The notes below the pieces were generated by a model. That model was not told the origin of the DNA. It did not search any database and saw nothing but the letters and a program-made list of their open reading frames with translations. This document shows positions 1-64,000 of a stretch of 64,000 nucleotides of DNA, in pieces (the stretch's first letter is position 1; each line of letters begins with the position of its first letter). The DNA is taken from the NCBI GenBank assembly GCA_029289235.1, contig JARFTZ010000057.1, positions 1 to 64,000 of the forward strand. The letters run 5' to 3'. The stretch is from Gammaproteobacteria bacterium. Lineage in GTDB: Bacteria > Pseudomonadota > Gammaproteobacteria > Burkholderiales > Rhodocyclaceae. The position numbers and the translations under genes were made by a program.

Positions 1-35
1 GAATGCGTTGCCTTTAACCACGAACGGAGCCAACC

Positions 36-291
36 ATGCAAAAGATGATGATGAACGAAACCGAACTGGCCACGCGCTGGAATATCAGCCCTAAGACGCT
101 CCAGCGTCGGCGCAGCGAGGGGCGCGGGCCGCGCTTCATGAAAATGTCCAAGCGCGTCGTGTACCCGATCGACGAAATCCTCGATTAGGAGTTGGTTGCA
201 GAGCACCAAGGACCTGGGCATCGACGTGATGACGGCCCCGGGCGACCAGTACAGGACGTTGCAGCAGGCCCTCGCATCGCTGCCGGTTTGA
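36..291 (+). pseudogene. AlpA/excisionase-like helix-turn-helix protein, frameshifted
   Basis: Reading from the ATG at 36 gives a 50-residue ORF that stops at TAG 186-188. It has a helix-turn-helix of the MerR/AlpA kind (NETELATRWNISPKTLQRRR) followed by the usual beta-wing (GPRFMKMSKRVVYPIDEIL). Immediately after the stop, the +1 frame (from about 187) continues with coding-like sequence, STKDLGIDVMTAPGDQYRTL, ending in TGA at 289-291. A single small indel near 186-190 would join the two into a protein of about 84 residues, a common size for these DNA-binding proteins of integrative elements. A weak ribosome-binding site (ACGGAG) precedes the ATG. The alternative is a genuinely short protein ending at 188. 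The frameshift reading is inference from frame continuity. Confidence 0.6.
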
Positions 292-310
292 CTGACGCTT
301 CTGGCTCCGG

Positions 311-1429
311 CTATTGCTCCGCCAATTCGTAGCCGGTGCTTCGTCCGCCGCCGGGGGACTTTTTCAGCATACCCAAGCCCAGCAACTGCGTGATGTCACG
401 CAGCGCGGTGTCGGGGGAGCATTTGGCGATGGCGGCCCACTTGCTGCTGGTGAGCTTACCCTCGAAACCATCGAGCAGGCGGTTGAGCAACTTGACCTGC
501 CGCTCGTTCAGAGCTGAACCTGCCGAGCGCTGCCAGAAGCGCGCTTTAACCAGCACAGAGTCCAGCGTGGCCTGCGCGCTCGTAACAGCGCGCCCGAGCG
601 TGCCGAGGAACCACAACAGCCAGTCTGTGACGTCGAGTGCTCCTTTCTGCGTGCGTTCCAGCACATCGTAATAGTCCCTGCGCTCCCGCTGGATCTGCGC
701 CGACAGGCTGTAGAAGCGCTGCGGACTGCCATCGGCACGAGCCAGAAACAGATCACCCACTGCGCGGGCGATGCGCCCGTTACCGTCGTCGAAGGGGTGC
801 AGCGTCACGAACCACAGGTGCGCCAGCCCGGCCTTGACGAGCGCAGGCTCGCCGGTTTCCGCATTCGCCCATGCCAGAAAGCGTGCCGTCTCGGCGGCCA
901 ACACATCCGCTGGCGGTGCCTGGAAATGAATCCTGCGCCGACCCATCGGCCCGGAAACGACCTGCATGGGGCCATCGGCATCGCCACGCCACTGGCCTAC
1001 GGCGATCCGACTCATGCCCGAGTATCCTGTCGGGAACAGCGCCGCGTGCCAGCCAAACAAACGCTCGGCGGTCAGAGGTTCGACGCTGCGCGAAGTGGCG
1101 TCGAGCACCATATCAACGACACCGTCCACACGCCGATCCACTGGGGCGACCCCGCCGATGTCCACGCCCAGCCTTCGGGCGATGGATGAACGCACGGATT
1201 CCACGTTCAGCACTTCGCCTTCGATTTCGCTGGTCTTGACCACGTCCTCGGTCAAAGCCGCGAGGCTGGCCTGATCGCGCAGCGCCATTCCTACGTCCGC
1301 CAGGCGACCGAGTAGCAAGCCCTGAGCACGGCTTACATCGGCGAGCGGTCCCGCAAGAATGGACAGGTCGTAGCGCCAATCGGGCCAGTCGTCGGCCTGC
1401 CAAATGTAGAGTTTTTCTCCGCTACCCAT
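311..1429 (-). CDS. Fic family protein with DUF4172-like N-terminus
   Basis: Fic-domain enzyme, expected to transfer AMP or another nucleotide from NTP to target proteins. The core motif HPFDDGNGRIAR (consensus HPFxxGNGRxxR) lies near residue 210, with the catalytic histidine present. An N-terminal TSEIEG matches the (S/T)xxxE(G/N) inhibitory helix, so this is a class II, self-inhibited Fic protein. The extreme N-terminus (YIWQADDWPDWRYD) resembles DUF4172, and the C-terminus (SSKWAAIAKCSPDTALRDI, then a glycine-rich wing) looks like a winged helix, suggesting DNA binding or autoregulation. I chose the ATG at 1429; the ORF track begins at an upstream GTG (1444). It sits alone next to a decayed HTH gene, in accessory sequence. 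Toxin or regulator role is not determinable from sequence. Confidence 0.88.
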   Translation of the reverse strand: MGSGEKLYIWQADDWPDWRYDLSILAGPLADVSRAQGLLLGRLADVGMALRDQASLAALTEDVVKTSEIEGEVLNVESVRSSIARRLGVDIGGVAPVDRRVDGVVDMVLDATSRSVEPLTAERLFGWHAALFPTGYSGMSRIAVGQWRGDADGPMQVVSGPMGRRRIHFQAPPADVLAAETARFLAWANAETGEPALVKAGLAHLWFVTLHPFDDGNGRIARAVGDLFLARADGSPQRFYSLSAQIQRERRDYYDVLERTQKGALDVTDWLLWFLGTLGRAVTSAQATLDSVLVKARFWQRSAGSALNERQVKLLNRLLDGFEGKLTSSKWAAIAKCSPDTALRDITQLLGLGMLKKSPGGGRSTGYELAEQ

Positions 1430-1505
1430 GCGGAGATTAAACACCCAATTCGCCGCAACGGCAAGTCATTCTCCGCATCTATTGCGGCAAATGGGGCAAG
1501 CAAGC

Positions 1506-1530
1506 TCCGCACGATAAGGATTCGTGCGGA
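1506..1530. repeat. Perfect 9-bp inverted repeat upstream of the Fic gene
   Basis: TCCGCACGA and TCGTGCGGA flank a 7-bp spacer, about 80 bp upstream of the Fic start on its coding strand. The half-site CTCCGC recurs at 1532-1537 and TCTCCGC at 1471-1477. With a winged-helix-like domain in the Fic protein, an operator is possible. It could also be a transcript hairpin; there is no T tract to make it a convincing terminator. Confidence 0.45.
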
Positions 1531-1738
1531 CTCTCCGCCACATCACCATATTCCATTTGTTCGGCAAATTTACATTTATGGAGAAAATACGGAACACACT
1601 CTGATCATGCCCGCGAACACCCACACCCAGCGCATCCTTGATCTGGCCAGCCAGAGAAGGGAACCCCATCCCCACATCAATAAAACAGGTCTATATTGGA
1701 ATTACTCGGTACGTTCCGGTAACACTCGGGAGGACATC

Positions 1739-1867
1739 ATGGGAAAAACACATGAGTCTAGTAAAGAGGCCAAGAAACAGGCCTTGAAGAACCCTAAAGA
1801 GAAAAGAGCGGCAAAACGCGCCAAAAAACACGGAGCAGGAAACGCACCTCTTATTGGACGCCAGTGA
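1739..1867 (+). CDS. Small lysine-rich protein (42 aa)
   Basis: The ORF track starts at 1607, but a strong ribosome-binding site (GGGAGG) lies just before the ATG at 1739, giving a 42-residue protein that begins MGKTHESSKEAKK. The sequence is extremely basic (many Lys and Arg), with no cysteine or membrane segment, and is expected to be disordered or nucleic-acid associated. Short proteins of this MGK-x-HES style occur as uncharacterised ORFs in proteobacteria (recollection, not a search). No operon partner is visible: the neighbouring Fic gene runs the other way. Function unknown. Confidence 0.6.
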   Translation: MGKTHESSKEAKKQALKNPKEKRAAKRAKKHGAGNAPLIGRQ

Positions 1868-2060
1868 GAGTAGCGGGCCGGTCAGATGGTCGCTAATCAG
1901 GGGCCATGTATCACAAGAGCCGCTGGTCACGAGGGCGTGATTTTGCAGTGCGGTTGATTCAGAGTAGCGCCCACCAAACGACTAGTGGAGACTATTTTGG
2001 CAACGGAGACAGTAAAGCGGGGAAGCCGCAATCCTCACGCTCTGGATGGCTCGTTGCGCT

Positions 2061-2240
2061 TTATTTTTGGAGGCATTGGCTTTTGGCCTCAAGCCAATAA
2101 ACGACATCCCCTACAACAGCGATGCTCCCCGACACCACAAATGTCGCTGCGGAAACCACGCCCGCCAGCACCAGCAGTTCCACGCACCCTTCATTGCGAC
2201 ATCCCGCAAAAGCCTCCACTTGGTTCGTCTGAAGCGTCAT
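2061..2240 (-). CDS. Small hypothetical membrane protein
   Basis: A 59-residue ORF from the ATG at 2240 (the track's longer version starts at 2273). The first third is polar with two cysteines; the remainder is a hydrophobic stretch (LLVLAGVVSAATFVVSGSIA) followed by VVYWLEAKSQC, compatible with one membrane segment and a short tail. It overlaps in another frame the 3' end of the lipoprotein-like ORF at 2191-2367, so the two may be translationally linked. There is no clear ribosome-binding site. Function unknown; kept because the composition is protein-like rather than random. Confidence 0.4.
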   Translation of the reverse strand: MTLQTNQVEAFAGCRNEGCVELLVLAGVVSAATFVVSGSIAVVGDVVYWLEAKSQCLQK

Positions 2241-2367
2241 GTGTCGCTTGATAATGCCGCACGCAGCGGTCATATTCTGACGTGGTCATGGGTAGGTAGA
2301 TACAGCTACACAACCCCACGGAGGCGGAAACCAGTACGAGTGAGAAAACCTTAGACCGGGAAGTCAT
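2191..2367 (-). CDS. Possible small lipoprotein (58 aa)
   Basis: Below the length cut of the ORF track. From the ATG at 2367 the translation begins MTSRSKVFSLVLVSASVGLC, which has the basic-hydrophobic pattern of a signal sequence. It then gives CSCIYLP, so the cysteines could serve as an approximate lipobox. The rest is short and polar and ends at TGA 2191-2193. Its 3' end overlaps the small membrane ORF at 2061-2240. Evidence is compositional only; a chance ORF remains possible. Confidence 0.35.
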   Translation of the reverse strand: MTSRSKVFSLVLVSASVGLCSCIYLPMTTSEYDRCVRHYQATHDASDEPSGGFCGMSQ

Positions 2368-2585
2368 GGCATTCGGGCCGTATTCTCAATCAACAAGAAG
2401 GAGAAGAGCAGAGAAGCCCAAAGCCAATCTCGATGGCCCGAGGGAGGTTGAACCTCTACAGAAAAGCGCCCAACGACGATCGCGCCTTCGTTCTCAGTGT
2501 AGACACGCCGTCAGAAGACCTCAATTCACGCTTGCCACACGACTCCTTGGCAATTCCGGGAGGAACGCACAAAAGGACAAGCGCC

Positions 2586-2858
2586 CTAACCCCTCCCGCG
2601 CGACACCCCGGCGACCTTGATCATGTAGACCGAAAACGCCCACAGGATGGCCCCGCCGAGTACCGGCAGTGGCTTGCCCTCGGAGGACAACAGCGCAATC
2701 GACCCCGAGCAGGCACAAAGCGCCGCCAACGCCCAGAGAATCCACTTGGTGACGCCCGCAAAGGCAGCCCTGCCGAATCGCCAGAGGAAGGCAACGAAGG
2801 CAATGGCCAGCAGCACCAGCATCGAGTATTTGGAAGATCCCACGCTGCCCCATCCCAT
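2586..2858 (-). CDS. Hypothetical multi-pass inner-membrane protein
   Basis: About 90 residues from the ATG at 2858; an upstream in-frame GTG (2867) is the alternative start. Three hydrophobic segments are visible: MLVLLAIAFVAFLW, ILWALAALCACSGSIALL and VLGGAILWAFSVYMI. The protein ends in a basic tail (GVSRGRG). It follows the tRNA(fMet) gene and its terminator on the same strand, so it probably needs its own promoter. No family recognised. Confidence 0.55.
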   Translation of the reverse strand: MGWGSVGSSKYSMLVLLAIAFVAFLWRFGRAAFAGVTKWILWALAALCACSGSIALLSSEGKPLPVLGGAILWAFSVYMIKVAGVSRGRG

Positions 2859-2875
2859 AGTGAACACCAGACAGC

Positions 2876-2900
2876 AAAAAGCCCACTCCGAAGAATGGGC
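2876..2900 (-). terminator. Rho-independent terminator after tRNA(fMet)
   Basis: On the minus strand the transcript forms an 8-bp stem, GCCCATTC / GAGTGGGC (one G-U pair), closed by a TTCG tetraloop and followed by TTTTT. It lies about 15 bp past the CCA end of the tRNA. Confidence 0.85.
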
Positions 2901-2915
2901 CGACTATTTGCTGTT

Positions 2916-2991
2916 TGGTTGCGGGGACAGGACTTGAACCTGTGACCTTCGGGTTATGAGCCCGACGAGCTGCCAACTGCTCCACCCCGCG
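2916..2991 (-). tRNA. tRNA-fMet (CAT), initiator
   Basis: The reverse complement begins CGCGGGGTGGAGCAG and ends CCCCGCAACCA, with the CCA encoded. Anticodon loop CTCATAA gives CAT. The first base C opposite A72 (mismatch) and the run of G-C pairs at the base of the anticodon stem (GGG / CCC) are the hallmarks of bacterial initiator tRNA. Total 76 nt including CCA. Terminators lie on both sides. Confidence 0.93.
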
Positions 2992-3018
2992 CCCGATAAA
3001 AACGGAAAGCTTCAAAGC

Positions 3019-3044
3019 AAAACGCCAACCCAAGAGGATTGGCG
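3019..3044 (-). terminator. Rho-independent terminator upstream of tRNA(fMet)
   Basis: Minus-strand stem CGCCAATCC / GGGTTGGCG (9 bp with one G-U), loop TCTT, then TTTT. It follows the tRNA/tmRNA-like 3' end at 3062, as expected for a transcript ending there. Confidence 0.75.
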
Positions 3045-3061
3045 TCATTGCTTGATATTTT

Positions 3062-3157
3062 TGGTGGCGGAAACGGGAACCGAACCCGCGTCCGCTTGCT
3101 GATCCAGATAGTAACGCCTCGGCCTTGAGGGCGTCGATTCGATGATTTGGCCGGAGG
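3062..3157 (-). other. tRNA/tmRNA-like 3' end (possible ssrA remnant or attachment site)
   Basis: The minus strand reads GCGGACGCGGGTTCGG, then TTCCCGTTTCCGCCACCA: a T-arm (GCGGG, TTCGGTT loop, CCCGT) plus an acceptor 3' strand and encoded CCA. GGACGCGGGTTC is typical of tmRNA 3' ends. No matching D-arm/acceptor 5' half or proteolysis-tag reading frame was found upstream. Position 70 reads G where tmRNA-Ala needs U, so a functional tmRNA end is doubtful. Two hairpins (TTGGCC/GGCCAA and ACGCC/GGCGT) lie just upstream. Options: an integration scar, a degraded ssrA, or the acceptor part of a two-piece tmRNA. The 5' limit is arbitrary. Confidence 0.45.
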
Positions 3158-3278
3158 CGGCCAACGCGCGGGCACGCGTATCCCTGCTCAAAGCTCCACA
3201 TCCGCCCACCCTGGGCCTACTGGCTCACCTGATGAGCCTCCCTCCTTGGAAAATTCTTCGGAAATCAGCCATCTGTCA

Positions 3279-3307
3279 TTGCTGGTTTGAAAATTTTGCA
3301 CTATCCT
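3279..3307 (+). promoter_or_regulatory. Candidate sigma-70 promoter for the excisionase-type gene
   Basis: TTGCTG and TATCCT are separated by 17 bp, ending about 30 bp before the ATG at 3338. The surrounding sequence is AT-rich relative to its neighbourhood. Confidence 0.45.
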
Positions 3308-3337
3308 GTCGTGGTTTTCCCTAGATTGGCCATCACC

Positions 3338-3568
3338 ATGTCAACGAGTACCAGCGAAGGCGAGATCCTCACTATCAAGCAGGTCGCCGACTACCTGAAG
3401 GTCACCGAGCGGACGATCTACCGGCTGGCAGCGGCCAAGAAGATCCCGGCCTTCAAGGTCGGGGGGACGTGGCGGTTTTCGCGTGCGGACATCGACAGCT
3501 GGATCAAGCAGCAGTCATCGGTGGATCTAGGGGATGACAGCCATGACTCAGCGAAAGTTGGGCGGTGA
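3338..3568 (+). CDS. Excisionase-family (helix-turn-helix) DNA-binding protein
   Basis: 76 residues from the ATG at 3338 (the track's start at 3287 is upstream and less likely). It contains the full MerR-like/excisionase fold signature: ILTIKQVADYLKVTERTIYR followed by KIPAFKVGGTWRFSRADIDSW. Such proteins bind DNA, either as recombination directionality factors or, as often with this exact type, as small regulators at the head of an accessory operon. The stop is 2 bp before the ATG of the next gene fragment (3571), so they formed an operon. Its sequence is intact although the downstream gene is broken. Confidence 0.8.
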   Translation: MSTSTSEGEILTIKQVADYLKVTERTIYRLAAAKKIPAFKVGGTWRFSRADIDSWIKQQSSVDLGDDSHDSAKVGR

Positions 3569-3570
3569 CC

Positions 3571-3705
3571 ATGAAGCTGATCCACAACACCGGCGCAGAT
3601 CGAGTCATCGATCTGATGCGCCCGCACCTCAAACACGGCTACCTGCCAATGGGTCATCGTGTCGTGCAATGTCGATGGAACTTGCCAAGGCATATCCCCA
3701 GGTAA
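3571..3705 (+). pseudogene. 5' fragment of the gene following the excisionase-type gene
   Basis: Starts MKLIHNTGADRVIDLMRPHL with a plausible ribosome-binding region (GGGCGG) and then loses sense near 3640-3650. Beyond that the DNA codes on the opposite strand for an unrelated protein. The N-terminal sequence resembles starts I associate with large PLD-like/helicase proteins encoded directly after excisionase-type genes; that is recollection, so the family call is tentative. About 25 native codons survive and the rest of the ORF to TAA 3705 is read-through into foreign sequence. Confidence 0.5.
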
Positions 3706-4527
3706 CGAGCCCGAATAGGTACATGCCCGGAATAACTCCTCTGAAAGATCGTGCCCCTCCGGTAGGACGCTGACTAGTTTTTGGATCAGTCCGAGAGATT
3801 TGCGGCGTTCCCCACCTTCTTCACCGAAGCGTTTGGCTGTGTCGAAAAAAATGCTCCGCAAGGTCTCGCACTCGGCCTGGCTCGCTGCAAGATTACAAGC
3901 GCAAAACGGGCTGAGCGCATCCAAGTCTTCCAACGTCACAGTATCGGACACCACGCTCGCCCAGAAGTGATCGCCCGGGACGGCAGTGTCGACGGCCTCC
4001 GCCAATGGTGCGCCATGCTCTTTGGTGTAGCGAAACCAGGGACGGGTCGATGAATCCATCAGACCCAATTCCGCCAGTGTTCCGGCGTAGTACTGGCCGA
4101 GTCCGCCCAATTGGTTCTTGAAGTATCGGTGGGTAGAGTCTTGTGCAGTGTAGTGAGAAAGCAGGAGGGCTTGGCCGTTTTCGAGGCGATCAAGTGCGCT
4201 TAGTAGCTGGATGCGCCCGACCATGGCGGCACCGTGACGTTCATTGTCGTTGTCTGTTCGACGTGCGTGCCGTTCTGCAATGAGCGTGAGCAGGCAATCG
4301 GCGCGGCGGAAGTACTCAACGAATAGCGCAGCATCTTCTTTCGAGTAACGTCGGTCGTAGGACCAGACAATCCACGGATAGAGTGAGTAGTAACGAGCAC
4401 GATCGGTAACGTTGGTGATGCCTGGAAGCAGTTGCCCGTAGATAAGCAGACATGGGGCCTGTGTGCCAAGATGGTCAAGGCCCCCTATGGCTGTCGGGGG
4501 CGTTAGCCAAGAAGTCTCGATTCTCAT
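3646..4527 (-). pseudogene. Unknown protein, C-terminus lost at a recombination junction
   Basis: From the ATG at 4527 a coherent protein of about 290 residues runs to around 3646 (for example RARYYSLYPWIVWSYDRRY, GGLGQYYAGTLAELGL). Downstream of that, the same frame is merely antisense of the excisionase-type operon, so the 369-residue track ORF is a chimera. Visible character: soluble, rich in aromatic residues, no membrane segment, no nucleotide-binding motif. I do not recognise the family. Position beside an excisionase-type gene and tRNA genes suggests cargo of a lost mobile or defence island. Confidence 0.6.
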
Positions 4528-4860
4528 GTGATTAACCAGCCTATTTTTGTTTTCGCTAAGCTATTCGTGCGACCTCGAAATGCTAATTGAATCTCCAATG
4601 TTTTGCTTGGGAACCGAAAGACATACCCATGTCCGCGTTGTGGCTTTTTTTGCCCAAGTCGCCAATGTAAGGCAGTTTCCGTGACGAACAAGCAGGCGGA
4701 AACCCGCATTATTGCTTGAGGGGGCGCGACGGCGTCCTTCGCAGAAACAGAGAATGGGTGGGAACAGAGAGCGGAAAACCACCCGAAACGGGGTGCTCCT
4801 GGGCGGCGACGTCCGTCGCAGCGAGGCCCGAACCCGCGCCAATACTGGGAAAAACGGGCG
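4528..4860. other. Gene-poor interval
   Basis: No convincing gene. ORFs here (4561-4872 minus, 4712-4894 plus) are short, arginine-rich or overlap the tRNA terminator, and lack ribosome-binding sites. Base composition is mixed, the left half AT-richer than the core genome. Likely the eroded edge of the accessory region. Confidence 0.5.
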
Positions 4861-4892
4861 AAAAAAAACCAACCGAGAACGGTTGGTTTTTT
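4861..4892 (-). terminator. Terminator after tRNA-Met (bidirectional form)
   Basis: AACCAACCG / CGGTTGGTT stem with loop AGAA, flanked by an A run on one side and a T run on the other. It lies 7 bp beyond the CCA end of the minus-strand tRNA. Confidence 0.85.
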
Positions 4893-4898
4893 GAATAG

Positions 4899-4975
4899 TG
4901 GTGGTGATGGGCAGAATTGAACTGCCGACCTATGGGTTATGAATCCATCGCTCTAACCAACTGAGCTACATCACC
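4899..4975 (-). tRNA. tRNA-Met (CAT), elongator type
   Basis: The reverse complement starts GGTGATGTAGCTCAGTTGG and ends CATCACCACCA with encoded CCA, 77 nt. The anticodon loop TTCATAA gives CAT. The acceptor stem GGTGATG/CATCACC is fully paired, unlike the initiator at 2916-2991. Because CAT is also used by tRNA-Ile2 (after lysidine modification), identity as Met rather than Ile2 is inferred. Confidence 0.85.
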
Positions 4976-5051
4976 GTTAGGGCGCGAGATTATAAAGTTG
5001 CTTCCTACAGAAGGTCAACTTCAACAGCACCCCATTCATTAAAAGCTTGTT

Positions 5052-5057
5052 TATAAT
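5052..5057 (+). promoter_or_regulatory. Consensus -10 hexamer just before the 5064 gene
   Basis: A perfect TATAAT lies 6 bp upstream of the ATG at 5064. Transcription from it would start at or near the A of the ATG, so the message may be leaderless. There is no good -35 at the right distance and no ribosome-binding site. Confidence 0.4.
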
Positions 5058-5063
5058 GCGCCG

Positions 5064-5423
5064 ATGCCACTACCTGCATCCCTTGTTGCCTCAATCGTCA
5101 GCGCCGTCATTGAAACGGTCGTGCAATCGGCGGGTACCGTATCGACAACGCAATACGATACGTACATTGCCAGGCGCACGCTGCCTCCCGAGGTAAAACA
5201 GGGTGTCATGCAACCGCCTCCGGGCAATGGCACCGTCACCATCAGCGGCAGCACCCTCACCCTGTCGCCGGTCGCGCAGTTCCGCAACCAGCAGAACCTG
5301 ATCGTCATGCCCATGGCCATTCAGCAAGCGACCGACGTGGTGTATCTCAACGACAACTTCGGCGCCGTGCACCGCATCTGGCTGATCAGCCGGGCGGAAG
5401 CCGATTCCCTGAAGAAAAACTGA
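5064..5423 (+). CDS. Hypothetical protein upstream of miaB
   Basis: 119 residues. The N-terminus is mildly hydrophobic ([21 protein letters not shown]) without a clear signal cleavage site. The middle carries a proline-rich stretch and a beta-like segment ([18 protein letters not shown]), and the end is charged. Codon use matches the housekeeping genes that follow, and it ends 10 bp before miaB, so co-transcription is likely. No domain recognised. Confidence 0.65.
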
Positions 5424-5433
5424 CTCCGCTCCA

Positions 5434-6771
5434 ATGGTAAAAAAACTGTTCATCCGCACTTTCGGGTGCCAGATGAACGAGTACGACTCGGACAAGATGG
5501 CCGACGTGCTCGCTGCTTCTGAAGAAATCGTCAAGACCGACTCGCCCGACGACGCCGACATCATCCTTTTCAACACCTGCTCGGTGCGCGAGAAGGCACA
5601 GGAACGCGTGTTCCATGACCTCGGCCGCGTGCGGCTGCTGAAAAAGGAGAAACCGGACCTGATCATCGGCGTCGGTGGCTGTGTGGCCAGTCAGGAAGGC
5701 GACGCCATCGTCGCTCGCGCGCCATTTGTCGATATTGTCTTCGGCCCGCAGACGCTGCACCGCCTGCCGCAATTGATCGCCGAGCGGCGCCGGGCCGGCA
5801 AGGCGCAAGTCGATGTCTCGTTCCCTGAAATCGAAAAATTCGACAACCTGCCGCCGGCCAAGGTCGAGGGCGCCGCGGCGTTCGTCTCGATCATGGAGGG
5901 CTGCAGCAAGTTCTGCACCTATTGCATCGTCCCCTTCACCCGCGGTGACGAGGTGTCGCGCCCGTTCGACGACGTGCTGACCGAGGTTGCGGGGCTGGCC
6001 GCACAGGGTGTCGGCGAAGTCACGCTGCTTGGCCAGAATGTCAATGCCTACCGCGGGGCGATGGCGGGCAGTGAAGAAAAGGCGGACCTCGCGATGCTCA
6101 TCGAGTACATCGCGGAGATCCCCGGCATCGAGCGCATCCGCTACACCACGTCGCATCCGCGCGAACTGACGCAGCGGCTGATCGACACCTACGTCAAGGT
6201 GCCGAAGCTGGTTTCGCACCTGCACCTGCCGGTGCAGTCGGGCTCGGACCGCATCCTCGCGGCAATGAAACGCGGCTACACCGCGCTCGAATACAAGAGC
6301 CTGGTACGCAAGCTGCGTGCGGCCCGGCCGGACATCTCGCTCTCGTCCGACTTCATCGTCGGATTCCCCGGCGAAACTGCGGAAGATTTCGAGAAGACAA
6401 TGAAGCTGATCGACGACGTCGGTTTCGACGCCTCGTTCTCGTTCGTTTTCAGTCCGCGCCCCGGCACGCCGGCAGCGGAGATGCACGACGACACGCCGCG
6501 TGAAGTCCAGATCGAGCGCCTGACGCGCCTGCAGCGACGCATCGAGGAACTGGCGCAGGTTGTCTCGCAGTCGATGGTCGGCACCGTGCAGCGCGTCCTG
6601 GTCGAAGGCTTCTCGAAGAAGGACGAGCACGAACTGGCCGGACGCACCGACAACAACCGCGTCGTCAACTTCCAGGGCAACCCGCGTCTCGTCAACAAGT
6701 TCATCGACGTGCGCATCACCTCGGCGATGCCGCATTCGCTGCGCGGCGAAGTGGTCACCCGCGAATCATGA
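5434..6771 (+). CDS. miaB: tRNA-2-methylthio-N6-dimethylallyladenosine synthase MiaB
   Basis: Radical-SAM methylthiotransferase that converts i6A37 to ms2i6A37 in tRNAs reading UNN codons. At 445 residues it has the family length. The N-terminal UPF0004 domain carries the three auxiliary-cluster cysteines ([11 protein letters not shown] near 12, NTCSVRE near 49, GGC near 83). The radical-SAM CxxxCxxC motif is [13 protein letters not shown] near 155-165, and the C-terminal TRAM domain runs to the end ([19 protein letters not shown]). Its stop overlaps the ATG of phoH by 4 bp. The miaB-phoH-ybeY-corC-lnt order is a conserved proteobacterial cluster. Confidence 0.97.
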
Positions 6772-7790
6772 AAACCCGAACTTCATCCGGCGCATCCGCC
6801 AAGCCGAAGGCCGTCGACCTGCTGCTCTCGCCGGTCAACAACAATCAGCTCGCCAACCTCTGCGGCGTGCTCGACGAGAATCTGCGCCAGATCGAAACGG
6901 CGTTCGACGTTTCCATCGCCCGGCGCGGCGAACGCTTCACGCTGCGCGGAGAAAAGGAACAGACGGCGAAAGCGTCCGAAGCGCTGCAGTTGTTCTACGC
7001 CCGCGCAAAGAACACACTGTCCGTCGATGAAATCCAGCTCGGCCTGATCGAACTGCTCAACCGCCCGGCGCGCAAGGACGTGGTGCGCGACGACGACATG
7101 CCGACCCTGATGACGCGCAAGGCCGAACTGCACGGCCGCACGCCGCGCCAGGTCGAATATCTGCGCCAGATCCAGGAGCACGACATTACCTTCGGCACCG
7201 GCCCGGCCGGCACCGGCAAGACTTACCTCGCGGTTGCGTCGGCGGTCGACGCCTTCGAGCGCGAACTGGTGCAGCGCATCGTCCTCACACGTCCTGCCGT
7301 GGAAGCCGGCGAGCGTCTCGGTTTCCTGCCTGGCGATCTGTCGCAAAAGGTCGATCCCTACCTGCGCCCGCTCTACGACGCGCTCTACGACCTGATGGGC
7401 TTCGACAAGGTCGGCAAGCTGTTCGAGCGTGGTGCCATCGAGATCGCGCCGCTCGCCTACATGCGCGGACGCACGCTGAACCACGCCTTCATCATCCTCG
7501 ACGAAGCGCAGAACACCACGCCCGAGCAGATGAAGATGTTCCTGACGCGCATCGGCATCGGCGCCAAGGCGGTAGTTACCGGCGACGTCACGCAGATCGA
7601 CCTGCAACGCGGACAGAAGAGCGGCCTGATCGAGGCGCGCAAGATCCTGAAGGACGTGCGCGGCATCGCCTTCACCGAATTCCAGAAGGAGGACGTCGTG
7701 CGTCACCCGCTGGTGGCCCGCATCGTCTCGGCGTACGAGACCTATGCCGCCCAGGAAGAGAAAAATGGACATGCCGGCGACAACAAGTAG
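6768..7790 (+). CDS. PhoH-family ATPase (YbeZ type)
   Basis: Cytoplasmic P-loop ATPase of the PhoH/YbeZ group, associated with ribosome and RNA metabolism together with YbeY. Of 340 residues, the N-terminal ~110 form the KH-like region of this family. Walker A is [13 protein letters not shown], and a Walker B-like [18 protein letters not shown] follows near residue 245. The start ATG overlaps the miaB stop (ATGA), and the end overlaps the ybeY start by 26 bp, indicating translational coupling. Substrate not defined by sequence. Confidence 0.93.
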
Positions 7791-8244
7791 GCGGCTCAAC
7801 CTGAGCGTGCAATACGCCTGCAACACGGACGGCGTACCGTCGCGTCCACAGTTTCGCGCCTGGGCGCGGGCCGCGCTGAACGCCGACGGGATGCGCGGCG
7901 GGCAGATCACGCTCCGCCTCGTCGACGCAGAGGAAGGCCAGTCGCTCAACCGCGACTATCGCGGCAAGGACTACGCCACCAACGTGCTGTCGTTTCCGTA
8001 TGAGATCGAGCCCGTGGTCATCGGCGACCTGGCCATCTGCCACCCCGTCGTGGCCCGGGAAGCCGCAGAGCAGGGCAAGACGCTCGAAGCGCATTACGCG
8101 CATCTGGTCGTCCATGGCGTGCTGCATTTACAGGGGTACGACCACGAGACCGGCGAAGCCGACGCGGCGAGGATGGAAGACAAGGAGCGCGAGATACTGG
8201 CATCATTGGGCTTCGCCGATCCTTACAACACGGGGAAAGCGTAG
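7765..8244 (+). CDS. ybeY: Endoribonuclease YbeY
   Basis: Zinc-dependent single-strand endoribonuclease acting in 16S rRNA 3'-end maturation and ribosome quality control. The metal-binding signature [11 protein letters not shown] (consensus HGxLHLxGYDH) is complete, and the preceding [10 protein letters not shown] block is also conserved. I chose the ATG at 7765 because AGGAAGAG sits at good distance upstream; the track's start at 7744 has no such site. That gives 159 residues, a normal length. It overlaps phoH. Confidence 0.95.
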
Positions 8245-8274
8245 CCGCCCGGCCAAGCTTTCCTGACAACGACA

Positions 8275-9111
8275 ATGGACCCAGACAGACCGACTTTCTT
8301 CGAACGCCTCTCTTCCCTCCTCCTGCGCGAGCCGGAGGACCGCGAGCAACTGATCCGGTTGCTGCACTCCGCACACGAAAGAAACCTGCTCGACGCCGAC
8401 GCCTTGTCCATCACCGAAGGCGCCCTGGCCGCGTCGGAAGCCGTGGTTCGCGACGTGATGGTGCCGCGGGCCAAGATGGAAGTCGTCGATATCGAGGATC
8501 CGCTGGAAAAGGTTATCGAACAGATCAACCGCACGGCACATTCGCGCTTTCCGGTGATCGAGGAAAACCGCGACAACGTGATCGGCATCCTGCTCGCCAA
8601 GGACTTGCTGCGCATCCGCAAGGACAAGCCCTTCAACCTGCGCGACTGGCTGCGCCCCGCCGTCTTCATTCCCGAGTCGAAGCGCCTCAACGTGCTGCTG
8701 CGCGAATTCCGCGTTTCGCACAACCACATGGCCGTGGTCGTCGACGAATACGCGGGGGTGAGCGGACTCATCACCATCGAGGACGTTCTCGAACAGATCG
8801 TCGGCGAAATCGAGGACGAATACGATTTCGACGAAACCGAGGACAACATCCGCCGCGACCAGTTCGGACGCTACCGCGTCAAGGCGCAAACGGCGATCGA
8901 AGACATCAACGCCGAGTTCGGCACGAACTTCAGCGACGAGGAGTGCGACACTCTTGGCGGGCTGATCCTCAACCACTTCGGCCGCGTTCCCCGCCGCAAG
9001 GAAGAACTCGATCTCGACGACCTGCACATCCAGGTCCTGCGCGCCGACCGGCGGCGGTTGTACACCCTGCTCGTCACCCGTCGCCCGCAAATCCCGGATG
9101 CCCTGGACTGA
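8275..9111 (+). CDS. corC: CBS-domain / transporter-associated-domain protein, CorC (YbeX) type
   Basis: 278 residues. The N-terminal helical part is followed by two CBS domains (VRDVMVPRAKMEVVDIEDPL near 60 and VVVDEYAGVSGLITIEDVLEQ near 160) and a C-terminal CorC/HlyC domain (RYRVKAQTAIEDINAEFGTNF). There is no membrane segment, as expected for the soluble CorC/YbeX form rather than the membrane CNNM form. It is linked genetically to Mg2+/Co2+ efflux and ribosome health. It lies 30 bp after ybeY, and its last 14 bp overlap lnt. Confidence 0.92.
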   Translation: MDPDRPTFFERLSSLLLREPEDREQLIRLLHSAHERNLLDADALSITEGALAASEAVVRDVMVPRAKMEVVDIEDPLEKVIEQINRTAHSRFPVIEENRDNVIGILLAKDLLRIRKDKPFNLRDWLRPAVFIPESKRLNVLLREFRVSHNHMAVVVDEYAGVSGLITIEDVLEQIVGEIEDEYDFDETEDNIRRDQFGRYRVKAQTAIEDINAEFGTNFSDEECDTLGGLILNHFGRVPRRKEELDLDDLHIQVLRADRRRLYTLLVTRRPQIPDALD

Positions 9112-10585
9112 CTCCCCCCGGACAAACAGGGCAATCGCCCTGCTGCTGGGGGCGGTTAGCGTTGCCGCCTTCGCTCCGACAGGCGCTTTCCCCGTCCTCT
9201 GGCTTTCCCTCGCAGGGCTGTTCGCGCTGCTCACCCGTCTGGCCGACGCGAACGCTCCGACGCGCGACGGAGCGATCCTCGGCAGCTGTTTCGGTGCCGG
9301 CTTCTTCCTTTCCGGAGTCTCGTGGGTTTACGTCAGCCTCAGCATCTTCGGTGGGATGCCTGCCCCGGTCGCCGGGCTCGCCACGCTGCTGTTCTGCGTC
9401 GGGATGTCGCTCTACCCGGCGCTGGCGGGCGCGCTGTTCGTCCGCTTCGCCCCCGTTGGCTGGCGGCGCGCGCTGTTCTTCGCGGCCGCGTGGACGCTCA
9501 CGGAATGGCTGCGCGGCTGGTTTCTCACCGGGTTCCCCTGGCTGGCAGCGGGCTATTCACAAACGCCGCCCAGCCCGCTCGCCGGCTTCGCGCCGATCGT
9601 CGGCGTCTATGGCGTGTCGTTGCTGACGGCACTCGTCGGCGGCCTGTTTGCCCTGGCAATCCGCCCAGCCACGCGCTGGAAAAGCCTCGGCGCGATCGCC
9701 GTGTTGCTGCTCAGCGGTTTTCTGTTGCTTCAGCACACGTGGACGTCGCCGCACGGCGAACCGGTTCGCGTTGCCCTGCTGCAAGGCAACGTCGCCCAGG
9801 ACCTCAAATGGCGGCCGGAAAAATTCGAGGAATCGCTGCGCACCTACTACCAACTGATGCATGACTCCCCCGCGCAACTGACCGTACTGCCGGAAACCGC
9901 GCTGCCGGTTTTCCTTGACCAGGTTCCGCCGGATTACCTGGAGGCGCTGACCGCGCAGGCCGCCCGCCAACGCGGTGACCTGCTCTTCGGCATCGTCACC
10001 GGCGACCGCCACGAATACGCCAACAGCGCCGTCAGCCTCGGCGCCTCGGGCGAGCAGCGTTACGACAAATCCCACCTCGTTCCCTTCGGCGAATTCATTC
10101 CGCCTGGCTTCGCCTGGTTCATGGCGATGGCGAACATCCCGATGTCCGAGTTCACTCGCGGAGCGGAAGCGCAAAAGCCGATGCGCCTCGCGGGGCTGAA
10201 CGCGGCCATCAACATCTGCTACGAGGACGCCTTCGGCGAAGAGATCATCCGCGCGCTGCCGGAGGCCGACGTGTTGATCAACATCTCCAACGTCGCCTGG
10301 TTCGGTGATTCGCTGGCCCCACCGCAGCACCTGCAGATCGCCCGGATGCGCGCGCTGGAAACCGGGCGGATGATGCTGCGCGCCACAAACACCGGCATGA
10401 CCGCGATAGTCGGTGCAGACGGCCGCGTGCATCACGCCCTGCCGCCGTTCACCCGGGCCGCGCTGAGCGGCGAAGTCCGCGCCTATTCCGGCAGCACACC
10501 CTACGTCCGCTGGGGCAACGGGCCGATCGTCGTCGTGGCATTGCTGATCCTCTGTTTCATGCGGCGGCGCAACGCGCTATCCTGA
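9098..10585 (+). CDS. lnt: Apolipoprotein N-acyltransferase
   Basis: Inner-membrane enzyme transferring the third acyl chain onto the N-terminal cysteine of lipoproteins. Several N-terminal membrane segments (IALLLGAVSVAAFAPTG onward, to about residue 215) precede a nitrilase-like periplasmic domain. The catalytic triad is visible: Glu in TVLPETALPVFLD, Lys in YDKSHLVPFGEF, and Cys in INICYEDAFGEE. A last membrane helix (PIVVVALLILCFM) closes the 495 residues. It overlaps corC by 14 bp, and its downstream neighbour starts 30 bp later. Confidence 0.96.
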   Translation: MPWTDSPRTNRAIALLLGAVSVAAFAPTGAFPVLWLSLAGLFALLTRLADANAPTRDGAILGSCFGAGFFLSGVSWVYVSLSIFGGMPAPVAGLATLLFCVGMSLYPALAGALFVRFAPVGWRRALFFAAAWTLTEWLRGWFLTGFPWLAAGYSQTPPSPLAGFAPIVGVYGVSLLTALVGGLFALAIRPATRWKSLGAIAVLLLSGFLLLQHTWTSPHGEPVRVALLQGNVAQDLKWRPEKFEESLRTYYQLMHDSPAQLTVLPETALPVFLDQVPPDYLEALTAQAARQRGDLLFGIVTGDRHEYANSAVSLGASGEQRYDKSHLVPFGEFIPPGFAWFMAMANIPMSEFTRGAEAQKPMRLAGLNAAINICYEDAFGEEIIRALPEADVLINISNVAWFGDSLAPPQHLQIARMRALETGRMMLRATNTGMTAIVGADGRVHHALPPFTRAALSGEVRAYSGSTPYVRWGNGPIVVVALLILCFMRRRNALS

Positions 10586-10615
10586 TCGCCCTTGCCACAC
10601 CGGATCGATTCCGCC

Positions 10616-11533
10616 ATGAACGCACAACAACTCGAACAACAGCTCGAACAGCAACTTCTGACCGCCGGCATCCGGCGCGCCAATTCCACCGAACTCTTCC
10701 CGGCCCAGCACCAACCCGGCGACGCCGGCCTGCCGATGCTCGTCGTCGAAAACCCGCTCGGCCGTAGCATCATTGCCCTGCAGGGCGCGCACGTCATGGC
10801 CTTCCAGCCGGCCGGCGGCCGCGAGATGCTGTGGATCTCGCCGAAGACCTTGCTGCAGGATGGCGTTCCGATCCGCGGCGGCATCCCGCTGTGCCTGCCC
10901 TGGTTCGGCCCCGGCCCGGACGGCAAGACAATGCACGGCTTCGCCCGGGTCAAGGAATGGACTATCGCAACTGTCGAACGCCTGACCAGTGGCGCCACAC
11001 GCCTGACGCTGGAACTCGCCGGCGACGAAGCAACGAGCGCGCTGTGGCCGCACGCCTTCGCTTTCCGCCTGGAGATCGAGACCGGTAACACCCTGACGAT
11101 GTCACTGCGCGTTGAAAACCGCGGCATTACCCCCGCGCCGCTGGCCGTCGCCTTCCACACCTACTTCGCCGTCCCCGACGTTGCGCAAGCACGCGTTGCC
11201 GGACTGGAAGGAACGACGTACATCGACAAGATGGACAATTTCCTGAAGAAGCCGCAGTCCGGCGAGGTAACGATCGACAGCGTGACCGACCGCATCTACC
11301 TCGACGTGCCGAAACGGCAGACGATCAGGGCTGGCACGAACTGCATCGGCATTGAATCCGAAAGCAAATGCGCCGTCGTCTGGAACGCCTGGAGCAACGA
11401 CAAGAACATCCCCGACCTCGGCGAGGGCAACCACGTCGGCTACCTCTGCGTGGAGCGCGGCGACGTCGCCGACCATGCGTTGACGCTGGCGCCGGAAGCC
11501 ATCTACACAACCTGGATGACGCTGTCCGCCTGA
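10616..11533 (+). CDS. D-hexose-6-phosphate mutarotase (YeaD-like aldose epimerase)
   Basis: 305 residues from the ATG at 10616; the track's start at 10592 is a TTG without support. It belongs to the galactose-mutarotase superfamily, YeaD subgroup. Visible blocks include GAHVMAFQPAGGREMLWIS, the PIRGGIPLCLPWFGP motif, HGFARVKEW with the conserved His-Gly-Phe, and VAFHTYFAVPD. It catalyses anomer interconversion of hexose 6-phosphates. The N-terminal EQQLEQQLEQQ stretch is a low-complexity leader. It may be co-transcribed with lnt. Confidence 0.88.
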   Translation: MNAQQLEQQLEQQLLTAGIRRANSTELFPAQHQPGDAGLPMLVVENPLGRSIIALQGAHVMAFQPAGGREMLWISPKTLLQDGVPIRGGIPLCLPWFGPGPDGKTMHGFARVKEWTIATVERLTSGATRLTLELAGDEATSALWPHAFAFRLEIETGNTLTMSLRVENRGITPAPLAVAFHTYFAVPDVAQARVAGLEGTTYIDKMDNFLKKPQSGEVTIDSVTDRIYLDVPKRQTIRAGTNCIGIESESKCAVVWNAWSNDKNIPDLGEGNHVGYLCVERGDVADHALTLAPEAIYTTWMTLSA

Positions 11534-11608
11534 CTCTCCCCGCGCTTTATTGCCTTGAGGAAAAGCAAGTAAAATCGCGGTTTATCACGTTTCTTTCCGA
11601 AGCCTTAC

Positions 11609-12499
11609 ATGCCCACATTTCAGGAAGTCATTCTGCGTCTCCAGAATTTCTGGGACAAACAAGGGTGCGCGCTGCTCCAGCCGTACGACATCGAGGTCGG
11701 CGCCGGCACCTTCCACACCGCCACGTTCCTGCGTTCGATCGGACCGGAACCGTGGAACGCCGCCTACGTGCAGCCCTCCCGCCGGCCGAAGGACGGCCGC
11801 TACGGCGAAAACCCCAACCGTCTGCAGCACTACTACCAGTACCAGGTGGTGCTGAAGCCCTCGCCCGCGAACATCCAGGAACTCTACCTGCAGTCGCTGG
11901 AAGCGCTGGGCATCAACCTCCAGGAGCACGACATCCGCTTCGTCGAGGACGACTGGGAATCACCGACGCTCGGCGCCTGGGGCCTCGGCTGGGAAGTCTG
12001 GCTCGACGGCATGGAGGTCACGCAATTCACCTACTTCCAGGAAGTCGGCTCGCTGACCTGCAAGCCGGTACTCGGCGAGATCACCTACGGCCTGGAACGC
12101 TTGGCGATGTACCTGCAGGGCGTCGAGAACGTTTATGACCTGGTGTGGACCAACGCCGGCGGCCGGGTTCTGACCTACGGCGACGTTTATCACCAGAACG
12201 AGGTCGAGCAGTCGAAGTACAACTTCGAGCACTCGAACGTCGAAATCCTTTTCCGCCACTTTGCCGACCACGAGTCGGAAGCCAAGCGCCTGATGGGCCT
12301 CGACCTCGCGCTGCCGGCCTTCGAACAGGTGATGAAGTGCTCGCACTGCTTCAACCTGCTCGACGCGCACGGCGCCATCTCGGTCACCGAGCGCGCCGCC
12401 TACATCGGCCGGGTCCGCGCCTTGGCGCGCGAAGTCGCGCAGTCCTACTACAACTCCCGCGAAGCGCTCGGCTTCCCGATGTGCAAGGGAGGCAACTAA
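11609..12499 (+). CDS. glyQ: Glycyl-tRNA synthetase alpha subunit
   Basis: Catalytic class II subunit of the bacterial alpha2-beta2 glycyl-tRNA synthetase. It starts [20 protein letters not shown] and includes the conserved [20 protein letters not shown] and [16 protein letters not shown] blocks. At 296 residues it has the usual size. It is followed after 1 bp by glyS, as in most proteobacteria, ensuring equal expression. An AT-rich stretch with TAAAAT (11570-11575) precedes it and may hold its promoter. Confidence 0.98.
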
Positions 12500-12500
12500 G

Positions 12501-14585
12501 ATGACCACCGCCACACTTCTCGTCGAACTCCTTACCGAAGAACTGCCGCCGAAGGCACTTGCCCGCCTCGGCGAGGTCTTCGCCAAACAGATCCACATCG
12601 GCCTGTCCGACCGCAATCTTGTCGCCGCAACGGGCGCTTACGAGTGGTTCGCCACGCCGCGCCGGCTGGCCATCCTCGTCCCGAACGTGCTTGCGGTGGC
12701 GCCCGATGCCACGGCGTTCGAAAAAATCATGCCCGTTTCCGTCGCCCTGGACGCCAGCGGCCAGCCGACGCCCGCGCTGAAGAAAAAGCTCGAAGCCAAG
12801 AGCATCCCGCTCGACGCCATCGCGCAGTTCGAGAAGCGCATGGACGGCAAATCCGAGACCTTCTTCTACAAGGCGACCGTGCAGGGCGCCAAGCTCGATG
12901 ACGTCCTTGCCGGCATCGTCGCCGAGGCGCTGAAGAAGCTGCCGATCCCGAAGGTGATGCGCTGGGGCGATTCCGAACACCAGTTCGTGCGCCCGGTCCA
13001 TGGTCTGGTGCAATTGCACGGCGCACGTATCGTGCCCGGCGAAGTCCTCGGCCTCACCAGCCGCAACATCACCCGCGGCCACCGCTTCCTTTCTTCCGGC
13101 GACATCGTCCTCGGCTCCGCCGACGCCTACGCTGACGCACTAAAAGCCCAAGGCAAGGTTGTCGCCAGTTTCGCCGAGCGCCGCGCCTCGATCGCCGCGC
13201 AACTCGATGCCAAGGCGAAGGAACTGAACGCCACGATCAACCCCTCCGAAGGCCTGCTCGACGAAGTCACCGCGCTGGTCGAATGGCCAGTGATCTACGT
13301 CGGCGAGTTCGAAGCCGAATACCTCGACGTTCCGCAGGAATGCCTGATCCTGACGATGCAGCAGAACCAGAAGTACTTCCCGCTGCTCGACGCGTCGAAG
13401 AAGCTGCTCAACAAGTTCCTGATCGTCTCCAACATGCAGGTTGACGACCCGAAGCACATCGTCGGCGGCAACGCCCGCGTCGTCCGTCCGCGTCTGTCTG
13501 ACGCCCGCTTCTTCTTCAACCAGGACCGCAAGGCGCCGCTCGCCTCCCGACTGGAGAAGCTGGGCAACGTCGTCTATCACAACAAGATCGGCTCGGTGCT
13601 GCAACGCGTCGAACGGCTGGAAGCGCTGGCCGGCAAGATCGCCCACCGCCTCGCGGCCAACGCCGAACTTGCCGCGCGCGCCGCGCGCCTGGCCAAGGCC
13701 GACCTCGTCACCGACATGGTCGGCGAGTTCCCCGAACTGCAGGGGATCATGGGCCGCTACTACGCGCTGCACGACGGCGAGGACAAGCAGGTCGCCGACG
13801 CCATCCAGGCACACTACCAGCCCCGCTTTGCCGGCGACGCGCTGCCGGCCGGCAACATCGCCTGCGCCGCCGCACTGGCCGACAAGCTCGACGCGCTCGT
13901 CGGCTTCTTCGGCATCGGCCAGATCCCGACCGGCGACAAGGACCCGTTCGGCCTGCGCCGCGCCGCGCTCGGCGTGCTGCGTATCCTGATGGAAACGCCG
14001 TTGCCGCTCGACCTCGCCGAACTGATCGCCGACGCACAGGCCGGCTTTGCCGCCGGCGTGCTGACGCAGCCGGTCGCCGAGCCGCTGCTCGACTTCATGC
14101 TAGACCGCCTGCGCGGTCTGTTGAAGGACGCCGGCTACGGCCAGGACGTCGTCGAAGCCGTGCTGACCCAGCGTCCGACGCGCATCGACCTCGTTCCGGC
14201 CAAGCTCGCCGCCGTGCGCGACTTCCTGCACCTGCCGGAAGCGCTGGCTCTCGCTGCCGCCAACAAGCGGATCGGCAACATCCTGAAGAAGGCGGAAGGC
14301 AACCTGCCCGAGCCTGACGTTGCCCTGTTGCAGGAACCTGCGGAAAAAGCGCTGTTCGAACGCGTGGTGCTGATCGCGCCGGTGGTCAAGTCGCACGTAA
14401 CCAACGAGGATTACGCCGACGCGCTGAAGGTGCTCGCCTCGGTACGCGCCGAAGTTGACCAGTTCTTCGAGGACGTGATGGTCAACGTCGATGAACCGCT
14501 GATCCGCGCCAACCGCCTGGGCCTGCTCAAGTCCCTGTTCGATCAACTCAATGCTGTAGCCGACATTTCGAAACTGGGCGTATGA
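12501..14585 (+). CDS. glyS: Glycyl-tRNA synthetase beta subunit
   Basis: 694 residues, the non-catalytic tRNA-binding subunit partnering GlyQ. Typical start ([16 protein letters not shown]). An HD-like middle region and a C-terminal anticodon-binding domain end the protein ([35 protein letters not shown]). It starts one base after the glyQ stop, and its last 4 bp overlap gmhB (ATGA). The sequence is complete with no anomalies. Confidence 0.98.
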
Positions 14586-15118
14586 AACTCGTCATCCTCG
14601 ACCGCGACGGCGTCATCAATTTCGACTCGGACCACTTCATCAAGTCGCCGGCCGAATGGAAACCCATTCCCGGCAGCCTGGAAGCGATCGCCCGCCTGAC
14701 CCAGGCGGGTTTCAAGGTCGTCGTGGCGTCGAACCAGTCGGGGATCGACCGCGGCCTCTTCGACATGGACACGCTGAACGCCATCCACGACAAGATGCAC
14801 CGCGCCGTAAAGGCTGTTGGCGGACGGATCGACGCGATCTTCTATTGCCCGCACTCGGCCGACTCGAACTGCAATTGCCGCAAACCCAAGCCCGGCATGT
14901 TCGAGCGTATCGCGGCCTGTTTCAATATCGACCTCGGCGCCACCTATGCGATTGGCGATTCCCTGCGCGATCTGCAGGCAGCCGCCAGCGCCGGCGCCAA
15001 GCCGGTTCTGGTGCTTTCCGGCAAGGGCAAGGGCACCCAGGCCGACGGCGGCATGCCCGAAGGCACGCTGGTTTTCGACGATCTCGCGGCCGTGGTCGAA
15101 TTCATCCTCGCCTCATGA
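14582..15118 (+). CDS. gmhB: D-glycero-beta-D-manno-heptose 1,7-bisphosphate 7-phosphatase
   Basis: HAD-superfamily phosphatase of the ADP-heptose pathway that supplies LPS core heptose. The catalytic DxD motif is [13 protein letters not shown] at the very N-terminus. The zinc-binding cysteines are [17 protein letters not shown] near residue 92, and motif III/IV is [17 protein letters not shown]. At 178 residues it matches the family. It overlaps glyS and plsC by 4 bp each. The position between glyS and plsC is common in betaproteobacteria. Confidence 0.95.
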
Positions 15119-15861
15119 TCGCCCTGCTCCGTTCCGCGCTTTTCCTCCTGCTCGCCACCCTGATCACTGCCCCGGCGGGGCTGCTCGTCACGCTGGCGGT
15201 CGTCCTGCCGATGCGTGCGCGCTTCGCCATCATCGCTTTCTGGCGCGCCGGCTTCATGGCGCTTTGCGATCACGTGCTGGGCTTGCGCTATCAGGTCATC
15301 GGCCGGGAGAATATCCCGGCGACACCGTCCGTCGTCCTTTCCAAGCACCAGTCGGCCTGGGAAACGATCGGCCTGCAGGCCATTTTCCCGCCGCTCGTCT
15401 TCGTCCTGAAACGCTCGCTGCTGATGATTCCCTTCCTGGGGTGGGCATTTGCGGCAGTCAAGATGATCTCCATCGACCGCGCCGCCGGCAAGAACGCGCT
15501 GAAGCAGGTAGAGAAACAGGGCCGCGACCGCCTCGCTGCGGGTTACTGGGTCGTCATTTTCCCGGAAGGGACGCGCATCGCGCCGGGCGAGACGCGGCGC
15601 TTCAAGACCGGCGGCGCGCACCTCGCGGTTTCCGCCGGCGCCCCGGTCGTTCCGGTGGCTCATAACGCCGGCGAATTCTGGGCAAAGAACGCCTTCGTCA
15701 AGAAGCCCGGCCTGATCACCGTCAGCATCGGCCCGGCGATCGACACGCAAGGCAAGACCGCCGAGCAGGTCACCACGCTGGCCGAGCAGTGGATCGAAGC
15801 CGAAATGCGGCGCCTCTCGCCGCACCGTTATCCCGACAGCGCCCATGCCGTGGCAAGCTGA
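15115..15861 (+). CDS. plsC: 1-acyl-sn-glycerol-3-phosphate acyltransferase
   Basis: 248 residues from the ATG at 15115; the track's 401-residue ORF is extended out of context into gmhB. The N-terminal membrane anchor is LLRSALFLLLATLITAPAGL. The acyltransferase block I is KHQSAWETIGLQ, i.e. His-x4-Glu in place of His-x4-Asp as in one LPLAT subgroup, and block III is FPEGTRIAPGE. It makes phosphatidate from lysophosphatidate at the inner membrane. It overlaps gmhB (ATGA) and the next gene by 17 bp. Confidence 0.93.
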   Translation: MIALLRSALFLLLATLITAPAGLLVTLAVVLPMRARFAIIAFWRAGFMALCDHVLGLRYQVIGRENIPATPSVVLSKHQSAWETIGLQAIFPPLVFVLKRSLLMIPFLGWAFAAVKMISIDRAAGKNALKQVEKQGRDRLAAGYWVVIFPEGTRIAPGETRRFKTGGAHLAVSAGAPVVPVAHNAGEFWAKNAFVKKPGLITVSIGPAIDTQGKTAEQVTTLAEQWIEAEMRRLSPHRYPDSAHAVAS

Positions 15862-16597
15862 ACTGCCTCTTGAGCTGGAACCCCCTGCCGCCGGCGAGAC
15901 ACCCCGAACCATCGCCCTCGGCGACCGCATCGTACCCTACATCCTGCGACGCGCGCGGCGCCGCACCATCGGACTTACCATCGACCATCGCGGCCTGCGC
16001 GTCGGGGCACCGCACCGCGCACCGCTGATCGAGGTCGAAACACTGATCCGCAAGCACGGCGACTGGGTCAGGCAAAAGCTTGACGAGTGGCGGAGCCGGC
16101 GTTGTCCGGAACCGCTGCGTCTGACCGACGGTACACGCCTGCCCTGTCTCGGCGGCGAGGTGGAAATCCGGCTTGCCGCAGGCAACAACCGGGCCGTGTG
16201 GAACACCGACAACACGCTGACGCTTTGCCTGCGCGCGCCGGAACACGCCGGCGGCGTCCTGGAGAAGGCGCTCAAGGCGCTTGCGCTCGAACATTTCCAT
16301 GCCGAGTTGACACATCACGCGGCCCGATTCGGCCTGGCGACACCACCGTTGCGCCTCTCCTCCGCACGCACGCGCTGGGGCAGTTGCAGCCAGAGGAGCG
16401 GCATCCGCCTGAACTGGCGGCTGATCCATTTTTCGCCGCAGATCATCGACTACGTGATCGTGCATGAACTCGCCCATCTGCGCGAGATGAATCACAGCCC
16501 CCGCTTCTGGGCCATCGTCGCGCACTATTGCCCGGACTTCCGGACCACCCGCGCGCGACTGAAGCAACTCTCCGCCACCCTGCCGGCGTTCGCCTGA
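15845..16597 (+). CDS. YgjP-like (DUF45) zinc metallopeptidase
   Basis: 250 residues of the M48-related YgjP/WLM-type family. The zinc-binding motif HELAHLREMNHSPRFW (HExxH plus downstream His) lies near residue 205, preceded by the family's TRWGSCSQRSGIRLNW block. No signal peptide, so cytoplasmic; substrate unknown. The start overlaps plsC by 17 bp, indicating coupling. Confidence 0.88.
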   Translation: MPWQAELPLELEPPAAGETPRTIALGDRIVPYILRRARRRTIGLTIDHRGLRVGAPHRAPLIEVETLIRKHGDWVRQKLDEWRSRRCPEPLRLTDGTRLPCLGGEVEIRLAAGNNRAVWNTDNTLTLCLRAPEHAGGVLEKALKALALEHFHAELTHHAARFGLATPPLRLSSARTRWGSCSQRSGIRLNWRLIHFSPQIIDYVIVHELAHLREMNHSPRFWAIVAHYCPDFRTTRARLKQLSATLPAFA

Positions 16598-16630
16598 ACA
16601 CCCGCTCTTACTCTTTCCCGAGGAACCGCC

Positions 16631-17671
16631 ATGCGCATCGAACAGGACATCAAGCTCGACTTCAAGGACGTGCTCATCCGCCCGAAACGCTCCACCCTGA
16701 CCTCGCGCTCCGAGGTCGACATCTCGCGCGACTACGTCTTCCTGCATTCGCAGAGAACCTACCACGGCATCCCGATCATCGCCGCCAACATGGACACCAC
16801 CGGCACCTTCGAGATGGCCCGCGCGCTGGCCCGGCACAAACTCGCCGTCGCGCTGCACAAGCATTACGACGAGTCGGATCTGCTCGCCTATTTCGCCAAA
16901 CCGCCGGCCGGCGGCTGCACGTTCTACTCGATGGGCATCACCACGCCCGACTTCGAGAAGTTCCAGCGGGTAATGGAAAAGGCCAACGGCACGATCGAAA
17001 ACGTCTGCGTCGACGTCGCCAACGGCTACACCAAGGCCTTCATCAGCTTCATCCACAAGCTGCGCCGGGCGTTTCCGGCGATCACCATCATGGCCGGCAA
17101 CGTGGTTACCGGCGAGATGACCGAGGAGTTGATCCTCGACGGCGTCGACATCGTCAAGGTCGGCATCGGCCCCGGCTCGGTGTGCACCACCCGCAAGATG
17201 TCCGGCGTGGGCTATCCGCAGCTGTCGGCGATCATCGAATGCGCCGACGCCGCGCACGGCCTGCGCGGGCTGATCTGCGCCGATGGCGGCTGTACCTCGC
17301 CGGGCGACCTGGCCAAGGCCTTCGGCGCCGGCGCCGACTTCGTGATGCTCGGCGGCATGCTCGCCGGACACGACGAATGCGCCTCGGAACTCGTCGAGGT
17401 CGATGGCGAGCGCAAGATGCGCTTCTACGGCATGAGCTCGCGCGAGGCGATGAACAAGTATTCCGGCGGCGTCGCCGGCTACCGCGCGTCGGAAGGCAAG
17501 GAAGTGCTGCTCGACTACCGCGGCCCGGTCGAGAACACCCTGCAGGACATCCTCGGTGGCGTACGCTCGGCATGCACCTACGTGGGCGCCCGCAAGTTGA
17601 AGGAATTGTCGAAGCGCACCACCTTCGTCCGCGTCACCCAGCAGTTGAACGAGGTGTTCGGCGCCTCCTGA
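16631..17671 (+). CDS. guaC: GMP reductase
   Basis: NADPH-dependent reductive deamination of GMP to IMP. TIM-barrel enzyme of the IMPDH/GMPR family, 346 residues with no CBS insert, which favours GuaC over GuaB. The catalytic cysteine loop is [19 protein letters not shown]. Phosphate-binding [20 protein letters not shown] and [13 protein letters not shown] follow. The ribosome-binding site (CGAGGAACC) is good. It converges on cdaR with only 6 bp between the stops. Confidence 0.95.
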
Positions 17672-17677
17672 TCTACC

Positions 17678-18826
17678 TCATTCAAGCTGCAATGCAGCGT
17701 AGAGCATCAGCCGGTCGTCGATCCGCGCGAGATCGAGACCGGTGATTTCCCCGATCCGCCGCAGGCGGTAATCCAGCGTGTTGCGGTGGATACCCAATTG
17801 CCGCGCGGCGCGCTCCGCCAGACAATCCTGCATAAACCAGGCAACCAGCGTGGCACGCAGCGATCCACGCCCGTCGGCGACGGCCAGGCGATCCAGCGGC
17901 CGGCGTAATTGCTCCGCCTGCCATCCCGCACCGAGGCCGGACAACAACACCGGGAAGCTGAGATCGTAATACGAAATCAGCCGCCCGCTTTTATCGCGCG
18001 CTCGTCCGACCCGGGCCGTGCGTTTTGCGCATTGATACGACAGGGGGATTCCGTCGATTCCGGGCAGCGCCACGCCGATGCTCACGACCGCCGGCGTCTG
18101 CAGCGCCGGACGCATCGCCGCCTCCAGTGCGAGAAGCAGCGTCTTCGCTGCCACGGCGAGTCCGGCCGCATCGTCGCCTCCGGCGACGACCGGCAACATG
18201 ACCAGCTCGCGCGGCGACACGGCTGAAATCAACAGCGCTGGTTCCGACGCGGTCAGATGCTGCTGGCAACGCTGCAGTTCGGCCATCGCGCAATCCGGAC
18301 CGATCGTCTCGTCGAGCAGTTCCAGCACCACGGCCGCGCGCCGTTCCCGGAAATCGACACCAAGCCGGCCACCCCAGCGCTCCAGATCGGTGCGTGAAGT
18401 CGCCCCCGGCGAAATGAGCTGGTCGACGAACTCCTCGCGATAGCGCTTCTCGTGCTGCAATTCGCGCAGAAGTTGTGCCTGTTCTAGGATCATCTCCGCC
18501 ATCACCCGCACGAGTTCGCCGACCTGGCGCACCTCGTCGGGGGCGCCGGAGACCCCCACCACGCCGCAAAGTTGACCGCGCACCGTCAAAGGAATATTGA
18601 CTCCCGGTTTCGCGCCTTCCAGACCGCGCGTCACGGCCGCGTCCACTTCCACCGTCCGCGACAGGGCCAGCGCCTGACGTGCGCCGGCATGGAGTTCGCC
18701 GAGGCGTTCCGGGCTGCCGCTCCCCAGGATAACGCCGTTGACATCCATCACGTTGACGTTGAACGGGACGATCTTCATCGTCCGCTCGACGATCTCCTGC
18801 GCCAAAGCACGTTCCAGCAAAACCAT
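17678..18826 (-). CDS. cdaR: Sugar-diacid regulator, CdaR family
   Basis: 382 residues. The N-terminal ~135 form the putative sugar-diacid recognition domain (VLLERALAQEIVERTMKIVP, GLEGAKPGVNIPLTVRGQLCG). The middle is a GGDEF-like/CdaR linker. The C-terminal PucR-type helix-turn-helix is ERAARQLGIHRNTLDYRLRR. In enteric bacteria CdaR activates glucarate, galactarate and glycerate genes. Here it is divergent from a glycerate kinase gene across 130 bp, so regulation of that gene by glycerate or a related acid is the natural inference. Confidence 0.9.
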   Translation of the reverse strand: MVLLERALAQEIVERTMKIVPFNVNVMDVNGVILGSGSPERLGELHAGARQALALSRTVEVDAAVTRGLEGAKPGVNIPLTVRGQLCGVVGVSGAPDEVRQVGELVRVMAEMILEQAQLLRELQHEKRYREEFVDQLISPGATSRTDLERWGGRLGVDFRERRAAVVLELLDETIGPDCAMAELQRCQQHLTASEPALLISAVSPRELVMLPVVAGGDDAAGLAVAAKTLLLALEAAMRPALQTPAVVSIGVALPGIDGIPLSYQCAKRTARVGRARDKSGRLISYYDLSFPVLLSGLGAGWQAEQLRRPLDRLAVADGRGSLRATLVAWFMQDCLAERAARQLGIHRNTLDYRLRRIGEITGLDLARIDDRLMLYAALQLE

Positions 18827-18887
18827 ACAGACTCACGGACAGAAAGGAAAACGACACAATTTTTACACGAATTTCACCCCCTGTATT

Positions 18888-18899
18888 GTGCAACTGCAC
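18888..18899. promoter_or_regulatory. Candidate CdaR operator
   Basis: Palindrome GTGCA-AC-TGCAC midway between cdaR and the glycerate kinase gene, with a further GCAC repeat 5 bp on. Placement in a divergent intergenic region supports an operator; no binding data. Confidence 0.4.
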
Positions 18900-18956
18900 G
18901 ATGCACTGTTTTGGCATTCGCACTACGATAGGGCGTTTTCCGAAGGAGGCCACATC

Positions 18957-20099
18957 GTGCAAATTGTCGTCGCACCGGATTCATACAAGGGCAGCGTTTC
19001 GGCCATCGGCGTCGCCGACGCCATGGAGCGCGGTATTCACAAGGTTTTTCCGCAAGCGACGGTGAGAAAAATCCCGATCGCCGACGGCGGCGAAGGCACC
19101 GTCGAGCCGATGGTCAGCGCCACCGGCGGCGTAATCCGCTACGCGGAGGTGACCGGTCCGCTCGGCGAACGCCACAAGGCGCACTGGGGCATCCTCGGCG
19201 ACGGCAAAACCGCGGTCATTGAAATGGCTGCCGCGTCGGGCCTGCCGCTCGTGCCGAAGGACAAGCTCGATCCGCGCAACGCCACGTCCTGCGGCACCGG
19301 CGAACTGATCCTCGCCGCGCTCGATGCCGGGATGCGCCGGATCATCATCGGCATCGGCGGCAGCGCCACCAACGACGGCGGCGCCGGGATGGCGCGGGCG
19401 CTCGGCATCCGCTTCCTCGACGCAGGCGGACAGGAACTCCCTCCGGGAGGCGGCGCGCTCGCGCAACTGGCTCGCATCGACATGCAGGGACTGGACCCGC
19501 GCCTGGCGGAGAGCGAACTGATCGTCGCCTGCGACGTGGATAACCCGCTGTGCGGCCCACGTGGGGCTTCCGCGGTATTCGGCCCGCAAAAGGGCGCCAC
19601 GCCGGAAATCGTCGCCGAACTGGACGGAAAGCTGGCGCATTTCGCTAGTATCGCGAAACAGGCCACCGGCCGCGACGTCGCCGAATTCCCAGGCGCCGGC
19701 GCAGCGGGCGGACTCGGCGCCGGCCTGATGTTCTTCACCCCGGCGAAATTACGCCCGGGCGTCGAGATCGTCCTCGAAGCCGTCGGTTTTGCGGAGGTGG
19801 TCAAGGACGCCCGGTTCGTTATCACCGGCGAGGGCCGCACCGACTTCCAGACGGCCTACGGCAAGGCGCCAGTCGGCGTGGCCAAGGTCGCCAAGACGTT
19901 CGGCGTTCCGGTCTTCTGCCTGTCCGGCGGTCTCGGCCAGGGCGCAAACGATGTCCTCGCGCAGGGCATCGACGCAGTCATGAGCATCTGCGACCGGCCG
20001 CTCTCGCTTGAGGAGTGCATGCGCGACGGGGCCACGCTGATCGAGTCCGGCGCGGAGCGCCTGTGCCGGATTCTCAAGGCTGCTCCGACCTTGCTCTGA
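18957..20099 (+). CDS. Glycerate kinase (GarK/GlxK family)
   Basis: 380 residues from a GTG at 18957, chosen because AAGGAGG lies directly upstream; the track's start at 18738 is inside cdaR. Typical family start (VQIVVAPDSYKGSVSA) with KIPIADGGEGTVEPMV, GIGGSATNDGGAGMARALG and CDVDNPLCGPRGASAVFGPQ blocks. Phosphorylates D-glycerate to 2-phosphoglycerate. Divergent from cdaR and convergent with apbC across a strong terminator. No other glycolate or glucarate genes are nearby, so it is a one-gene regulon here. Confidence 0.93.
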   Translation: MQIVVAPDSYKGSVSAIGVADAMERGIHKVFPQATVRKIPIADGGEGTVEPMVSATGGVIRYAEVTGPLGERHKAHWGILGDGKTAVIEMAAASGLPLVPKDKLDPRNATSCGTGELILAALDAGMRRIIIGIGGSATNDGGAGMARALGIRFLDAGGQELPPGGGALAQLARIDMQGLDPRLAESELIVACDVDNPLCGPRGASAVFGPQKGATPEIVAELDGKLAHFASIAKQATGRDVAEFPGAGAAGGLGAGLMFFTPAKLRPGVEIVLEAVGFAEVVKDARFVITGEGRTDFQTAYGKAPVGVAKVAKTFGVPVFCLSGGLGQGANDVLAQGIDAVMSICDRPLSLEECMRDGATLIESGAERLCRILKAAPTLL

Positions 20100-20112
20100 A
20101 CCGATAGCCCAA

Positions 20113-20153
20113 AAACAAGCGGCGCGCCGTGGATAACGACGCGCCGCTTGTTT
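20113..20153. terminator. Bidirectional terminator between glycerate kinase and apbC
   Basis: A perfect 14-bp stem, AAACAAGCGGCGCG / CGCGCCGCTTGTTT, around a 13-base loop. The T/A-rich stem base serves both convergent genes. Confidence 0.85.
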
Positions 20154-20169
20154 AGCTTTGACCGAAGGC

Positions 20170-21261
20170 TCAGGTGTTCTGCACGACGATGTTCGGGAAC
20201 TTGCTGCTCATGTCCTTGGCCCGCTCGGCGATCTTGACGCCGACGCGACGGGCGATCGCCCGGTAGATTTCCGCGGCGCGGGAGTTCGGCGCGCCGACAA
20301 CCGTCGGCTTCCCGGCGTCCGTCAGTTCGCGGATTTCCAGTTCCAGCGGCAATGCGCCGAGCAGTTCGGCGCCGTAGTCCTGCGCCATGCGCTCGGCGCC
20401 GCCGTGGCCGAAGATGTGCTCTTCGTGCCCGCACTTCGAGCAAATGTGGATGCTCATGTTCTCGACCAGGCCGAGGATCGGGATGCCGACCTTCTCGAAC
20501 ATCTTGAACCCCTTGCGCGCGTCGATCAGCGCAATGTCCTGCGGCGTAGTGACGATCACCGCGCCGGTCACCGGCACCTTCTGCGCCAGGGTCAACTGCG
20601 TGTCGCCGGTGCCCGGCGGCATGTCGACGACCAGGTAATCGAGATCCTGCCAGTTGGTCTGGCTGAGCAACTGCTCCAGCGCCTGCGTGACCATCGGCCC
20701 GCGCCAGACCATCGGCGAATCGATGTCCACCATGAAGCCGATCGACATCGCCTGCAGGCCGAAGGCCTGCATCGGCGCCATCGTCTTGCCGTCCTCCGAT
20801 TCCGGCTGCTGGCCTGTCAGCCCGAGCATCTGAGGCACCGACGGTCCGTAAATGTCGGCATCGAGCAGGCCGACCTTCGCGCCCTCGGCAGAAAGCGCCA
20901 GAGCGAGGTTGACCGCCGTCGTGCTCTTGCCGACGCCCCCCTTGCCCGAAGCGACGGCGATGATGTTCTTCACGCCCGGCAAAGGCTTGAGATTGCGCTG
21001 CACGGCGTGCGCGACGATCTTCATGGAAACGCTGGCCTCGACGCCAGTCACGCCGGGCACCGCCTTGACGGCGTCGACCACGGCCGCGCGAATCGAATCG
21101 ATCTGCGTCTTCGCCGGATAGCCCAGCTCGATGCCGAAGGAAACCTTGCCGTCATCGACTTTCAGATTTTTGACCGCACGGGTCGAAACGTAATCCTTCT
21201 GCGTGTTCGGATCGACGAAACTGCTAAGCGCCGCCTGAACGGCCTCGACTGTAACTGCCAT
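20170..21261 (-). CDS. apbC: Iron-sulfur cluster carrier protein ApbC (Mrp)
   Basis: 363 residues. The N-terminal DUF59/MIP18 domain (about 1-95) is followed by a deviant Walker A P-loop ([18 protein letters not shown]) and Mrp signature regions ([31 protein letters not shown]). The cluster-bridging CxxC is ICSKCGHEE. It acts as a dimeric ATPase delivering Fe-S clusters. Divergent from metG. Confidence 0.95.
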
Positions 21262-21392
21262 TTTCTGACTCCTTGCTGAGATACCCGAGTAATTTTGTCC
21301 AGTTTACCCGAAAACGGGCGGGGCTGCACTTTGCTAGAATGCTCGTTTTCCCGCGTTTCGCCGAAACCGAACAAAATCAAGGACCGCAGCCC

Positions 21393-23492
21393 ATGTCCCG
21401 CAAAATTCTCGTCACTTCCGCCCTACCCTACGCCAACGGCGCCATCCACCTCGGCCACCTCGTCGAATACATCCAGACCGACATCTGGGTACGTTTCCAG
21501 AAGATGCAGCCGAAGGACAAGGTCGCCGAATGCTGGTACTGCTGCGCCGACGATACGCACGGCACGCCGATCATGCTGCGCGCCGAGAAGGACGGCATCA
21601 CCCCGGAGGCGCTGATCGAGCGCGTGCATGGCGAGCATTCGCGCGACTTCGCCGGTTTCCACGTCGCCTTCGACAACTTTTACACGACGCACTCGAAGGA
21701 AACCCAGGACTGTGCCAACGAAATCTACGCACGGCTGCAAAAGGCCGACCTGATCGAAAAACGCACAATCGAGCAGTACTACGACCCGGTCAAGCAGATG
21801 TTCCTGCCCGACCGTTTCATCAAGGGCGAATGTCCGAAGTGCGGCGCCAAGGACCAGTACGGCGACAACTGCGAAAGCTGCGGCGCGGCCTACACGCCGA
21901 ATGAACTGAAGAATCCGTATTCCGCCGTATCCGGCGCCACGCCCGAGTTGCGCAACTCCGACCACTACTTCTTCAAACTCTCCAGCGAGACCTGCCAGAG
22001 CTTCCTGCGCCGCTGGACGCGCGAACCCGGCCGCCTGCAATCGGAGGCCTCGAACAAGATGCAGGAATGGCTCGGCGCGGAAGGCGAGAACAAGCTGACC
22101 GACTGGGACATCTCGCGCGACGCACCCTACTTCGGCTTCGAGATTCCCGACGCGCCGGGCAAGTACTTTTATGTCTGGCTCGACGCGCCGATCGGCTACA
22201 TGGGTTCGTTCAAGAATCTGTGCGCCCGGAAAGGCATCGATTTCGACGAGTACTTCAAGCCGGACAGCCAGACCGAGCTCTATCACTTCATCGGCAAGGA
22301 CATTCTCTACTTCCACGCGCTGTTCTGGCCGGCCGAGCTGCAGCACGCCGGTTACCGCACGCCGAGCGGCCTGTTCGTGCACGGCTTCCTGACCGTCGAC
22401 GGGGCCAAGATGAGCAAGTCGCGCGGTACCTTCATCACCGCCGAAAGCTACCTGAAGACCGGGCTCAACCCGGAATGGCTGCGCTACTACTACGCCGCCA
22501 AGCTGAACGCCACGATGGAGGACATCGACCTCAACCTCGACGACTTCGTCGCCCGCGTCAATTCCGACCTCGTCGGAAAGTACGTGAACATCGCCAGCCG
22601 TTGCGCCGGCTTCATCGGCAAAAAATTCGACGGCAAGCTCGCCAGCACGGACGCGGAATGGCTGAAGCCTCTGCGCGAGGCCTCCGCATCGATCGCACAG
22701 GCCTACGAAGCACGCGAGTTCAGCCGCGCGCTGCGCGAGATCATGGCGCTCGCCGACGTGGCCAACGTCTTCGTCAACGACAGGAAACCGTGGGAACTGG
22801 CCAAGCAGGACGGCAAGGAGGCCGAACTGCACGCCGCCTGCTCACAGGCCATCGAAGCCTTCCGCCTGCTCACGCTGTATCTCAAGCCGGTGCTGCCGAA
22901 GGTCGCCGAAGCCGTCGAAGCCTTCCTCAACATCGCGCCGCTGACCTGGACCGACGCGGCGACGCCGTTGCCGGCCGGCCACGCGATCAACACCTACAGC
23001 CACCTGATGACACGCGTCGATCCGAAGCTGATCACCGCGCTCGTCGAGGCCAACAAAGTGTCTCTGGCTCCGGTGCCGGAGGCCGCGCCGCAGAAACACG
23101 CCGAGAAACAGGAGAAGGCGGCCGAGGTCGCCAAGGTCGCCGCCGAAGCGAGTCCGCACATCTCGATCGACGATTTCATGAAAGTGGAACTCAAGGTCGC
23201 GAAGATCGTCGACGCCGGCCACGTCGAAGGCGCCGAGAAGCTGATCCGCCTGTCGCTCGACGTCGGCGAGGAGAAACCGCGCCAGGTCTTCGCCGGCATA
23301 AAGTCGGCGTACGACCCGGCGCAGCTGATCGGCCGGATGACGGTGATGGTCGCCAACCTCGCGCCGCGCAAGATGAAATTCGGCATGAGCGAGGGGATGA
23401 TCCTCGCCGCGTCGGACATGGACGGCAAGACGCCGGGCATTTTCCTGCTCGCCCCGGACAGCGGCGCCCAACCGGGCATGCGCGTCAAGTAA
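21393..23492 (+). CDS. metG: Methionyl-tRNA synthetase
   Basis: 699 residues from the ATG at 21393; the track's start at 21273 lies inside the intergenic region. Class I synthetase: HIGH-type motif [14 protein letters not shown] near residue 15, zinc-knuckle cysteines [18 protein letters not shown] near 145, [10 protein letters not shown] near 340. The helical anticodon-binding domain follows, then an EMAP/tRNA-binding C-terminal domain ([21 protein letters not shown]) as in long, dimeric MetG. TAGAAT at 21335-21340 may be its -10. Followed 6 bp later by a small membrane protein. Confidence 0.98.
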
Positions 23493-23498
23493 AACAGA

Positions 23499-23750
23499 AT
23501 GACGACGCCGCCACTGCCCCGTCCACGACTGACACCGGCCATTCTTGTCTTTGCTGTTATCGACGTTGCCGGGATGGTGCTGTTCGCCACCGGCGCCATG
23601 TGGTTCGCGTACGGCCAGCCCCTGTTCATTCGCGACTTTCCGACCGACCCGATCGAGGCCGGCGCGGCCATCGCCGGCGGTCTGCTGTTGATGTTCTGGG
23701 CTGCGGCGCGCATCCTGCGCGCACTGCTCCGAAACGCCGACCGCCGCTAG
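23499..23750 (+). CDS. Small hypothetical membrane protein
   Basis: 83 residues with two predicted membrane segments (LVFAVIDVAGMVLFATGAMWFA and AAIAGGLLLMFWAAARILRALL), cytoplasmic tails rich in Pro/Arg. It lies between metG and acyP with small gaps, so operonic. No domain recognised; codon use is typical of the region. Confidence 0.7.
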   Translation: MTTPPLPRPRLTPAILVFAVIDVAGMVLFATGAMWFAYGQPLFIRDFPTDPIEAGAAIAGGLLLMFWAAARILRALLRNADRR

Positions 23751-23763
23751 CCTAGCGCGCCCC

Positions 23764-24072
23764 ATGCCCGACCCGGCCCCCACCATCATCACCCGCCGGA
23801 TCGTCATTCATGGTCGCGTGCAGGGCGTCGGCTTCCGCTGGTCGCTGATGGAAAGAGCCGGCGAACTCCGCCTTGATGGCTGGGTCCGCAACCGTGCCGA
23901 CGGCAGCGTGGAGGCGCTTCTCAGCGGCCCCGCCGAGGGCGTCGACGCGCTCACTGTCTGGGCGCATCGCGGCCCGCCGCACGCCCGCGTCGACCGCGTC
24001 ACCTGGCAGGACGAGCCGGGTACGCCGGATCAACCGCACCCCGGACGTTTCACCCAAAAACCGACGCTTTAG
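23764..24072 (+). CDS. acyP: Acylphosphatase
   Basis: 102 residues, the size and fold of the family. The active-site loop RVQGVGFRWS supplies the phosphate-binding arginine, and WVRNRADGSVEALLSG supplies the catalytic asparagine. It hydrolyses carboxyl-phosphate bonds such as acetyl phosphate and 1,3-bisphosphoglycerate. It precedes the DMT transporter by 18 bp. Confidence 0.93.
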   Translation: MPDPAPTIITRRIVIHGRVQGVGFRWSLMERAGELRLDGWVRNRADGSVEALLSGPAEGVDALTVWAHRGPPHARVDRVTWQDEPGTPDQPHPGRFTQKPTL

Positions 24073-24090
24073 CCGCACGGATCCGCCCGC

Positions 24091-25020
24091 ATGAACACTG
24101 CCACCGAACCGTTGTCTCCTGTCTTCCGCGGCATGCTGCTGATGCTGACTACCGTCATGCTGTTCACCTGCATGGACGCCATCGCCAAGCACCTGTCACG
24201 CTTCTACCCGGTCAGCATGATCCTGTGGTCGCGATTTCTGATCCACGTCGTCCTGTTCCTGGCGATCGTCATGCCACGGCGGGGGCTGGCGGGCCTGCGG
24301 ACCGCCCGACTGAGCCAGCAGTTCCTGCGCGGCCTGCTGCTCTCCGGCGCCAGCTTCTGTTTCGTCACCGCCATCTCGTACATGCCGCTCGCCGAAGCCA
24401 CGGCAATCGCCTTCCTGGCGCCGGTCCTGCTCACGGTGCTCGCCGCACTGTTTCTCAAGGAAAAGGTCGAAACCGGCCGCTGGGTCGCGATCCTGTTCGC
24501 CTTCGGCGGCGTCCTGCTGATCATCCGTCCGGGAAGCGACGTGTTCACCTGGGCCGCCCTGCTGCCCCTGCTCAACGCGGCCTTCTTCGCCACCTATCAG
24601 GTTCTGACGCGCCGCCTGTCCAGCCAGGACAACCAGTACGCCATGGTCTTTTATCCTGGCCTGGTCGGGCTGATCGTTTTCTCGCTGATCCTGGCTCTCC
24701 CGGCTGGCGCGTGGGTCACTCCGCGCGATCCGTGGCACCTGCTGCTTCTTGGAGCGGGTGGCCTGCTCGGAGCATGCAGCCACCTGATCATGATCCGTGC
24801 CTTTACGCTCGCCCCCGCCTCGCGTCTGGCACCGTTCAGCTATACGCAACTGATCTGGGTGACGGTGGTGGGCTACATCGTGTTCGGCAATTTCCCCGAC
24901 CACTGGTCGCTTGCCGGCATCGCCGTCCTGCTGGTCAGCGGCATTTATTGCGCGAACCACCAGCGCCTTTCTGAAAGGGAATCACGGCGCACCCTGATCA
25001 ATGCATCGGCCAGCGATTGA
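24091..25020 (+). CDS. DMT-superfamily (EamA) transporter
   Basis: 309 residues with about ten hydrophobic helices in two EamA repeats (first from LLMLTTVMLFTCMDAIAKHL, second from LLPLLNAAFFATYQVLTRRL). The conserved FLAPVLLTVLAALFLKEKV end of the first repeat is present. The inner-membrane exporter's substrate (amino acid, metabolite or drug) cannot be read from sequence. It is co-directional with acyP, and the stop is followed by a 134-bp gap. Confidence 0.88.
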   Translation: MNTATEPLSPVFRGMLLMLTTVMLFTCMDAIAKHLSRFYPVSMILWSRFLIHVVLFLAIVMPRRGLAGLRTARLSQQFLRGLLLSGASFCFVTAISYMPLAEATAIAFLAPVLLTVLAALFLKEKVETGRWVAILFAFGGVLLIIRPGSDVFTWAALLPLLNAAFFATYQVLTRRLSSQDNQYAMVFYPGLVGLIVFSLILALPAGAWVTPRDPWHLLLLGAGGLLGACSHLIMIRAFTLAPASRLAPFSYTQLIWVTVVGYIVFGNFPDHWSLAGIAVLLVSGIYCANHQRLSERESRRTLINASASD

Positions 25021-25154
25021 ACCACCCGCCTGGGTACGCTGTCACGTTGACAGCTAACGAATTTTTCCGCCGGATCCGCACTAGAATGAACAAGTAACTC
25101 GTCATGCGGCGCCACTCGAGCTGTCGCCGCGGCCAAGGGAGAGCGAGGGAGCGC

Positions 25155-27146
25155 ATGAACCCGAACGAAACGACGCAGCGCGTCTGGCAGGCATCCCAGG
25201 CGGCCAAGGCAGCCGGCAAGCTGGTGGCCACGTACGCAGCCTTTTCGTTTCTCTGGATTCTCCTTTCCGACAAGGCTGTCGCCTTCCTGTTCGCTGACCC
25301 CGACACCATTGTCCTGGTCAGCCTGTTGAAGGGATGGCTGTTCGTTGCCGTCACGGCGCTGTTGCTGTATCTCCTCGCACGTCGACTGTTCTCGGAAATC
25401 CAGACTCATGCGCTCAGCGCGCGTGAGGCTCAGACAGAGCGCCAGCGTACCGACCAACTGCTCGCCGCGATCGTCGACAGTTCCAGTGACGTCATCTTCG
25501 CCAAGGATCTCGCCGGCCGATACCTCCTCTTCAACCGCGAAGGCGGACACGCTGTCGGTCGCTCGCCGGAGAGCATCCTTGGCAAGGACGACCATGCGAT
25601 ATTGCCGGCGGAGCAGGCCGCGCAACTTCGATCACAGGATCAGGAGGTCATTGCCCAAGGCCGGTTATGCACCTTCGAGAGCACGCTCAGTACCGCACAG
25701 GGCGAGCGAGTCTATTCCGTCATCAAGGGACCGCTACGCGACGAGACCAACCGGATCGTCGGTGTCTTCGGCATTTCCCGCGACATCACCGAACGCAAGC
25801 GGATCGAGAACGAACTGCGGCGCAACGAAGCGAATCTGCGCAAGCTGTTCGACGACAACACCTCCGTCATGCTGCTCGTCGACCAATCCAGCGGCCGGAT
25901 CATCGATGCGAACATGGCTGCCAGCCGGCTCTACGGTTATCCGCGCGAGCAGCTCATGCAGATGGGTATCGAGCAGATCAACACCCTGCCGCCCGAACGC
26001 ATCGCGGAGGAACGTCAGCGCGCCGCCAGCGGCGAGCGAAAAATCTTCTATTTCTCCCACCGCCTCGCATCGGGAGAAATTCGTGACGTGGAAATCCATA
26101 CAACGCCCCTCGAACGCAACGGCCGACCGATTCTTCTTTCGATCATTCACGACATCACCCAGCGCAAGCTTGCGGAAGAAAAGCTGCGCGAGAGCGAGGA
26201 ACGGTTGCGCCTGGCGTTTACCGCATCGAATCAGGGCTGGTTCGACGTAGACCTGCGCAGCGGCGAGATCAGGGTCAGCCCGGAATACGCACGCATGATC
26301 GGCTACGAACCCGACGAGCTGCACAGTGACCTGCAGAACTGGCTGAACAATATTCACCCCGACGAGCGCGACACCCTGCTCGCCGCCCTCGAGGACTGCA
26401 TTGCCGGAACGGCACCGTGCTCGATGGAATATCGCCGCCGCAGCAAATCCGGCGACTGGCACTGGATCCGCTCGATCGGCAAGGTCGTGCAATGGGATGA
26501 AAAACAGCGACCGCTGCGCATGATCGGCATCCACACCGACATCACCGAGCGCAAGGAAATGGAGGAACAGATCCGCCAACTGGCCTTTTTCGACCCGCTC
26601 ACCCGGCTGCCAAACCGCCGCCTGCTCAATGATCGCCTCAGCCGTGCGATGGCCATCAGCAAGCGCAGCGGTCGCTACTGCGCGCTGATGTTCGCCGATC
26701 TCGACAATTTCAAGCCGCTCAACGACAAGCACGGGCACGAAGCGGGCGACCTGCTGCTGATCGAAGTGGCCGATCGCCTGAGCAAATGCGTGCGCGAGGC
26801 GGACACCGTCGCCCGTTTCGGCGGCGACGAATTCGTCATCATGATCGGGGAACTGGACGTCAGCCGGAACGAATCCGTGGCGCAAGCCCGCGTCGTTGCC
26901 GAGAAAATCCGCGTCGCTCTCGCCCGTCCGTATTTGCTCGCCGCGCAGGCCGACGATGGCGGGATCAAGAGCATCGAGCACCATTGCTCGGCGAGTATAG
27001 GCGTCGCGCTATTCATCAACCACGAGGCTTCGCAGGGTGACGTGCTCAAGGCAGCCGACATTGCGATGTATGCCGCCAAGGAAGCGGGACGAAACCAGAT
27101 CCGCTTCCACGACGAGGCGAGTCCGGCGGCTAATTCAGGTTCTTAG
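25155..27146 (+). CDS. Membrane PAS/GGDEF diguanylate cyclase
   Basis: 663 residues from the ATG at 25155, which has GAGGGAG upstream; the track's start at 25104 is less likely. Two membrane helices (VATYAAFSFLWILL, LVSLLKGWLFVAVTALLLYL) are followed by three PAS domains with PAC ends (GVFGISRDITERK, ILLSIIHDITQRK, MIGIHTDITERKE). The C-terminal GGDEF domain has the intact catalytic RFGGDEF and an RxxD inhibition site (READ) five residues before it. So it is likely an active c-di-GMP synthase with product feedback, sensing through PAS. No EAL domain. It overlaps the convergent lipoprotein gene by 17 bp. Confidence 0.93.
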   Translation: MNPNETTQRVWQASQAAKAAGKLVATYAAFSFLWILLSDKAVAFLFADPDTIVLVSLLKGWLFVAVTALLLYLLARRLFSEIQTHALSAREAQTERQRTDQLLAAIVDSSSDVIFAKDLAGRYLLFNREGGHAVGRSPESILGKDDHAILPAEQAAQLRSQDQEVIAQGRLCTFESTLSTAQGERVYSVIKGPLRDETNRIVGVFGISRDITERKRIENELRRNEANLRKLFDDNTSVMLLVDQSSGRIIDANMAASRLYGYPREQLMQMGIEQINTLPPERIAEERQRAASGERKIFYFSHRLASGEIRDVEIHTTPLERNGRPILLSIIHDITQRKLAEEKLRESEERLRLAFTASNQGWFDVDLRSGEIRVSPEYARMIGYEPDELHSDLQNWLNNIHPDERDTLLAALEDCIAGTAPCSMEYRRRSKSGDWHWIRSIGKVVQWDEKQRPLRMIGIHTDITERKEMEEQIRQLAFFDPLTRLPNRRLLNDRLSRAMAISKRSGRYCALMFADLDNFKPLNDKHGHEAGDLLLIEVADRLSKCVREADTVARFGGDEFVIMIGELDVSRNESVAQARVVAEKIRVALARPYLLAAQADDGGIKSIEHHCSASIGVALFINHEASQGDVLKAADIAMYAAKEAGRNQIRFHDEASPAANSGS

Positions 27147-27399
27147 CCGAATGCAGGATGACCTTGCCGGCGGCGAAGTTGACGCTGATCGCTTTCTGCT
27201 CGTCGCCCCAGAGGCAAGCCCGGATACCCAGCGCTTCATCACACCGCGCCGGGTCGCCCAGCACGGCTTTCACTTCGTCGTATGACTGGCCGGCGCGCAG
27301 CTTGTTGTAGTTCTCCAGAGTGACCTTGCTGCCGCACGCCGCAACGAGGATCGTGGCCGCCACCATGAGCCCGCTCCGCCATAGACTGCTTGTCGCCAT
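27130..27399 (-). CDS. Small lipoprotein, SmpA/OmlA-like fold
   Basis: 89 residues from the ATG at 27399 (GGGAGG upstream; the track starts at 27423). A signal sequence ends in a lipobox, ATILVAACGSK. The mature part, KVTLENYNKLRAGQSYDEVKAVLGDPARCDE, follows the BamE/SmpA-like pattern in which 'G-x-S/T-x-x-x-V...LG-P' recurs. Predicted outer-membrane lipoprotein; role unknown. Convergent overlap of 17 bp with the diguanylate cyclase gene. Confidence 0.8.
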   Translation of the reverse strand: MATSSLWRSGLMVAATILVAACGSKVTLENYNKLRAGQSYDEVKAVLGDPARCDEALGIRACLWGDEQKAISVNFAAGKVILHSAKNLN

Positions 27400-27428
27400 C
27401 GTATACCTCCCGGCTTCCGCCACGCAAA

Positions 27429-30400
27429 TCAGTTGTAATCGACCTTCACGTTCTCGCTGCTCAGCCAGTCGCCGAGCGCGGCCAGCAGATCATCCTCCAG
27501 CCGTACACGGCAACTGTCGCCCAACGCCAGTTCGCAAGTCGCCTCGACGTTGCGATAGGCGAGGCGTACCGGACAATTTCCGGGCGTGTAGGGCGCCAGC
27601 AGGGCCTGCAGCCGCTGCGCGGCGTTGCGCGCGTTGGCACCGCTGGCAAGGCCGTTGAGGGACAGGCGCAGATGCCGGGCAAACCGCCCGCGCGCCTCGG
27701 CGAGCGTCAACAGCCGCTCCGCCACGACGCGCACCTTGCCCTCGCCGGCGAAGTCGTCGCGCTGCACCTTGCCTTCGACGATCAGCACCTCGTCCTCGCG
27801 GATCTTCTCGCGTTCGGCGTCGAACGTCTCGTTGAACACCGAAACTTCCAGCGACGTCGAACCGTCGTCGAGCTGCACGAAAGCCATCTTGCCACGCGAG
27901 GTGATCTTGGTGCGCACGCCGACCACCAGCCCGGCGAGCATCTGCGGCTCCTTCCGCGGCTCCAGCGACGACAGCGGCTTGCGCGCAAAGCGCGACACTT
28001 CGTGCTTCACCTCGTTGAACGGATGGCCGGAGAAGAAGAAGCCCAGCGCCAGTTTTTCCTCGGCCAGCTTCTGCCGCTCCTTCCAGCGCGGCACCTCGAC
28101 GTATTGCGGCTTGTGCTCCTCCGCCGCATCGCCGTCGAACACGTCGAACAGGCTGACCTGCATGGCGTTGCGCTCGGCCTGTTCGGCCGCCTCGATGGCA
28201 ATGCCGACCGAAGCCATCAGCCGGGCACGATGGTCATCGATCGAATCGAAGGCGCCGGCGCGGATCAGCGCCTCGATGGTGCGGCGGTTGACCATGCGCT
28301 TGTCGACGCGCAGACAGAAATCGAACAGGTCCTTGAACGGCCCGCCTTCGCTGCGCGCCTTGAGGATCACGTTGACCGCCTGCTCGCCGGTCCCCTTCAC
28401 CGCGCCGAGGCCGTAGCGGATCGTCTGGCGATCGACCGGCACGAAACGGTAGTCGGAAGCGTTGACGTCCGGCCCGAGGACGGTGAGCTTGTTGACCAGG
28501 CAATCGTCGTAGAAGATCTTCACCGTGTCGGTGTTGTCCATGTCCGACGACAGCGTCGCCGCCATGAACGCCGAGCAGTGGTGCGCCTTCAGCCAGGCCG
28601 TCTGATAGGTGACAACGGCATACGCCGCGGTGTGCGACTTGTTGAAGCCGTACTCGGCGAACTTGGTCATCAGGTCGAACAGCTGCTCAGCCAGCGCCGG
28701 ATCGTAGCCCTTCTTCTTGGCGCCTTCCGCGATCGTCTCGCGGTGCTTGGCCATCTCGTCGGCCTTTTTCTTGCCCATCGCCCGGCGCAGCATGTCGGCA
28801 CCGCCGAGCGTGTAGCCGCCGATGATCTGCGAGATCTGCATCACCTGTTCCTGATACACGATCACGCCGTAGGTCGGCTCCAGACAGCCCTTCAGGTCGT
28901 CGTGGAAGTAGTCGATCTTCTGCTGGCCCTTCTTGCGCAAAATGAAGTCGTCGACCATCCCGGAGCCGAGCGGGCCGGGACGGTAGAGCGCGAGAACGGC
29001 GATGATGTCCTCGAAGCGGTCGGGTGCCAGCTTCTTCAGCAGCTTCTTCATGCCTTCCGATTCGACCTGGAAGATCGCCGTGGTGTTGGCGTCCTTGAGA
29101 ATCTGGTAGGCCCGGGGGTCGTCGAAGGTCAGCGCGTCGAGGTCCGGCCGCGTGCCGGTCAGCTTCTCGACGTAATCGACGGCCAGCCGGATGATGGTCA
29201 GGTTGCGCAGGCCAAGGAAGTCGAACTTCACCAGGCCGACCTTCTCGACGTCATCCTTGTCGTATTGCGAGACGACCGAGGCGCCGGCGTCGGCGGAATA
29301 CAGCGGGCAAAAGTCGGTCAGTTTGCCGGGCGCGATCAGCACGCCGCCGGCGTGCATGCCGACGTTGCGCGTCAGGTCTTCGAGGCGGCCGGCCAGCTCG
29401 AACAGTTCCTTGACCTCCTCTTCCTCCTCGATGCGCTGCTTCAGTTGCGGCTCGGCCTCGATGGCCTTGGACAGGGACAGCGGCTTGTTCTGCTCGACCG
29501 GAATCAGCTTGGAGAGCTGATCACAGAAGTTGTACGGCATGTCGAGCACGCGCCCGACGTCGCGGATGACCGCCTTTGACGACATCGTGCCGAAGGTGGC
29601 GATCTGCGACACGGCGTCCTTGCCATACTTCTCGCGCACGTACTCGATGACGCGCCAGCGGTTGTCCTGGCAGAAGTCGATGTCGAAGTCGGGCATCGAC
29701 ACCCGTTCCGGGTTGAGGAAGCGTTCGAACAGCAGCGCGTACCTCAGCGGATCCAGGTCGGTAATCCCGAGCGAAAAGGCAACCAGCGAGCCCGCTCCGG
29801 AGCCCCGCCCCGGCCCGACCGGCACGCCATTCTTCTTGCCCCAGTTGATGAAGTCCGCAACGATCAGGAAGTAGCCCGGGAAGCCCATCTGGATGATGGT
29901 CTGCATCTCGATTTTCAGCCGGGCATCGTAGACCGGGCGCTGCTTTTCCAGTTCGGCGGGATCGGGGTAGAGCTGCTTCAGCCGCCGCTCCAGGCCGCGC
30001 TCGGCCTCCATGACCAGGAAGTCGTCGAGCGAAACCCCCTCCGGGGTCGGAAACAACGGCAGATAGTTCTTGTAGAGGCCGATCTGCAGGTTGCACCGCT
30101 TGGCGATCTCCACCGAGTTCTCCAGCGCCTCCGGCAGGTCCGAAAACAATTCGGCCATCTCTTCCGGCGACTTGAAGTATTGCTCCTCGGTGTAGATGCG
30201 CGGCCGCCGTTTGTCACCAAGCATGTAGCCTTCGGCGATGCACACGCGCGCCTCGTGCGCTAGAAAATCGCTACGATCGAGGAACTGGACGGGGTGCGTG
30301 GCGACGAGCGGCAGGTCCAGATCGGAAGCCAACTGGGCCGTCGCGGCCACCAGCGACTCCTGCGGCGCATGTCCACGTGGATGCGGACGTTGCACCTCCA

Positions 30401-30905
30401 GATAAAACGCCTGCGGGAACAGCTCGGCCCAGTACGTGGCGCGCTGTTTCGCCTGCGCCGGGTTGCCCTGCTGCAGCGCTTCGCCGACATCGCCCAGCGC
30501 CGCCCCGGACAGGGCGATCAGGCCATCGACACCGACCTCGGCCAGCATCGCCCGGGTGATTTCAGCACGCCCGCGCACACGCGGCTGCAGGTAGGCGCGC
30601 GTCAGCAGTTCGCAAAGCTGGAGGTAGCCTTGCCGCGAGCGGCAGAGCAGCAGCATCCGGTATGGCCGGTCGGGATCGACCTCGTTGGCGAGGTGAATAT
30701 CGCAACCGAGTACCGGCTTCACCCCCTTGCCACGCGCTGCCAGATAAAACTTGACCAGGCCGAAGAGGTTGGCCAGATCGGTCAGCGCCAGCGCGGGCAT
30801 GCCATGGCTTGCGGCGCGATCGACCGCGTCGTCGATGCGCGTGATGCCATCGGTGACGGAGTACTCGCTGTGCAGGCGAAGGTGGATGAAGCGGGGATCG
30901 GACAT
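27429..30905 (-). CDS. dnaE: DNA polymerase III alpha subunit
   Basis: 1158 residues, the replicative C-family polymerase. PHP domain at the N-terminus (FIHLRLHSEYSVTDGITRID, HGMPALALTDLANLFG). Palm motifs GPGRGSGAGSLVAFSLGITD and the catalytic PDFDIDFCQDNRWRVIEYV near residue 400. Helix-hairpin-helix region near 850 (IDDHRARLMASVG) and an OB fold near 990 (KITSRGKMAFVQLDDGS). The C-terminal tau-binding region runs to the end. Complete, no anomaly. Confidence 0.98.
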   Translation of the reverse strand: MSDPRFIHLRLHSEYSVTDGITRIDDAVDRAASHGMPALALTDLANLFGLVKFYLAARGKGVKPVLGCDIHLANEVDPDRPYRMLLLCRSRQGYLQLCELLTRAYLQPRVRGRAEITRAMLAEVGVDGLIALSGAALGDVGEALQQGNPAQAKQRATYWAELFPQAFYLEVQRPHPRGHAPQESLVAATAQLASDLDLPLVATHPVQFLDRSDFLAHEARVCIAEGYMLGDKRRPRIYTEEQYFKSPEEMAELFSDLPEALENSVEIAKRCNLQIGLYKNYLPLFPTPEGVSLDDFLVMEAERGLERRLKQLYPDPAELEKQRPVYDARLKIEMQTIIQMGFPGYFLIVADFINWGKKNGVPVGPGRGSGAGSLVAFSLGITDLDPLRYALLFERFLNPERVSMPDFDIDFCQDNRWRVIEYVREKYGKDAVSQIATFGTMSSKAVIRDVGRVLDMPYNFCDQLSKLIPVEQNKPLSLSKAIEAEPQLKQRIEEEEEVKELFELAGRLEDLTRNVGMHAGGVLIAPGKLTDFCPLYSADAGASVVSQYDKDDVEKVGLVKFDFLGLRNLTIIRLAVDYVEKLTGTRPDLDALTFDDPRAYQILKDANTTAIFQVESEGMKKLLKKLAPDRFEDIIAVLALYRPGPLGSGMVDDFILRKKGQQKIDYFHDDLKGCLEPTYGVIVYQEQVMQISQIIGGYTLGGADMLRRAMGKKKADEMAKHRETIAEGAKKKGYDPALAEQLFDLMTKFAEYGFNKSHTAAYAVVTYQTAWLKAHHCSAFMAATLSSDMDNTDTVKIFYDDCLVNKLTVLGPDVNASDYRFVPVDRQTIRYGLGAVKGTGEQAVNVILKARSEGGPFKDLFDFCLRVDKRMVNRRTIEALIRAGAFDSIDDHRARLMASVGIAIEAAEQAERNAMQVSLFDVFDGDAAEEHKPQYVEVPRWKERQKLAEEKLALGFFFSGHPFNEVKHEVSRFARKPLSSLEPRKEPQMLAGLVVGVRTKITSRGKMAFVQLDDGSTSLEVSVFNETFDAEREKIREDEVLIVEGKVQRDDFAGEGKVRVVAERLLTLAEARGRFARHLRLSLNGLASGANARNAAQRLQALLAPYTPGNCPVRLAYRNVEATCELALGDSCRVRLEDDLLAALGDWLSSENVKVDYN

Positions 30906-31061
30906 CGCGCCATTTTACCGCGAGCCGCCCTCCGGCACCTTCACCGCGCGCATTGCCAACCCGGGGTGGCGAAACAATCCTTTACAGATCCTTACCGGCG
31001 GGCCAAACCTCTCGCGGACGAAATGACTACGCTTCAGCCATCACGACACAAGGAGCGCAAC

Positions 31062-31496
31062 ATGAAAAAGAGCTTTGTTATTGCCTTCGCCCTCACCACC
31101 GGCCTGCTTTCCGCCAGCGCCGCACAAGCCAACGACGCGGTGCTCGGTGCCGTCATCGGCGGCGGACTCGGCGCCGTGGTCGGCAACCACGTCAGCGGCC
31201 GCGACGGCGCAATCATCGGCGGCGCCGTCGGCGCTGCGGCTGGCGTGGTCATCGCCAGCGAAAACGACCGGCATTACCGTCCGCGCCCGGTCTACGTCGC
31301 GCCCTCCCCGGTCCGGGTTTACGCCCCGACGCCGGTTTACGCACCGGCCCCTGTCTATGCGCCGCCCCCAGCGTATTACGCACCGCCGCCCGTGCGCGTG
31401 GTACGCGCCCCGGTGGTCTATGTTCCGGCGCATCCGGCCAGGAAACACTGGCGACACGAACACCGCCGTCACGATCGCGACGGCCGCTGGCGTTAG
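31062..31496 (+). CDS. Glycine-zipper envelope protein with VYAP repeats
   Basis: 144 residues from the ATG at 31062 (AAGGAG upstream). A cleavable signal peptide (FVIAFALTTGLLSASAAQAN) precedes a glycine-zipper segment (AVIGGGLGAVVGNHVSGRDGAIIGGAVG, residues ~28-60) of the kind found in outer-membrane-associated proteins. A low-complexity tail follows with repeated PVYAP units, then a His/Arg-rich end. The repeat copies suggest expansion by slippage. Function unknown. Confidence 0.8.
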   Translation: MKKSFVIAFALTTGLLSASAAQANDAVLGAVIGGGLGAVVGNHVSGRDGAIIGGAVGAAAGVVIASENDRHYRPRPVYVAPSPVRVYAPTPVYAPAPVYAPPPAYYAPPPVRVVRAPVVYVPAHPARKHWRHEHRRHDRDGRWR

Positions 31497-31502
31497 GCAA
31501 TC

Positions 31503-32126
31503 TTAACGCTCGATCCACTCCAGGATCGGGCGCCACAGTTCGATGTCGCGACCGACGCGCGACTCCGGCAGGTCGAACAGGGTCATGCCGCTGGCGGCCA
31601 GTTGCACGTAGAGCTGGCTGTCGCGGACATGCCCCAGGACCGGCAGATCCCACGAGGAAAGAAATCGTTCCAGTTCGCTGGCCGCACGGGTCCGCGCATC
31701 GACCCGCATGCCGACCACGGCGACGAAGGTTTTTTCCTTGCGCACGGTCTTTTCCTGCAACAGGACTTCAAGGAAATCACGCGTCGCCAGGATGTCGAAC
31801 AGCGAAGGCTGCACCGGCACGACGACCTTGCTGACCTGCCGCAACGCTTTTTCCAGCGCCTTGCCGTGCAAGCCCGCCGGCGTATCGAGCACGACGTGCG
31901 TCGTGTCCTTCGGCGGCCGCAGCGGCTGATCCCTCTCCGCCGACCAGCCGCGGATCGGCGGCAGCATCTCCGGCCGGATCTTCAGCCACTCGCGCGACGA
32001 TTGCTGGCGATCGATGTCGCCGAGCATCACCCGGCCGCCACCCTGGGCGAAATAGCCTGCCAGATTGGTCGCCAGGGTGGACTTGCCGGAGCCGCCCTTG
32101 GGGTTGGCGATCAGAAACGACTTCAT
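31503..32126 (-). CDS. ParA-family ATPase (orphan)
   Basis: 207 residues from the ATG at 32126; the 241-residue track ORF extends into the gap. The deviant Walker A is IANPKGGSGKSTLATNLAGYF. Further motifs are DIDRQQSSREW and VVLDTPAGLHGKALEKAL. The length and short N-terminus resemble the small ParA/MinD-like ATPases that position chromosomal cargo, not plasmid partition ParA with an N-terminal HTH. No parB lies nearby. Convergent with the glycine-zipper gene (6-bp gap). Confidence 0.85.
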   Translation of the reverse strand: MKSFLIANPKGGSGKSTLATNLAGYFAQGGGRVMLGDIDRQQSSREWLKIRPEMLPPIRGWSAERDQPLRPPKDTTHVVLDTPAGLHGKALEKALRQVSKVVVPVQPSLFDILATRDFLEVLLQEKTVRKEKTFVAVVGMRVDARTRAASELERFLSSWDLPVLGHVRDSQLYVQLAASGMTLFDLPESRVGRDIELWRPILEWIER

Positions 32127-32148
32127 CCGCGGCTCCAGCCCCCTGCAA

Positions 32149-33120
32149 TCACGGGAGCAGCACGGTCGAACCGGTGGTCTTGCGCGCCTCCAGATCACGA
32201 TGCGCCTGCGCCGCGTCAGCCAGCGCATAGGTCTGGTTGACCTCGATCTTCACCTTGCCGGACAGCACGACGTCGAACAGCGCGTTGCCGAGCGCCAGCA
32301 ACTCAGCACGCGTCGTCGAATAGTGATCGAGCACCGGCCGGGTCACGTACAGTGAGCCTTTTTTCGACAGCAGCAGCGGATCGAACGGCGGCACAGCCCC
32401 CGAGGCGTTGCCGAAGGTCACGAGCAGGCCGCGACGGCGCAGGCTGTCGAGCGAGGCCATGAAGGTATCCTTGCCGACCCCGTCATAGACCACCGCGACG
32501 CCCTCGGCGGTAATTTCCCGTACGCGGCTGGCGACGTCTTCCTGCGTGTAGAGAATGACGTGATCGCAGCCATGCTTCCTGGCCAGCTCGGCCTTGGCTT
32601 CGCTCGACACGGTGCCGATCACCGTCGCCCCGAGTGCCTTGGCCCACTGGCAGGCGATCAGACCGACACCACCGGCCGCCGCATGGATCAGCACCTTGTC
32701 GCCAGACTGGACAGGATAGGTATGCAACAGGAGGTAGGCGGTCGTCATCCCCTGCAGCATCATCGCCGCGCCGGTCTTGAAATCGATGCCGTCCGGCAGC
32801 TTGTGCAGCCTGTCCGCCGGCATGCAGCGGACTTCGCTGTAGGCCCCCAGCGGGCCGGTGCCGTAGGCCACGCGATCGCCCGGCTTGATGTCGGTGACGC
32901 CTTCGCCGACGGCCTCGACCACTCCGGCGCCTTCACGACCCAGGCCGGACGGCAGGGGCAGCGGATACAGCCCGCCGCGATGGTAGGTGTCGATGAAGTT
33001 CAGTCCGATCGCCTCGTGCCGGACCCGCGCCTCGCCCGGCGCCGGATCGCCGACGGCGACCTCCTCCCAGCACAGAACCTCGGGACCGCCGGTTTGATGA
33101 AAACGGATGGCATGCGGCAT
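32149..33120 (-). CDS. Quinone oxidoreductase (zinc-independent MDR family)
   Basis: 323 residues from the ATG at 33120 (CAGGAG upstream). Medium-chain reductase of the QOR type: N-terminal GroES-like domain (IGLNFIDTYHRGGLYP), Rossmann fold with VLIHAAAGGVGLIACQWAKA, and the family end (LADAAQAHRDLEARKTTGSTVLLP). It reduces quinones with NADPH by one electron; the exact physiological substrate is unclear. The 22-bp gap to parA suggests co-transcription. Confidence 0.92.
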   Translation of the reverse strand: MPHAIRFHQTGGPEVLCWEEVAVGDPAPGEARVRHEAIGLNFIDTYHRGGLYPLPLPSGLGREGAGVVEAVGEGVTDIKPGDRVAYGTGPLGAYSEVRCMPADRLHKLPDGIDFKTGAAMMLQGMTTAYLLLHTYPVQSGDKVLIHAAAGGVGLIACQWAKALGATVIGTVSSEAKAELARKHGCDHVILYTQEDVASRVREITAEGVAVVYDGVGKDTFMASLDSLRRRGLLVTFGNASGAVPPFDPLLLSKKGSLYVTRPVLDHYSTTRAELLALGNALFDVVLSGKVKIEVNQTYALADAAQAHRDLEARKTTGSTVLLP

Positions 33121-33187
33121 GTTTTTCTCCTGAACGATGAATAACGAAAGATGGTACTCCGAGCGAGGGTTCGTCGAGAAGACGGCA

Positions 33188-35155
33188 CTACCCCTTGAGC
33201 AGTTTTTCCTCGGCCAGCGCCAGCGCCGCCGGCACACCGAGCAAAACGACCACGTCGCCGGCTTCGAACACTGTGTCGGCCGACGGTTCCTGCGTCTTGA
33301 TGTCGCGGCGCCGGACCGCCGTCACCTCGGCTCCGGCCTCCGTGATCGCCAGATCACCGAGCGTCCGCCCGATGGCGAAAGCACCGTCGCCGAGTGAAAC
33401 CGAGCGCAGGCGCGGCTCCTCGCTCTCGCGCTCGTCCTCGTCGAAAACGCTCTCGCCATGGAAAAAGCCGCGCAGCGTGCGATAGCGCGCCTCGCGAATC
33501 TGGCGGATGCGCTTGAGCACGCGATTGATCGGCACGCCGGCATGAATCAGCGCGTGCGAAGCCAGCATCATCGCCAGCTCCAGTGTCTCCGGCACCACCT
33601 CGGCCGCGCCGGCACGCTGCAGAGCATCGAAATCCTTCTCGTCGACCGTGCGCACGACGATCGGCAGGCTCGGCGCGATCTCGCGCACATGCCGCATGAC
33701 GCGCTCGGCCGCCCGGTTGTCGGCGAACGAAATGACCAGCACGCTGGCCCGCCCGACGCCGGCGGCGACCAGCGTCTCGCGCCGGGTGACGTCGCCATAG
33801 ACCACGTTCTCGCCCGCTGCTGCCGCCTCGCGCACCCGATCCGGGTCGAGGTCCAGCGCCAGGTAGGAAACACCTTCCCCCGCCATGAAGCGCGCCAGTT
33901 GCTGCCCGTTGCGCCCGAAGCCGCAGATCACCGCGTGTTTCTCGGTACGCATCGCCTTGGCTGCCAGCTTGGTCAGTTGCATGGAGCGCAACAGCCATTC
34001 GCTGGCGGCAAAACGCAGGACCAGCCGCTCGCTGTACTGCACGATGATCGGCGTCAACAGCAGGGAAATGACCAGCGCGGCCAGGACGCTCTGTACCACC
34101 GACGGAGGGGCGACATCCGACTGCTGGATCAGCGAGAGCAGCACCAGGCCGAACTCGCCGCCAGCGCACAACCACAGGCCGCTGCGCATCGCGTTGCCCG
34201 GCGTGGCGCCGAACAGCCGCGAGGCGCCGAGCACCAGCGCGAACTTGACGAGCAGCAGGCCGGCCAGGATGGCCAGCACCGCCCAGAAATTGGCCAGCAC
34301 CAGCGGCAGATCGAGCATCATCCCGACGGTCACGAAGAACAGCCCCATCAGCACGTCACGGAACGGCTTGATATCCTCATCCACCTGATGCCGGAATTCC
34401 GTCTCGGAGATCAGCATCCCGGCGATGAACGCCCCCAGCGCCAGCGACAGCCCGGCCATTTCGGTGAGATACGCCAGCCCGAGCGTCACCAGCAGGACGT
34501 TGAGCATGAACAGTTCGGCGGATTTGCCACGCGCGACGACGACGAACCAGCGGCTCAACACCCCTTTGCCGAAGTGCAGGACCACCAGCAGCATCGCGGT
34601 GGCCTTCAATACCGCGATCGCCATCAGCCAGGCCATCGTTTCCGGCGCCTGCGAAAACGACGGAATCAGGATCAACAACGGCACCACAGCCAGATCCTGG
34701 AAGAGCAGCACGCCGACGACCTCACGGCCATGCGGCGCGTCGAGTTCCAGGCGTTCACCGAGCAGCTTGGTCAATATCGCCGTCGACGACATCGCCAGCG
34801 CGCCGCCGAGGGAGACGCCCGCCTGCCACGGCAACCCCGCCAGCAGGGCGACACCGGTGATGACCAGCAAGGTGGCGAAAACCTGCACCGCCCCCAGCCC
34901 GAAGACGATGCGCTTCATGGCGAACAGTTTGGGCAGCGAGAACTCCAGGCCGATCGAGAACATCAGGAAGACGATGCCGAACTCGGCGAGATGCTGCACG
35001 TCGGCCACGTCGGTCACCACATTGAGCGCGTGCGGCCCGACAAGCGTCCCGACGAGGAGATAACCGAGGATCGGCGGCAGGTTGATGCGCCTGAAGACGA
35101 TGACCGACACCACCGATGCGCCAAGCAACATCAGAACGAGCGGAAGTGTCTGCAT
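33188..35155 (-). CDS. CPA2-family cation:proton antiporter with RCK domains (KefB/C-like)
   Basis: 655 residues. About 12 N-terminal membrane segments form the Na+/H+ exchanger domain (LGYLLVGTLVGPHALN, GLEFSLPKLFAMKR, MSSTAILTKLLGERLE). Next is an RCK_N NAD-binding domain (AVICGFGRNGQQLARFMAGEG near 410) and an RCK_C domain at the end (RLRSVSLGDGAFAIGRTLGD). It resembles K+ efflux systems but no kefF/G partner is adjacent, so ion specificity is not assigned. Confidence 0.92.
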   Translation of the reverse strand: MQTLPLVLMLLGASVVSVIVFRRINLPPILGYLLVGTLVGPHALNVVTDVADVQHLAEFGIVFLMFSIGLEFSLPKLFAMKRIVFGLGAVQVFATLLVITGVALLAGLPWQAGVSLGGALAMSSTAILTKLLGERLELDAPHGREVVGVLLFQDLAVVPLLILIPSFSQAPETMAWLMAIAVLKATAMLLVVLHFGKGVLSRWFVVVARGKSAELFMLNVLLVTLGLAYLTEMAGLSLALGAFIAGMLISETEFRHQVDEDIKPFRDVLMGLFFVTVGMMLDLPLVLANFWAVLAILAGLLLVKFALVLGASRLFGATPGNAMRSGLWLCAGGEFGLVLLSLIQQSDVAPPSVVQSVLAALVISLLLTPIIVQYSERLVLRFAASEWLLRSMQLTKLAAKAMRTEKHAVICGFGRNGQQLARFMAGEGVSYLALDLDPDRVREAAAAGENVVYGDVTRRETLVAAGVGRASVLVISFADNRAAERVMRHVREIAPSLPIVVRTVDEKDFDALQRAGAAEVVPETLELAMMLASHALIHAGVPINRVLKRIRQIREARYRTLRGFFHGESVFDEDERESEEPRLRSVSLGDGAFAIGRTLGDLAITEAGAEVTAVRRRDIKTQEPSADTVFEAGDVVVLLGVPAALALAEEKLLKG

Positions 35156-35213
35156 GGAATCGTCGCGCTCCGGAACCTGTAAACGCCCGCAAACCCGGAT
35201 GGAACGGGGCTTC

Positions 35214-35222
35214 TGCTATACT
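35214..35222 (+). promoter_or_regulatory. Extended -10 element upstream of kdsD
   Basis: TGC-TATACT lies 27 bp before the kdsD ATG, at good distance for a start site in the leader. No recognisable -35, which extended -10 promoters can lack. Confidence 0.45.
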
Positions 35223-35249
35223 CCGCGCAATCATAACCGCTAGCTTTCC

Positions 35250-36233
35250 ATGAGCCAAATCCAGCCTTCCGACCAAGCCCTCGAACTCGCGCGGCAAGTG
35301 CTGCGCATCGAGGCCGACGCCGTTCTGGCGCTGTCCAGCCGGATCAACGGCGCCTTCCTGCGGGCGCTCTCGCTGATTCTCAATTGCCGCGGCCGGGTCA
35401 TCGTCAGCGGCATGGGCAAGTCCGGACATATCGGACGCAAGATCGCGGCAACCCTCGCCAGCACCGGTACCCCGGCCTTTTTCGTGCATCCGGCCGAAGC
35501 CAGCCATGGCGACCTCGGCATGATCACCGCCGACGACGTGGTGATCGGCATCTCCAATTCCGGCGAAAGTGCCGAACTGCTGAACATCGTGCCGTCGATC
35601 AAGCGCCAGGGCGCCAAGCTGATCGCCATGACCGGCAACGAAAAATCCACGCTGTCCCGTGACGCCGACGTGCATCTCGATGCGGGCGTGGCCCAGGAGG
35701 CCTGCCCGCTCAACCTGGCGCCGACGGCCAGCACCACCGCCGCGCTGGCGCTGGGCGACGCCTTGGCCGTCGCGCTGCTCGACGCCCGCGGTTTCGGCGC
35801 AGAAGACTTCGCCCGCTCGCACCCCGGCGGCTCGCTTGGGCGCCGCCTGCTTACCCGCATGCGCGACGTGATGCGCACCGGCGAGGCGATCCCGGTTATC
35901 GCGCCGGAGGCCTCGATCGCCGAAGCCATCCGCGAGATCACCCGCGGCACCATCGGCATGGCAGTTGTCATTTCGCCCGAACGCCAGGTGCTCGGCATCT
36001 TCACCGACGGCGACCTGCGCCGCGCGGTGCTCAAGCATCCCGATCTGTCCCGTCTGACCGTCCGCGACGTGATGACCGCCAACCCGCGCACGATGAACCC
36101 GGACAAACTTGCCGCCGAGGCGGTCGAAATGATGGAAAAATACAAGATCAACCAGATCCCGGTCGTCGACGAGGCCGGCTGCCTGATCGGCGCCCTCAAT
36201 ATGCACGACCTGTTCCAGGCCAAGGCCATCTGA
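35250..36233 (+). CDS. kdsD: D-arabinose 5-phosphate isomerase
   Basis: 327 residues: a SIS sugar-isomerase domain (VIVSGMGKSGHIGRKIAATL, GISNSGESAELLNI) followed by two CBS domains (near 210 and 275). It converts ribulose 5-phosphate to arabinose 5-phosphate, the first step of Kdo synthesis for LPS. The stop overlaps the kdsC start by one base, heading the kdsD-kdsC-lptC-lptA operon. Confidence 0.96.
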   Translation: MSQIQPSDQALELARQVLRIEADAVLALSSRINGAFLRALSLILNCRGRVIVSGMGKSGHIGRKIAATLASTGTPAFFVHPAEASHGDLGMITADDVVIGISNSGESAELLNIVPSIKRQGAKLIAMTGNEKSTLSRDADVHLDAGVAQEACPLNLAPTASTTAALALGDALAVALLDARGFGAEDFARSHPGGSLGRRLLTRMRDVMRTGEAIPVIAPEASIAEAIREITRGTIGMAVVISPERQVLGIFTDGDLRRAVLKHPDLSRLTVRDVMTANPRTMNPDKLAAEAVEMMEKYKINQIPVVDEAGCLIGALNMHDLFQAKAI

Positions 36234-36784
36234 TGAAACCGATTGAAGAATGCAAGGCACGCGCCAGCCGCCTCAAGCTGATGGTGTTCGACGTCGACGG
36301 CGTCCTTACCGACTGCTCGCTCTACTTTACCGACGCCGGCACCGAGATCAAGGCGTTCAATGCGCGCGACGGGCATGGAATGAGCATGCTGCAGAAGGCC
36401 GGCGTAACGCTGGCGATCATCACCGGCCGCGACGCCGAATGCGTCAACTGGCGGATGAAGAACCTGGGCATCAAGCACGTTTATCAGGGCATTGGCCACA
36501 AGCTGTCGACCTTTCATGAACTTCTCGCCAAGGTCGGCGTCGAGGCGCACGAAGCCGGCTTCATGGGCGACGACGTGATCGACCTGCAGGTCATGGGCGC
36601 CTGCGGCTTTTCCGCCGCCCCGGCCGACTGCCACGACCTGAACCGCCTGCACGCCGACTATATCGCCGGCAAGCCCGGCGGCCATGGCGCCGTGCGCGAG
36701 GTCTGCGAATTCATCCTCGCCGCCCAGGGCAAGCTCGACGCGGCGCTGGCGCCTTATCTCCCTTCACCACCCACATCGCGATGA
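36233..36784 (+). CDS. kdsC: 3-deoxy-D-manno-octulosonate 8-phosphate phosphatase
   Basis: 183 residues, HAD superfamily without a cap domain, working as a tetramer. Catalytic motif MVFDVDGVLTDCSLYF near residue 20, IITGRDAECV (motif II), and GDDVIDLQVMGACGFS (motif IV). It removes phosphate from Kdo-8-P. One-base overlap with kdsD, 4-bp overlap with lptC. Confidence 0.96.
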   Translation: MKPIEECKARASRLKLMVFDVDGVLTDCSLYFTDAGTEIKAFNARDGHGMSMLQKAGVTLAIITGRDAECVNWRMKNLGIKHVYQGIGHKLSTFHELLAKVGVEAHEAGFMGDDVIDLQVMGACGFSAAPADCHDLNRLHADYIAGKPGGHGAVREVCEFILAAQGKLDAALAPYLPSPPTSR

Positions 36785-37371
36785 AACACTGGGGCAGCGC
36801 GCTTTTCCCGCTGAGCATCCTGCTGGCGTTGACGCTGTTGACGTTCTGGCTGCGCTACGCGACGGAACTCGATGAGCCGCGGCGCGACGGCAAGCACCGT
36901 CATGACCCCGACTACATCGTTTCCGACGTCGTCATGCGCAAGCTCGACCCGAACGGCCAGTTGAAATACACGCTGCGCGCCGTCGATGTGCGCCACTTTC
37001 CGGACGACGACACGACCGACCTGCTCAAGCCGCGCCTGACCCAGCAGTCGGAAAAGAAGGCGCCGGTCACCATGAGCGCGGACAAGGGACGCCTCAGCGA
37101 TGACAACAAGCGCGTCGACCTGACCGGCAACGTGTTCATCCATCGCCCGGCCGCCGGACGCGACGAGGAACTGACGGCATCGATGCCCGACCTCACCGTC
37201 TTCCCCGATGACGAACGCGCCTTCACCAAGAGCCCCGTCGTGCTGACCAAGGGCAACTCCTGGGTCAAGGGCGTCGGCATGCAAGTCGATAACAAGGCCC
37301 AGACCTATCTCCTGGAATCCCAGGTCACCGGACTGCTGGACCGGAAACCCGCAAGGAAAACCAAGCCATGA
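36781..37371 (+). CDS. lptC: LPS export protein LptC
   Basis: 196 residues: a single N-terminal membrane anchor (LFPLSILLALTLLTFWL) and a periplasmic beta-jellyroll domain (VSDVVMRKLDPNGQLKYTLR onward). It docks LptB2FG to the periplasmic LptA bridge. Overlaps kdsC and lptA by 4 bp each, so strictly co-translated. Confidence 0.92.
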   Translation: MKHWGSALFPLSILLALTLLTFWLRYATELDEPRRDGKHRHDPDYIVSDVVMRKLDPNGQLKYTLRAVDVRHFPDDDTTDLLKPRLTQQSEKKAPVTMSADKGRLSDDNKRVDLTGNVFIHRPAAGRDEELTASMPDLTVFPDDERAFTKSPVVLTKGNSWVKGVGMQVDNKAQTYLLESQVTGLLDRKPARKTKP

Positions 37372-37964
37372 CCGCTCCCCGCCCTCTCCTCGCCGCTGCG
37401 CTGCTCAGCGTCGCGCTGTTCGGTACCGCCCACGCCGAAAAGGGCGACCGCGACAAGCCGATCAACCTCGAAGCCGACCGGGTGAGCATCGACGACATCA
37501 ACAAGGTGCAGGTCTTCGAAGGCAACGTGGTGATGACGCAGGGAACGATGCAGTTGCGCACCAGCAAGCTGGTCGTCACGCAGGACGCCGACGGCTTCCA
37601 GAAGGGCGTCGCTACCGGCGGCGTCAACGGCCTGGCGCGTTTCCGGCAAAAGCGCGACGGTCGCGACGAGTACATCGAAGGCGAAGCCGAGCGCATCGTG
37701 CACGACTCGCGCAACGAGAAGACGGAGTTTTTTGTGCGCGGCTGGGTCAAGAGCGGCCTCGACGAAGTCAAGGGCCACTACATCTCGTACGACGCGACAA
37801 CCGAGAAATACGTTGTTACCAACGACGGCTCGACGAAATCGGCAACGGGCCAGTCGCAGGCCCGCGTGCGCGCGATCATCCAGCCGCGCGGCAAGGCCGC
37901 GCCGACCGAGGACAAAGCCGCACCGCTGCCGCTCCGCCCCGAGCAGACCGTCACGCCGCGCTGA
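37368..37964 (+). CDS. lptA: LPS transport periplasmic protein LptA
   Basis: 198 residues with a signal peptide (PLLAAALLSVALFGTAHA) and the OstA domain (PINLEADRVSIDDINKVQVFEGNVVM). It forms the periplasmic oligomeric bridge for LPS. In most betaproteobacteria lptB and rpoN follow; here the next gene is convergent and 12 bp away, so the operon ends with lptA. Confidence 0.93.
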   Translation: MTAPRPLLAAALLSVALFGTAHAEKGDRDKPINLEADRVSIDDINKVQVFEGNVVMTQGTMQLRTSKLVVTQDADGFQKGVATGGVNGLARFRQKRDGRDEYIEGEAERIVHDSRNEKTEFFVRGWVKSGLDEVKGHYISYDATTEKYVVTNDGSTKSATGQSQARVRAIIQPRGKAAPTEDKAAPLPLRPEQTVTPR

Positions 37965-37976
37965 CGCGCCCCGGGA

Positions 37977-38747
37977 TCAGATTCGCAGCCCCTGGTCCCG
38001 CCAGGACCAGGCGATCCCGCGCCGCTCGATTTCCTGGCGGATCTCCTCCATCGCCTGATCCACCCTCGCTTCGGCGCCCTCGACGCCGAGTTCGAGATGC
38101 TTGCGCTGCCCGTCCGAACCGACCGACGGCAGGCTGAACAGGCGCAGGTCGGGATACGCGGCGACGATGTGCTCCATCAATCCGAGCAGCGCGCTCTCGT
38201 AGGCGTTGGGGCCAGTCAGCAGAAACGCCTTGTCGATCACCGGGCGCTGGTTGAACAGGTGCGCGTAATAGGTATCGAGCACCCACTCGGCCATTGGATG
38301 CGCCATCTGCGGAAAGCCGGGCAGGAAGTAATGATCGCGCACGGCAAAGCCGGGGATGCGGTTGAACGGGTTCGGCACGATGGCGACGCCACGCGGGAAG
38401 GTCCCAAGCAGCAGGCGCTGGGGCGTGATGTCGTCGGCGAAGCGCGCGCGGATTTCCCGCTCGGCCTCCGGATGCAGGACCAGATCGACACCCAGCGCTT
38501 CCGCCGCCGCCTGCCGCGTGTGGTCGTCGGGCGTGTTGCCGATGCCGCCGAAGCTGAAGACCACGTCGCCAGCGGCGAAGCTGCGCTTCAGGGTTTCGAC
38601 GATGCGCGCTCGCTCATCGCCGAGGTACTCGACCCGTGACAGACGCAACCCGCGCGCCGAAAGCAGAGCGGCAATCTTGGCGAAATGCTGGTCGATGCGC
38701 TTCCCGGAGAGGATTTCGTCACCGATGATGAGGGCTGCAAAATTCAT
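37977..38747 (-). CDS. CinA-like molybdopterin-binding-domain protein
   Basis: 256 residues with the MoCF_biosynth fold: start NFAALIIGDEILSGKRIDQH and the motif FSFGGIGNTPDDHTRQAAAE. The C-terminal nicotinamide-nucleotide amidase domain of full CinA is missing, so it is the short form. Role unclear: possibly nucleotide or cofactor pyrophosphatase. It starts inside the upstream EI24 gene (4-bp overlap), forming a two-gene operon, and its end faces lptA. Confidence 0.87.
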   Translation of the reverse strand: MNFAALIIGDEILSGKRIDQHFAKIAALLSARGLRLSRVEYLGDERARIVETLKRSFAAGDVVFSFGGIGNTPDDHTRQAAAEALGVDLVLHPEAEREIRARFADDITPQRLLLGTFPRGVAIVPNPFNRIPGFAVRDHYFLPGFPQMAHPMAEWVLDTYYAHLFNQRPVIDKAFLLTGPNAYESALLGLMEHIVAAYPDLRLFSLPSVGSDGQRKHLELGVEGAEARVDQAMEEIRQEIERRGIAWSWRDQGLRI

Positions 38748-39475
38748 TTCCGGCTCCCGGGAGATGGAATGCTGACCACCGCGCCTTGCCGCACGCGGCG
38801 CAGGGATTCAAGGCAAAAATGGATATAGGCGAGCGCCGAAAGCGAAGGCGCCAGCAAGCCGAGGAACGGCACGTGCGTCAGCGCGGCCGTGGCAAAGCCG
38901 AGCAACAGCAGGGGCATTGCCTGCCGCTTGCGCAGTTCGCGCCACTCCTCCTCCGTCGCGTGCTCGGCCAGCGAGTCGTAGGCGAAGGTACGTCGGTTGA
39001 GCCAGGCCATCCAGAACAGCGGCAGAAACAGCCCGAGCCCCGGAATCAGCCACAGGGGCAATGTCACCACCCAGCCGACGACGAACAACACCGCCGCCCA
39101 GACGCTGTTCCAGGTCGACGCGACGAAGTTCTCCTTGCCCTGGCGCGCAAGGTCGGGGTAGTCCCGGGCGGCAAGATGAGTGAGCATCAGCGGCAGCACC
39201 AGCACTGCGGTAAGCAGTATCGCCACGAGGTAGCTGGCCGAGAGGATCACCAGCCAGCCGCCCAGCGCCGCCAGCGACTGCGCCAGCCACGACCATCCCC
39301 ACTCGTTGATCCAGCTCATTGGCGGCTGCTCGATGAAAAGGGTGATCAGATAATTGAGAAAGGCAGCCGAGACCCCGATCATGAACAGCACCGCCGCCAG
39401 CGCGGGACCGAGGATATACAGCCACACCTTGCCGCTTCCCAGCGACGCGAGACTGCGCTGCAACGCCAGCATCAT
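38744..39475 (-). CDS. EI24-domain (CysZ-like) membrane protein
   Basis: About 243 residues from the ATG at 39475 (the track starts at 39541; an alternative ATG follows immediately). Membrane segments such as LYILGPALAAVLFMIGVSAAFL, LAALGGWLVILSASYLVAIL and TWNSVWAAVLFVVGWVVTLP fit the EI24/CysZ family. CysZ itself is a sulfate permease, but membership does not prove sulfate transport here. Overlaps the CinA-like gene by 4 bp. Confidence 0.83.
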   Translation of the reverse strand: MMLALQRSLASLGSGKVWLYILGPALAAVLFMIGVSAAFLNYLITLFIEQPPMSWINEWGWSWLAQSLAALGGWLVILSASYLVAILLTAVLVLPLMLTHLAARDYPDLARQGKENFVASTWNSVWAAVLFVVGWVVTLPLWLIPGLGLFLPLFWMAWLNRRTFAYDSLAEHATEEEWRELRKRQAMPLLLLGFATAALTHVPFLGLLAPSLSALAYIHFCLESLRRVRQGAVVSIPSPGSRK

Positions 39476-39610
39476 TCCGGACAATGGATTCTCCCGATAG
39501 TCACCCAAAGCGAGGGTTATAGCGCAAAACGCGCAGTCCAACCACCGCCCTGCAAACTCTCCCCGCCACGCATTAGAATTCGACCTTCACCCAACCTCAC
39601 GGCCGCCGCC

Positions 39611-40141
39611 ATGTCCGCCATCCTCCTGCTCTATTCGACCGTCGACGGCCATACACTGACGATCTGCCAGCATATCCGGCGCATACTCGAAGGCGAGGGC
39701 AACACCGTCTCACTGCGCAAGATCGAGGATGCCGCCGACATCGACCTCGCCCCGTTCGACAAGATCGTCATCGGCGCCAGCATCCGCTACGGCAAGCACA
39801 GGCCCTCCGTGCTCGAGTTCGTCGACAAGCATCGGCCCCACCTCGACGGCAAGCCGAGCGCCTTCTTCACGGTCAATATCGTCGCCCGCAAACCCGAGAA
39901 AAACCGCCCGGAGACCAATCCGTACCTGAAGAAATTCCTCCAGCAAGCGCGCTGGCGGCCGCGGCTGCTCGACGTTTTCGCCGGCCGGCTCGACTACCCG
40001 CGCTACCGCCCCTTCGACCGGTTGATGATCCGCTTCATCATGCTCATCACCAAGGGACCGACCGATCCGGCCACCGTGGTCGAATTCACCGACTGGCAGC
40101 GCGTTGACGCGTTCGCCCGGGCGATCTGCGTCCTGGATTGA
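39611..40141 (+). CDS. hemG: Menaquinone-dependent protoporphyrinogen IX dehydrogenase (HemG)
   Basis: 176 residues with a flavodoxin fold: LLLYSTVDGHTLTICQHIRR is the FMN phosphate-binding loop, and VIGASIRYGKHRPSVLEFV is the second conserved block. The C-terminal IMLITKGPTDPATVVEFTDW fits HemG. It oxidises protoporphyrinogen IX using respiratory quinone. It lies 10 bp before a membrane-protein gene on the same strand. Confidence 0.9.
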   Translation: MSAILLLYSTVDGHTLTICQHIRRILEGEGNTVSLRKIEDAADIDLAPFDKIVIGASIRYGKHRPSVLEFVDKHRPHLDGKPSAFFTVNIVARKPEKNRPETNPYLKKFLQQARWRPRLLDVFAGRLDYPRYRPFDRLMIRFIMLITKGPTDPATVVEFTDWQRVDAFARAICVLD

Positions 40142-40151
40142 GGCGACATCG

Positions 40152-40922
40152 ATGCTTGCCCTCAAACTGCTGCTGGTCCCGAGTTTCCTGATCCTCATCA
40201 CCCTCGCCGGCCGCCGCTGGGGCCCCGGCATCGCGGGGTGGCTGGCGGGGCTGCCCGTGTCCGCCGGACCGATCCTGTTCATCGTGGCGCTTGAGCAAGG
40301 ATCGGTGTTTGCCGCCTCCGCAGCCGCCGCTTCGCTCGCCGCCGTCGCGTCCACCATCGTGTTCTGCGCCGTCTATTCGCACGCCAGCCAGCGCTTCGCC
40401 TGGCCGGGCGCGCTATCGATCACCGCAGCCGTGTGGCTGGGGGCGGTCAGCCTGCTCGCCCGGCTGCCGACTTCGACGCCGCTCTCGCTGGGCCTGGCCG
40501 CGAGCGCGCTGCTCGTCGCGCCGACCCTCTTCCCGGCGCAAAGGGAACTCGTCGCCGCACGCAACATGTCGCTGGCCGAACTGGCCCTGCGTGCCCTGGC
40601 CGGGGCGCTGCTCACCCTGGCCGTCTCGCTCAGCGCCGCGCGCATCGGCAGCGCCTGGAGCGGCCTGCTCACCACCTACCCGGTGCTCGGCTCGGTGCTC
40701 GCCGTCTTCTCGCACCGCAACCACGGGGCGACGTTCGTCAACGTTCTCCTGCGCTCGATGGCCACCGGCATGTACTCGTTCGCCACCTTCTTCCTCACCT
40801 TGGCACTACTGCTCGCCGAATACGGCACGGCAACGGCCTTTTCGGTCGCCGCCGTCGCCTCGCTCGGAGCCCAACTCGCGACACTGAAATTCAAAGATCT
40901 TCGACTGCGGTCACCGGACTGA
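40152..40922 (+). CDS. Hypothetical multi-pass membrane protein
   Basis: 256 residues from the ATG at 40152 (the track start at 40104 is inside hemG). About eight hydrophobic segments (LLLVPSFLILITLAG, LALRALAGALLTLAVSLSA, SFATFFLTLALLLAEYG). It has a conserved-looking GWLAGLPVSAGPI near residue 30 and TTYPVLGSVLAVFSH near 190, repeats reminiscent of small transporters. No family assigned. Likely co-transcribed with hemG; converges on acs. Confidence 0.75.
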   Translation: MLALKLLLVPSFLILITLAGRRWGPGIAGWLAGLPVSAGPILFIVALEQGSVFAASAAAASLAAVASTIVFCAVYSHASQRFAWPGALSITAAVWLGAVSLLARLPTSTPLSLGLAASALLVAPTLFPAQRELVAARNMSLAELALRALAGALLTLAVSLSAARIGSAWSGLLTTYPVLGSVLAVFSHRNHGATFVNVLLRSMATGMYSFATFFLTLALLLAEYGTATAFSVAAVASLGAQLATLKFKDLRLRSPD

Positions 40923-40932
40923 CGCTTCAGGG

Positions 40933-42831
40933 TCACTCATCCAGCGTCGTCGTGTCGCCTTCGTCCTGCCCCAGCGCCCTCGCCTTCAGCACCCGGCGCA
41001 TGATCTTGCCGGAGCGGGTCTTGGGAAGCTTTTCGGTGAAATCGATCCAGTCCGGCTTGGCGATCGGACTGAGGTGGATCGAGACGTGCTTGCGCAGTTC
41101 CTCCGCCAGCGCCGGACTCGGCTCGTGCCCAAGGCGCAGCACGACAAAGGCGTGGATCGCGTTTCCCTTCACCTCGTGCGGCAGACCGATCGCCGCAGCC
41201 TCGGCGACGGCGGGATGCGACACCAGCGCCGACTCGACCTCGGCCGTACCCAGGCGGTGGCCGGAGACCTTGATCACGTCGTCGGTCCGCCCGATGATCC
41301 AGAAGTAGCCATCCTTGTCGCGCCGCGCCGAATCGCCGGCCAGGTATTTCCCCGGATACTTGCTCCAGTAGGTCTTCACGTAGCGCTCGTCGTCCCTGTA
41401 CAGCGTGCGCAGCATCGCCGGCCACGGGTTCTTCAGCACCAGGAAGCCCTCCTCGCCGTCCGCCACCGGCTGGCCGGCCTCGTCGAGAATCTCCGCCTCC
41501 TGCCCGAAGAACGGCTTGCCGCCCGAACCCGGCTTGAGCGGCAGCGACGGTGTCGGGCAGATCTGGAACATGCCGGTCTCGGTCTGCCACCACGTGTCCA
41601 TGATCGGGCACTGCCCCTTGCCGATAACGCGGTGGAACCACTGCCAGGCCTCGGGATTGATCGGTTCGCCGACCGAGCCGAGCAGGCGCAGGCTGGACAG
41701 GTCGTGCCGGTTCGGCCAGGCCTCGCCGAAACGCATCAGCGAACGGATCGCCGTCGGTGCCGTGTAGAAGATGTTGATGCCGTAGTACTCGATCAACTGC
41801 CACCAGCGGTTGGGGTACGGGTAGGTCGGCCCGCCCTCGAACATGAAGGTCGTCGCGCCGGTCAGCAGCGGGCCATAGACGAGGTAGGAATGGCCGGTGA
41901 TCCAGCCCGGATCGGCGGTACACCACCAGCGGTCCTCGTCGCGGATGTCGAAGGTGTACTTCAGGGTCGTGTAGGTGCCGACCATGTAGCCGCCGTGCGT
42001 ATGCAGGATCGCCTTCGGCTTGCCGGTCGAGCCGGAGGTGTAGAGGATGAACAGCGTATCCTCGGCATCCATCGGCTCGGTGGCGCACGGCCCCTTGGCG
42101 ATCGGCAGCGCGGTCAGGTCGTGGTACCAGTGGTCGCGCAGCGGGTCCATCGCCACCTCGTGCCCGGTTCGCCGGACGACAATGACGTTCTCCACCGTCG
42201 GACTGAAGCGCAGCGCCTCGTCGACGATGTCCTTCAGCTTGAAGACACTGCCATTGACCCACGAACCGTCAGCGGTGATGACCAGCTTCGACTCGGAATC
42301 GCCGATGCGGTCCTGCAGCGCGTCGGCCGAGAAGCCGGCAAAGATCACCGAGTGGATGGCGCCGAGCTTGGCACAGGCCAGCATGGCGAAGACCACCTCG
42401 GGAATGCGCGGCAAATAGATCGTCACCCGATCGCCCTTGCCGACCCCCATCGCCTTCAACACGTTGGCCATCTTGGTGACTTCGCGGTTGAGGCTGAAGT
42501 ACGAGAAGGTCTGGTGATCGGTGCCGTTCTCGCCGACCCAGATCAATGCCAGCTTGTTGCGATACGGTCCGGACAGGTGGCGGTCGATGCAGTTGTGGAC
42601 GATGTTGGTGCTCGCCCCGGTGAACCACTTGAAGAACGGTGCGTTCGAGTCGTCGAGAACCTTGTCCCACGGCTTGTACCACTCCAGCTCGGCCGCCCGC
42701 TCGGCCCAGAAGCCGAGCGGATCAGCGGCCGCCGCAGCACGCAGGGCCTCGTGGTCGGGAACATGCGCCGCCGCGGCGGCAACGGGATCGGGATAAAAAA
42801 CCTCGCCTGACAACCTGCTCGACTCGCTCAT
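40933..42831 (-). CDS. acs: Acetyl-CoA synthetase
   Basis: 632 residues of the AMP-forming acyl-CoA synthetase family. P-loop YTSGSTGKPKAILHTHGGY, the acetate-pocket tryptophan motif DTWWQTETGMF, the hinge region, and the acetylatable lysine near the C-terminus (LPKTRSGKIMRRVLKA). Activates acetate with ATP and CoA. A propionate-preferring PrpE-like activity is possible but the overall sequence favours Acs. Confidence 0.92.
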   Translation of the reverse strand: MSESSRLSGEVFYPDPVAAAAAHVPDHEALRAAAAADPLGFWAERAAELEWYKPWDKVLDDSNAPFFKWFTGASTNIVHNCIDRHLSGPYRNKLALIWVGENGTDHQTFSYFSLNREVTKMANVLKAMGVGKGDRVTIYLPRIPEVVFAMLACAKLGAIHSVIFAGFSADALQDRIGDSESKLVITADGSWVNGSVFKLKDIVDEALRFSPTVENVIVVRRTGHEVAMDPLRDHWYHDLTALPIAKGPCATEPMDAEDTLFILYTSGSTGKPKAILHTHGGYMVGTYTTLKYTFDIRDEDRWWCTADPGWITGHSYLVYGPLLTGATTFMFEGGPTYPYPNRWWQLIEYYGINIFYTAPTAIRSLMRFGEAWPNRHDLSSLRLLGSVGEPINPEAWQWFHRVIGKGQCPIMDTWWQTETGMFQICPTPSLPLKPGSGGKPFFGQEAEILDEAGQPVADGEEGFLVLKNPWPAMLRTLYRDDERYVKTYWSKYPGKYLAGDSARRDKDGYFWIIGRTDDVIKVSGHRLGTAEVESALVSHPAVAEAAAIGLPHEVKGNAIHAFVVLRLGHEPSPALAEELRKHVSIHLSPIAKPDWIDFTEKLPKTRSGKIMRRVLKARALGQDEGDTTTLDE

Positions 42832-42928
42832 GACGCCTCCATTCGTTGTTGTAGGTCCGCAACATGAAGTCGGTCTAGACTGAGCGAACGAGCTTTCGTT
42901 CCCGGCGTTGCCTACGCCGCCGATGCCG

Positions 42929-45900
42929 TCAAATGGTCTCCCACATTTTCTGCAGGCGCTTCACCGACACCGGCGCCGGCGTGCGCAATTCCTGCGCGAA
43001 CAGCTGCACGCGCAATTCTTCCAGCATCCAGCGGAACTGCTCGACCTGCGGATTCGCCACGCCCTGCTTCGCCAACAGGATCGCGCGGCGCTCGTAGTTG
43101 GTCCATAACGGCGCGTACTCGGCCATCAGCTGCGCATCGCGCGACGGATTGCTGCGCAGCTTGTCGAGGCGCATCGCCACGGCCTTGAGATAACGCGGAA
43201 AATGCTGCAAGCGCTCGAACGGCGTCTCGGCGATGAAGCGCTTGCCGATCAGGCGGCCGAGCTGCTTCTCGATGTCCTGTACCGCTGCGGCGTGCGCCTT
43301 GAACGCCGGCAATTTCTTCTGCACGGCCTGCCATTCCGTGAGAACCAGCCCGACCAGGCGGCAGATTTCCTGCGCCAGCAGGCCGAGGCGCGGCTTGGCT
43401 TCGGCGCAGCGCTGCTTGAAGCTTGCCGCATCGGTCGGCCACGGCTCGACGAGGCAGGCGCGAGCGAAGGTGAGGTCGAGCAACTGCTTGCGCAGGTCAT
43501 CGAGCGAACCGAGCGCCATGTACTGCATGGCCATCTGCGTCAGCCCCGGCAGGTTCTTCTCGAAATACTTGAGCTGTTCCTTGAACTGCAGCCGGAACAG
43601 GCGCAGCAGTCCGGCTGCATGCACCTCCTGTGCTTCCTCCAGCATATCGAAGACGCAGAGCGACACCGAATCGCCGTCGTCGTGCAGACCGGGATAGCCG
43701 ATCACCCGCTGCCCGCCACCGACATCGACTTCCATCAACTCCGGCAACTCGCCGAAGGACCAGTCTGTCATTCCCGCATACTCGGCCGGCGTTTCGTGCA
43801 GGTCGGAAAACTCCTGCTTCGCCTGCCCGCCCCACTCGCCACGCAACTCGGCAAGGTTCCGGCTCATGCCCAACTGCCGCCCGTGCTCATCGACCAGCTT
43901 GAAGTTGAACGAGAAATGCGCCGGCAGCGCATCCGGGCGGAAGGCATCCGGCGTGATTTCCCAGCCACGCGCGTTGAGGCCGCGCGTCTGCAGGATGTAG
44001 TGGATCAGCGCGGGAATCAGCCCTTTGTCAGAAGGCTGTACAGCAGAAACAAACTCGGCGGCGAACTCCGGCACCGGCACCAGTTTCGAGCGGATTTTCT
44101 GCGGCAGCGTTTTCACCAGCTGCACGACCTTTTCCTTGAGCAGCCCCGGCACCAGCCACTCGCAGCGCGCCACGGGGATCTGGTTGAGCTGCGCCAGCGG
44201 CACGGTGATCGTCACGCCATCCTTCGGCGAGCCCGGCTCGAAGTGGTACGAGAGTTCGAACTCGATACCGCCGAGCTTGAGTTCGTGCGGGAACGCCTCG
44301 GTCGTGACGCCGGCGGCCTCGTGGCGCATCAGGTCTTCGCGCTTGAGGTGCAGCAGTTTCGGCGCTTCGCGCTCGGCTTCCTTGCGCCACTTGTCGAAGT
44401 CGGCGCCGTTGGTGATGTCTTCGGGGATGATCCGGTCGTAGAAGGCGACGATCAGCTCGTCGTCGACCAGCACGTCGGGCCGGCGCGACTTGTGTTCCAG
44501 CGTCTCGATGTCGAGCATCAGCTGGTGGTTGTGGTTGTAGAACGCCCAACGCCGCGCATACTCCTCGGAGATCTCGCCCGCCACCAGGCCTTCGCGGATG
44601 AACAACTCGCGCGCCTCGGCCGGATTCATCGGACCGTAATTCACGCGCTTTTTCGGATTGACGACGATGCCGTACAGCGTCGAGCGCTCGAAGGCGACGG
44701 CCTGCATCGGTTTCTTCTCCCAATGCGGGTCGAAATAGCTCTTCTTGAGCAAATGCCCGCCGACCTTCTCCAGCCACTCGGGCTCGATGCGCGCCACGCA
44801 GCGGGCGAAGAGTTTCGACGTCTCGGTGATCTCGGCGGCGGCGATCCACTTGCCCGCTTTCTTGTTCAACGGAGAGCCGGGATGAATCAGAAACTTGATG
44901 CCGCGCGCGCCAAGGTAATGCCCCGAATCCTCCGACTTGCAGCCAATGTTGCCCAGGAGGCCGGAGAGCAAGGCGCGGTGGATCGCGTCGTAATTGGCCG
45001 GAATCTGGTTCATTCTGCCGCCGGGCCGCCCCAAGGCAGAATCGTCGTTAATTTGCGAGTCTTGCGAGCTTGCAGGCGCCCTTTTCCCCGGGAAGGGGGA
45101 TGGGGGGCTGGCCCCTTTTATCCAGTCGTGCTCGTTGGCGAGACCCAGCAACTGGCTGTGGATGTCGTGCCACTCGCGCATGCGCAGCGCCGAGAGGAAG
45201 TTGGCGTGGCAGGCCTGCACCAGTTTCCGCTGCGATTTCTTGTGCTCCAGCTCGCCTTCGTACCACTGCCAAAGCTTGAGCCAGGAGAGGAATTCCGACT
45301 TCTCGTCGGCGAATTTCTTGTGCGCCGCGTCGGCGGTGCCCTGTTTCTCCTGCGGCCGCTCGCGCGGGTCCTGCACGGTAAGCGCGGCGGCGATGACCAG
45401 CATTTCCTTCAGACAACCCTCGTCGCGGGCGGCAACAATCATGCGCGCGACACGCGGGTCGAGCGGCATCTTCGCCAACTCGTTGCCGATCGGGGTGAGC
45501 GCTCGCTCTTCCGTCACGGCGCCCAGTTCCAGCAACAGCTGATAACCGTCGCTGATCGCCTTGGGCGGCGGCGCCTCGATGAACGGGAATTTTTCCACGT
45601 CGCCGAGGCGCAGCGACTTCATGCGCAGGATGACACCGGCCAGCGACGAACGCAGGATTTCCGGGTCGGCGAAGGGGGGACGCCTGGCGAAATCCTCCTC
45701 GTCGTAAAGACGGATGCAGACGCCCGCCGACACCCGCCCGCAGCGCCCGGCGCGCTGGTTGGCCGAGGCCTGCGCGATCTTCTCGATCTGCAACTGCTCG
45801 ACCTTGTTACGGTACGAATAGCGCTTGACCCGCGCCAGCCCGGTATCGACCACATAACGGATGCCCGGCACGGTCAGCGAGGTTTCGGCGACGTTGGTCG

Positions 45901-46939
45901 CCAGGACAATGCGCCGGCCCTGATGCGGCTTGAAGATGCGCGACTGCTCTTCAGCAGAGAGGCGAGCGAAGAGCGGCAGGATTTCCGTCTGCGCGCCACC
46001 ACGACTGAAGGTATGCTTGCGCAAGGCTTCGGCCGCGTCGCGGATTTCGCGCTCGCCGGGCAGGAAGACGAGAATGTCGCCGGGGCCGATGCGATTGAGT
46101 TCGTCGCAGGCGTCCACGATCGCATCGTACAGATCGCGCTCGTCGTCGTCTTCGGCTTCCTCGGCCTGCACCGGGCGATAGCGGATATCGACCGGGAACA
46201 TCCGGCCGGACACCTCGATCACCGGCGCTGCTTTTCCGTTGACTGCGAAGTGCTGCGAGAAACGTTCCGCATCGATCGTCGCCGAGGTGATGATGACTTT
46301 CAGATCGGGCCGTTTCGGCAGCAACTGCTTGAGATAGCCGAGCAGGAAGTCGATGTTCAGGCTGCGCTCGTGTGCCTCGTCGATGATCAGCGTGTCGTAC
46401 TGCGCGAGTTGCGGGTCGCCCTGCGTCTCGGCGAGCAGGATGCCGTCGGTCATCAGCTTGATGTACGACTGCGGCGAGGTGCGGTCGGTGAAGCGGATCT
46501 TGTAGCCGACATGGCGACCGAGTTCGCTTTCCAGTTCCTGCGCGATACGCGCCGCCGTCGAGCGCGCGGCGATCCGGCGCGGCTGCGTGTGGCCGATCAG
46601 CCCGGTGGTGCCGCGCCCGAGTTCGAGGCAGATCTTCGGCAGTTGCGTCGTCTTTCCCGAACCTGTTTCGCCGCAGACGATCACCACCTGATGTTTGGCG
46701 ATCAACCCGGCGATTTCAGCGCGGCGCTCGTTGACCGGCAACTCTTCAGGAAATTTCGGCTTCGGCAAATTCTCGCGCCGGACAGCAACGATGGCGCGGG
46801 ATTTTTCCAGCAGTCTGTCGTACTCGACCTGCAACGCTTCCTGCCTCGTGCCGTAAAGATGGCGCAGGTTGCGCTTCATCGACGCGAGACGACGGGAGTC
46901 GCTGGCCAGGCAATCAAAAAATTCGGGTATTTTGTTCAA
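42929..46939 (-). CDS. hrpA: ATP-dependent RNA helicase HrpA
   Basis: 1336 residues. DEAH-box helicase core: GETGSGKTTQLPKICLELG (Walker A), IIDEAHERSLNIDFLLGYL (DEAH), QRAGRCGRVSAGVCIRLYDEEDF (motif VI), then the HA2/OB region and the long HrpA C-terminal domain. It is involved in mRNA processing and ribosome rescue. The ORF begins with a TTG at 46939; an in-frame ATG at 46879 is the other candidate start, and neither has a good ribosome-binding site. About 35 residues near 606-645 are low-complexity and absent from typical HrpA (see repeat entry). Confidence 0.95.
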   Translation of the reverse strand: MNKIPEFFDCLASDSRRLASMKRNLRHLYGTRQEALQVEYDRLLEKSRAIVAVRRENLPKPKFPEELPVNERRAEIAGLIAKHQVVIVCGETGSGKTTQLPKICLELGRGTTGLIGHTQPRRIAARSTAARIAQELESELGRHVGYKIRFTDRTSPQSYIKLMTDGILLAETQGDPQLAQYDTLIIDEAHERSLNIDFLLGYLKQLLPKRPDLKVIITSATIDAERFSQHFAVNGKAAPVIEVSGRMFPVDIRYRPVQAEEAEDDDERDLYDAIVDACDELNRIGPGDILVFLPGEREIRDAAEALRKHTFSRGGAQTEILPLFARLSAEEQSRIFKPHQGRRIVLATNVAETSLTVPGIRYVVDTGLARVKRYSYRNKVEQLQIEKIAQASANQRAGRCGRVSAGVCIRLYDEEDFARRPPFADPEILRSSLAGVILRMKSLRLGDVEKFPFIEAPPPKAISDGYQLLLELGAVTEERALTPIGNELAKMPLDPRVARMIVAARDEGCLKEMLVIAAALTVQDPRERPQEKQGTADAAHKKFADEKSEFLSWLKLWQWYEGELEHKKSQRKLVQACHANFLSALRMREWHDIHSQLLGLANEHDWIKGASPPSPFPGKRAPASSQDSQINDDSALGRPGGRMNQIPANYDAIHRALLSGLLGNIGCKSEDSGHYLGARGIKFLIHPGSPLNKKAGKWIAAAEITETSKLFARCVARIEPEWLEKVGGHLLKKSYFDPHWEKKPMQAVAFERSTLYGIVVNPKKRVNYGPMNPAEARELFIREGLVAGEISEEYARRWAFYNHNHQLMLDIETLEHKSRRPDVLVDDELIVAFYDRIIPEDITNGADFDKWRKEAEREAPKLLHLKREDLMRHEAAGVTTEAFPHELKLGGIEFELSYHFEPGSPKDGVTITVPLAQLNQIPVARCEWLVPGLLKEKVVQLVKTLPQKIRSKLVPVPEFAAEFVSAVQPSDKGLIPALIHYILQTRGLNARGWEITPDAFRPDALPAHFSFNFKLVDEHGRQLGMSRNLAELRGEWGGQAKQEFSDLHETPAEYAGMTDWSFGELPELMEVDVGGGQRVIGYPGLHDDGDSVSLCVFDMLEEAQEVHAAGLLRLFRLQFKEQLKYFEKNLPGLTQMAMQYMALGSLDDLRKQLLDLTFARACLVEPWPTDAASFKQRCAEAKPRLGLLAQEICRLVGLVLTEWQAVQKKLPAFKAHAAAVQDIEKQLGRLIGKRFIAETPFERLQHFPRYLKAVAMRLDKLRSNPSRDAQLMAEYAPLWTNYERRAILLAKQGVANPQVEQFRWMLEELRVQLFAQELRTPAPVSVKRLQKMWETI
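45012..45120. repeat. Palindromic insertion inside hrpA (in frame)
   Basis: Within hrpA an odd coding stretch (ASPPSPFPGKRAPASSQ...) coincides with inverted repeats: ATTCTGCC (45012-45019) against GGCAGAAT (45035-45042), and CCCCGGGAAGGGG-type palindromic sequence around 45086-45100. HrpA relatives have ordinary sequence here, so a small palindromic element appears to have entered without breaking the frame. Borders are approximate. Confidence 0.55.
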
Positions 46940-47100
46940 AGGAAAACTGCTTTGATAATTTTCTCAAAGGCGGAATGATACAGGCGTCAAGGCCCTGATA
47001 TCGATCGAAATCCCGATGGCTCGGCCGCGCGGACGGAACAGCGGCGCTCCGGCCATCGCGCCTTTTCCCGGTTACTCTTGCAAGCGAGAAGGAGCAGAAA

Positions 47101-47466
47101 ATGCCTATTCCCTGGCTTTCCGTACTGAAGATGGTTCCCTGGAGCGATGTCATCAGCAACGCGCCGAAAGTGGCCGAAGGTGCCAGAAAACTCTGGGCAG
47201 CCGTTTCCAGGAAGGAGACCGTCACACCTCCTGAAGAAACGAGCCCGGCGCTCTCGCCCGAAGCACAGGCCATCGCCCTGCTTCAGGCGCAATTGTCGGA
47301 CTTGCAGCAACAGATGCTGACGTCCTCGGAGCTGATCAAGGCGCTGGCCGATCAGAACACCGAACTGATCAAGCGCATCGAAGTCAGCCGAATCAGGATT
47401 CTCTGGCTGGCGGGCGCCACGGTCGTGCTTGGCATTGCCGCGCTGATCCAGTTTCTCGCGGCTTGA
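47101..47466 (+). CDS. Hypothetical protein with coiled coil and C-terminal membrane anchor
   Basis: 121 residues from the ATG at 47101 with AAGGAG upstream. Residues ~58-95 form a heptad-like coiled coil (AIALLQAQLSDLQQQMLTSS onward), then a single C-terminal membrane helix (ILWLAGATVVLGIAALIQFL). A tail-anchored layout. Divergent from hrpA and convergent with a DUF4126 gene. Function unknown. Confidence 0.7.
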   Translation: MPIPWLSVLKMVPWSDVISNAPKVAEGARKLWAAVSRKETVTPPEETSPALSPEAQAIALLQAQLSDLQQQMLTSSELIKALADQNTELIKRIEVSRIRILWLAGATVVLGIAALIQFLAA

Positions 47467-47500
47467 TGCACTGCCGCTCCTGACCCGGCCCTGCCACATT

Positions 47501-48097
47501 TCACTGTTTTTTCGTCCAGCCGAACAATCCGCCAAAAACGGCCAGAACACCGCCCCCAAGTTTCGGCAACAACCAGATCAGCAGCAACAGGAACAAACCC
47601 AACAGGATCAGGAAGAGGGCCGGATAAAAGATCGCCGCCCAGAGACCCGAAACCGCCAGCGCATCTTCACCCAACGAGGCGGCAATGTTGGAGAAGGGTT
47701 CGGGCGAGGTGTTGATCATGGCGCGGCTGCCTGCCTTGGCCAGATGTGTTCCGGCGGTCACGGCGCCCCCGAGCAGGCCGGCGGCCACCATCCATGCGGG
47801 GTCGTGACCGCCGAGCGCCAGCGCCGCCAGCAACGCACCCGCGGGGATGCGGATGAAGCCCTGGATGCCATCCCACAGCGAATCAACGATCGCGATCTTG
47901 TCGGCCAGGAATTCGATCACGCACAGCAACCCCGACAATCCGATGATCCATGGGTTTTCCAGGATGGACAAGGACGCCGGCAGGTCCAGATAGCCGAGCC
48001 TGGCCAATACTCCGGCCAGGAAGAGCACGGCATAGAGGCGCATGCCGCTGGCCCAGGCCATTCCCCCGGCCAGCGCTACCGGCTGCAGAACATCCAT
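47501..48097 (-). CDS. DUF4126-like membrane protein
   Basis: 198 residues with four or five hydrophobic segments: PVALAGGMAWASGMRLYAVLF at the N-terminus, LAALALGGHDPAWMVAAGLLGG in the middle, and ALFLILLGLFLLLLIWLLPKL near the end. The pattern IVDSLWDGIQGFIRIPAGALL followed by GGAVTAGTHLAKAGSRAMINTSPEPFSN matches DUF4126 proteins as I know them. Function unknown. Upstream is a GlsB/YeaQ gene on the same strand. Confidence 0.8.
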   Translation of the reverse strand: MDVLQPVALAGGMAWASGMRLYAVLFLAGVLARLGYLDLPASLSILENPWIIGLSGLLCVIEFLADKIAIVDSLWDGIQGFIRIPAGALLAALALGGHDPAWMVAAGLLGGAVTAGTHLAKAGSRAMINTSPEPFSNIAASLGEDALAVSGLWAAIFYPALFLILLGLFLLLLIWLLPKLGGGVLAVFGGLFGWTKKQ

Positions 48098-48184
48098 GAC
48101 TCGGTCCGCCCGCCGGTTCTCGAACTATCCGGGCTTCCGTTCGGCGCCGGAATGCCCCGGGTGGATGGTGCCGACATCGTCCGG

Positions 48185-48430
48185 CTATCCCTTGCGCAGT
48201 CTGCCCACTACGTACAACAGCACGAAGGCTCCGACAACGGAACCGATGAATCCCGCCCCCTGGCCCATCCGATAGAGGCCAAAATACTGCCCGACAACTC
48301 CGGCCAGGAACGAACCCGCGATGCCAAGCAGGATCGTCATGACGAAGCCCATGTTTTCCTTGCCGGGATAAAGAAATCTGGCAACCACACCGACGGCCAG
48401 CCCAAGTACGATCATCGACAGAACACCCAT
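48185..48430 (-). CDS. GlsB/YeaQ/YmgE-family stress-associated membrane protein
   Basis: 81 residues from the ATG at 48430 (GGAGGGG upstream). Three hydrophobic glycine-rich segments typical of the family: LSMIVLGLAVGVVARFLYPG, MTILLGIAGSFLAGVVGQYFG, GFIGSVVGAFVLLYVVGRL. Small inner-membrane protein often induced by envelope or acid stress; molecular role unknown. 87 bp upstream of the DUF4126 gene on the same strand. Confidence 0.88.
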   Translation of the reverse strand: MGVLSMIVLGLAVGVVARFLYPGKENMGFVMTILLGIAGSFLAGVVGQYFGLYRMGQGAGFIGSVVGAFVLLYVVGRLRKG

Positions 48431-48570
48431 GAACCCCCCTCCAGAAAGTGATGGTTGGATCAATCACCGTTGCCACGCCAGCGTTCATTCATTGCAATTG
48501 CACGCATACGATACTGGTTTTCGGGTGGCACCAGTTAAAATAACCGGCTTCTGAAATCAAGGATCCTGTC

Positions 48571-50361
48571 GTGAGCTCCGCCCCGAAAATCAGCAAGGAA
48601 ACCGCCGCCGCGCCGGCGACCAATTTCATCCGCAACATCATCGACAGCGACCTCGCCGCCGGCAAGCACGCGCAGCGCCGCTGGTCCGGCACGCCGGGCC
48701 TCGCCAGCCAGCAACTGGCCGGCCCGCTCGATCCGGCAAAGATCCGTACGCGCTTTCCGCCGGAACCGAACGGCTACCTGCACTTCGGCCACGCCAAGTC
48801 GATCTGCCTGAACTTCGGACTGGCGCGTGACTACGGCGGCCGTTGTCATCTGCGTTTCGATGACACCAACCCGGAAAAGGAAGAAAAGGAATACGTCGAC
48901 TCGATCATCGACGCGGTGCACTGGCTCGGTTTCTCGTGGCAGGACGACAAGGAGGACAATCTCTACTACGCCTCCGACTACTTCGACTGGATGATCGCCT
49001 GCGCGGAGTACCTGATCGAAGCCGGTCATGCCTACATCGACAGCCAGAGTGCAGAGGAAATGCGCCTCAACCGCGGCACGCTGACCGAACCGGGCAAGGA
49101 TTCGCCTTACCGCAAGCGCTCCCCGGAAGAGAACATGCTGCTGTTCCGCCGCATGCAGGCCGGCGAGTTCCCCGACGGCACGCACATCCTGCGCGCGAAG
49201 ATCGACATGGCCTCGCCGAACATCAACCTGCGCGACCCGGCGATCTACCGCATCCGCCACGCCACCCACCACAACACCGGCGACAAGTGGTGCGTCTATC
49301 CGATGTACACGTTCGCGCATCCGATCGAGGACGCGCTGGAAAACATCACGCACTCGATCTGCACACTCGAATTCGAGGACCAGCGGCCGTTCTACGACTG
49401 GCTGCTCGACCACCTGGCCGAAGGCGGCCTGTTGCAGCGCCCGGTGCCACAACAGATCGAGTTCTCGCGCCTGAACCTGACCTACGTCGTGCTATCGAAG
49501 CGGAAACTGATCCAGCTCGTCGAGGAAAAACACGTCTCAGGCTGGGACGATCCGCGCATGCCGACGATCGTCGGCGCCCGCCGCCGCGGCTACACGCCGG
49601 AGGGCTTCCACCTCTTCGCCGAGCGCATCGGCGTCTCCAAGGCCGACTCGCTGATCGACTACTCGCTGTTCGAGGACTGCATGCGCGAGATGCTCAACGA
49701 ATCCGCCGAACGCCGCGTCGCCGTGCTCGACCCGTTGAAGCTGATCATCGACAACTACCCGGAAGACCAGAGCGAGGAGTGCTTCGCGCCGAATCATCCG
49801 CTCAAGCCCGATCTCGGCAAGCGCGCGATGCCCTTTTCCCGCGAGCTGTGGATCGAGCGCGAAGACTTCATGGAAGTGCCGAGCAAGGGCTACCACCGCC
49901 TCTACCCCGGCAACATGGCGCGGCTGCGCTACGGCTTCGTGGTGAAATGCCTCGGCTGCGACAAGGATGAAAGCGGCAACGTCATCGCCGTGCATTGCGA
50001 GTACCTGCCGGACTCCAAGAGCGGCACGCCGGGCGCCGACAACTACAAGGTCAAGGGCAACCTGCACTGGGTCTCCGCAGCGCACGCCTGCCCGGCAGAA
50101 ATTCGCCTCTACGACAGACTGTTCGCCAACCCGGCGCCCGGCGCCGGAGACCGCAACTTCCTTGACGACCTCAATCCGGACAGCGTCAGGGTCATCGCCG
50201 CGCAACTGGAACCGGCGTTGAAGGCCGCCAAGCCGGAAGAGCGCTTCCAGTTCGAGCGGCATGGCTACTTCGTTGCCGATCGCACCGATTCGAAGGTTAG
50301 TGCACCGGTATTCAACCGCACGGTGACGCTGAAGGATTCCTGGGGCAAGGCCAGCAAATAG
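48571..50361 (+). CDS. glnS: Glutaminyl-tRNA synthetase
   Basis: 596 residues from a GTG at 48571 (AAGGATC upstream). Class I synthetase: RFPPEPNGYLHFGHAKSICL carries the HIGH-type motif, LSKRKLIQLVEE is the KMSKS-type loop, and the C-terminal anticodon-binding beta-barrels follow (RLRYGFVVKCLGC). WDDPRMPTIVGARRRGYTPEG is characteristic of GlnRS as opposed to GltX. A strong terminator follows. Confidence 0.97.
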   Translation: MSSAPKISKETAAAPATNFIRNIIDSDLAAGKHAQRRWSGTPGLASQQLAGPLDPAKIRTRFPPEPNGYLHFGHAKSICLNFGLARDYGGRCHLRFDDTNPEKEEKEYVDSIIDAVHWLGFSWQDDKEDNLYYASDYFDWMIACAEYLIEAGHAYIDSQSAEEMRLNRGTLTEPGKDSPYRKRSPEENMLLFRRMQAGEFPDGTHILRAKIDMASPNINLRDPAIYRIRHATHHNTGDKWCVYPMYTFAHPIEDALENITHSICTLEFEDQRPFYDWLLDHLAEGGLLQRPVPQQIEFSRLNLTYVVLSKRKLIQLVEEKHVSGWDDPRMPTIVGARRRGYTPEGFHLFAERIGVSKADSLIDYSLFEDCMREMLNESAERRVAVLDPLKLIIDNYPEDQSEECFAPNHPLKPDLGKRAMPFSRELWIEREDFMEVPSKGYHRLYPGNMARLRYGFVVKCLGCDKDESGNVIAVHCEYLPDSKSGTPGADNYKVKGNLHWVSAAHACPAEIRLYDRLFANPAPGAGDRNFLDDLNPDSVRVIAAQLEPALKAAKPEERFQFERHGYFVADRTDSKVSAPVFNRTVTLKDSWGKASK

Positions 50362-50390
50362 CGAAGGCAAGGCCGACGGCGCATGGAACG

Positions 50391-50416
50391 AATCCCGGCT
50401 GCGGCCGGGATTTTTT
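50391..50416 (+). terminator. Rho-independent terminator after glnS
   Basis: AATCCCGGC / GCCGGGATT perfect 9-bp stem with a 4-base loop, then TTTTTT continuing from the stem base. Confidence 0.88.
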
Positions 50417-50511
50417 GTACATGGCGTGACAGCGCGTCACAAAAACGACCACCACCGTCGTCGCTTCCGGGGCAATGATGTATCCGTCTTCACTTAACTG
50501 GAGAGACCTTC

Positions 50512-50997
50512 ATGAAACCGAACGCCCTCCCCATCGCTTCGCGCAAGCGCATTGCGCTGGTCGCCCACGACAACAAGAAGAAGGACTTGCTGGAATGGGC
50601 CCAATACAACCGTGACCTGCTCGTGCAACACGAACTCTGCGCGACCGGCACCACCGGCACGCTGCTCGAGCTCGCGCTCGACACGAGGATCGAAAAGCTG
50701 CGCAGCGGTCCGCTCGGCGGCGACCAGCAGATCGGCGCGAAGGTTGCCGAAGGCGACATCGACTTCATCCTTTTTTTCTGGGACCCGCTCGAACCGCAGC
50801 CGCACGATCCGGACGTCAAGGCCCTGCTCCGCCTGGCCGTCGTCTGGAACATCCCGGTGGCCTGCAACCGGGCAACGGCCGACTTCATGATTTCGTCGCC
50901 CTTGATGTCCGGGAGCTATGAGCGCATCCTTCCCGACTTCGCGCCGCACGTGAATCGCTTTAACGACAACCCCAGGCTTCTCGAAGCCGTTGAATGA
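50512..50997 (+). CDS. mgsA: Methylglyoxal synthase
   Basis: 161 residues. Converts dihydroxyacetone phosphate to methylglyoxal and phosphate, a glycolytic bypass under phosphate stress. Family blocks are intact: [48 protein letters not shown] with the catalytic Asp of GDID, and [20 protein letters not shown]. Good ribosome-binding site (TGGAGAG). Followed 12 bp later by a small basic ORF. Confidence 0.95.
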
Positions 50998-51009
50998 AAG
51001 GCCCTGCCC

Positions 51010-51186
51010 ATGCAAAAGAAACCCCGCAATCCCTTCGTCGCCGCGGCGAAATTCCGCCGCGCCGGCGCCCACCAGAAGTCGGAGAAAGCAAAACGGCGTC
51101 AACAAGCCGTAGTGCTTATCCACTCACTGCGAGGCTCACGCCGTAACGGCGGCGAGGAGGTTTTTCAGCCGGCCGTCCTGCACTGA
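51010..51186 (+). CDS. Small basic protein downstream of mgsA
   Basis: Too short for the ORF track: 58 residues from the ATG at 51010 to TGA 51184-51186. It starts MQKKPRNPFVAAAKFRRAGA and contains HQKSEKAKRRQQ, highly basic. Short proteins starting in this way occur in betaproteobacteria as uncharacterised ORFs (recollection). Its last third overlaps the left arm of a long inverted repeat, which may instead indicate that the C-terminus is read through terminator DNA. Confidence 0.5.
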   Translation: MQKKPRNPFVAAAKFRRAGAHQKSEKAKRRQQAVVLIHSLRGSRRNGGEEVFQPAVLH

Positions 51187-51213
51187 GACGACCGGCCGCA
51201 AAGCCTCCTCGCC
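51151..51213. terminator. Long inverted repeat between mgsA operon and transporter gene
   Basis: GGCGAGGAGG...TTTT on the left pairs with AAAGCCTCCTCGCC on the right (10 bp perfect plus 3), with an inner GGCCG/CGGCC pairing. It lies at the convergence of two gene sets and fits a bidirectional terminator, although its left arm is inside the small ORF. Confidence 0.65.
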
Positions 51214-51219
51214 ATTGCT

Positions 51220-52455
51220 TCAAAGCCACCAGATACCGAACAGTATTGTCAGGATAGTCAGCGGCGCGCCAACCTTGAAATAGGCCCAGAAGCTGATGGT
51301 TACCCCGGCGCCTTGCGCGCGCTGGGCGACGATCAGGTTGGCGACCGAGCCGACCAGCGTGAAGTTGCCGGCCAGCGTCGACGCCATCGCCACGGCCAGC
51401 CAGGCGCGCTGCGGGTCGGCCAGGTTACCGACGAAGGACTTGAGCATCAGCACCGCCGGCACGTTGCTGACGAGGTTCGACAAGACTGCCGTCACCCCCG
51501 ACAACACCGCCACGTCGTCGAGATGCTGGCGCGCCACGGCGGCGATCACGCCCGGCGTCAGCGCCACCCGCTCGAACGCGGCAACGACGACGAACAGCCC
51601 GGAAAACATCACCAGCAGCGGCCAGTCGATTTCCCGATAGACCTTGTGCGCCTTGATGCGCCGGGTGAACAGCATGTACGCGCCGCCGATGATCGCCACC
51701 TTGGCCACCGGCTGCCCGCTGAAGAACAGGGCGACCATCACGCCCATGACCAGCAGCGACTTGACGACCACCGGCTGCAGGTAACGCACCGGCCGCGAGA
51801 CCTTGACCGAGAACGTCTGCCCGCCGAGAAATTCAGCCCGGTAGATCAACGCGATCATCGCCACCGTCAACAACAGTCCGACCAAGGCCACCGGCGCCAG
51901 CGCCTGGGTAAAGCTGCCGTAGTGGATGCGCGACAGGCTGCCGACGATCATGTTCTGCGGATTGCCGGTGACCGTCGCCACGCTGCCCACATTCGACGCC
52001 AGCGCTACGGCAAGCAGGTACGGCACCGGATTGCGCTTCAGGCGCAAGGTCACGTCAAGCACCAGCGGTGTCATGACCAGGCAGATCGTGTCATTGACCA
52101 GGAACGCCGACAGCACCCCGGCGAGAAAAACGATGGCCACCAGCAAAACGAGGGGACGCCGGGTACGGACCACCACCCAGTCGTTGACCAGTTCGAAGAA
52201 ACCGGACAGGCGCAGGTTGGCGACAACGATCATCATCCCGAGCAATAGCGCGATGGTGTCGAAATCGATCGCGGCGAACGCCTCGTCCAGCGACAGCACG
52301 CCCAGCCAGACCATCAGGCACGCGCCGAGCAGCGCAGCGCCGGCACGGTCGAGGTGGTAGCCGGGCAGTTTTCCGACGGCGATGAACAGGTAGGTGGCGA
52401 CAAAAATCGCGATTGCCGTGTAGCTTTCGGCGTTGTGCAGGATGGCTTGCAGCAT
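51220..52455 (-). CDS. ArsB/NhaD-type (SLC13-like) ion transporter
   Basis: 411 residues, about 11 membrane segments. IT-superfamily features: [20 protein letters not shown] and [22 protein letters not shown] in the first half, mirrored by [14 protein letters not shown] and [20 protein letters not shown] in the second. It may export arsenite or transport another anion or Na+/H+; no ars genes are nearby, so substrate is open. Confidence 0.85.
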
Positions 52456-52628
52456 GGGCGCTCACTTGGTTAAAGCTGTGCTCGACACCCGGAACGGCCC
52501 GAACACATGAAGCGCCGATTATCCGATTTTCCGGGTCCGTCACCGCGCTGGCAGGGACTGAATTACTGGATGCAGGCAAAACCGCTCGATGCGAAAATAG
52601 CGGCCTTTCCTGTTTCGAGGTTTTCCCG

Positions 52629-53441
52629 ATGACCTTCACCCAATCGCTCGCCGCTGCCTGGCAGAAAAACAATTCCCTGCTCTGCGTCGGTCTCGACCCC
52701 GATCCGGCGAAATTTCCCGCCCACCTCAAGGGCAAGCCGGACGCCATTTTCGAATTCTGCAAATCGATCGCGGATGCGACGGCCGATCTCGTCTGCTGCT
52801 TCAAGCCGCAGATCGCTTATTTCGCCGCACAGCGCGCCGAGGACCAACTCGAAGCGCTGATCGCGCACATCCACGCCAACCACCCTGGTGTCCCGGTGAT
52901 TCTCGATGCCAAGCGCGGCGACATCGGCAGCACGGCCGAGCAGTACGCCGTCGAGATCTTCGAGCGCTACCAGGCTGACGCGATCACGGTGAATCCGTAC
53001 ATGGGCAAGGACTCGGTCGATCCGTACCTGGCCTACCCGGACAAGGGCGTGATCCTGCTCTGCCGCACTTCCAACCCCGGCGGCAGCGACCTGCAGTTTC
53101 TCGATGTTGGCGGCAAGAAGCTTTACGAGCACGTCGCCGAACTCGTCGCGACGAAGTGGAACACCACCGGCCAATGCGCGCTGGTCGTCGGCGCGACCTT
53201 CCCCGGCGAGATAGCGCGCGTGCGCGAGATCGTCGGCGACCTGCCACTGCTGGTTCCCGGCATCGGCGCACAAGGCGGCGACGTCGAGGCGACGCTCAAG
53301 GCCGGCCGCACTGCCACCGGCACCGGGCTGATCATCAACAATTCGCGCGCCGTCCTCTATGCCGGCAAGGACGAGAACTACGCGCAAGCGTCACGCCAGG
53401 CGGCGCTGGCTTCGCGCGACCTGATCAACCGCTATCGCTGA
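52629..53441 (+). CDS. pyrF: Orotidine 5'-phosphate decarboxylase (type 2)
   Basis: 270 residues from the ATG at 52629; the track's start at 52413 is in the divergent promoter region. Final step of UMP synthesis. The catalytic motif [15 protein letters not shown] holds the active-site Lys-Asp pair, and [14 protein letters not shown] and [19 protein letters not shown] fit the type-2 family. It ends 2 bp from the convergent oxidoreductase gene. Confidence 0.96.
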
Positions 53442-53443
53442 AT

Positions 53444-54505
53444 TCAGCTGATCCGGATCGACCGCCCCTGTTCGGCCGAATCGTAAAGGGCGCGCACCAG
53501 CGCCACGGAGTTGCGCGCGGCGCGCCCGCCGATCGGCATCGGCGCGCCGTTGCGCAAGGCGACCACCATCCGCTCGATCTGCCGCCGGTGCCCTTCGAAG
53601 CCGATGATGTTCGACGCACCCGCGCCGGTGCTGGCCGTGTTCTTGGCGGCCTGCGCAAGGATATCCGCATCCTCCGGCCGTGCGTCGCGAAAATCCCAGC
53701 GGACGACCTTCTCGTCTTCCAGCGCCACCGAGCCGGACTCGCCGCAGATTTCGATCCGCCGTTCCCAGCCCGGCCAGGCCGCGGTCGTCGCCTCGATCGA
53801 CCCCATCGCTCCGTCCGGAAAGCGCAGCGTGGCGCAAGCGGTATCCTCGGCCTCGATACCCAGATGCACCCGGCGCGTTTTCCAGGCGAAGATGTCGGCC
53901 GGCATGCCGACCAGCCATTGCAGCAGGTCGATGGCGTGAATCGACTGGTTGATCACCGCCCCGCCGCCATCGATCGCCAGCGTCCCTTTCCAGCCGCTGT
54001 AGTACTGCGCGCTGCGATGCCACTTGATGTAGGCGCTGCACAGGCAGAGCCGGCCGAAGCGCCCGGCTTCCAGCGCGGCCTTCAGCGCCTGCGCCCCTTC
54101 AGTGAAGCGCGCCTGGAAGATGCACTCAACGCTGACACCGGCCGCGTCGGCCGCATCGAGCATCGCATCGACACGCTCCAGACTGATTTCCAGAGGTTTT
54201 TCGACAAGGAGATGCTTGCCGGCACGGATCGCCTGCAACGCCGGTTCCAGATGCAGGCCGCTGGGCGTCAGGATACAAGCCACCTGAATATCTTGCCGCG
54301 CGAAGAAAGCAGCCGAATCCGCCGAGGCAAAGGGAACTGCATAGCGCGCGGCGAACTCGCGCGCCTTTTCCTCGCTCCGTCCCAGCACGCCGACCAGATT
54401 CAGATCGTATCGATGCGCCAAGGCCTGGATCGCCTGCGCATGGTTGTGGGCGATCACGCCCGTCCCGACCAGTCCGAACCCGATCGTCCCCGCAATTCCG
54501 CTCAT
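53444..54505 (-). CDS. Gfo/Idh/MocA-family oxidoreductase
   Basis: 353 residues: N-terminal Rossmann domain (GFGLVGTGVIAHNHAQAIQAL), the EKPLEISLERVDAML block with the catalytic-type lysine of EKP, and a C-terminal alpha/beta domain (DGGGAVINQSIHAIDLLQWLVG). NAD(P)-dependent oxidation of a sugar or cyclitol derivative; substrate unknown. No sugar operon nearby, so it is a solitary gene. Confidence 0.9.
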   Translation of the reverse strand: MSGIAGTIGFGLVGTGVIAHNHAQAIQALAHRYDLNLVGVLGRSEEKAREFAARYAVPFASADSAAFFARQDIQVACILTPSGLHLEPALQAIRAGKHLLVEKPLEISLERVDAMLDAADAAGVSVECIFQARFTEGAQALKAALEAGRFGRLCLCSAYIKWHRSAQYYSGWKGTLAIDGGGAVINQSIHAIDLLQWLVGMPADIFAWKTRRVHLGIEAEDTACATLRFPDGAMGSIEATTAAWPGWERRIEICGESGSVALEDEKVVRWDFRDARPEDADILAQAAKNTASTGAGASNIIGFEGHRRQIERMVVALRNGAPMPIGGRAARNSVALVRALYDSAEQGRSIRIS

Positions 54506-54684
54506 CCGATTCCTCCTTGTCCCAAAGAAACGTCATTCCTGCCAAAACGCTCCAGCCCGTGCATTACAACGGGTTCAGAGCAACCAAACCGGGCTGGGTA
54601 AGGTAGACTGTCGGCCTGTTCCCGGGCATCCCCACCGAAAATCCGGACTGGCCATCTGGCCAATCCAATTATCCCTGAATCTCA

Positions 54685-55563
54685 ATGGAACTCGTCATCC
54701 GAATCATCGGGATCATCACCCCCGTGCTGATCATCTCGGCCTTTGGTTTCGCCTACGCCAAACTCAAGCAGCCCGACCTGAGCGTGGTCAACCGCCTGAG
54801 CACCGACATGCTCTACCCGTTGCTGATCTACACGGCGATGGCCTCGAAGGACTTTCACATTCTCGATTACCTGCCGCTGATCGGCGGCGGACTGGCCGTC
54901 CTCGCCGGCTCGGGACTCATCGCCTGGTGGGCCGCCCGGTTGCTGAACTACAACCGCTACGCCTTCATCCCGTCGATGATGTTCACCAACGTCGCCAACA
55001 TGGGCCTGCCGCTGACCCTGTTCGCCTTCGGCGCAGAAATGCTCCCCGCGGCTGTTTCATTGTTCATGGCCTTCAGTCTTGTGCACTTCTCCATCGGCAT
55101 CCGCCTTTGCGCACCGCACGTCAGCGTCAAGGGGATCCTGCGCGGCCCGATGCTCTGGGCCATGATCGGCGGCATCGTCTCCAGCCTGATCGGTTTTACC
55201 CTGCCGGACTGGCTCGCCGCGAGTACCAAGATGCTCGGCGACGCGGCGATCCCGCTGGGCCTGTTCACCGTCGGCGTCGGCTTCGCCCAGTTCCGCGTCG
55301 AACGCTGGAGCATCGGCATCGTCGGCGCGATTCTCTGCCCACTGTCAGGCCTGCTCATCGCGTGGCCGCTCGTCCAGATCCTGCCGATGAGCGCGCCGAT
55401 GAAAGGCGTTCTCCTGCTCTACGCCGCCCTGCCGCCCGCGGTGATGAACTACATCTTCGCCGAACGCTACGATCAGGACCCCGGCCTGGTTTCGGCCATC
55501 GTCGTCGTCGGCAACATCGCCTCGATCGTGTTCATCCCGCTCGCGCTGTATCTGGCGATATGA
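54685..55563 (+). CDS. AEC-family transporter
   Basis: 292 residues with about ten membrane segments in the AEC (auxin efflux carrier) pattern: RIIGIITPVLIISAFGFAYAK at the start, SMMFTNVANMGLPLTLFAFG in the conserved mid-part, and AALPPAVMNYIFAERYDQDPG near the end. Likely exporter or carrier of a small organic acid. Convergent with argJ (22-bp gap). Confidence 0.87.
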   Translation: MELVIRIIGIITPVLIISAFGFAYAKLKQPDLSVVNRLSTDMLYPLLIYTAMASKDFHILDYLPLIGGGLAVLAGSGLIAWWAARLLNYNRYAFIPSMMFTNVANMGLPLTLFAFGAEMLPAAVSLFMAFSLVHFSIGIRLCAPHVSVKGILRGPMLWAMIGGIVSSLIGFTLPDWLAASTKMLGDAAIPLGLFTVGVGFAQFRVERWSIGIVGAILCPLSGLLIAWPLVQILPMSAPMKGVLLLYAALPPAVMNYIFAERYDQDPGLVSAIVVVGNIASIVFIPLALYLAI

Positions 55564-55585
55564 GCACGTCTGAGCTGCAGGATGC

Positions 55586-56824
55586 TCAACTCCGGTAGTC
55601 AGCGTTGATCTTCACGTAGTCGTACGAGAAATCGCAGGTATAGACGTTGGCGCTCGCCGTGCCACGCCCGAGGTCAACCCGGACGGTAATTTCCTTCGAC
55701 TGCATGATGCGCGCACCGTCTTCCTCGCGATACGAAGCAGCGCGTCCGCCGTTCTCGGCAACCAGCACATCCTGCCCGGCACTGCTCAGCCAGACGCGGA
55801 TCGTATCGACGTCAAGCGCGTCGACACGGGCATAGCCGATTGCGGCGAGAATGCGGCCGAGGTTGGGATCGGAGGCGAAAAAGGCGGTCTTGACCAGCGG
55901 CGAGTGGCCGATGGCGTAGCCGACCTGTTTGCACTCCTCGCGGTCGCGCCCCCCTTCCACGGCGACGGTGATGAACTTGGTAGCGCCTTCGCCGTCGCGC
56001 ACAATGGCCTGCGCGAGTTCGCGGGCAACGGCAATCAGCGCATCGCGCACAGCGGCATAGGCGGGCGCGGATTCGCTGTCGAAAACCACGCCGGATTTGC
56101 CGGTGGCGATGACGATGAACGAGTCGTTGGTCGAGGTATCGCCATCAACGGTGATGCAGTTGAATGATTCATCGGCGGCTTCGCGGGCAAGTTTCTGCAG
56201 CAGCGGTTCGGCGATGCCGGCGTCGGTGGCGACGAAACCGAGCATGGTCGCCATGTTCGGCTTGATCATGCCCGCCCCCTTGCTGATGCCGGTGATGGTC
56301 ACCGTCTGGCCGTCGACCTGGACCTGCCGCGATGCCGCCTTGGCCACCGTATCGGTAGTCATGATCGCGTGTGCGGCAGCATGCCAGTTGTTTTCCTTCA
56401 GGTTCGCCTGGCAGGCCGGCAGGCCGGCAACGAGCCGGTCGACCGGCAGCGGTTCGAGGATGACACCGGTGGAGAACGGCAGCACCTGGCTGGCGTCGAC
56501 GCCGAGCAGGTTGGCGATCGCCGCGCAGGTGGCCTGCGCCGCCTGCATGCCGGGTTCGCCGGTACCGGCATTGGCGATGCCGGTGTTGATCACCAGCGCG
56601 CGAATGCCCTTGCCGGCAGCAAGATGACTGCGGCAGACATGCACCGGCGCGGCGCAGAAGCGGTTCTGCGTGAAGACCCCGGCGACAGCGGCGCCGGCTT
56701 CGAGCGCCAGCAGCGTGAGGTCCCGCCGGTCAGCCTTGCGGATGCCGGCCTCAGCGGTGCCGAGGCGGACGCCGGCGACGGGGAAGAGTTTTTCAGGGGC
56801 GGGGGTGGCGTAGTTGACTGGCAT
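55586..56824 (-). CDS. argJ: Glutamate N-acetyltransferase / amino-acid N-acetyltransferase ArgJ
   Basis: 412 residues. Bifunctional arginine-pathway enzyme recycling the acetyl group from N-acetylornithine to glutamate. Self-cleavage occurs at the ATML motif, here [16 protein letters not shown], where the threonine becomes the nucleophile of the beta chain. N-terminal [16 protein letters not shown] and C-terminal [15 protein letters not shown] match. Its start is about 115 bp from the secA stop. Confidence 0.96.
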
Positions 56825-56938
56825 GGTCGGGACCTCTTGGGGCGGATATCGTGGACAAACGAAGGGCGCGGAGATTAACGAAAACGGCGTGTTCGTCTGT
56901 ATCTCGGCGCCCGACGCGACCTCAACGGTGATGGTTGG

Positions 56939-59644
<2,706 letters not shown>

Positions 59645-59734
59645 TCTGGAATTGGCGGGTGCGCGTTAAAAGCGGGAATTCTATCACGCGCATTCCGGGC
59701 GAGGCGGGAGGCCCGGAACTTGAAAAAAGGCGAT

Positions 59735-60724
59735 TCAGTGCTTGCCGCCGCCATGCCCGGCGCCCTCCTTCGCGCCGGCCTTGCCAGCTGCGGCGAAGAG
59801 CATTGCGCCGCCCTGCTGCAGGAAACGGGCGGGATTTTGGGCCACACCACGATAGCGAACCTCGAAATGCAGGTGCGGTCCGGTCGACCGGCCGGTGTTG
59901 CCGCTGGCGCCGATCCGGGCACCGCGCCGGACAATCTGCCCGACCTTCACGTCAAGCTTCGACAGATGGGCATACCTGGACGAAAACTCGTTGCCGTGGT
60001 CGATCTCGATCAAATTCCCGTACTGCGGATGAAATTCCGACGTCACCACCACTCCGCCAGCCGCGGCAACGACCGTGGTCCCGGTATTGGCAACGAAATC
60101 GATGCCCTCATGCATCGCCCCGATGCCAGCGAACGGATCGGCCCGCCGCCCGAACGGAGAACCGATCCGCTCGGCCTCGATGGGCACCAGCGTGGGTAGA
60201 AGGACGCTTTTGATGCGGCGCTCCATGAGCAGCGACTCAAGCTCGGTCAGTTCGTCCTTGCGCTGCTCGATGACCTCTCCCAGTCGCTCGATTTCGCGCT
60301 GCAATTCGAAAGACGAAAGCGGCTCAGACAGCGGCACCAGCGGACCTCCTGCGCCGTCGCGTCCGGGCTTGCCGCCCCCCGTCTGTTTCGGCATGGACAC
60401 GCCGGAGAGTCTGGAGACACGCTCACCGAGCGCGTCTAGACGCAGCAGCTGCGCCTTCATTTCGCCCAGTTTCACGGCCATCGCCGAGACGTTGTCTCGC
60501 AAGTACTGCTCGGCTTTCTGGTTGTGCGCCTGCTGCCGCTGAAGCACCAATTCGGAAGCGATCGCCGGGCTCCATTGGATGCCGACCCAGGAAAAAGCGA
60601 ACGAGACGGCGAATGACAACGCCAGGAAACCGGCCATCATCGCCAGCACGAGCGCCGGTGTAATATGCAGGGTCTTGGCGGTTTTCAGCCGGTTTGAAAC
60701 CAGAATCACATTCACGCGAATCAT
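59735..60724 (-). CDS. M23-family peptidase (murein-hydrolase-like), membrane-anchored
   Basis: 329 residues from the ATG at 60724 (GGGAGG directly before; the track's start at 60787 is upstream). A membrane helix (ALVLAMMAGFLALSFAVSFAF) is followed by a coiled coil (about 60-190), then the LytM domain with RIGSPFGRRADPFAGIGAMHEGIDF, NLIEIDHGNEFSSRYAHLSK and GNTGRSTGPHLHFEVRY. The HxxxD and HxH zinc ligands are present, so it may be an active endopeptidase. The position before secA is typical. Confidence 0.92.
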   Translation of the reverse strand: MIRVNVILVSNRLKTAKTLHITPALVLAMMAGFLALSFAVSFAFSWVGIQWSPAIASELVLQRQQAHNQKAEQYLRDNVSAMAVKLGEMKAQLLRLDALGERVSRLSGVSMPKQTGGGKPGRDGAGGPLVPLSEPLSSFELQREIERLGEVIEQRKDELTELESLLMERRIKSVLLPTLVPIEAERIGSPFGRRADPFAGIGAMHEGIDFVANTGTTVVAAAGGVVVTSEFHPQYGNLIEIDHGNEFSSRYAHLSKLDVKVGQIVRRGARIGASGNTGRSTGPHLHFEVRYRGVAQNPARFLQQGGAMLFAAAGKAGAKEGAGHGGGKH

Positions 60725-60737
60725 CCTCCCACCTTCA

Positions 60738-61172
60738 ATGCCGAACACTCTCCAGGACTTTCTGGAAGCAGCCGACGGCGCGGGCAATCTGCTGGCGCAC
60801 GCGAGACTGCTTCTGCGGCTGACGCACCTTTACGAACAGATCGCGCCGGCACACCTGCGCCAGGCAAGCAAGATAGCGAACTACAAGTCAGGACTTGTTG
60901 TTATCCACGCAACGAACAGCGCGGTGGCGACCAAGCTGCGCCAGCTGGCAACAACGTTGGCCGAGGGGTTTTCTCAACGAGGGATCGAGTGTAATGGCGT
61001 TCAGGTGAAAGTTCAAGCGCCGGAAATCCCTGCGCAATCAAGGACATCGACATCAAGACCGCTCAGCACGAAGTCCAGCCGGACTCTGGAGGAACTGCGC
61101 GATGCGCTGCCCGAATCGGCGTTGCGCGAGGCGGTTTCGACGCTGATCAACCGCTCCGCTAAAGCGGAATGA
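60738..61172 (+). CDS. DUF721-family protein
   Basis: 144 residues from the ATG at 60738; divergent from the M23 gene with only 13 bp between starts, so promoters overlap the coding ends. DUF721 core: LEAADGAGNLLAHARLLLRL, HLRQASKIANYKSGLVVIHA. These proteins bind nucleic acid or associate with translation in some lineages, but function is unsettled. The C-terminal half is Ser/Thr-rich. The end overlaps the minus-strand membrane protein by 14 bp. Confidence 0.82.
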   Translation: MPNTLQDFLEAADGAGNLLAHARLLLRLTHLYEQIAPAHLRQASKIANYKSGLVVIHATNSAVATKLRQLATTLAEGFSQRGIECNGVQVKVQAPEIPAQSRTSTSRPLSTKSSRTLEELRDALPESALREAVSTLINRSAKAE

Positions 61173-61347
61173 CCGCCACCCGCTCAAGGATCAACAGCGC
61201 GAACAACAGCAAGGCGACGATCAACGCATAGCGAAACACCCGCCAGGAAAAAGCCAGATAACGTGGATTGCGCGTCAGCAGATAGGCCACAAATCCCGCC
61301 CCCACGGAAATCAGGGTCAGTATCGCAAGCAGACGCAACAGCCACAT
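61159..61347 (-). CDS. Small two-helix membrane protein
   Basis: 62 residues, two hydrophobic helices (LLRLLAILTLISVGAGFVAYLL and ALIVALLLFALLILERVAVI) joined by a short basic loop. Downstream of lpxC on the same strand (18-bp gap); overlaps DUF721 convergently. Unknown function. Confidence 0.68.
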   Translation of the reverse strand: MWLLRLLAILTLISVGAGFVAYLLTRNPRYLAFSWRVFRYALIVALLLFALLILERVAVIPL

Positions 61348-61364
61348 GCGGTGCTCAGCCTCGC

Positions 61365-62306
61365 TCAGTGCGCCGGCTGCGCCAGCCAGCGAACGACGCC
61401 TTCCGGCGCTTTCGCCACGTCCTCGAACGTGACGAATTCCCAGGCATCCGGGTTGGCCAGCAGTTCCCGCGCCAGGAGGTTGTTCAGCGCATGCCCCGAC
61501 TTGTGCGCGGTAAACGCGGCGAGCAGCGGGTGGCCGAGCAGATAGAGATCACCGATCGCATCGAGTACCTTGTGCTTCACGAACTCGTCGCTGTAGCGCA
61601 GTCCGTCGGCGTTGAGCACGCGGTATTCGTCGAGCACCACCGCGTTGTCGAGGCCGCCGCCCTGAGCCAGTCCGTTTTCGCGCAGCCATTCGACTTCCTG
61701 CATGAAGCCGAAGGTGCGCGCGCGCGACACCTCGCGCACGTAGGATTGCTCGGCGAAATCGATCGTCACCTCCTGGCCGGTGCGATCGATGGCCGGGTGG
61801 TTGAAGACGATGGAAAAGCTCAGACGATACCCGTCGTAGGGGTCGAAGCGCGCCCACTTCTCGCCTGACCGATCGCTCTCGCGCACCTCGATCCGGCGCT
61901 TGACACGGATGAATTTCTTTGCCGCGGGCTGTTCTTCGATACCGGCCGACTGGATCAGGAAGACGAACGGTGACGCGGAACCATCGAGGATGGGCACTTC
62001 GGCGGCGTCGAGATCGACATAGGCGTTATCCACCCCAAGACCGGCCAGCGCCGACATCAAATGTTCGATGGTACCGACCTTGGCCCGGACTGAGCCGACC
62101 TCGCGTTCCAGACACGAGCACATGCGCGTGTCGCCAACCTCCAGCGCCGAGGCCGGCAAGTCGACGATAGGATCGAGATCGACCCGGCGGAAAACGATGC
62201 CGGTATTCGGCGCCGCCGGGCGCAGGACCATGTTCACCTTGACGCCCGAGTGCAGGCCCACACCGGACGCGCGGATCACCGACTTGAGAGTGCGCTGTTT
62301 CAGCAT
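61365..62306 (-). CDS. lpxC: UDP-3-O-acyl-N-acetylglucosamine deacetylase
   Basis: 313 residues from the ATG at 62306; the 370-residue track ORF runs into the intergenic hairpin. First committed step of lipid A synthesis, zinc deacetylase. Zinc ligands are in [17 protein letters not shown] and [17 protein letters not shown], and the catalytic [16 protein letters not shown] block is near the C-terminus. It follows ftsZ as in E. coli-type dcw clusters. Confidence 0.97.
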
Positions 62307-62322
62307 GTCGTTGAAAGAAAAT

Positions 62323-62365
62323 GGGAATTGGCGGATTGTAGCACGACCCGCCAATTCCCTTTTTT
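62323..62365. promoter_or_regulatory. 12-bp perfect hairpin with -10-like loop just upstream of lpxC
   Basis: GGGAATTGGCGG and CCGCCAATTCCC are perfectly complementary around a 13-base loop. On the minus strand the loop contains TGC-TACAAT, an extended -10 pointing at lpxC. The hairpin lies 16 bp before the lpxC ATG. On the plus strand a TTTTTT run follows. It could be an lpxC promoter, a leader hairpin, or both. Confidence 0.6.
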
Positions 62366-62402
62366 GCAGAGAGAAAGTGTTACAAAGTTGTTGTTTCTGA
62401 CT

Positions 62403-62506
62403 ACCTGTCGAGCGAGCGCCGCTCAGGCAAGGCGCAGGTGGCCGCCGCATAGCAGCGCTATGCAAGGCCGCCCGCAACGCCGCATGAGCAAGCGCAGCCG
62501 ACAGGT
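62403..62506. repeat. ~104-bp imperfect palindrome at the ftsZ-lpxC junction
   Basis: Nested arms share one centre (about 62455): ACCTGTCG/CGACAGGT outside, GCTCA/TGAGC, and the core GCATAGC-AGC-GCTATGC. The outer right arm reaches into the ftsZ stop codon. Size and symmetry suggest a REP/MITE-like intergenic element or transcript structure ending ftsZ messages. Confidence 0.7.
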
Positions 62507-63684
62507 CAGTCGGCTTGTTTGCGGAGGAAGGCGGGGATATCGTAATGATCGACCCCGCGGCTGGCCAATGCCTCGGCGGTCGTTCCCCCGCGCTTGCGCA
62601 CTACGGCCGGCACGTCGAGCTGGCTGTAGTCGATGCTCGACGCGTGCGCAAACGCCCCGTCCGTACCGGTCGCCTGAACGACCGGCGTATTGATCACCTC
62701 GAACGGCTGCCGCTTGGCCTGTGACTGGCCGAGGCCGGTGGCCACCACGGTGACGCGCAGTTCGTCGCCCATGCCTTCGTCGTACACCGCGCCGAAGATG
62801 ATGTGCGCGTCGTCGGCGGCGAACTCGCGGACGGTGTTCATCACTTCATGCACCTCCTTCATGCGCAGGCTGCGCGACGAGGTGATGTTCACCAGCACGC
62901 CCTTGGCGCCGGAGAGATTGACGCCTTCGAGCAGCGGCGAGGCAATCGCCTGTTCCGCGGCAATGCGCGCGCGGTCAACCCCGGACGCGTAGGCCGAGCC
63001 CATCATCGCCATGCCCATTTCGCCCATGACCGTACGCACGTCCTCGAAGTCAACGTTGACCAGCCCCGGGAAGTTGATGATCTCGGCGATGCCGCCGACA
63101 GCGTTGCGCAGAACGTTGTCGGCCGCCTTGAAGGCCTCGTCCATCGACACATCCTCGCCCAGCACGTCCATCAGCTTGTCGTTGAGAATAACGATCAGCG
63201 AGTCCACGTGCTTCTGCAGTTCGGCGATGCCGGCTTCGGCAATCTTGGAACGCTTGCCTTCGAACATGAACGGCTTGGTCACCACGCCCACCGTCAGCAC
63301 GCCCATTTCACGCGCAATTTCGGCGACGATCGGTGCCGCGCCGGTTCCCGTGCCACCGCCCATTCCGGCGGTGATGAAGACCATGTGCGAACCTTTCAGC
63401 GCCTCGGCGATATGCTCGCGTTCGCTGACCGCCGCGTCACGACCGACCTCCGGCTTGGCGCCGGCGCCCAGGCCCGACTTGCCCAGACGCAATTTCTTGT
63501 GCGCGACGCTGCGCTTCAGCGCCTGCGCATCCGTATTGGCGGCGACGAATTCGACGCCCATCACGCCCTCGCGGATCATGTGGTCGACGGCGTTGCCGCC
63601 GGCGCCGCCGACGCCGATTACCTTGATTACCGTTTCGGAATCAGGGGCAAGCGCTTCCTTCTCGATGATTTCAAACATGGTCAT
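62506..63684 (-). CDS. ftsZ: Cell-division protein FtsZ
   Basis: 392 residues from the ATG at 63684 (GGAGAGAGG upstream; a second ATG follows two codons on). Tubulin-like GTPase: [14 protein letters not shown], the signature [18 protein letters not shown], and [19 protein letters not shown]. The C-terminal peptide [12 protein letters not shown], which binds FtsA and ZipA, is intact. Confidence 0.98.
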
Positions 63685-63720
63685 AGCCTCTCTCCTCTGC
63701 AAAAAACTCGAATTAACCGA

Positions 63721-64000
63721 TCAAAAATTCTTCTCGAACCAGGATTTCATCCACCCGAAAATCTGCTTCACGTCGCGTGTCTCGCGCACTTTCACCCCTC
63801 GCTTGCGCTGCGTCAGCGCCTCCAGCAAGAGGCCGTAGGAAGTGGCGAAGCGGGGCGTCTGGATGACATCGGCCAGCGCGCCGGAGTATTTGGGAAAGCC
63901 GAGTCGCACCGGCATGTGGAACACTTCCTCGCCAAGTTCGATCATGCCCGGCATGACGGCCGAACCGCCGGTCAGGACGATGCCCGACGACAACACGTCC
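63721..64000 (-). CDS. ftsA: Cell-division protein FtsA, C-terminal part (runs off the window)
   Basis: Only the last ~93 codons are inside the window; the frame is open to base 64000. LSSGIVLTGGSAVMPGMIEL is the conserved adenosine/actin-fold segment, and the end IFGWMKSWFEKNF is the amphipathic membrane-targeting helix of FtsA. It sits immediately upstream of ftsZ, as expected. Confidence 0.93.
   Translation of the reverse strand, partial: DVLSSGIVLTGGSAVMPGMIELGEEVFHMPVRLGFPKYSGALADVIQTPRFATSYGLLLEALTQRKRGVKVRETRDVKQIFGWMKSWFEKNF

Follow-up and report, generated by a model that had tools for sequence, protein, structure and literature searches.

A tRNA-tail mimic as the probable attachment-site end of a small, decayed cassette behind a tRNA-Met gene

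Layout of the locus

The window analysed here is the whole 64,000-nucleotide stretch at the start of contig JARFTZ010000057.1 (Rhodocyclaceae, assembly GCA_029289235.1; genome G000). On its minus strand, positions 3062–3157 read ...AGCGGACGCGGGTTCGGTTCCCGTTTCCGCCACCA and then enter a hairpin terminator at ~3043–3018. The part at 3093–3062(−), GGACGCGGGTTCGGTTCCCGTTTCCGCCACCA, combines a tRNA/tmRNA-type T-arm, CCA and terminator without a 5′ half and without a tag ORF, as a preliminary description of this DNA had accurately reported; the feature is real, but the conserved unit is larger than was noted there, 3093–3062(−) being the final 34 nt of a 94-nt conserved element at 3155–3062. The features of the locus are:

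3012–3061, minus strand: displaced native tRNA-Met terminator (B′ side), matching the post-CCA sequence of unoccupied relatives and now 1.8 kb from its tRNA
3062–3086, minus strand: tRNA-tail mimic, 25 nt from the T-loop GTTC to CCACCA, loop TTCGGTT, G at position 58
3062–3155, minus strand: conserved right end of the mobile cassette (P end, probable attR half), GGCCAAATCATCGAATC... CTCAAGGCC...GGCGTTACTATCTGG...GCGGACGCGGGTTCGGTTCCCGTTTCCGCCACCA, placed by model R1 (100.5 bits) and homologues
3338–3568, plus strand: HTH_17 (excisionase-type) regulator gene (Pfam PF12728, E=7e-20)
3571–3707, plus strand: short 5′ gene remnant (MKLIHNTGADRVIDLMRPHLKHGYLPMGH...), read from the sequence, ending at a deletion joint near 3.63 kb
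3630–4527, minus strand: truncated cargo gene, a 369-aa ORF (4527–3418) with homology to known proteins only over about its first 300 codons
4742–4898, minus strand: cassette left end (P′ side, outer limit approximate), with its own terminator, a second hairpin (CCCAGTATTGGCGCGGG) and an CTCTCTGTTC motif
4899–4975, minus strand: intact target gene tRNA-Met (CAT), ending in CACCACCA

A short direct repeat, CCACCA, lies at both joints (4904–4899 and 3067–3062). Residues 1–300 of the cargo protein are 62.7% identical to a protein on an Undibacterium plasmid, the closest relative found, residues 21–180 distantly resemble the cargo protein of locus L064, and the protein has no Pfam or PADLOC match. 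The HTH_17 gene also adjoins the element in L026 (G015) and L063 (G317) by blastn, and plasmids carry a short HTH-region match beside it. A conserved stretch (GAAAATTTTGCACTATCCTGTCG) upstream of this gene (window 3285–3320) recurs in distant genomes (L019 1728–1760, L016 1501–1528 and L063 at ~9341), and may be a promoter or operator of defence-linked HTH_17 regulators.

Comparison with tRNA and tmRNA

ARAGORN placed no tRNA or tmRNA at 3062–3157, its only calls in the window being two CAT tRNA-Met genes (2916–2991 and 4899–4975), and Rfam at curated thresholds made no call at the tail feature. A permissive Rfam scan with the tmRNA models RF00023, RF01850 and RF04321 stayed below the gathering cut-off (13.9 bits for tmRNA and 16.8 bits for permuted tmRNA, cut-off 47), and the feature shows neither a cloverleaf with a 5′ half nor A58 in its T-loop. 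A complete tRNA whose acceptor stem would pair with GGCGGAT upstream, near 3206, was considered and rejected: the long fold does not surpass those of shuffled sequences (z −0.21) and the region is unconserved. The likeness to tmRNA arose because the first 14 nt of the element (GCGGACGCGGGTTC) are identical to a one-piece ssrA 3′ end (L076).

The genome holds one intact ssrA, found on another contig, a permuted two-piece beta-tmRNA (C11:11604–11941, 285 bits, tag ANDERFALAA) whose acceptor end (GGACGCGGGTTCGACTCCCGCCACCTCCACC) is unlike the window feature. The preliminary description had proposed either an integration scar in ssrA or a diverged two-piece tmRNA fragment. For the latter, the lineage does use a two-piece permuted tmRNA and the permuted model gives its weak 16.8-bit score here, but the genome's own molecule is intact elsewhere, no coding piece exists at the feature and the feature's homologues are mobile ends, which leaves this reading a probability close to nil. 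By the refuting condition that the preliminary description had itself set, a complete ssrA with a differing 3′ end together with sub-threshold covariance scores, both ssrA readings fail; the scar itself stood, and its true target is the tRNA-Met gene at 4899–4975. Beside the intact two-piece ssrA (3605–3942 of L010, on C11), a long ORF which by eye resembles a phage-type tyrosine integrase (1751–3529(−)) abuts its 5′ side, so the ssrA locus may border a separate island.

Extent and spread of the 94-nt element

Partial matches to the region in three relatives' genomes extend to 92 nt upstream of the CCA, and model R1, built from four element copies, matched 32 of the 299 genomes of the family, with more than 20 full-length matches at E≤1e-15. 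Full-length matches in other genomes reached E-values of 1e-16 to 1e-26, a recurrence far beyond chance. No second copy of the feature was present in the window's own genome with up to 3 mismatches allowed. The sequence on either side of the element varies from locus to locus, and four of the 299 genomes carry two copies in tandem, on the same strand and 1.4–2.0 kb apart. Nearly all copies have the T-loop TTCGGTT or TTCAGTT. In three tandem or array copies the tail is shortened (L062 8163–8230, L069 9355–9420 and L061 10602–10540) and is followed by a GTGGACAAATGGCCGAAACGGTGGACTTTCGGCC sequence, which resembles a diverged second copy of the left motif or an IS end.

An exact search with the 34-nt consensus returned 32 named contigs from beta-, gamma- and alphaproteobacteria, Geobacteraceae and Desulfovibrionaceae, some of these being metagenome bins that are possibly mis-assigned; isolates among them are Nitratidesulfovibrio oxamicus, Tahibacter aquaticus, Gulbenkiania mobilis and Extensimonas. 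The query was the tail only, and in 28 of the 32 contigs the complete 94-nt element is present at >68 bits. The element is nonetheless uncommon outside the family, since only 2 of the 399 genomes in an evenly drawn phylum sample have it, the window's genome included, and the E. coli genomes searched gave no match.

Targets and empty sites

Wherever the contig reaches far enough, an intact gene for a tRNA or tmRNA, with CCACCA at its end, lies upstream of the element on the same strand:

ssrA: L064 and L076
tRNA-Phe: L063, L066, L078 and L079, and the complete genome G131, where it lies ~60 kb away
tRNA-Met: L077 and the window
tRNA-Ala: L141

The left ends that directly follow these target genes share a terminator, a second hairpin (CCAGTNNTGGCG) and an CCTCTCTGTTCTC motif, and in tandem cases the same kind of left end follows the element's own CCACCA. 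In several genomes the left and right cassette ends could not be joined on one contig.

An empty-site comparison used relatives in which the same miaB-linked tRNA-Met gene is unoccupied, where the native terminator directly follows the CCA. In five of these (L095, L096, L088, L099 and L086) the post-CCA sequence matches window 3061–3012, with scores of 48, 40, 37, 36 and 28 that none of 300 shuffles reached. In the occupied relatives L081, L082 and L094 the post-CCA sequence instead matches the window from 4898 downwards, after its own tRNA-Met (scores 62, 42 and 39); the left end at 4742–4898 is thus common to these three occupied targets, and also to the left end of phage AcaML1. Because the comparison places the terminator after the element's CCA, an element of ~1.8 kb lies between the tRNA-Met gene and its terminator, which bears out the earlier prediction of an element to the right, at 3.1–4.9 kb. 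The arrangement is that of tDNA integration, with an intact target on one side and the native downstream sequence displaced behind the other end. The comparison shows a cassette whose left end brings its own terminator while the host's native one ends up behind the right end, and the target tRNA stays intact because the left end supplies that terminator. It also shows that elements of this family bear the same 94-nt right end, which imitates a tRNA from the T-loop to CCACCA.

We therefore read the feature, with a probability of roughly 90%, as attR, the outer half of the attachment site, of a small and decayed cassette that lacks a recombinase and was inserted where the tRNA-Met gene (4975–4899) ends in CCA. 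A classical displaced fragment, in which the element split ssrA or another gene and the feature is the original 3′ end, would account for the T-arm, CCA and terminator and for the 14 nt equal to one-piece ssrA, and the right end in L076 does carry a real ssrA 3′ end. It is refuted by the target-independence of the consensus: the same 3′ end stands behind tRNA-Phe, tRNA-Met, tRNA-Ala and ssrA, in plasmids and in a phage. Moreover, the feature is unique in its genome, lacks a match to the genome's ssrA and matches tRNA-Met only in GTTC and CCACCA, and we consider this explanation most improbable. The feature is a mimic brought by the element; it did not arise by displacement of the target's 3′ end. 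The base at which crossover occurs is not fixed, as the real ssrA 3′ end carried by the right end in L076 places that exchange upstream of the CCA.

The terminator behind the window element also precedes fMet in another genome (G009 C15, L015 960–1030), there following a hairpin, GGTGG...CCACCACTA, which may represent another kind of element end.

Probably a DNA site rather than an RNA

The distance from T-loop to CCACCA is 25 nt in the element and in the target tRNA and tmRNA genes alike. Position 58 of the T-loop is an A in real tRNAs, and in the element it is a G, rarely otherwise. Across 55 distinct copies, stem pairing was 72.2% against 71.7% with shuffled partners, and few pairs had changed on both sides. 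The 25-nt tail spacing, the missing A58 and the lack of covariation beyond shuffles together fit an RNA less well than a DNA site for a recombinase that recognises tRNA tails. A working small RNA gene would consist of a promoter-like TTACTAT box, a CCA-ended tRNA-like minihelix and a terminator. In its favour are the box and terminator that flank the hairpin, the 10–12 bp hairpins into which the four founder copies fold and a compensated stem in L027. Against it stand the pairing statistics, the T-loop, flanking sequences that are different at each locus and a terminator that is part of the neighbouring DNA, so that we regard such a gene as quite improbable.

For the recombinase-recognised site we propose that a large serine recombinase of the gp3 type (described below), with small gp2/gp1-like partners, would recognise tRNA and tmRNA tails and exchange strands within or next to CCACCA, the tail mimic serving it as an attP half-site. 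The next element could insert behind the mimic and build a tandem array, because the mimic is itself a tRNA-like tail, and cassettes lacking a recombinase would move with that of another element.

Phage AcaML1, plasmids and candidate recombinases

The right end of the Acidithiobacillus caldus phage AcaML1 (JX507079) is the 94-nt element (59271–59359 of 59363, 88.8% identity). The record starts with CCACCATTTACCC... and has the left-end pattern of the cassettes (terminator, second hairpin and CTCTCTGTTC motif). AcaML1 is reported to be an inducible temperate phage integrated in ssrA with 10-bp repeats (PMC3826726). Two small proteins and gp3, a large serine recombinase (Pfam Resolvase, Recombinase and Zn-ribbon), are encoded at its left end. 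Homologues of gp3 adjoin such ends in L141, a compact element at tRNA-Ala, and in L162, L159 and L062. Of the 299 genomes, 16 of the 32 with the element have a gp3 homologue, as do 32 of the 267 without it (Fisher p=1.7e-6), a p-value that is optimistic because the counted species genomes are related. On this co-occurrence, gp3 is the likely type of recombinase acting on the element. The enzyme responsible is not certain: at E≤1e-50, half of the element-bearing genomes, that of the window included, lack a gp3 homologue, and five genomes have a second serine recombinase family, with ParB-like partners, located 2.3–3.6 kb inward from the element end and in every case reading away from it. As sole enzyme the ParB-linked family was rejected, its genome association being weak (p ~0.03) and AcaML1 carrying the gp3 type.

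IncP-6-type plasmids also carry the 94-nt element. In IncP-typed plasmids (pRSB105 and relatives) it stands at 95.6% identity beside an HTH/'excisionase' gene and variable cargo, with resistance genes nearby in pRSB105 and heat-resistance genes in NZ_CP091085. The plasmid copies are:

DQ839391.1: 17564–17654
NZ_CP091085.1: 12654–12744
NZ_AP021919.1
NZ_AP022019.1

The window copy shares with AcaML1 the 94-nt right end, the left-end layout with its terminator and CCACCA at the joint, yet AcaML1, a phage of 59 kb, encodes a recombinase and is integrated in ssrA with repeats of 10 bp (PMC3826726), whereas the window copy is a 1.8-kb remnant in tRNA-Met that lacks a recombinase. It has both ends of an AcaML1-type element and lacks a large serine recombinase of its own, and is thus only a non-autonomous or decayed member of these serine-recombinase elements: its genome encodes neither a gp3 homologue nor a ParB-linked serine recombinase, so this copy is non-autonomous or dead. 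It is probably stranded, since a deletion fused its cargo remnants and the genome has no recombinase of the gp3 type.

Relation to known systems

In common with cis-mobilizable elements (CIMEs) and accretion at tDNA, these cassettes have two attachment sites that enclose cargo, lack a recombinase gene and accrete in tandem. CIMEs are usually described for conjugative elements, whereas here phage defence makes up most of the cargo and the same end recurs in several bacterial classes. tDNA islands in general are well known, and those of tyrosine integrases resemble the present element in inserting at tRNA or tmRNA genes, restoring an intact target and leaving a tRNA-like far piece; in them, however, the far piece is the target's own displaced 3′ end (Islander, PMC4383910). 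The far piece of the present element is a mimic that the element itself brings, whatever the target, and the likely enzyme is a serine recombinase.

A close precedent is the ssrA-specific islands of Dehalococcoides, which have a serine recombinase, stand in tandem, lack recombinase genes in about half of cases and were proposed to be cis-mobilizable (PMC3146451). Tandem serine-recombinase islands at ssrA with recombinase-less members are thus already known, and further likenesses are the use of the ssrA 3′ end and a conserved motif beside the repeat. Those islands differ in inserting in mid-T-loop, with a 20-bp ssrA copy, at one target gene (PMC3146451), while the element described here would exchange at the CCA end, uses several tRNA genes and bears its own tail mimic. 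In the literature searched, which covered few subscription papers, we found no description of a target-independent tail mimic common to a phage, plasmids and defence cassettes at several tRNA genes.

The mimic suggests a route by which one recombinase could use many tRNA targets, reading only the features common to all tails (T-loop and CCACCA); as insertion is at the very end of the tRNA gene, there is no target sequence to restore.

Cargo of related cassettes

Defence, toxin–antitoxin, Fic or metal-efflux cargo sits between targets and elements. PADLOC profiles matched a Type III methyltransferase and a DrmD-like helicase in L026, DUF1156/DUF499 in L027, TmtA-like and UvrD-like proteins in L028 and an HKD+Snf2 helicase in L068, with further matches to AbiL-like (L062), AbiEii (L073) and Fic (L060) proteins, and ORF sequences point to metal-efflux genes near the element in G131, L071 and L074. 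The same cassette can be nearly identical in different families: that of L028 (G032) is 96% identical over 6.7 kb in G557. Many cassettes appear to consist of cargo only, mostly phage defence, and would need a recombinase from another element. Because most lack a recombinase gene they are hard to see for integrase-based island finders, and the 94-nt mimic offers a sequence tag for the exact boundary of a mobile cassette. Through it, a single mode of movement connects phage-defence operons, toxin–antitoxin pairs, Fic genes and metal-efflux operons.

More tentatively, and with the balance of probability still against it, the whole may amount to an integron-like traffic in which one serine-recombinase family recognises tRNA tails in general, moving tandem, recombinase-less and largely defence-bearing cassettes behind several tRNA and tmRNA genes, with the 94-nt mimic as their shared tag across phages, plasmids and several bacterial classes.

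Near the contig start, the window also encodes a Fic/DUF4172 gene (311–1444(−)). In L060 and L066 close relatives of this gene form cassettes that the 94-nt element closes, and a second cassette may thus begin after the fMet gene at 2916–2991.

Follow-up and report, generated by a model that had tools for sequence, protein, structure and literature searches.

In the stretch of Rhodocyclaceae DNA analysed here (64,000 nucleotides, hereafter the window), the start of an operon, consisting of an intact HTH gene and the first codons of a probable helicase gene, abuts tail-to-tail the first 294 codons of an unrelated gene of the opposite strand, gene A. Within what is taken for an accessory region, this arrangement is probably the scar of a deletion that took away most of a helicase operon and of a convergent two-gene module, A-B, which elsewhere is most likely a nuclease-type defence module. 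The scar itself is ordinary, a record of loss, and neither defence system is functional in the window, where the HTH gene alone could still be expressed. What gives the locus its value is rather the A-B family and, with less certainty, the HTH gene as a possible start cassette of operons. The features of the region are the following.

2916–2991, minus strand: initiator-type tRNA-Met (CAT) with a 5' C1-A mismatch and GGG-CUCAUAA-CCC (ARAGORN, Rfam)
3062–3153, minus strand: att-like element, a tmRNA-type 3' end (GGACGCGGGTTCGGTTCCCGTTTCCGCCACCA) together with some 60 bp recurring elsewhere (RF00023, recurrence)
3287–3308, plus strand: conserved motif TTGAAAATTTTGCACTATCCTG upstream of the HTH gene, probable operator or promoter (alignment of 33 HTH upstream regions)
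3338–3568, plus strand: intact MAD1/excisionase-like HTH_17 gene, 76 aa, probable operon regulator (profile matches)
3571–3642, plus strand: probable first 24 codons of a PLD(HKD)+Snf2-type helicase gene, the rest lost (match to the pOLGA2 helicase)
3643–3645, no strand: deletion junction, placed within about 3 bp either side
3646–4527, minus strand: gene A, first gene of a Zac-like module, first 294 of about 550 codons; its 3' part and gene B lost (homologue alignment)
4899–4975, minus strand: elongator tRNA-Met (CAT) next to miaB, at which a variable locus is anchored (ARAGORN, Rfam)

Anatomy of the junction

The junction is placed at 3643–3646 because homology on the left stops at 3642 and homology on the right stops at 3646. 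A preliminary description had put it near 3640–3650, where an intact gene and the first ~25 codons of its partner were said to meet a 3'-truncated, unrelated gene of the opposite strand; this outline holds, the pieces being a 76-aa HTH gene, 24 codons and 294 residues that match the start of proteins of 549–551 aa. On the minus strand the frame stays open for 75 codons past the junction, producing an ORF of 369 aa whose final 75 residues are read antisense to the HTH gene (3418–3568) and the helicase start (3571–3642). Past Trp294, close A homologues read W-x-x-Y-x-x-N in the alignment and the window reads WQVAVFEV. Since another HTH gene, at locus L168, yields a similar tail in antisense (HIPPTLKPGIFLAAASR), a search with the full ORF could return misleading tail matches, a pitfall also for the refuting test proposed earlier. 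Separate searches with the two fragments, the course recommended earlier, led from the helicase start to the helicase locus of pOLGA2, and from A to loci among defence genes. The same junction was detected in none of the other genomes of the genus, no repeat at the junction is found by self-comparison of the window (self-blastn), and the arrangement as it would have stood before a deletion was encountered in no genome.

The probable helicase remnant

The 24 residues encoded at 3571–3642 on the plus strand (MKLIHNTGADRVIDLMRPHLKHGY) match residues 1–24 of a 1081-aa helicase of Paraburkholderia pOLGA2 with 58% identity, and the match ends there (E 0.03 when 7.3 Gb of plasmids are searched, 1.9e-6 when the search covers 33 loci). 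The pOLGA2 helicase scores as PADLOC C3a139 'HKD+Snf2' (8.6e-113) and has DUF4391, type III Mod and type III Res genes on its 3' side, and in HTH relatives on other plasmids a SNF2 gene comes next, followed by DNA methyltransferase and helicase genes. With loci composed of an HTH gene, an Snf2-type helicase and type III Mod/Res (C3a139 'HKD+Snf2', DrmD-type) the window would share the helicase N-terminus and its operon position, although it retains 24 codons only. Because the piece is so short and its best match only 58% identical, identification of this segment as a helicase start is good but not certain, and it depends in part on the place beside the HTH gene; the nearest relatives of the window's HTH have different genes downstream, and a pattern search returned no further copies of the helicase start. 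Directly 5' of the Paraburkholderia HKD+Snf2 helicase gene lies an 85-aa 'hypothetical' gene (L052, 9038–9295) that is seemingly a chimera of two operon-protein starts.

The HTH gene and its upstream motif

The 76-aa protein matches HTH_17 (1.2e-19), NCBIfam MAD1 (1.3e-23) and the TIGR01764 excise profile (2.2e-17). Its original designation as excisionase-type denotes an HTH fold only, and a role as operon regulator is more likely because its relatives are the first genes of operons, probably defence operons, with a conserved upstream motif. No integrase that could partner an excisionase was recognised by eye among the ORFs of window positions 1–10000. Similarity to MAD1 of the MADS system (NF047737) exceeds the curated cut-off (83 vs 80 bits), yet the window holds no MADS gene besides this MAD1-like HTH, and BldC is matched weakly (1.6e-5); in contrast to both, close relatives of the window's HTH head several different operons.

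Comparison by blastn with many relatives shows DNA identity to begin about 50 bp before the start codon (~3285) and to stop within the HTH gene or at its end. Alignment of 33 upstream regions identified the motif TTGAAAATTTTGCACTATCCTG as common to about ten HTH relatives. Genes on the 3' side differ from one relative to the next and include, by names given by eye and not by profile, a probable large ATPase (L129, L130), an Hsp70-like gene (L131, L138), an AlbA/Schlafen-like gene (L132) and an SNF2-type gene (L136). The motif and the MAD1-like HTH gene (3287–3568 in the window; also L129–L138, L144 and L051) precede many unrelated, probably defence, operons, and together may constitute a portable regulatory start cassette. 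The varied downstream genes, the shared motif and the seemingly chimeric 85-aa gene suggest that recombination at operon starts may be a recurrent feature. The presence of one HTH gene and upstream motif before different operons also suggests how unrelated defence systems may share one type of control.

Gene A

The 294 residues of A in the window align end to end with residues 1–294 of proteins of 549–551 aa at 63–66% identity, homologues extending about 256 residues beyond the junction position. Among 399 genomes of the order six hold an A match, the window's own genome included; the close matches are open frames of 549–615 aa, aligned from residue 1 or 2 to 294, and a further copy, 63% identical to the fragment, resides on Undibacterium plasmid pUYM01. 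A single-protein scan of genome contigs with the 294-aa fragment gave no relatives, its patterns being too specific, and an alignment of five homologues was used to find 64 A loci in GTDB genomes. Hosts include Pseudomonas, Ramlibacter, Stenotrophomonas, Vibrio, Bradyrhizobium, Desulfobacterota, Acidobacteriota and Myxococcota, among others; none was found in phages and viral contigs. Loss of the 3' part is recurrent, since A is cut after residues 102–223 in five other genomes (L105, L119, L120, L121, L125).

The preliminary description had not recognised the family of this minus-strand protein, and the fragment matches no Pfam or NCBIfam family; it can nevertheless be placed as A of a Zac-like A-B module, the window's ORF itself giving a weak match to PADLOC ZacA (0.0033). 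A is predicted with high confidence to be an all-helical protein (pLDDT 91.8, pTM 0.90, mostly helical). Foldseek comparison of this fold with the PDB and with viral models returned no E below 0.13, and a phmmer search of PDB sequences nothing credible (E 0.99).

Gene B and the A-B module

Gene B is lost from the window. In relatives it lies directly downstream of A; A is present as an ORF in 59 of the 64 loci and B also in 53, in 50 of which A overlaps B, a protein of about 850 residues. B matches PLDc_2 (1.5e-6), and the top fold matches of its model (pLDDT 80) are to Tdp1 (Foldseek E 5e-8, prob 1.00), with a TM-score of about 0.5 on Tdp1 length, the model being less confident than that of A. 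Over 24 divergent sequences H86, N106, H272, K274 and N294 are invariant and K88 nearly so, so that B in relatives combines two HxK...N half-sites (H86-K88-N106 and H272-K274-N294) in one chain with a Tdp1-like fold. Tdp1 uses HKN motifs of this kind. The N-terminal half of B is thus confidently predicted from the model to be Tdp1-like and a member of the phospholipase D superfamily, despite 11–13% identity to Tdp1 and about 400 extra residues in B.

These half-sites would form a Tdp1-like phosphodiesterase active site in B, while A would act as the all-helical partner that recruits or licenses it, the pair often standing next to, or within, loci of type I restriction or of DISARM/Dpd-like type. 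An intact A-B is most likely a nuclease-type defence module with putative antiphage activity and DNA as the putative substrate of B; a search of the literature yielded no antiphage assay of the pair. The family, which neither Pfam nor NCBIfam names and which was reached by way of the scar, is spread over Pseudomonadota, Acidobacteriota, Myxococcota and others, often beside or inside restriction systems, and would, if active, represent a two-gene add-on nuclease module that can be tested in a laboratory strain. A broader proposal is put forward tentatively, as a conjecture somewhat less likely than not: A-B would be a mobile antiphage module, pairing a helical protein of no known fold with a Tdp1-like double HxK...N phosphodiesterase, that serves as an add-on effector in type I restriction, DISARM and other operons, and defence operons would be reassembled by swapping the portable HTH and operator cassette, with scars such as this one as by-products.

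Neighbourhoods of A-B

At 27 of the 64 A loci, genes of type I restriction or of DISARM/Dpd-like type are present no more than 10 kb away. The neighbouring gene clusters, named with PADLOC over the 10 kb fetched, include type I R-M genes at 16 of the 64 loci and DISARM/Dpd-like genes (DpdE/DrmD- or DrmMI-like) at 11; were each genome to have about one type I system, a rough expectation is that about 1% of loci would fall within 10 kb of it. A-B is flanked on both sides by Hsd genes in three loci (L067, L068, L096). The nearest relative (L031/L064, Dechloromonas sp.) carries, in this order, a DpdE-like helicase, a 200-aa gene, a DrmMI-like methyltransferase, a SIR2 gene, a Dsr1-like gene, A, B and an AbiGi-like gene. 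Within this DISARM/Dpd-like locus (L031, 5488–9245) the SIR2 and Dsr1 C-terminal parts are two adjacent genes, not one Dsr1.

Relation to known defence systems

A and B are distant relatives of PADLOC ZacA and ZacB (PADLOC-DB PDLC03828/PDLC03829), and for this reason the intact pair is filed, on sequence grounds, as Zac-like. Among the 44 A proteins compared, 36 match ZacA at E<=0.01, the best with 1.5e-8, while ZacB is matched by all 24 B proteins (best 1.2e-23), and here ZacA- and ZacB-type genes go together, in the order A then B. The pair is not assigned to Zac proper because the matches cover parts of the models only, the lengths differ (about 550 aa for A vs a 396-position ZacA model, about 850 vs 586 for B), and a ZacC-type helicase, which we take from the model names to be a required part of Zac, is not a regular neighbour of A-B among the recurring gene clusters. 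Where a helicase does adjoin an A-B pair, as at some loci, its best score is as DrmD/DpdE. A-B would be a module with no obligatory helicase, embedded in other loci or standing alone. PADLOC candidate PDC-M27B is matched by 23 of the 24 B proteins; PDC candidates are described as having been found by 'guilt-by-embedding', most of them unvalidated (PMC12988326), and a literature search for Zac and PDC-M27 brought up no relevant paper.

Other PLD-type defence nucleases, DrmC and DpdK among them, have neighbourhoods partly in common with B. One DrmC (DISARM) model is matched weakly by 16 of 24 B proteins (best 5.3e-8) and DpdK weakly by the L031 B protein (E 0.0023), but the DrmC and DpdK profiles in question are themselves short (153–173 positions), whereas B has 850 residues, two half-sites and its own partner A.

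Proposed origin of the scar

Before the deletion, the plus strand would have carried the HTH regulator, the PLD+Snf2 helicase and then probably methyltransferase or restriction genes, with the A-B module converging from the minus strand, A starting at 4527 and B to its left. A single deletion, running from around helicase codon 25 to around codon 295 of A, would have taken both 3' ends and everything between them, so that the HTH gene stayed whole and of A there remained 294 codons, read on into antisense DNA. For two genes that face each other and are both missing their 3' ends, one such event suffices, and it would explain the scar without an inversion. The truncations, the junction, the overlap of A and B in relatives, their neighbourhoods and the predicted fold and conserved residues of B are what the analysis shows; the single deletion, the gene content lost here, the activity of the module and the binding of A to B are inferred.

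An unlikely, though still appreciable, alternative is a history of two events, in which the HTH gene and helicase start recombined in at an operon boundary, beside an A that had already decayed. HTH genes with conserved upstream DNA do precede many unrelated operons, and the 85-aa gene that precedes the Paraburkholderia helicase itself seems to combine the starts of two operons; however, more steps are needed than for one deletion, and the helicase codons place the exchange point away from the HTH boundary itself. An artefact of assembly or binning is considerably less probable. Although the genome is a draft of 63 contigs, the window starts at a contig end and no other genome has the same junction, both halves fall within one contig of 120,828 bases, the flanks are consistent (tRNA-Met/miaB on the right, tRNA-Met and the att-like element on the left), self-comparison shows no repeat at the junction, and A has lost its 3' part in a similar way in five other genomes. 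It is scarcely credible that the 369-residue ORF, the frame of which stays open for 75 codons through the junction, is complete and genuine, encoding A in a short or fused version that ends in a C-terminus of its own, as the tail is antisense to the conserved HTH gene and, where homologues including these last 75 residues had been named as the evidence that would speak for it, occurs in 0 of 43 aligned homologues, full-length A having about 550 residues.

Flanking tRNA genes and the att-like element

Both CAT tRNA genes noted previously are real, one initiator-type and one elongator. The initiator-type gene has a second copy on contig C7 of the same genome. Of 29 genomes of the genus, 28 have a match to the DNA beside the elongator tRNA-Met and miaB, some of the weaker matches probably being to the tRNA only, and on the far side of this tRNA the content varies among the congeners inspected, one of which (L045) has an integrase-like ORF at the tRNA-Met locus. 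In another congener (L037, 6290–6338 and 12654–12730) the 3' end of tRNA-Met is repeated over 49 bp, with 96% identity, about 6.4 kb from the tRNA; these are probably the att sites of another island.

The att-like element lies 185 bp before the HTH gene, encodes CCA and is followed by a terminator-like hairpin. Its match to RF00023 is 13.9 bits over 3062–3137, below the gathering threshold of 47. Copies recur in two other genomes of the order (81–88% identical over about 92 bp) and in four mobilizable plasmids (83.5% over 91 bp), in pRSB105 near an annotated xis, and a 34-bp core is found in three viral contigs, in one of them about 200 bp from an integrase-like ORF. The segment 3062–3153 is read here as a putative att remnant. 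An intact tmRNA at 3062–3330 was considered and rejected, this being a 3'-end-like piece only; the host tmRNA, of the permuted betaproteobacterial type, is on contig C11 (RF01850, 285 bits).

The preliminary description had both truncated genes as cargo of a formerly larger island between the two tRNA genes. A cargo origin is consistent with the differing origins of the two pieces, with the homologues of both among defence genes and with the variable tRNA-Met/miaB side, which bears signs of integration in congeners. Both pieces may have come in on one island: the att-like element lies beside the HTH gene, but no second att copy or tRNA 3'-end duplication was detected within the window (self-blastn), and neither an integrase near the junction nor a relative with this arrangement intact was found. 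At the contig end, window positions 311–1444 on the minus strand encode an intact DUF4172-Fic protein (PADLOC SoFic, 2.3e-37), possibly another accessory or defence gene.
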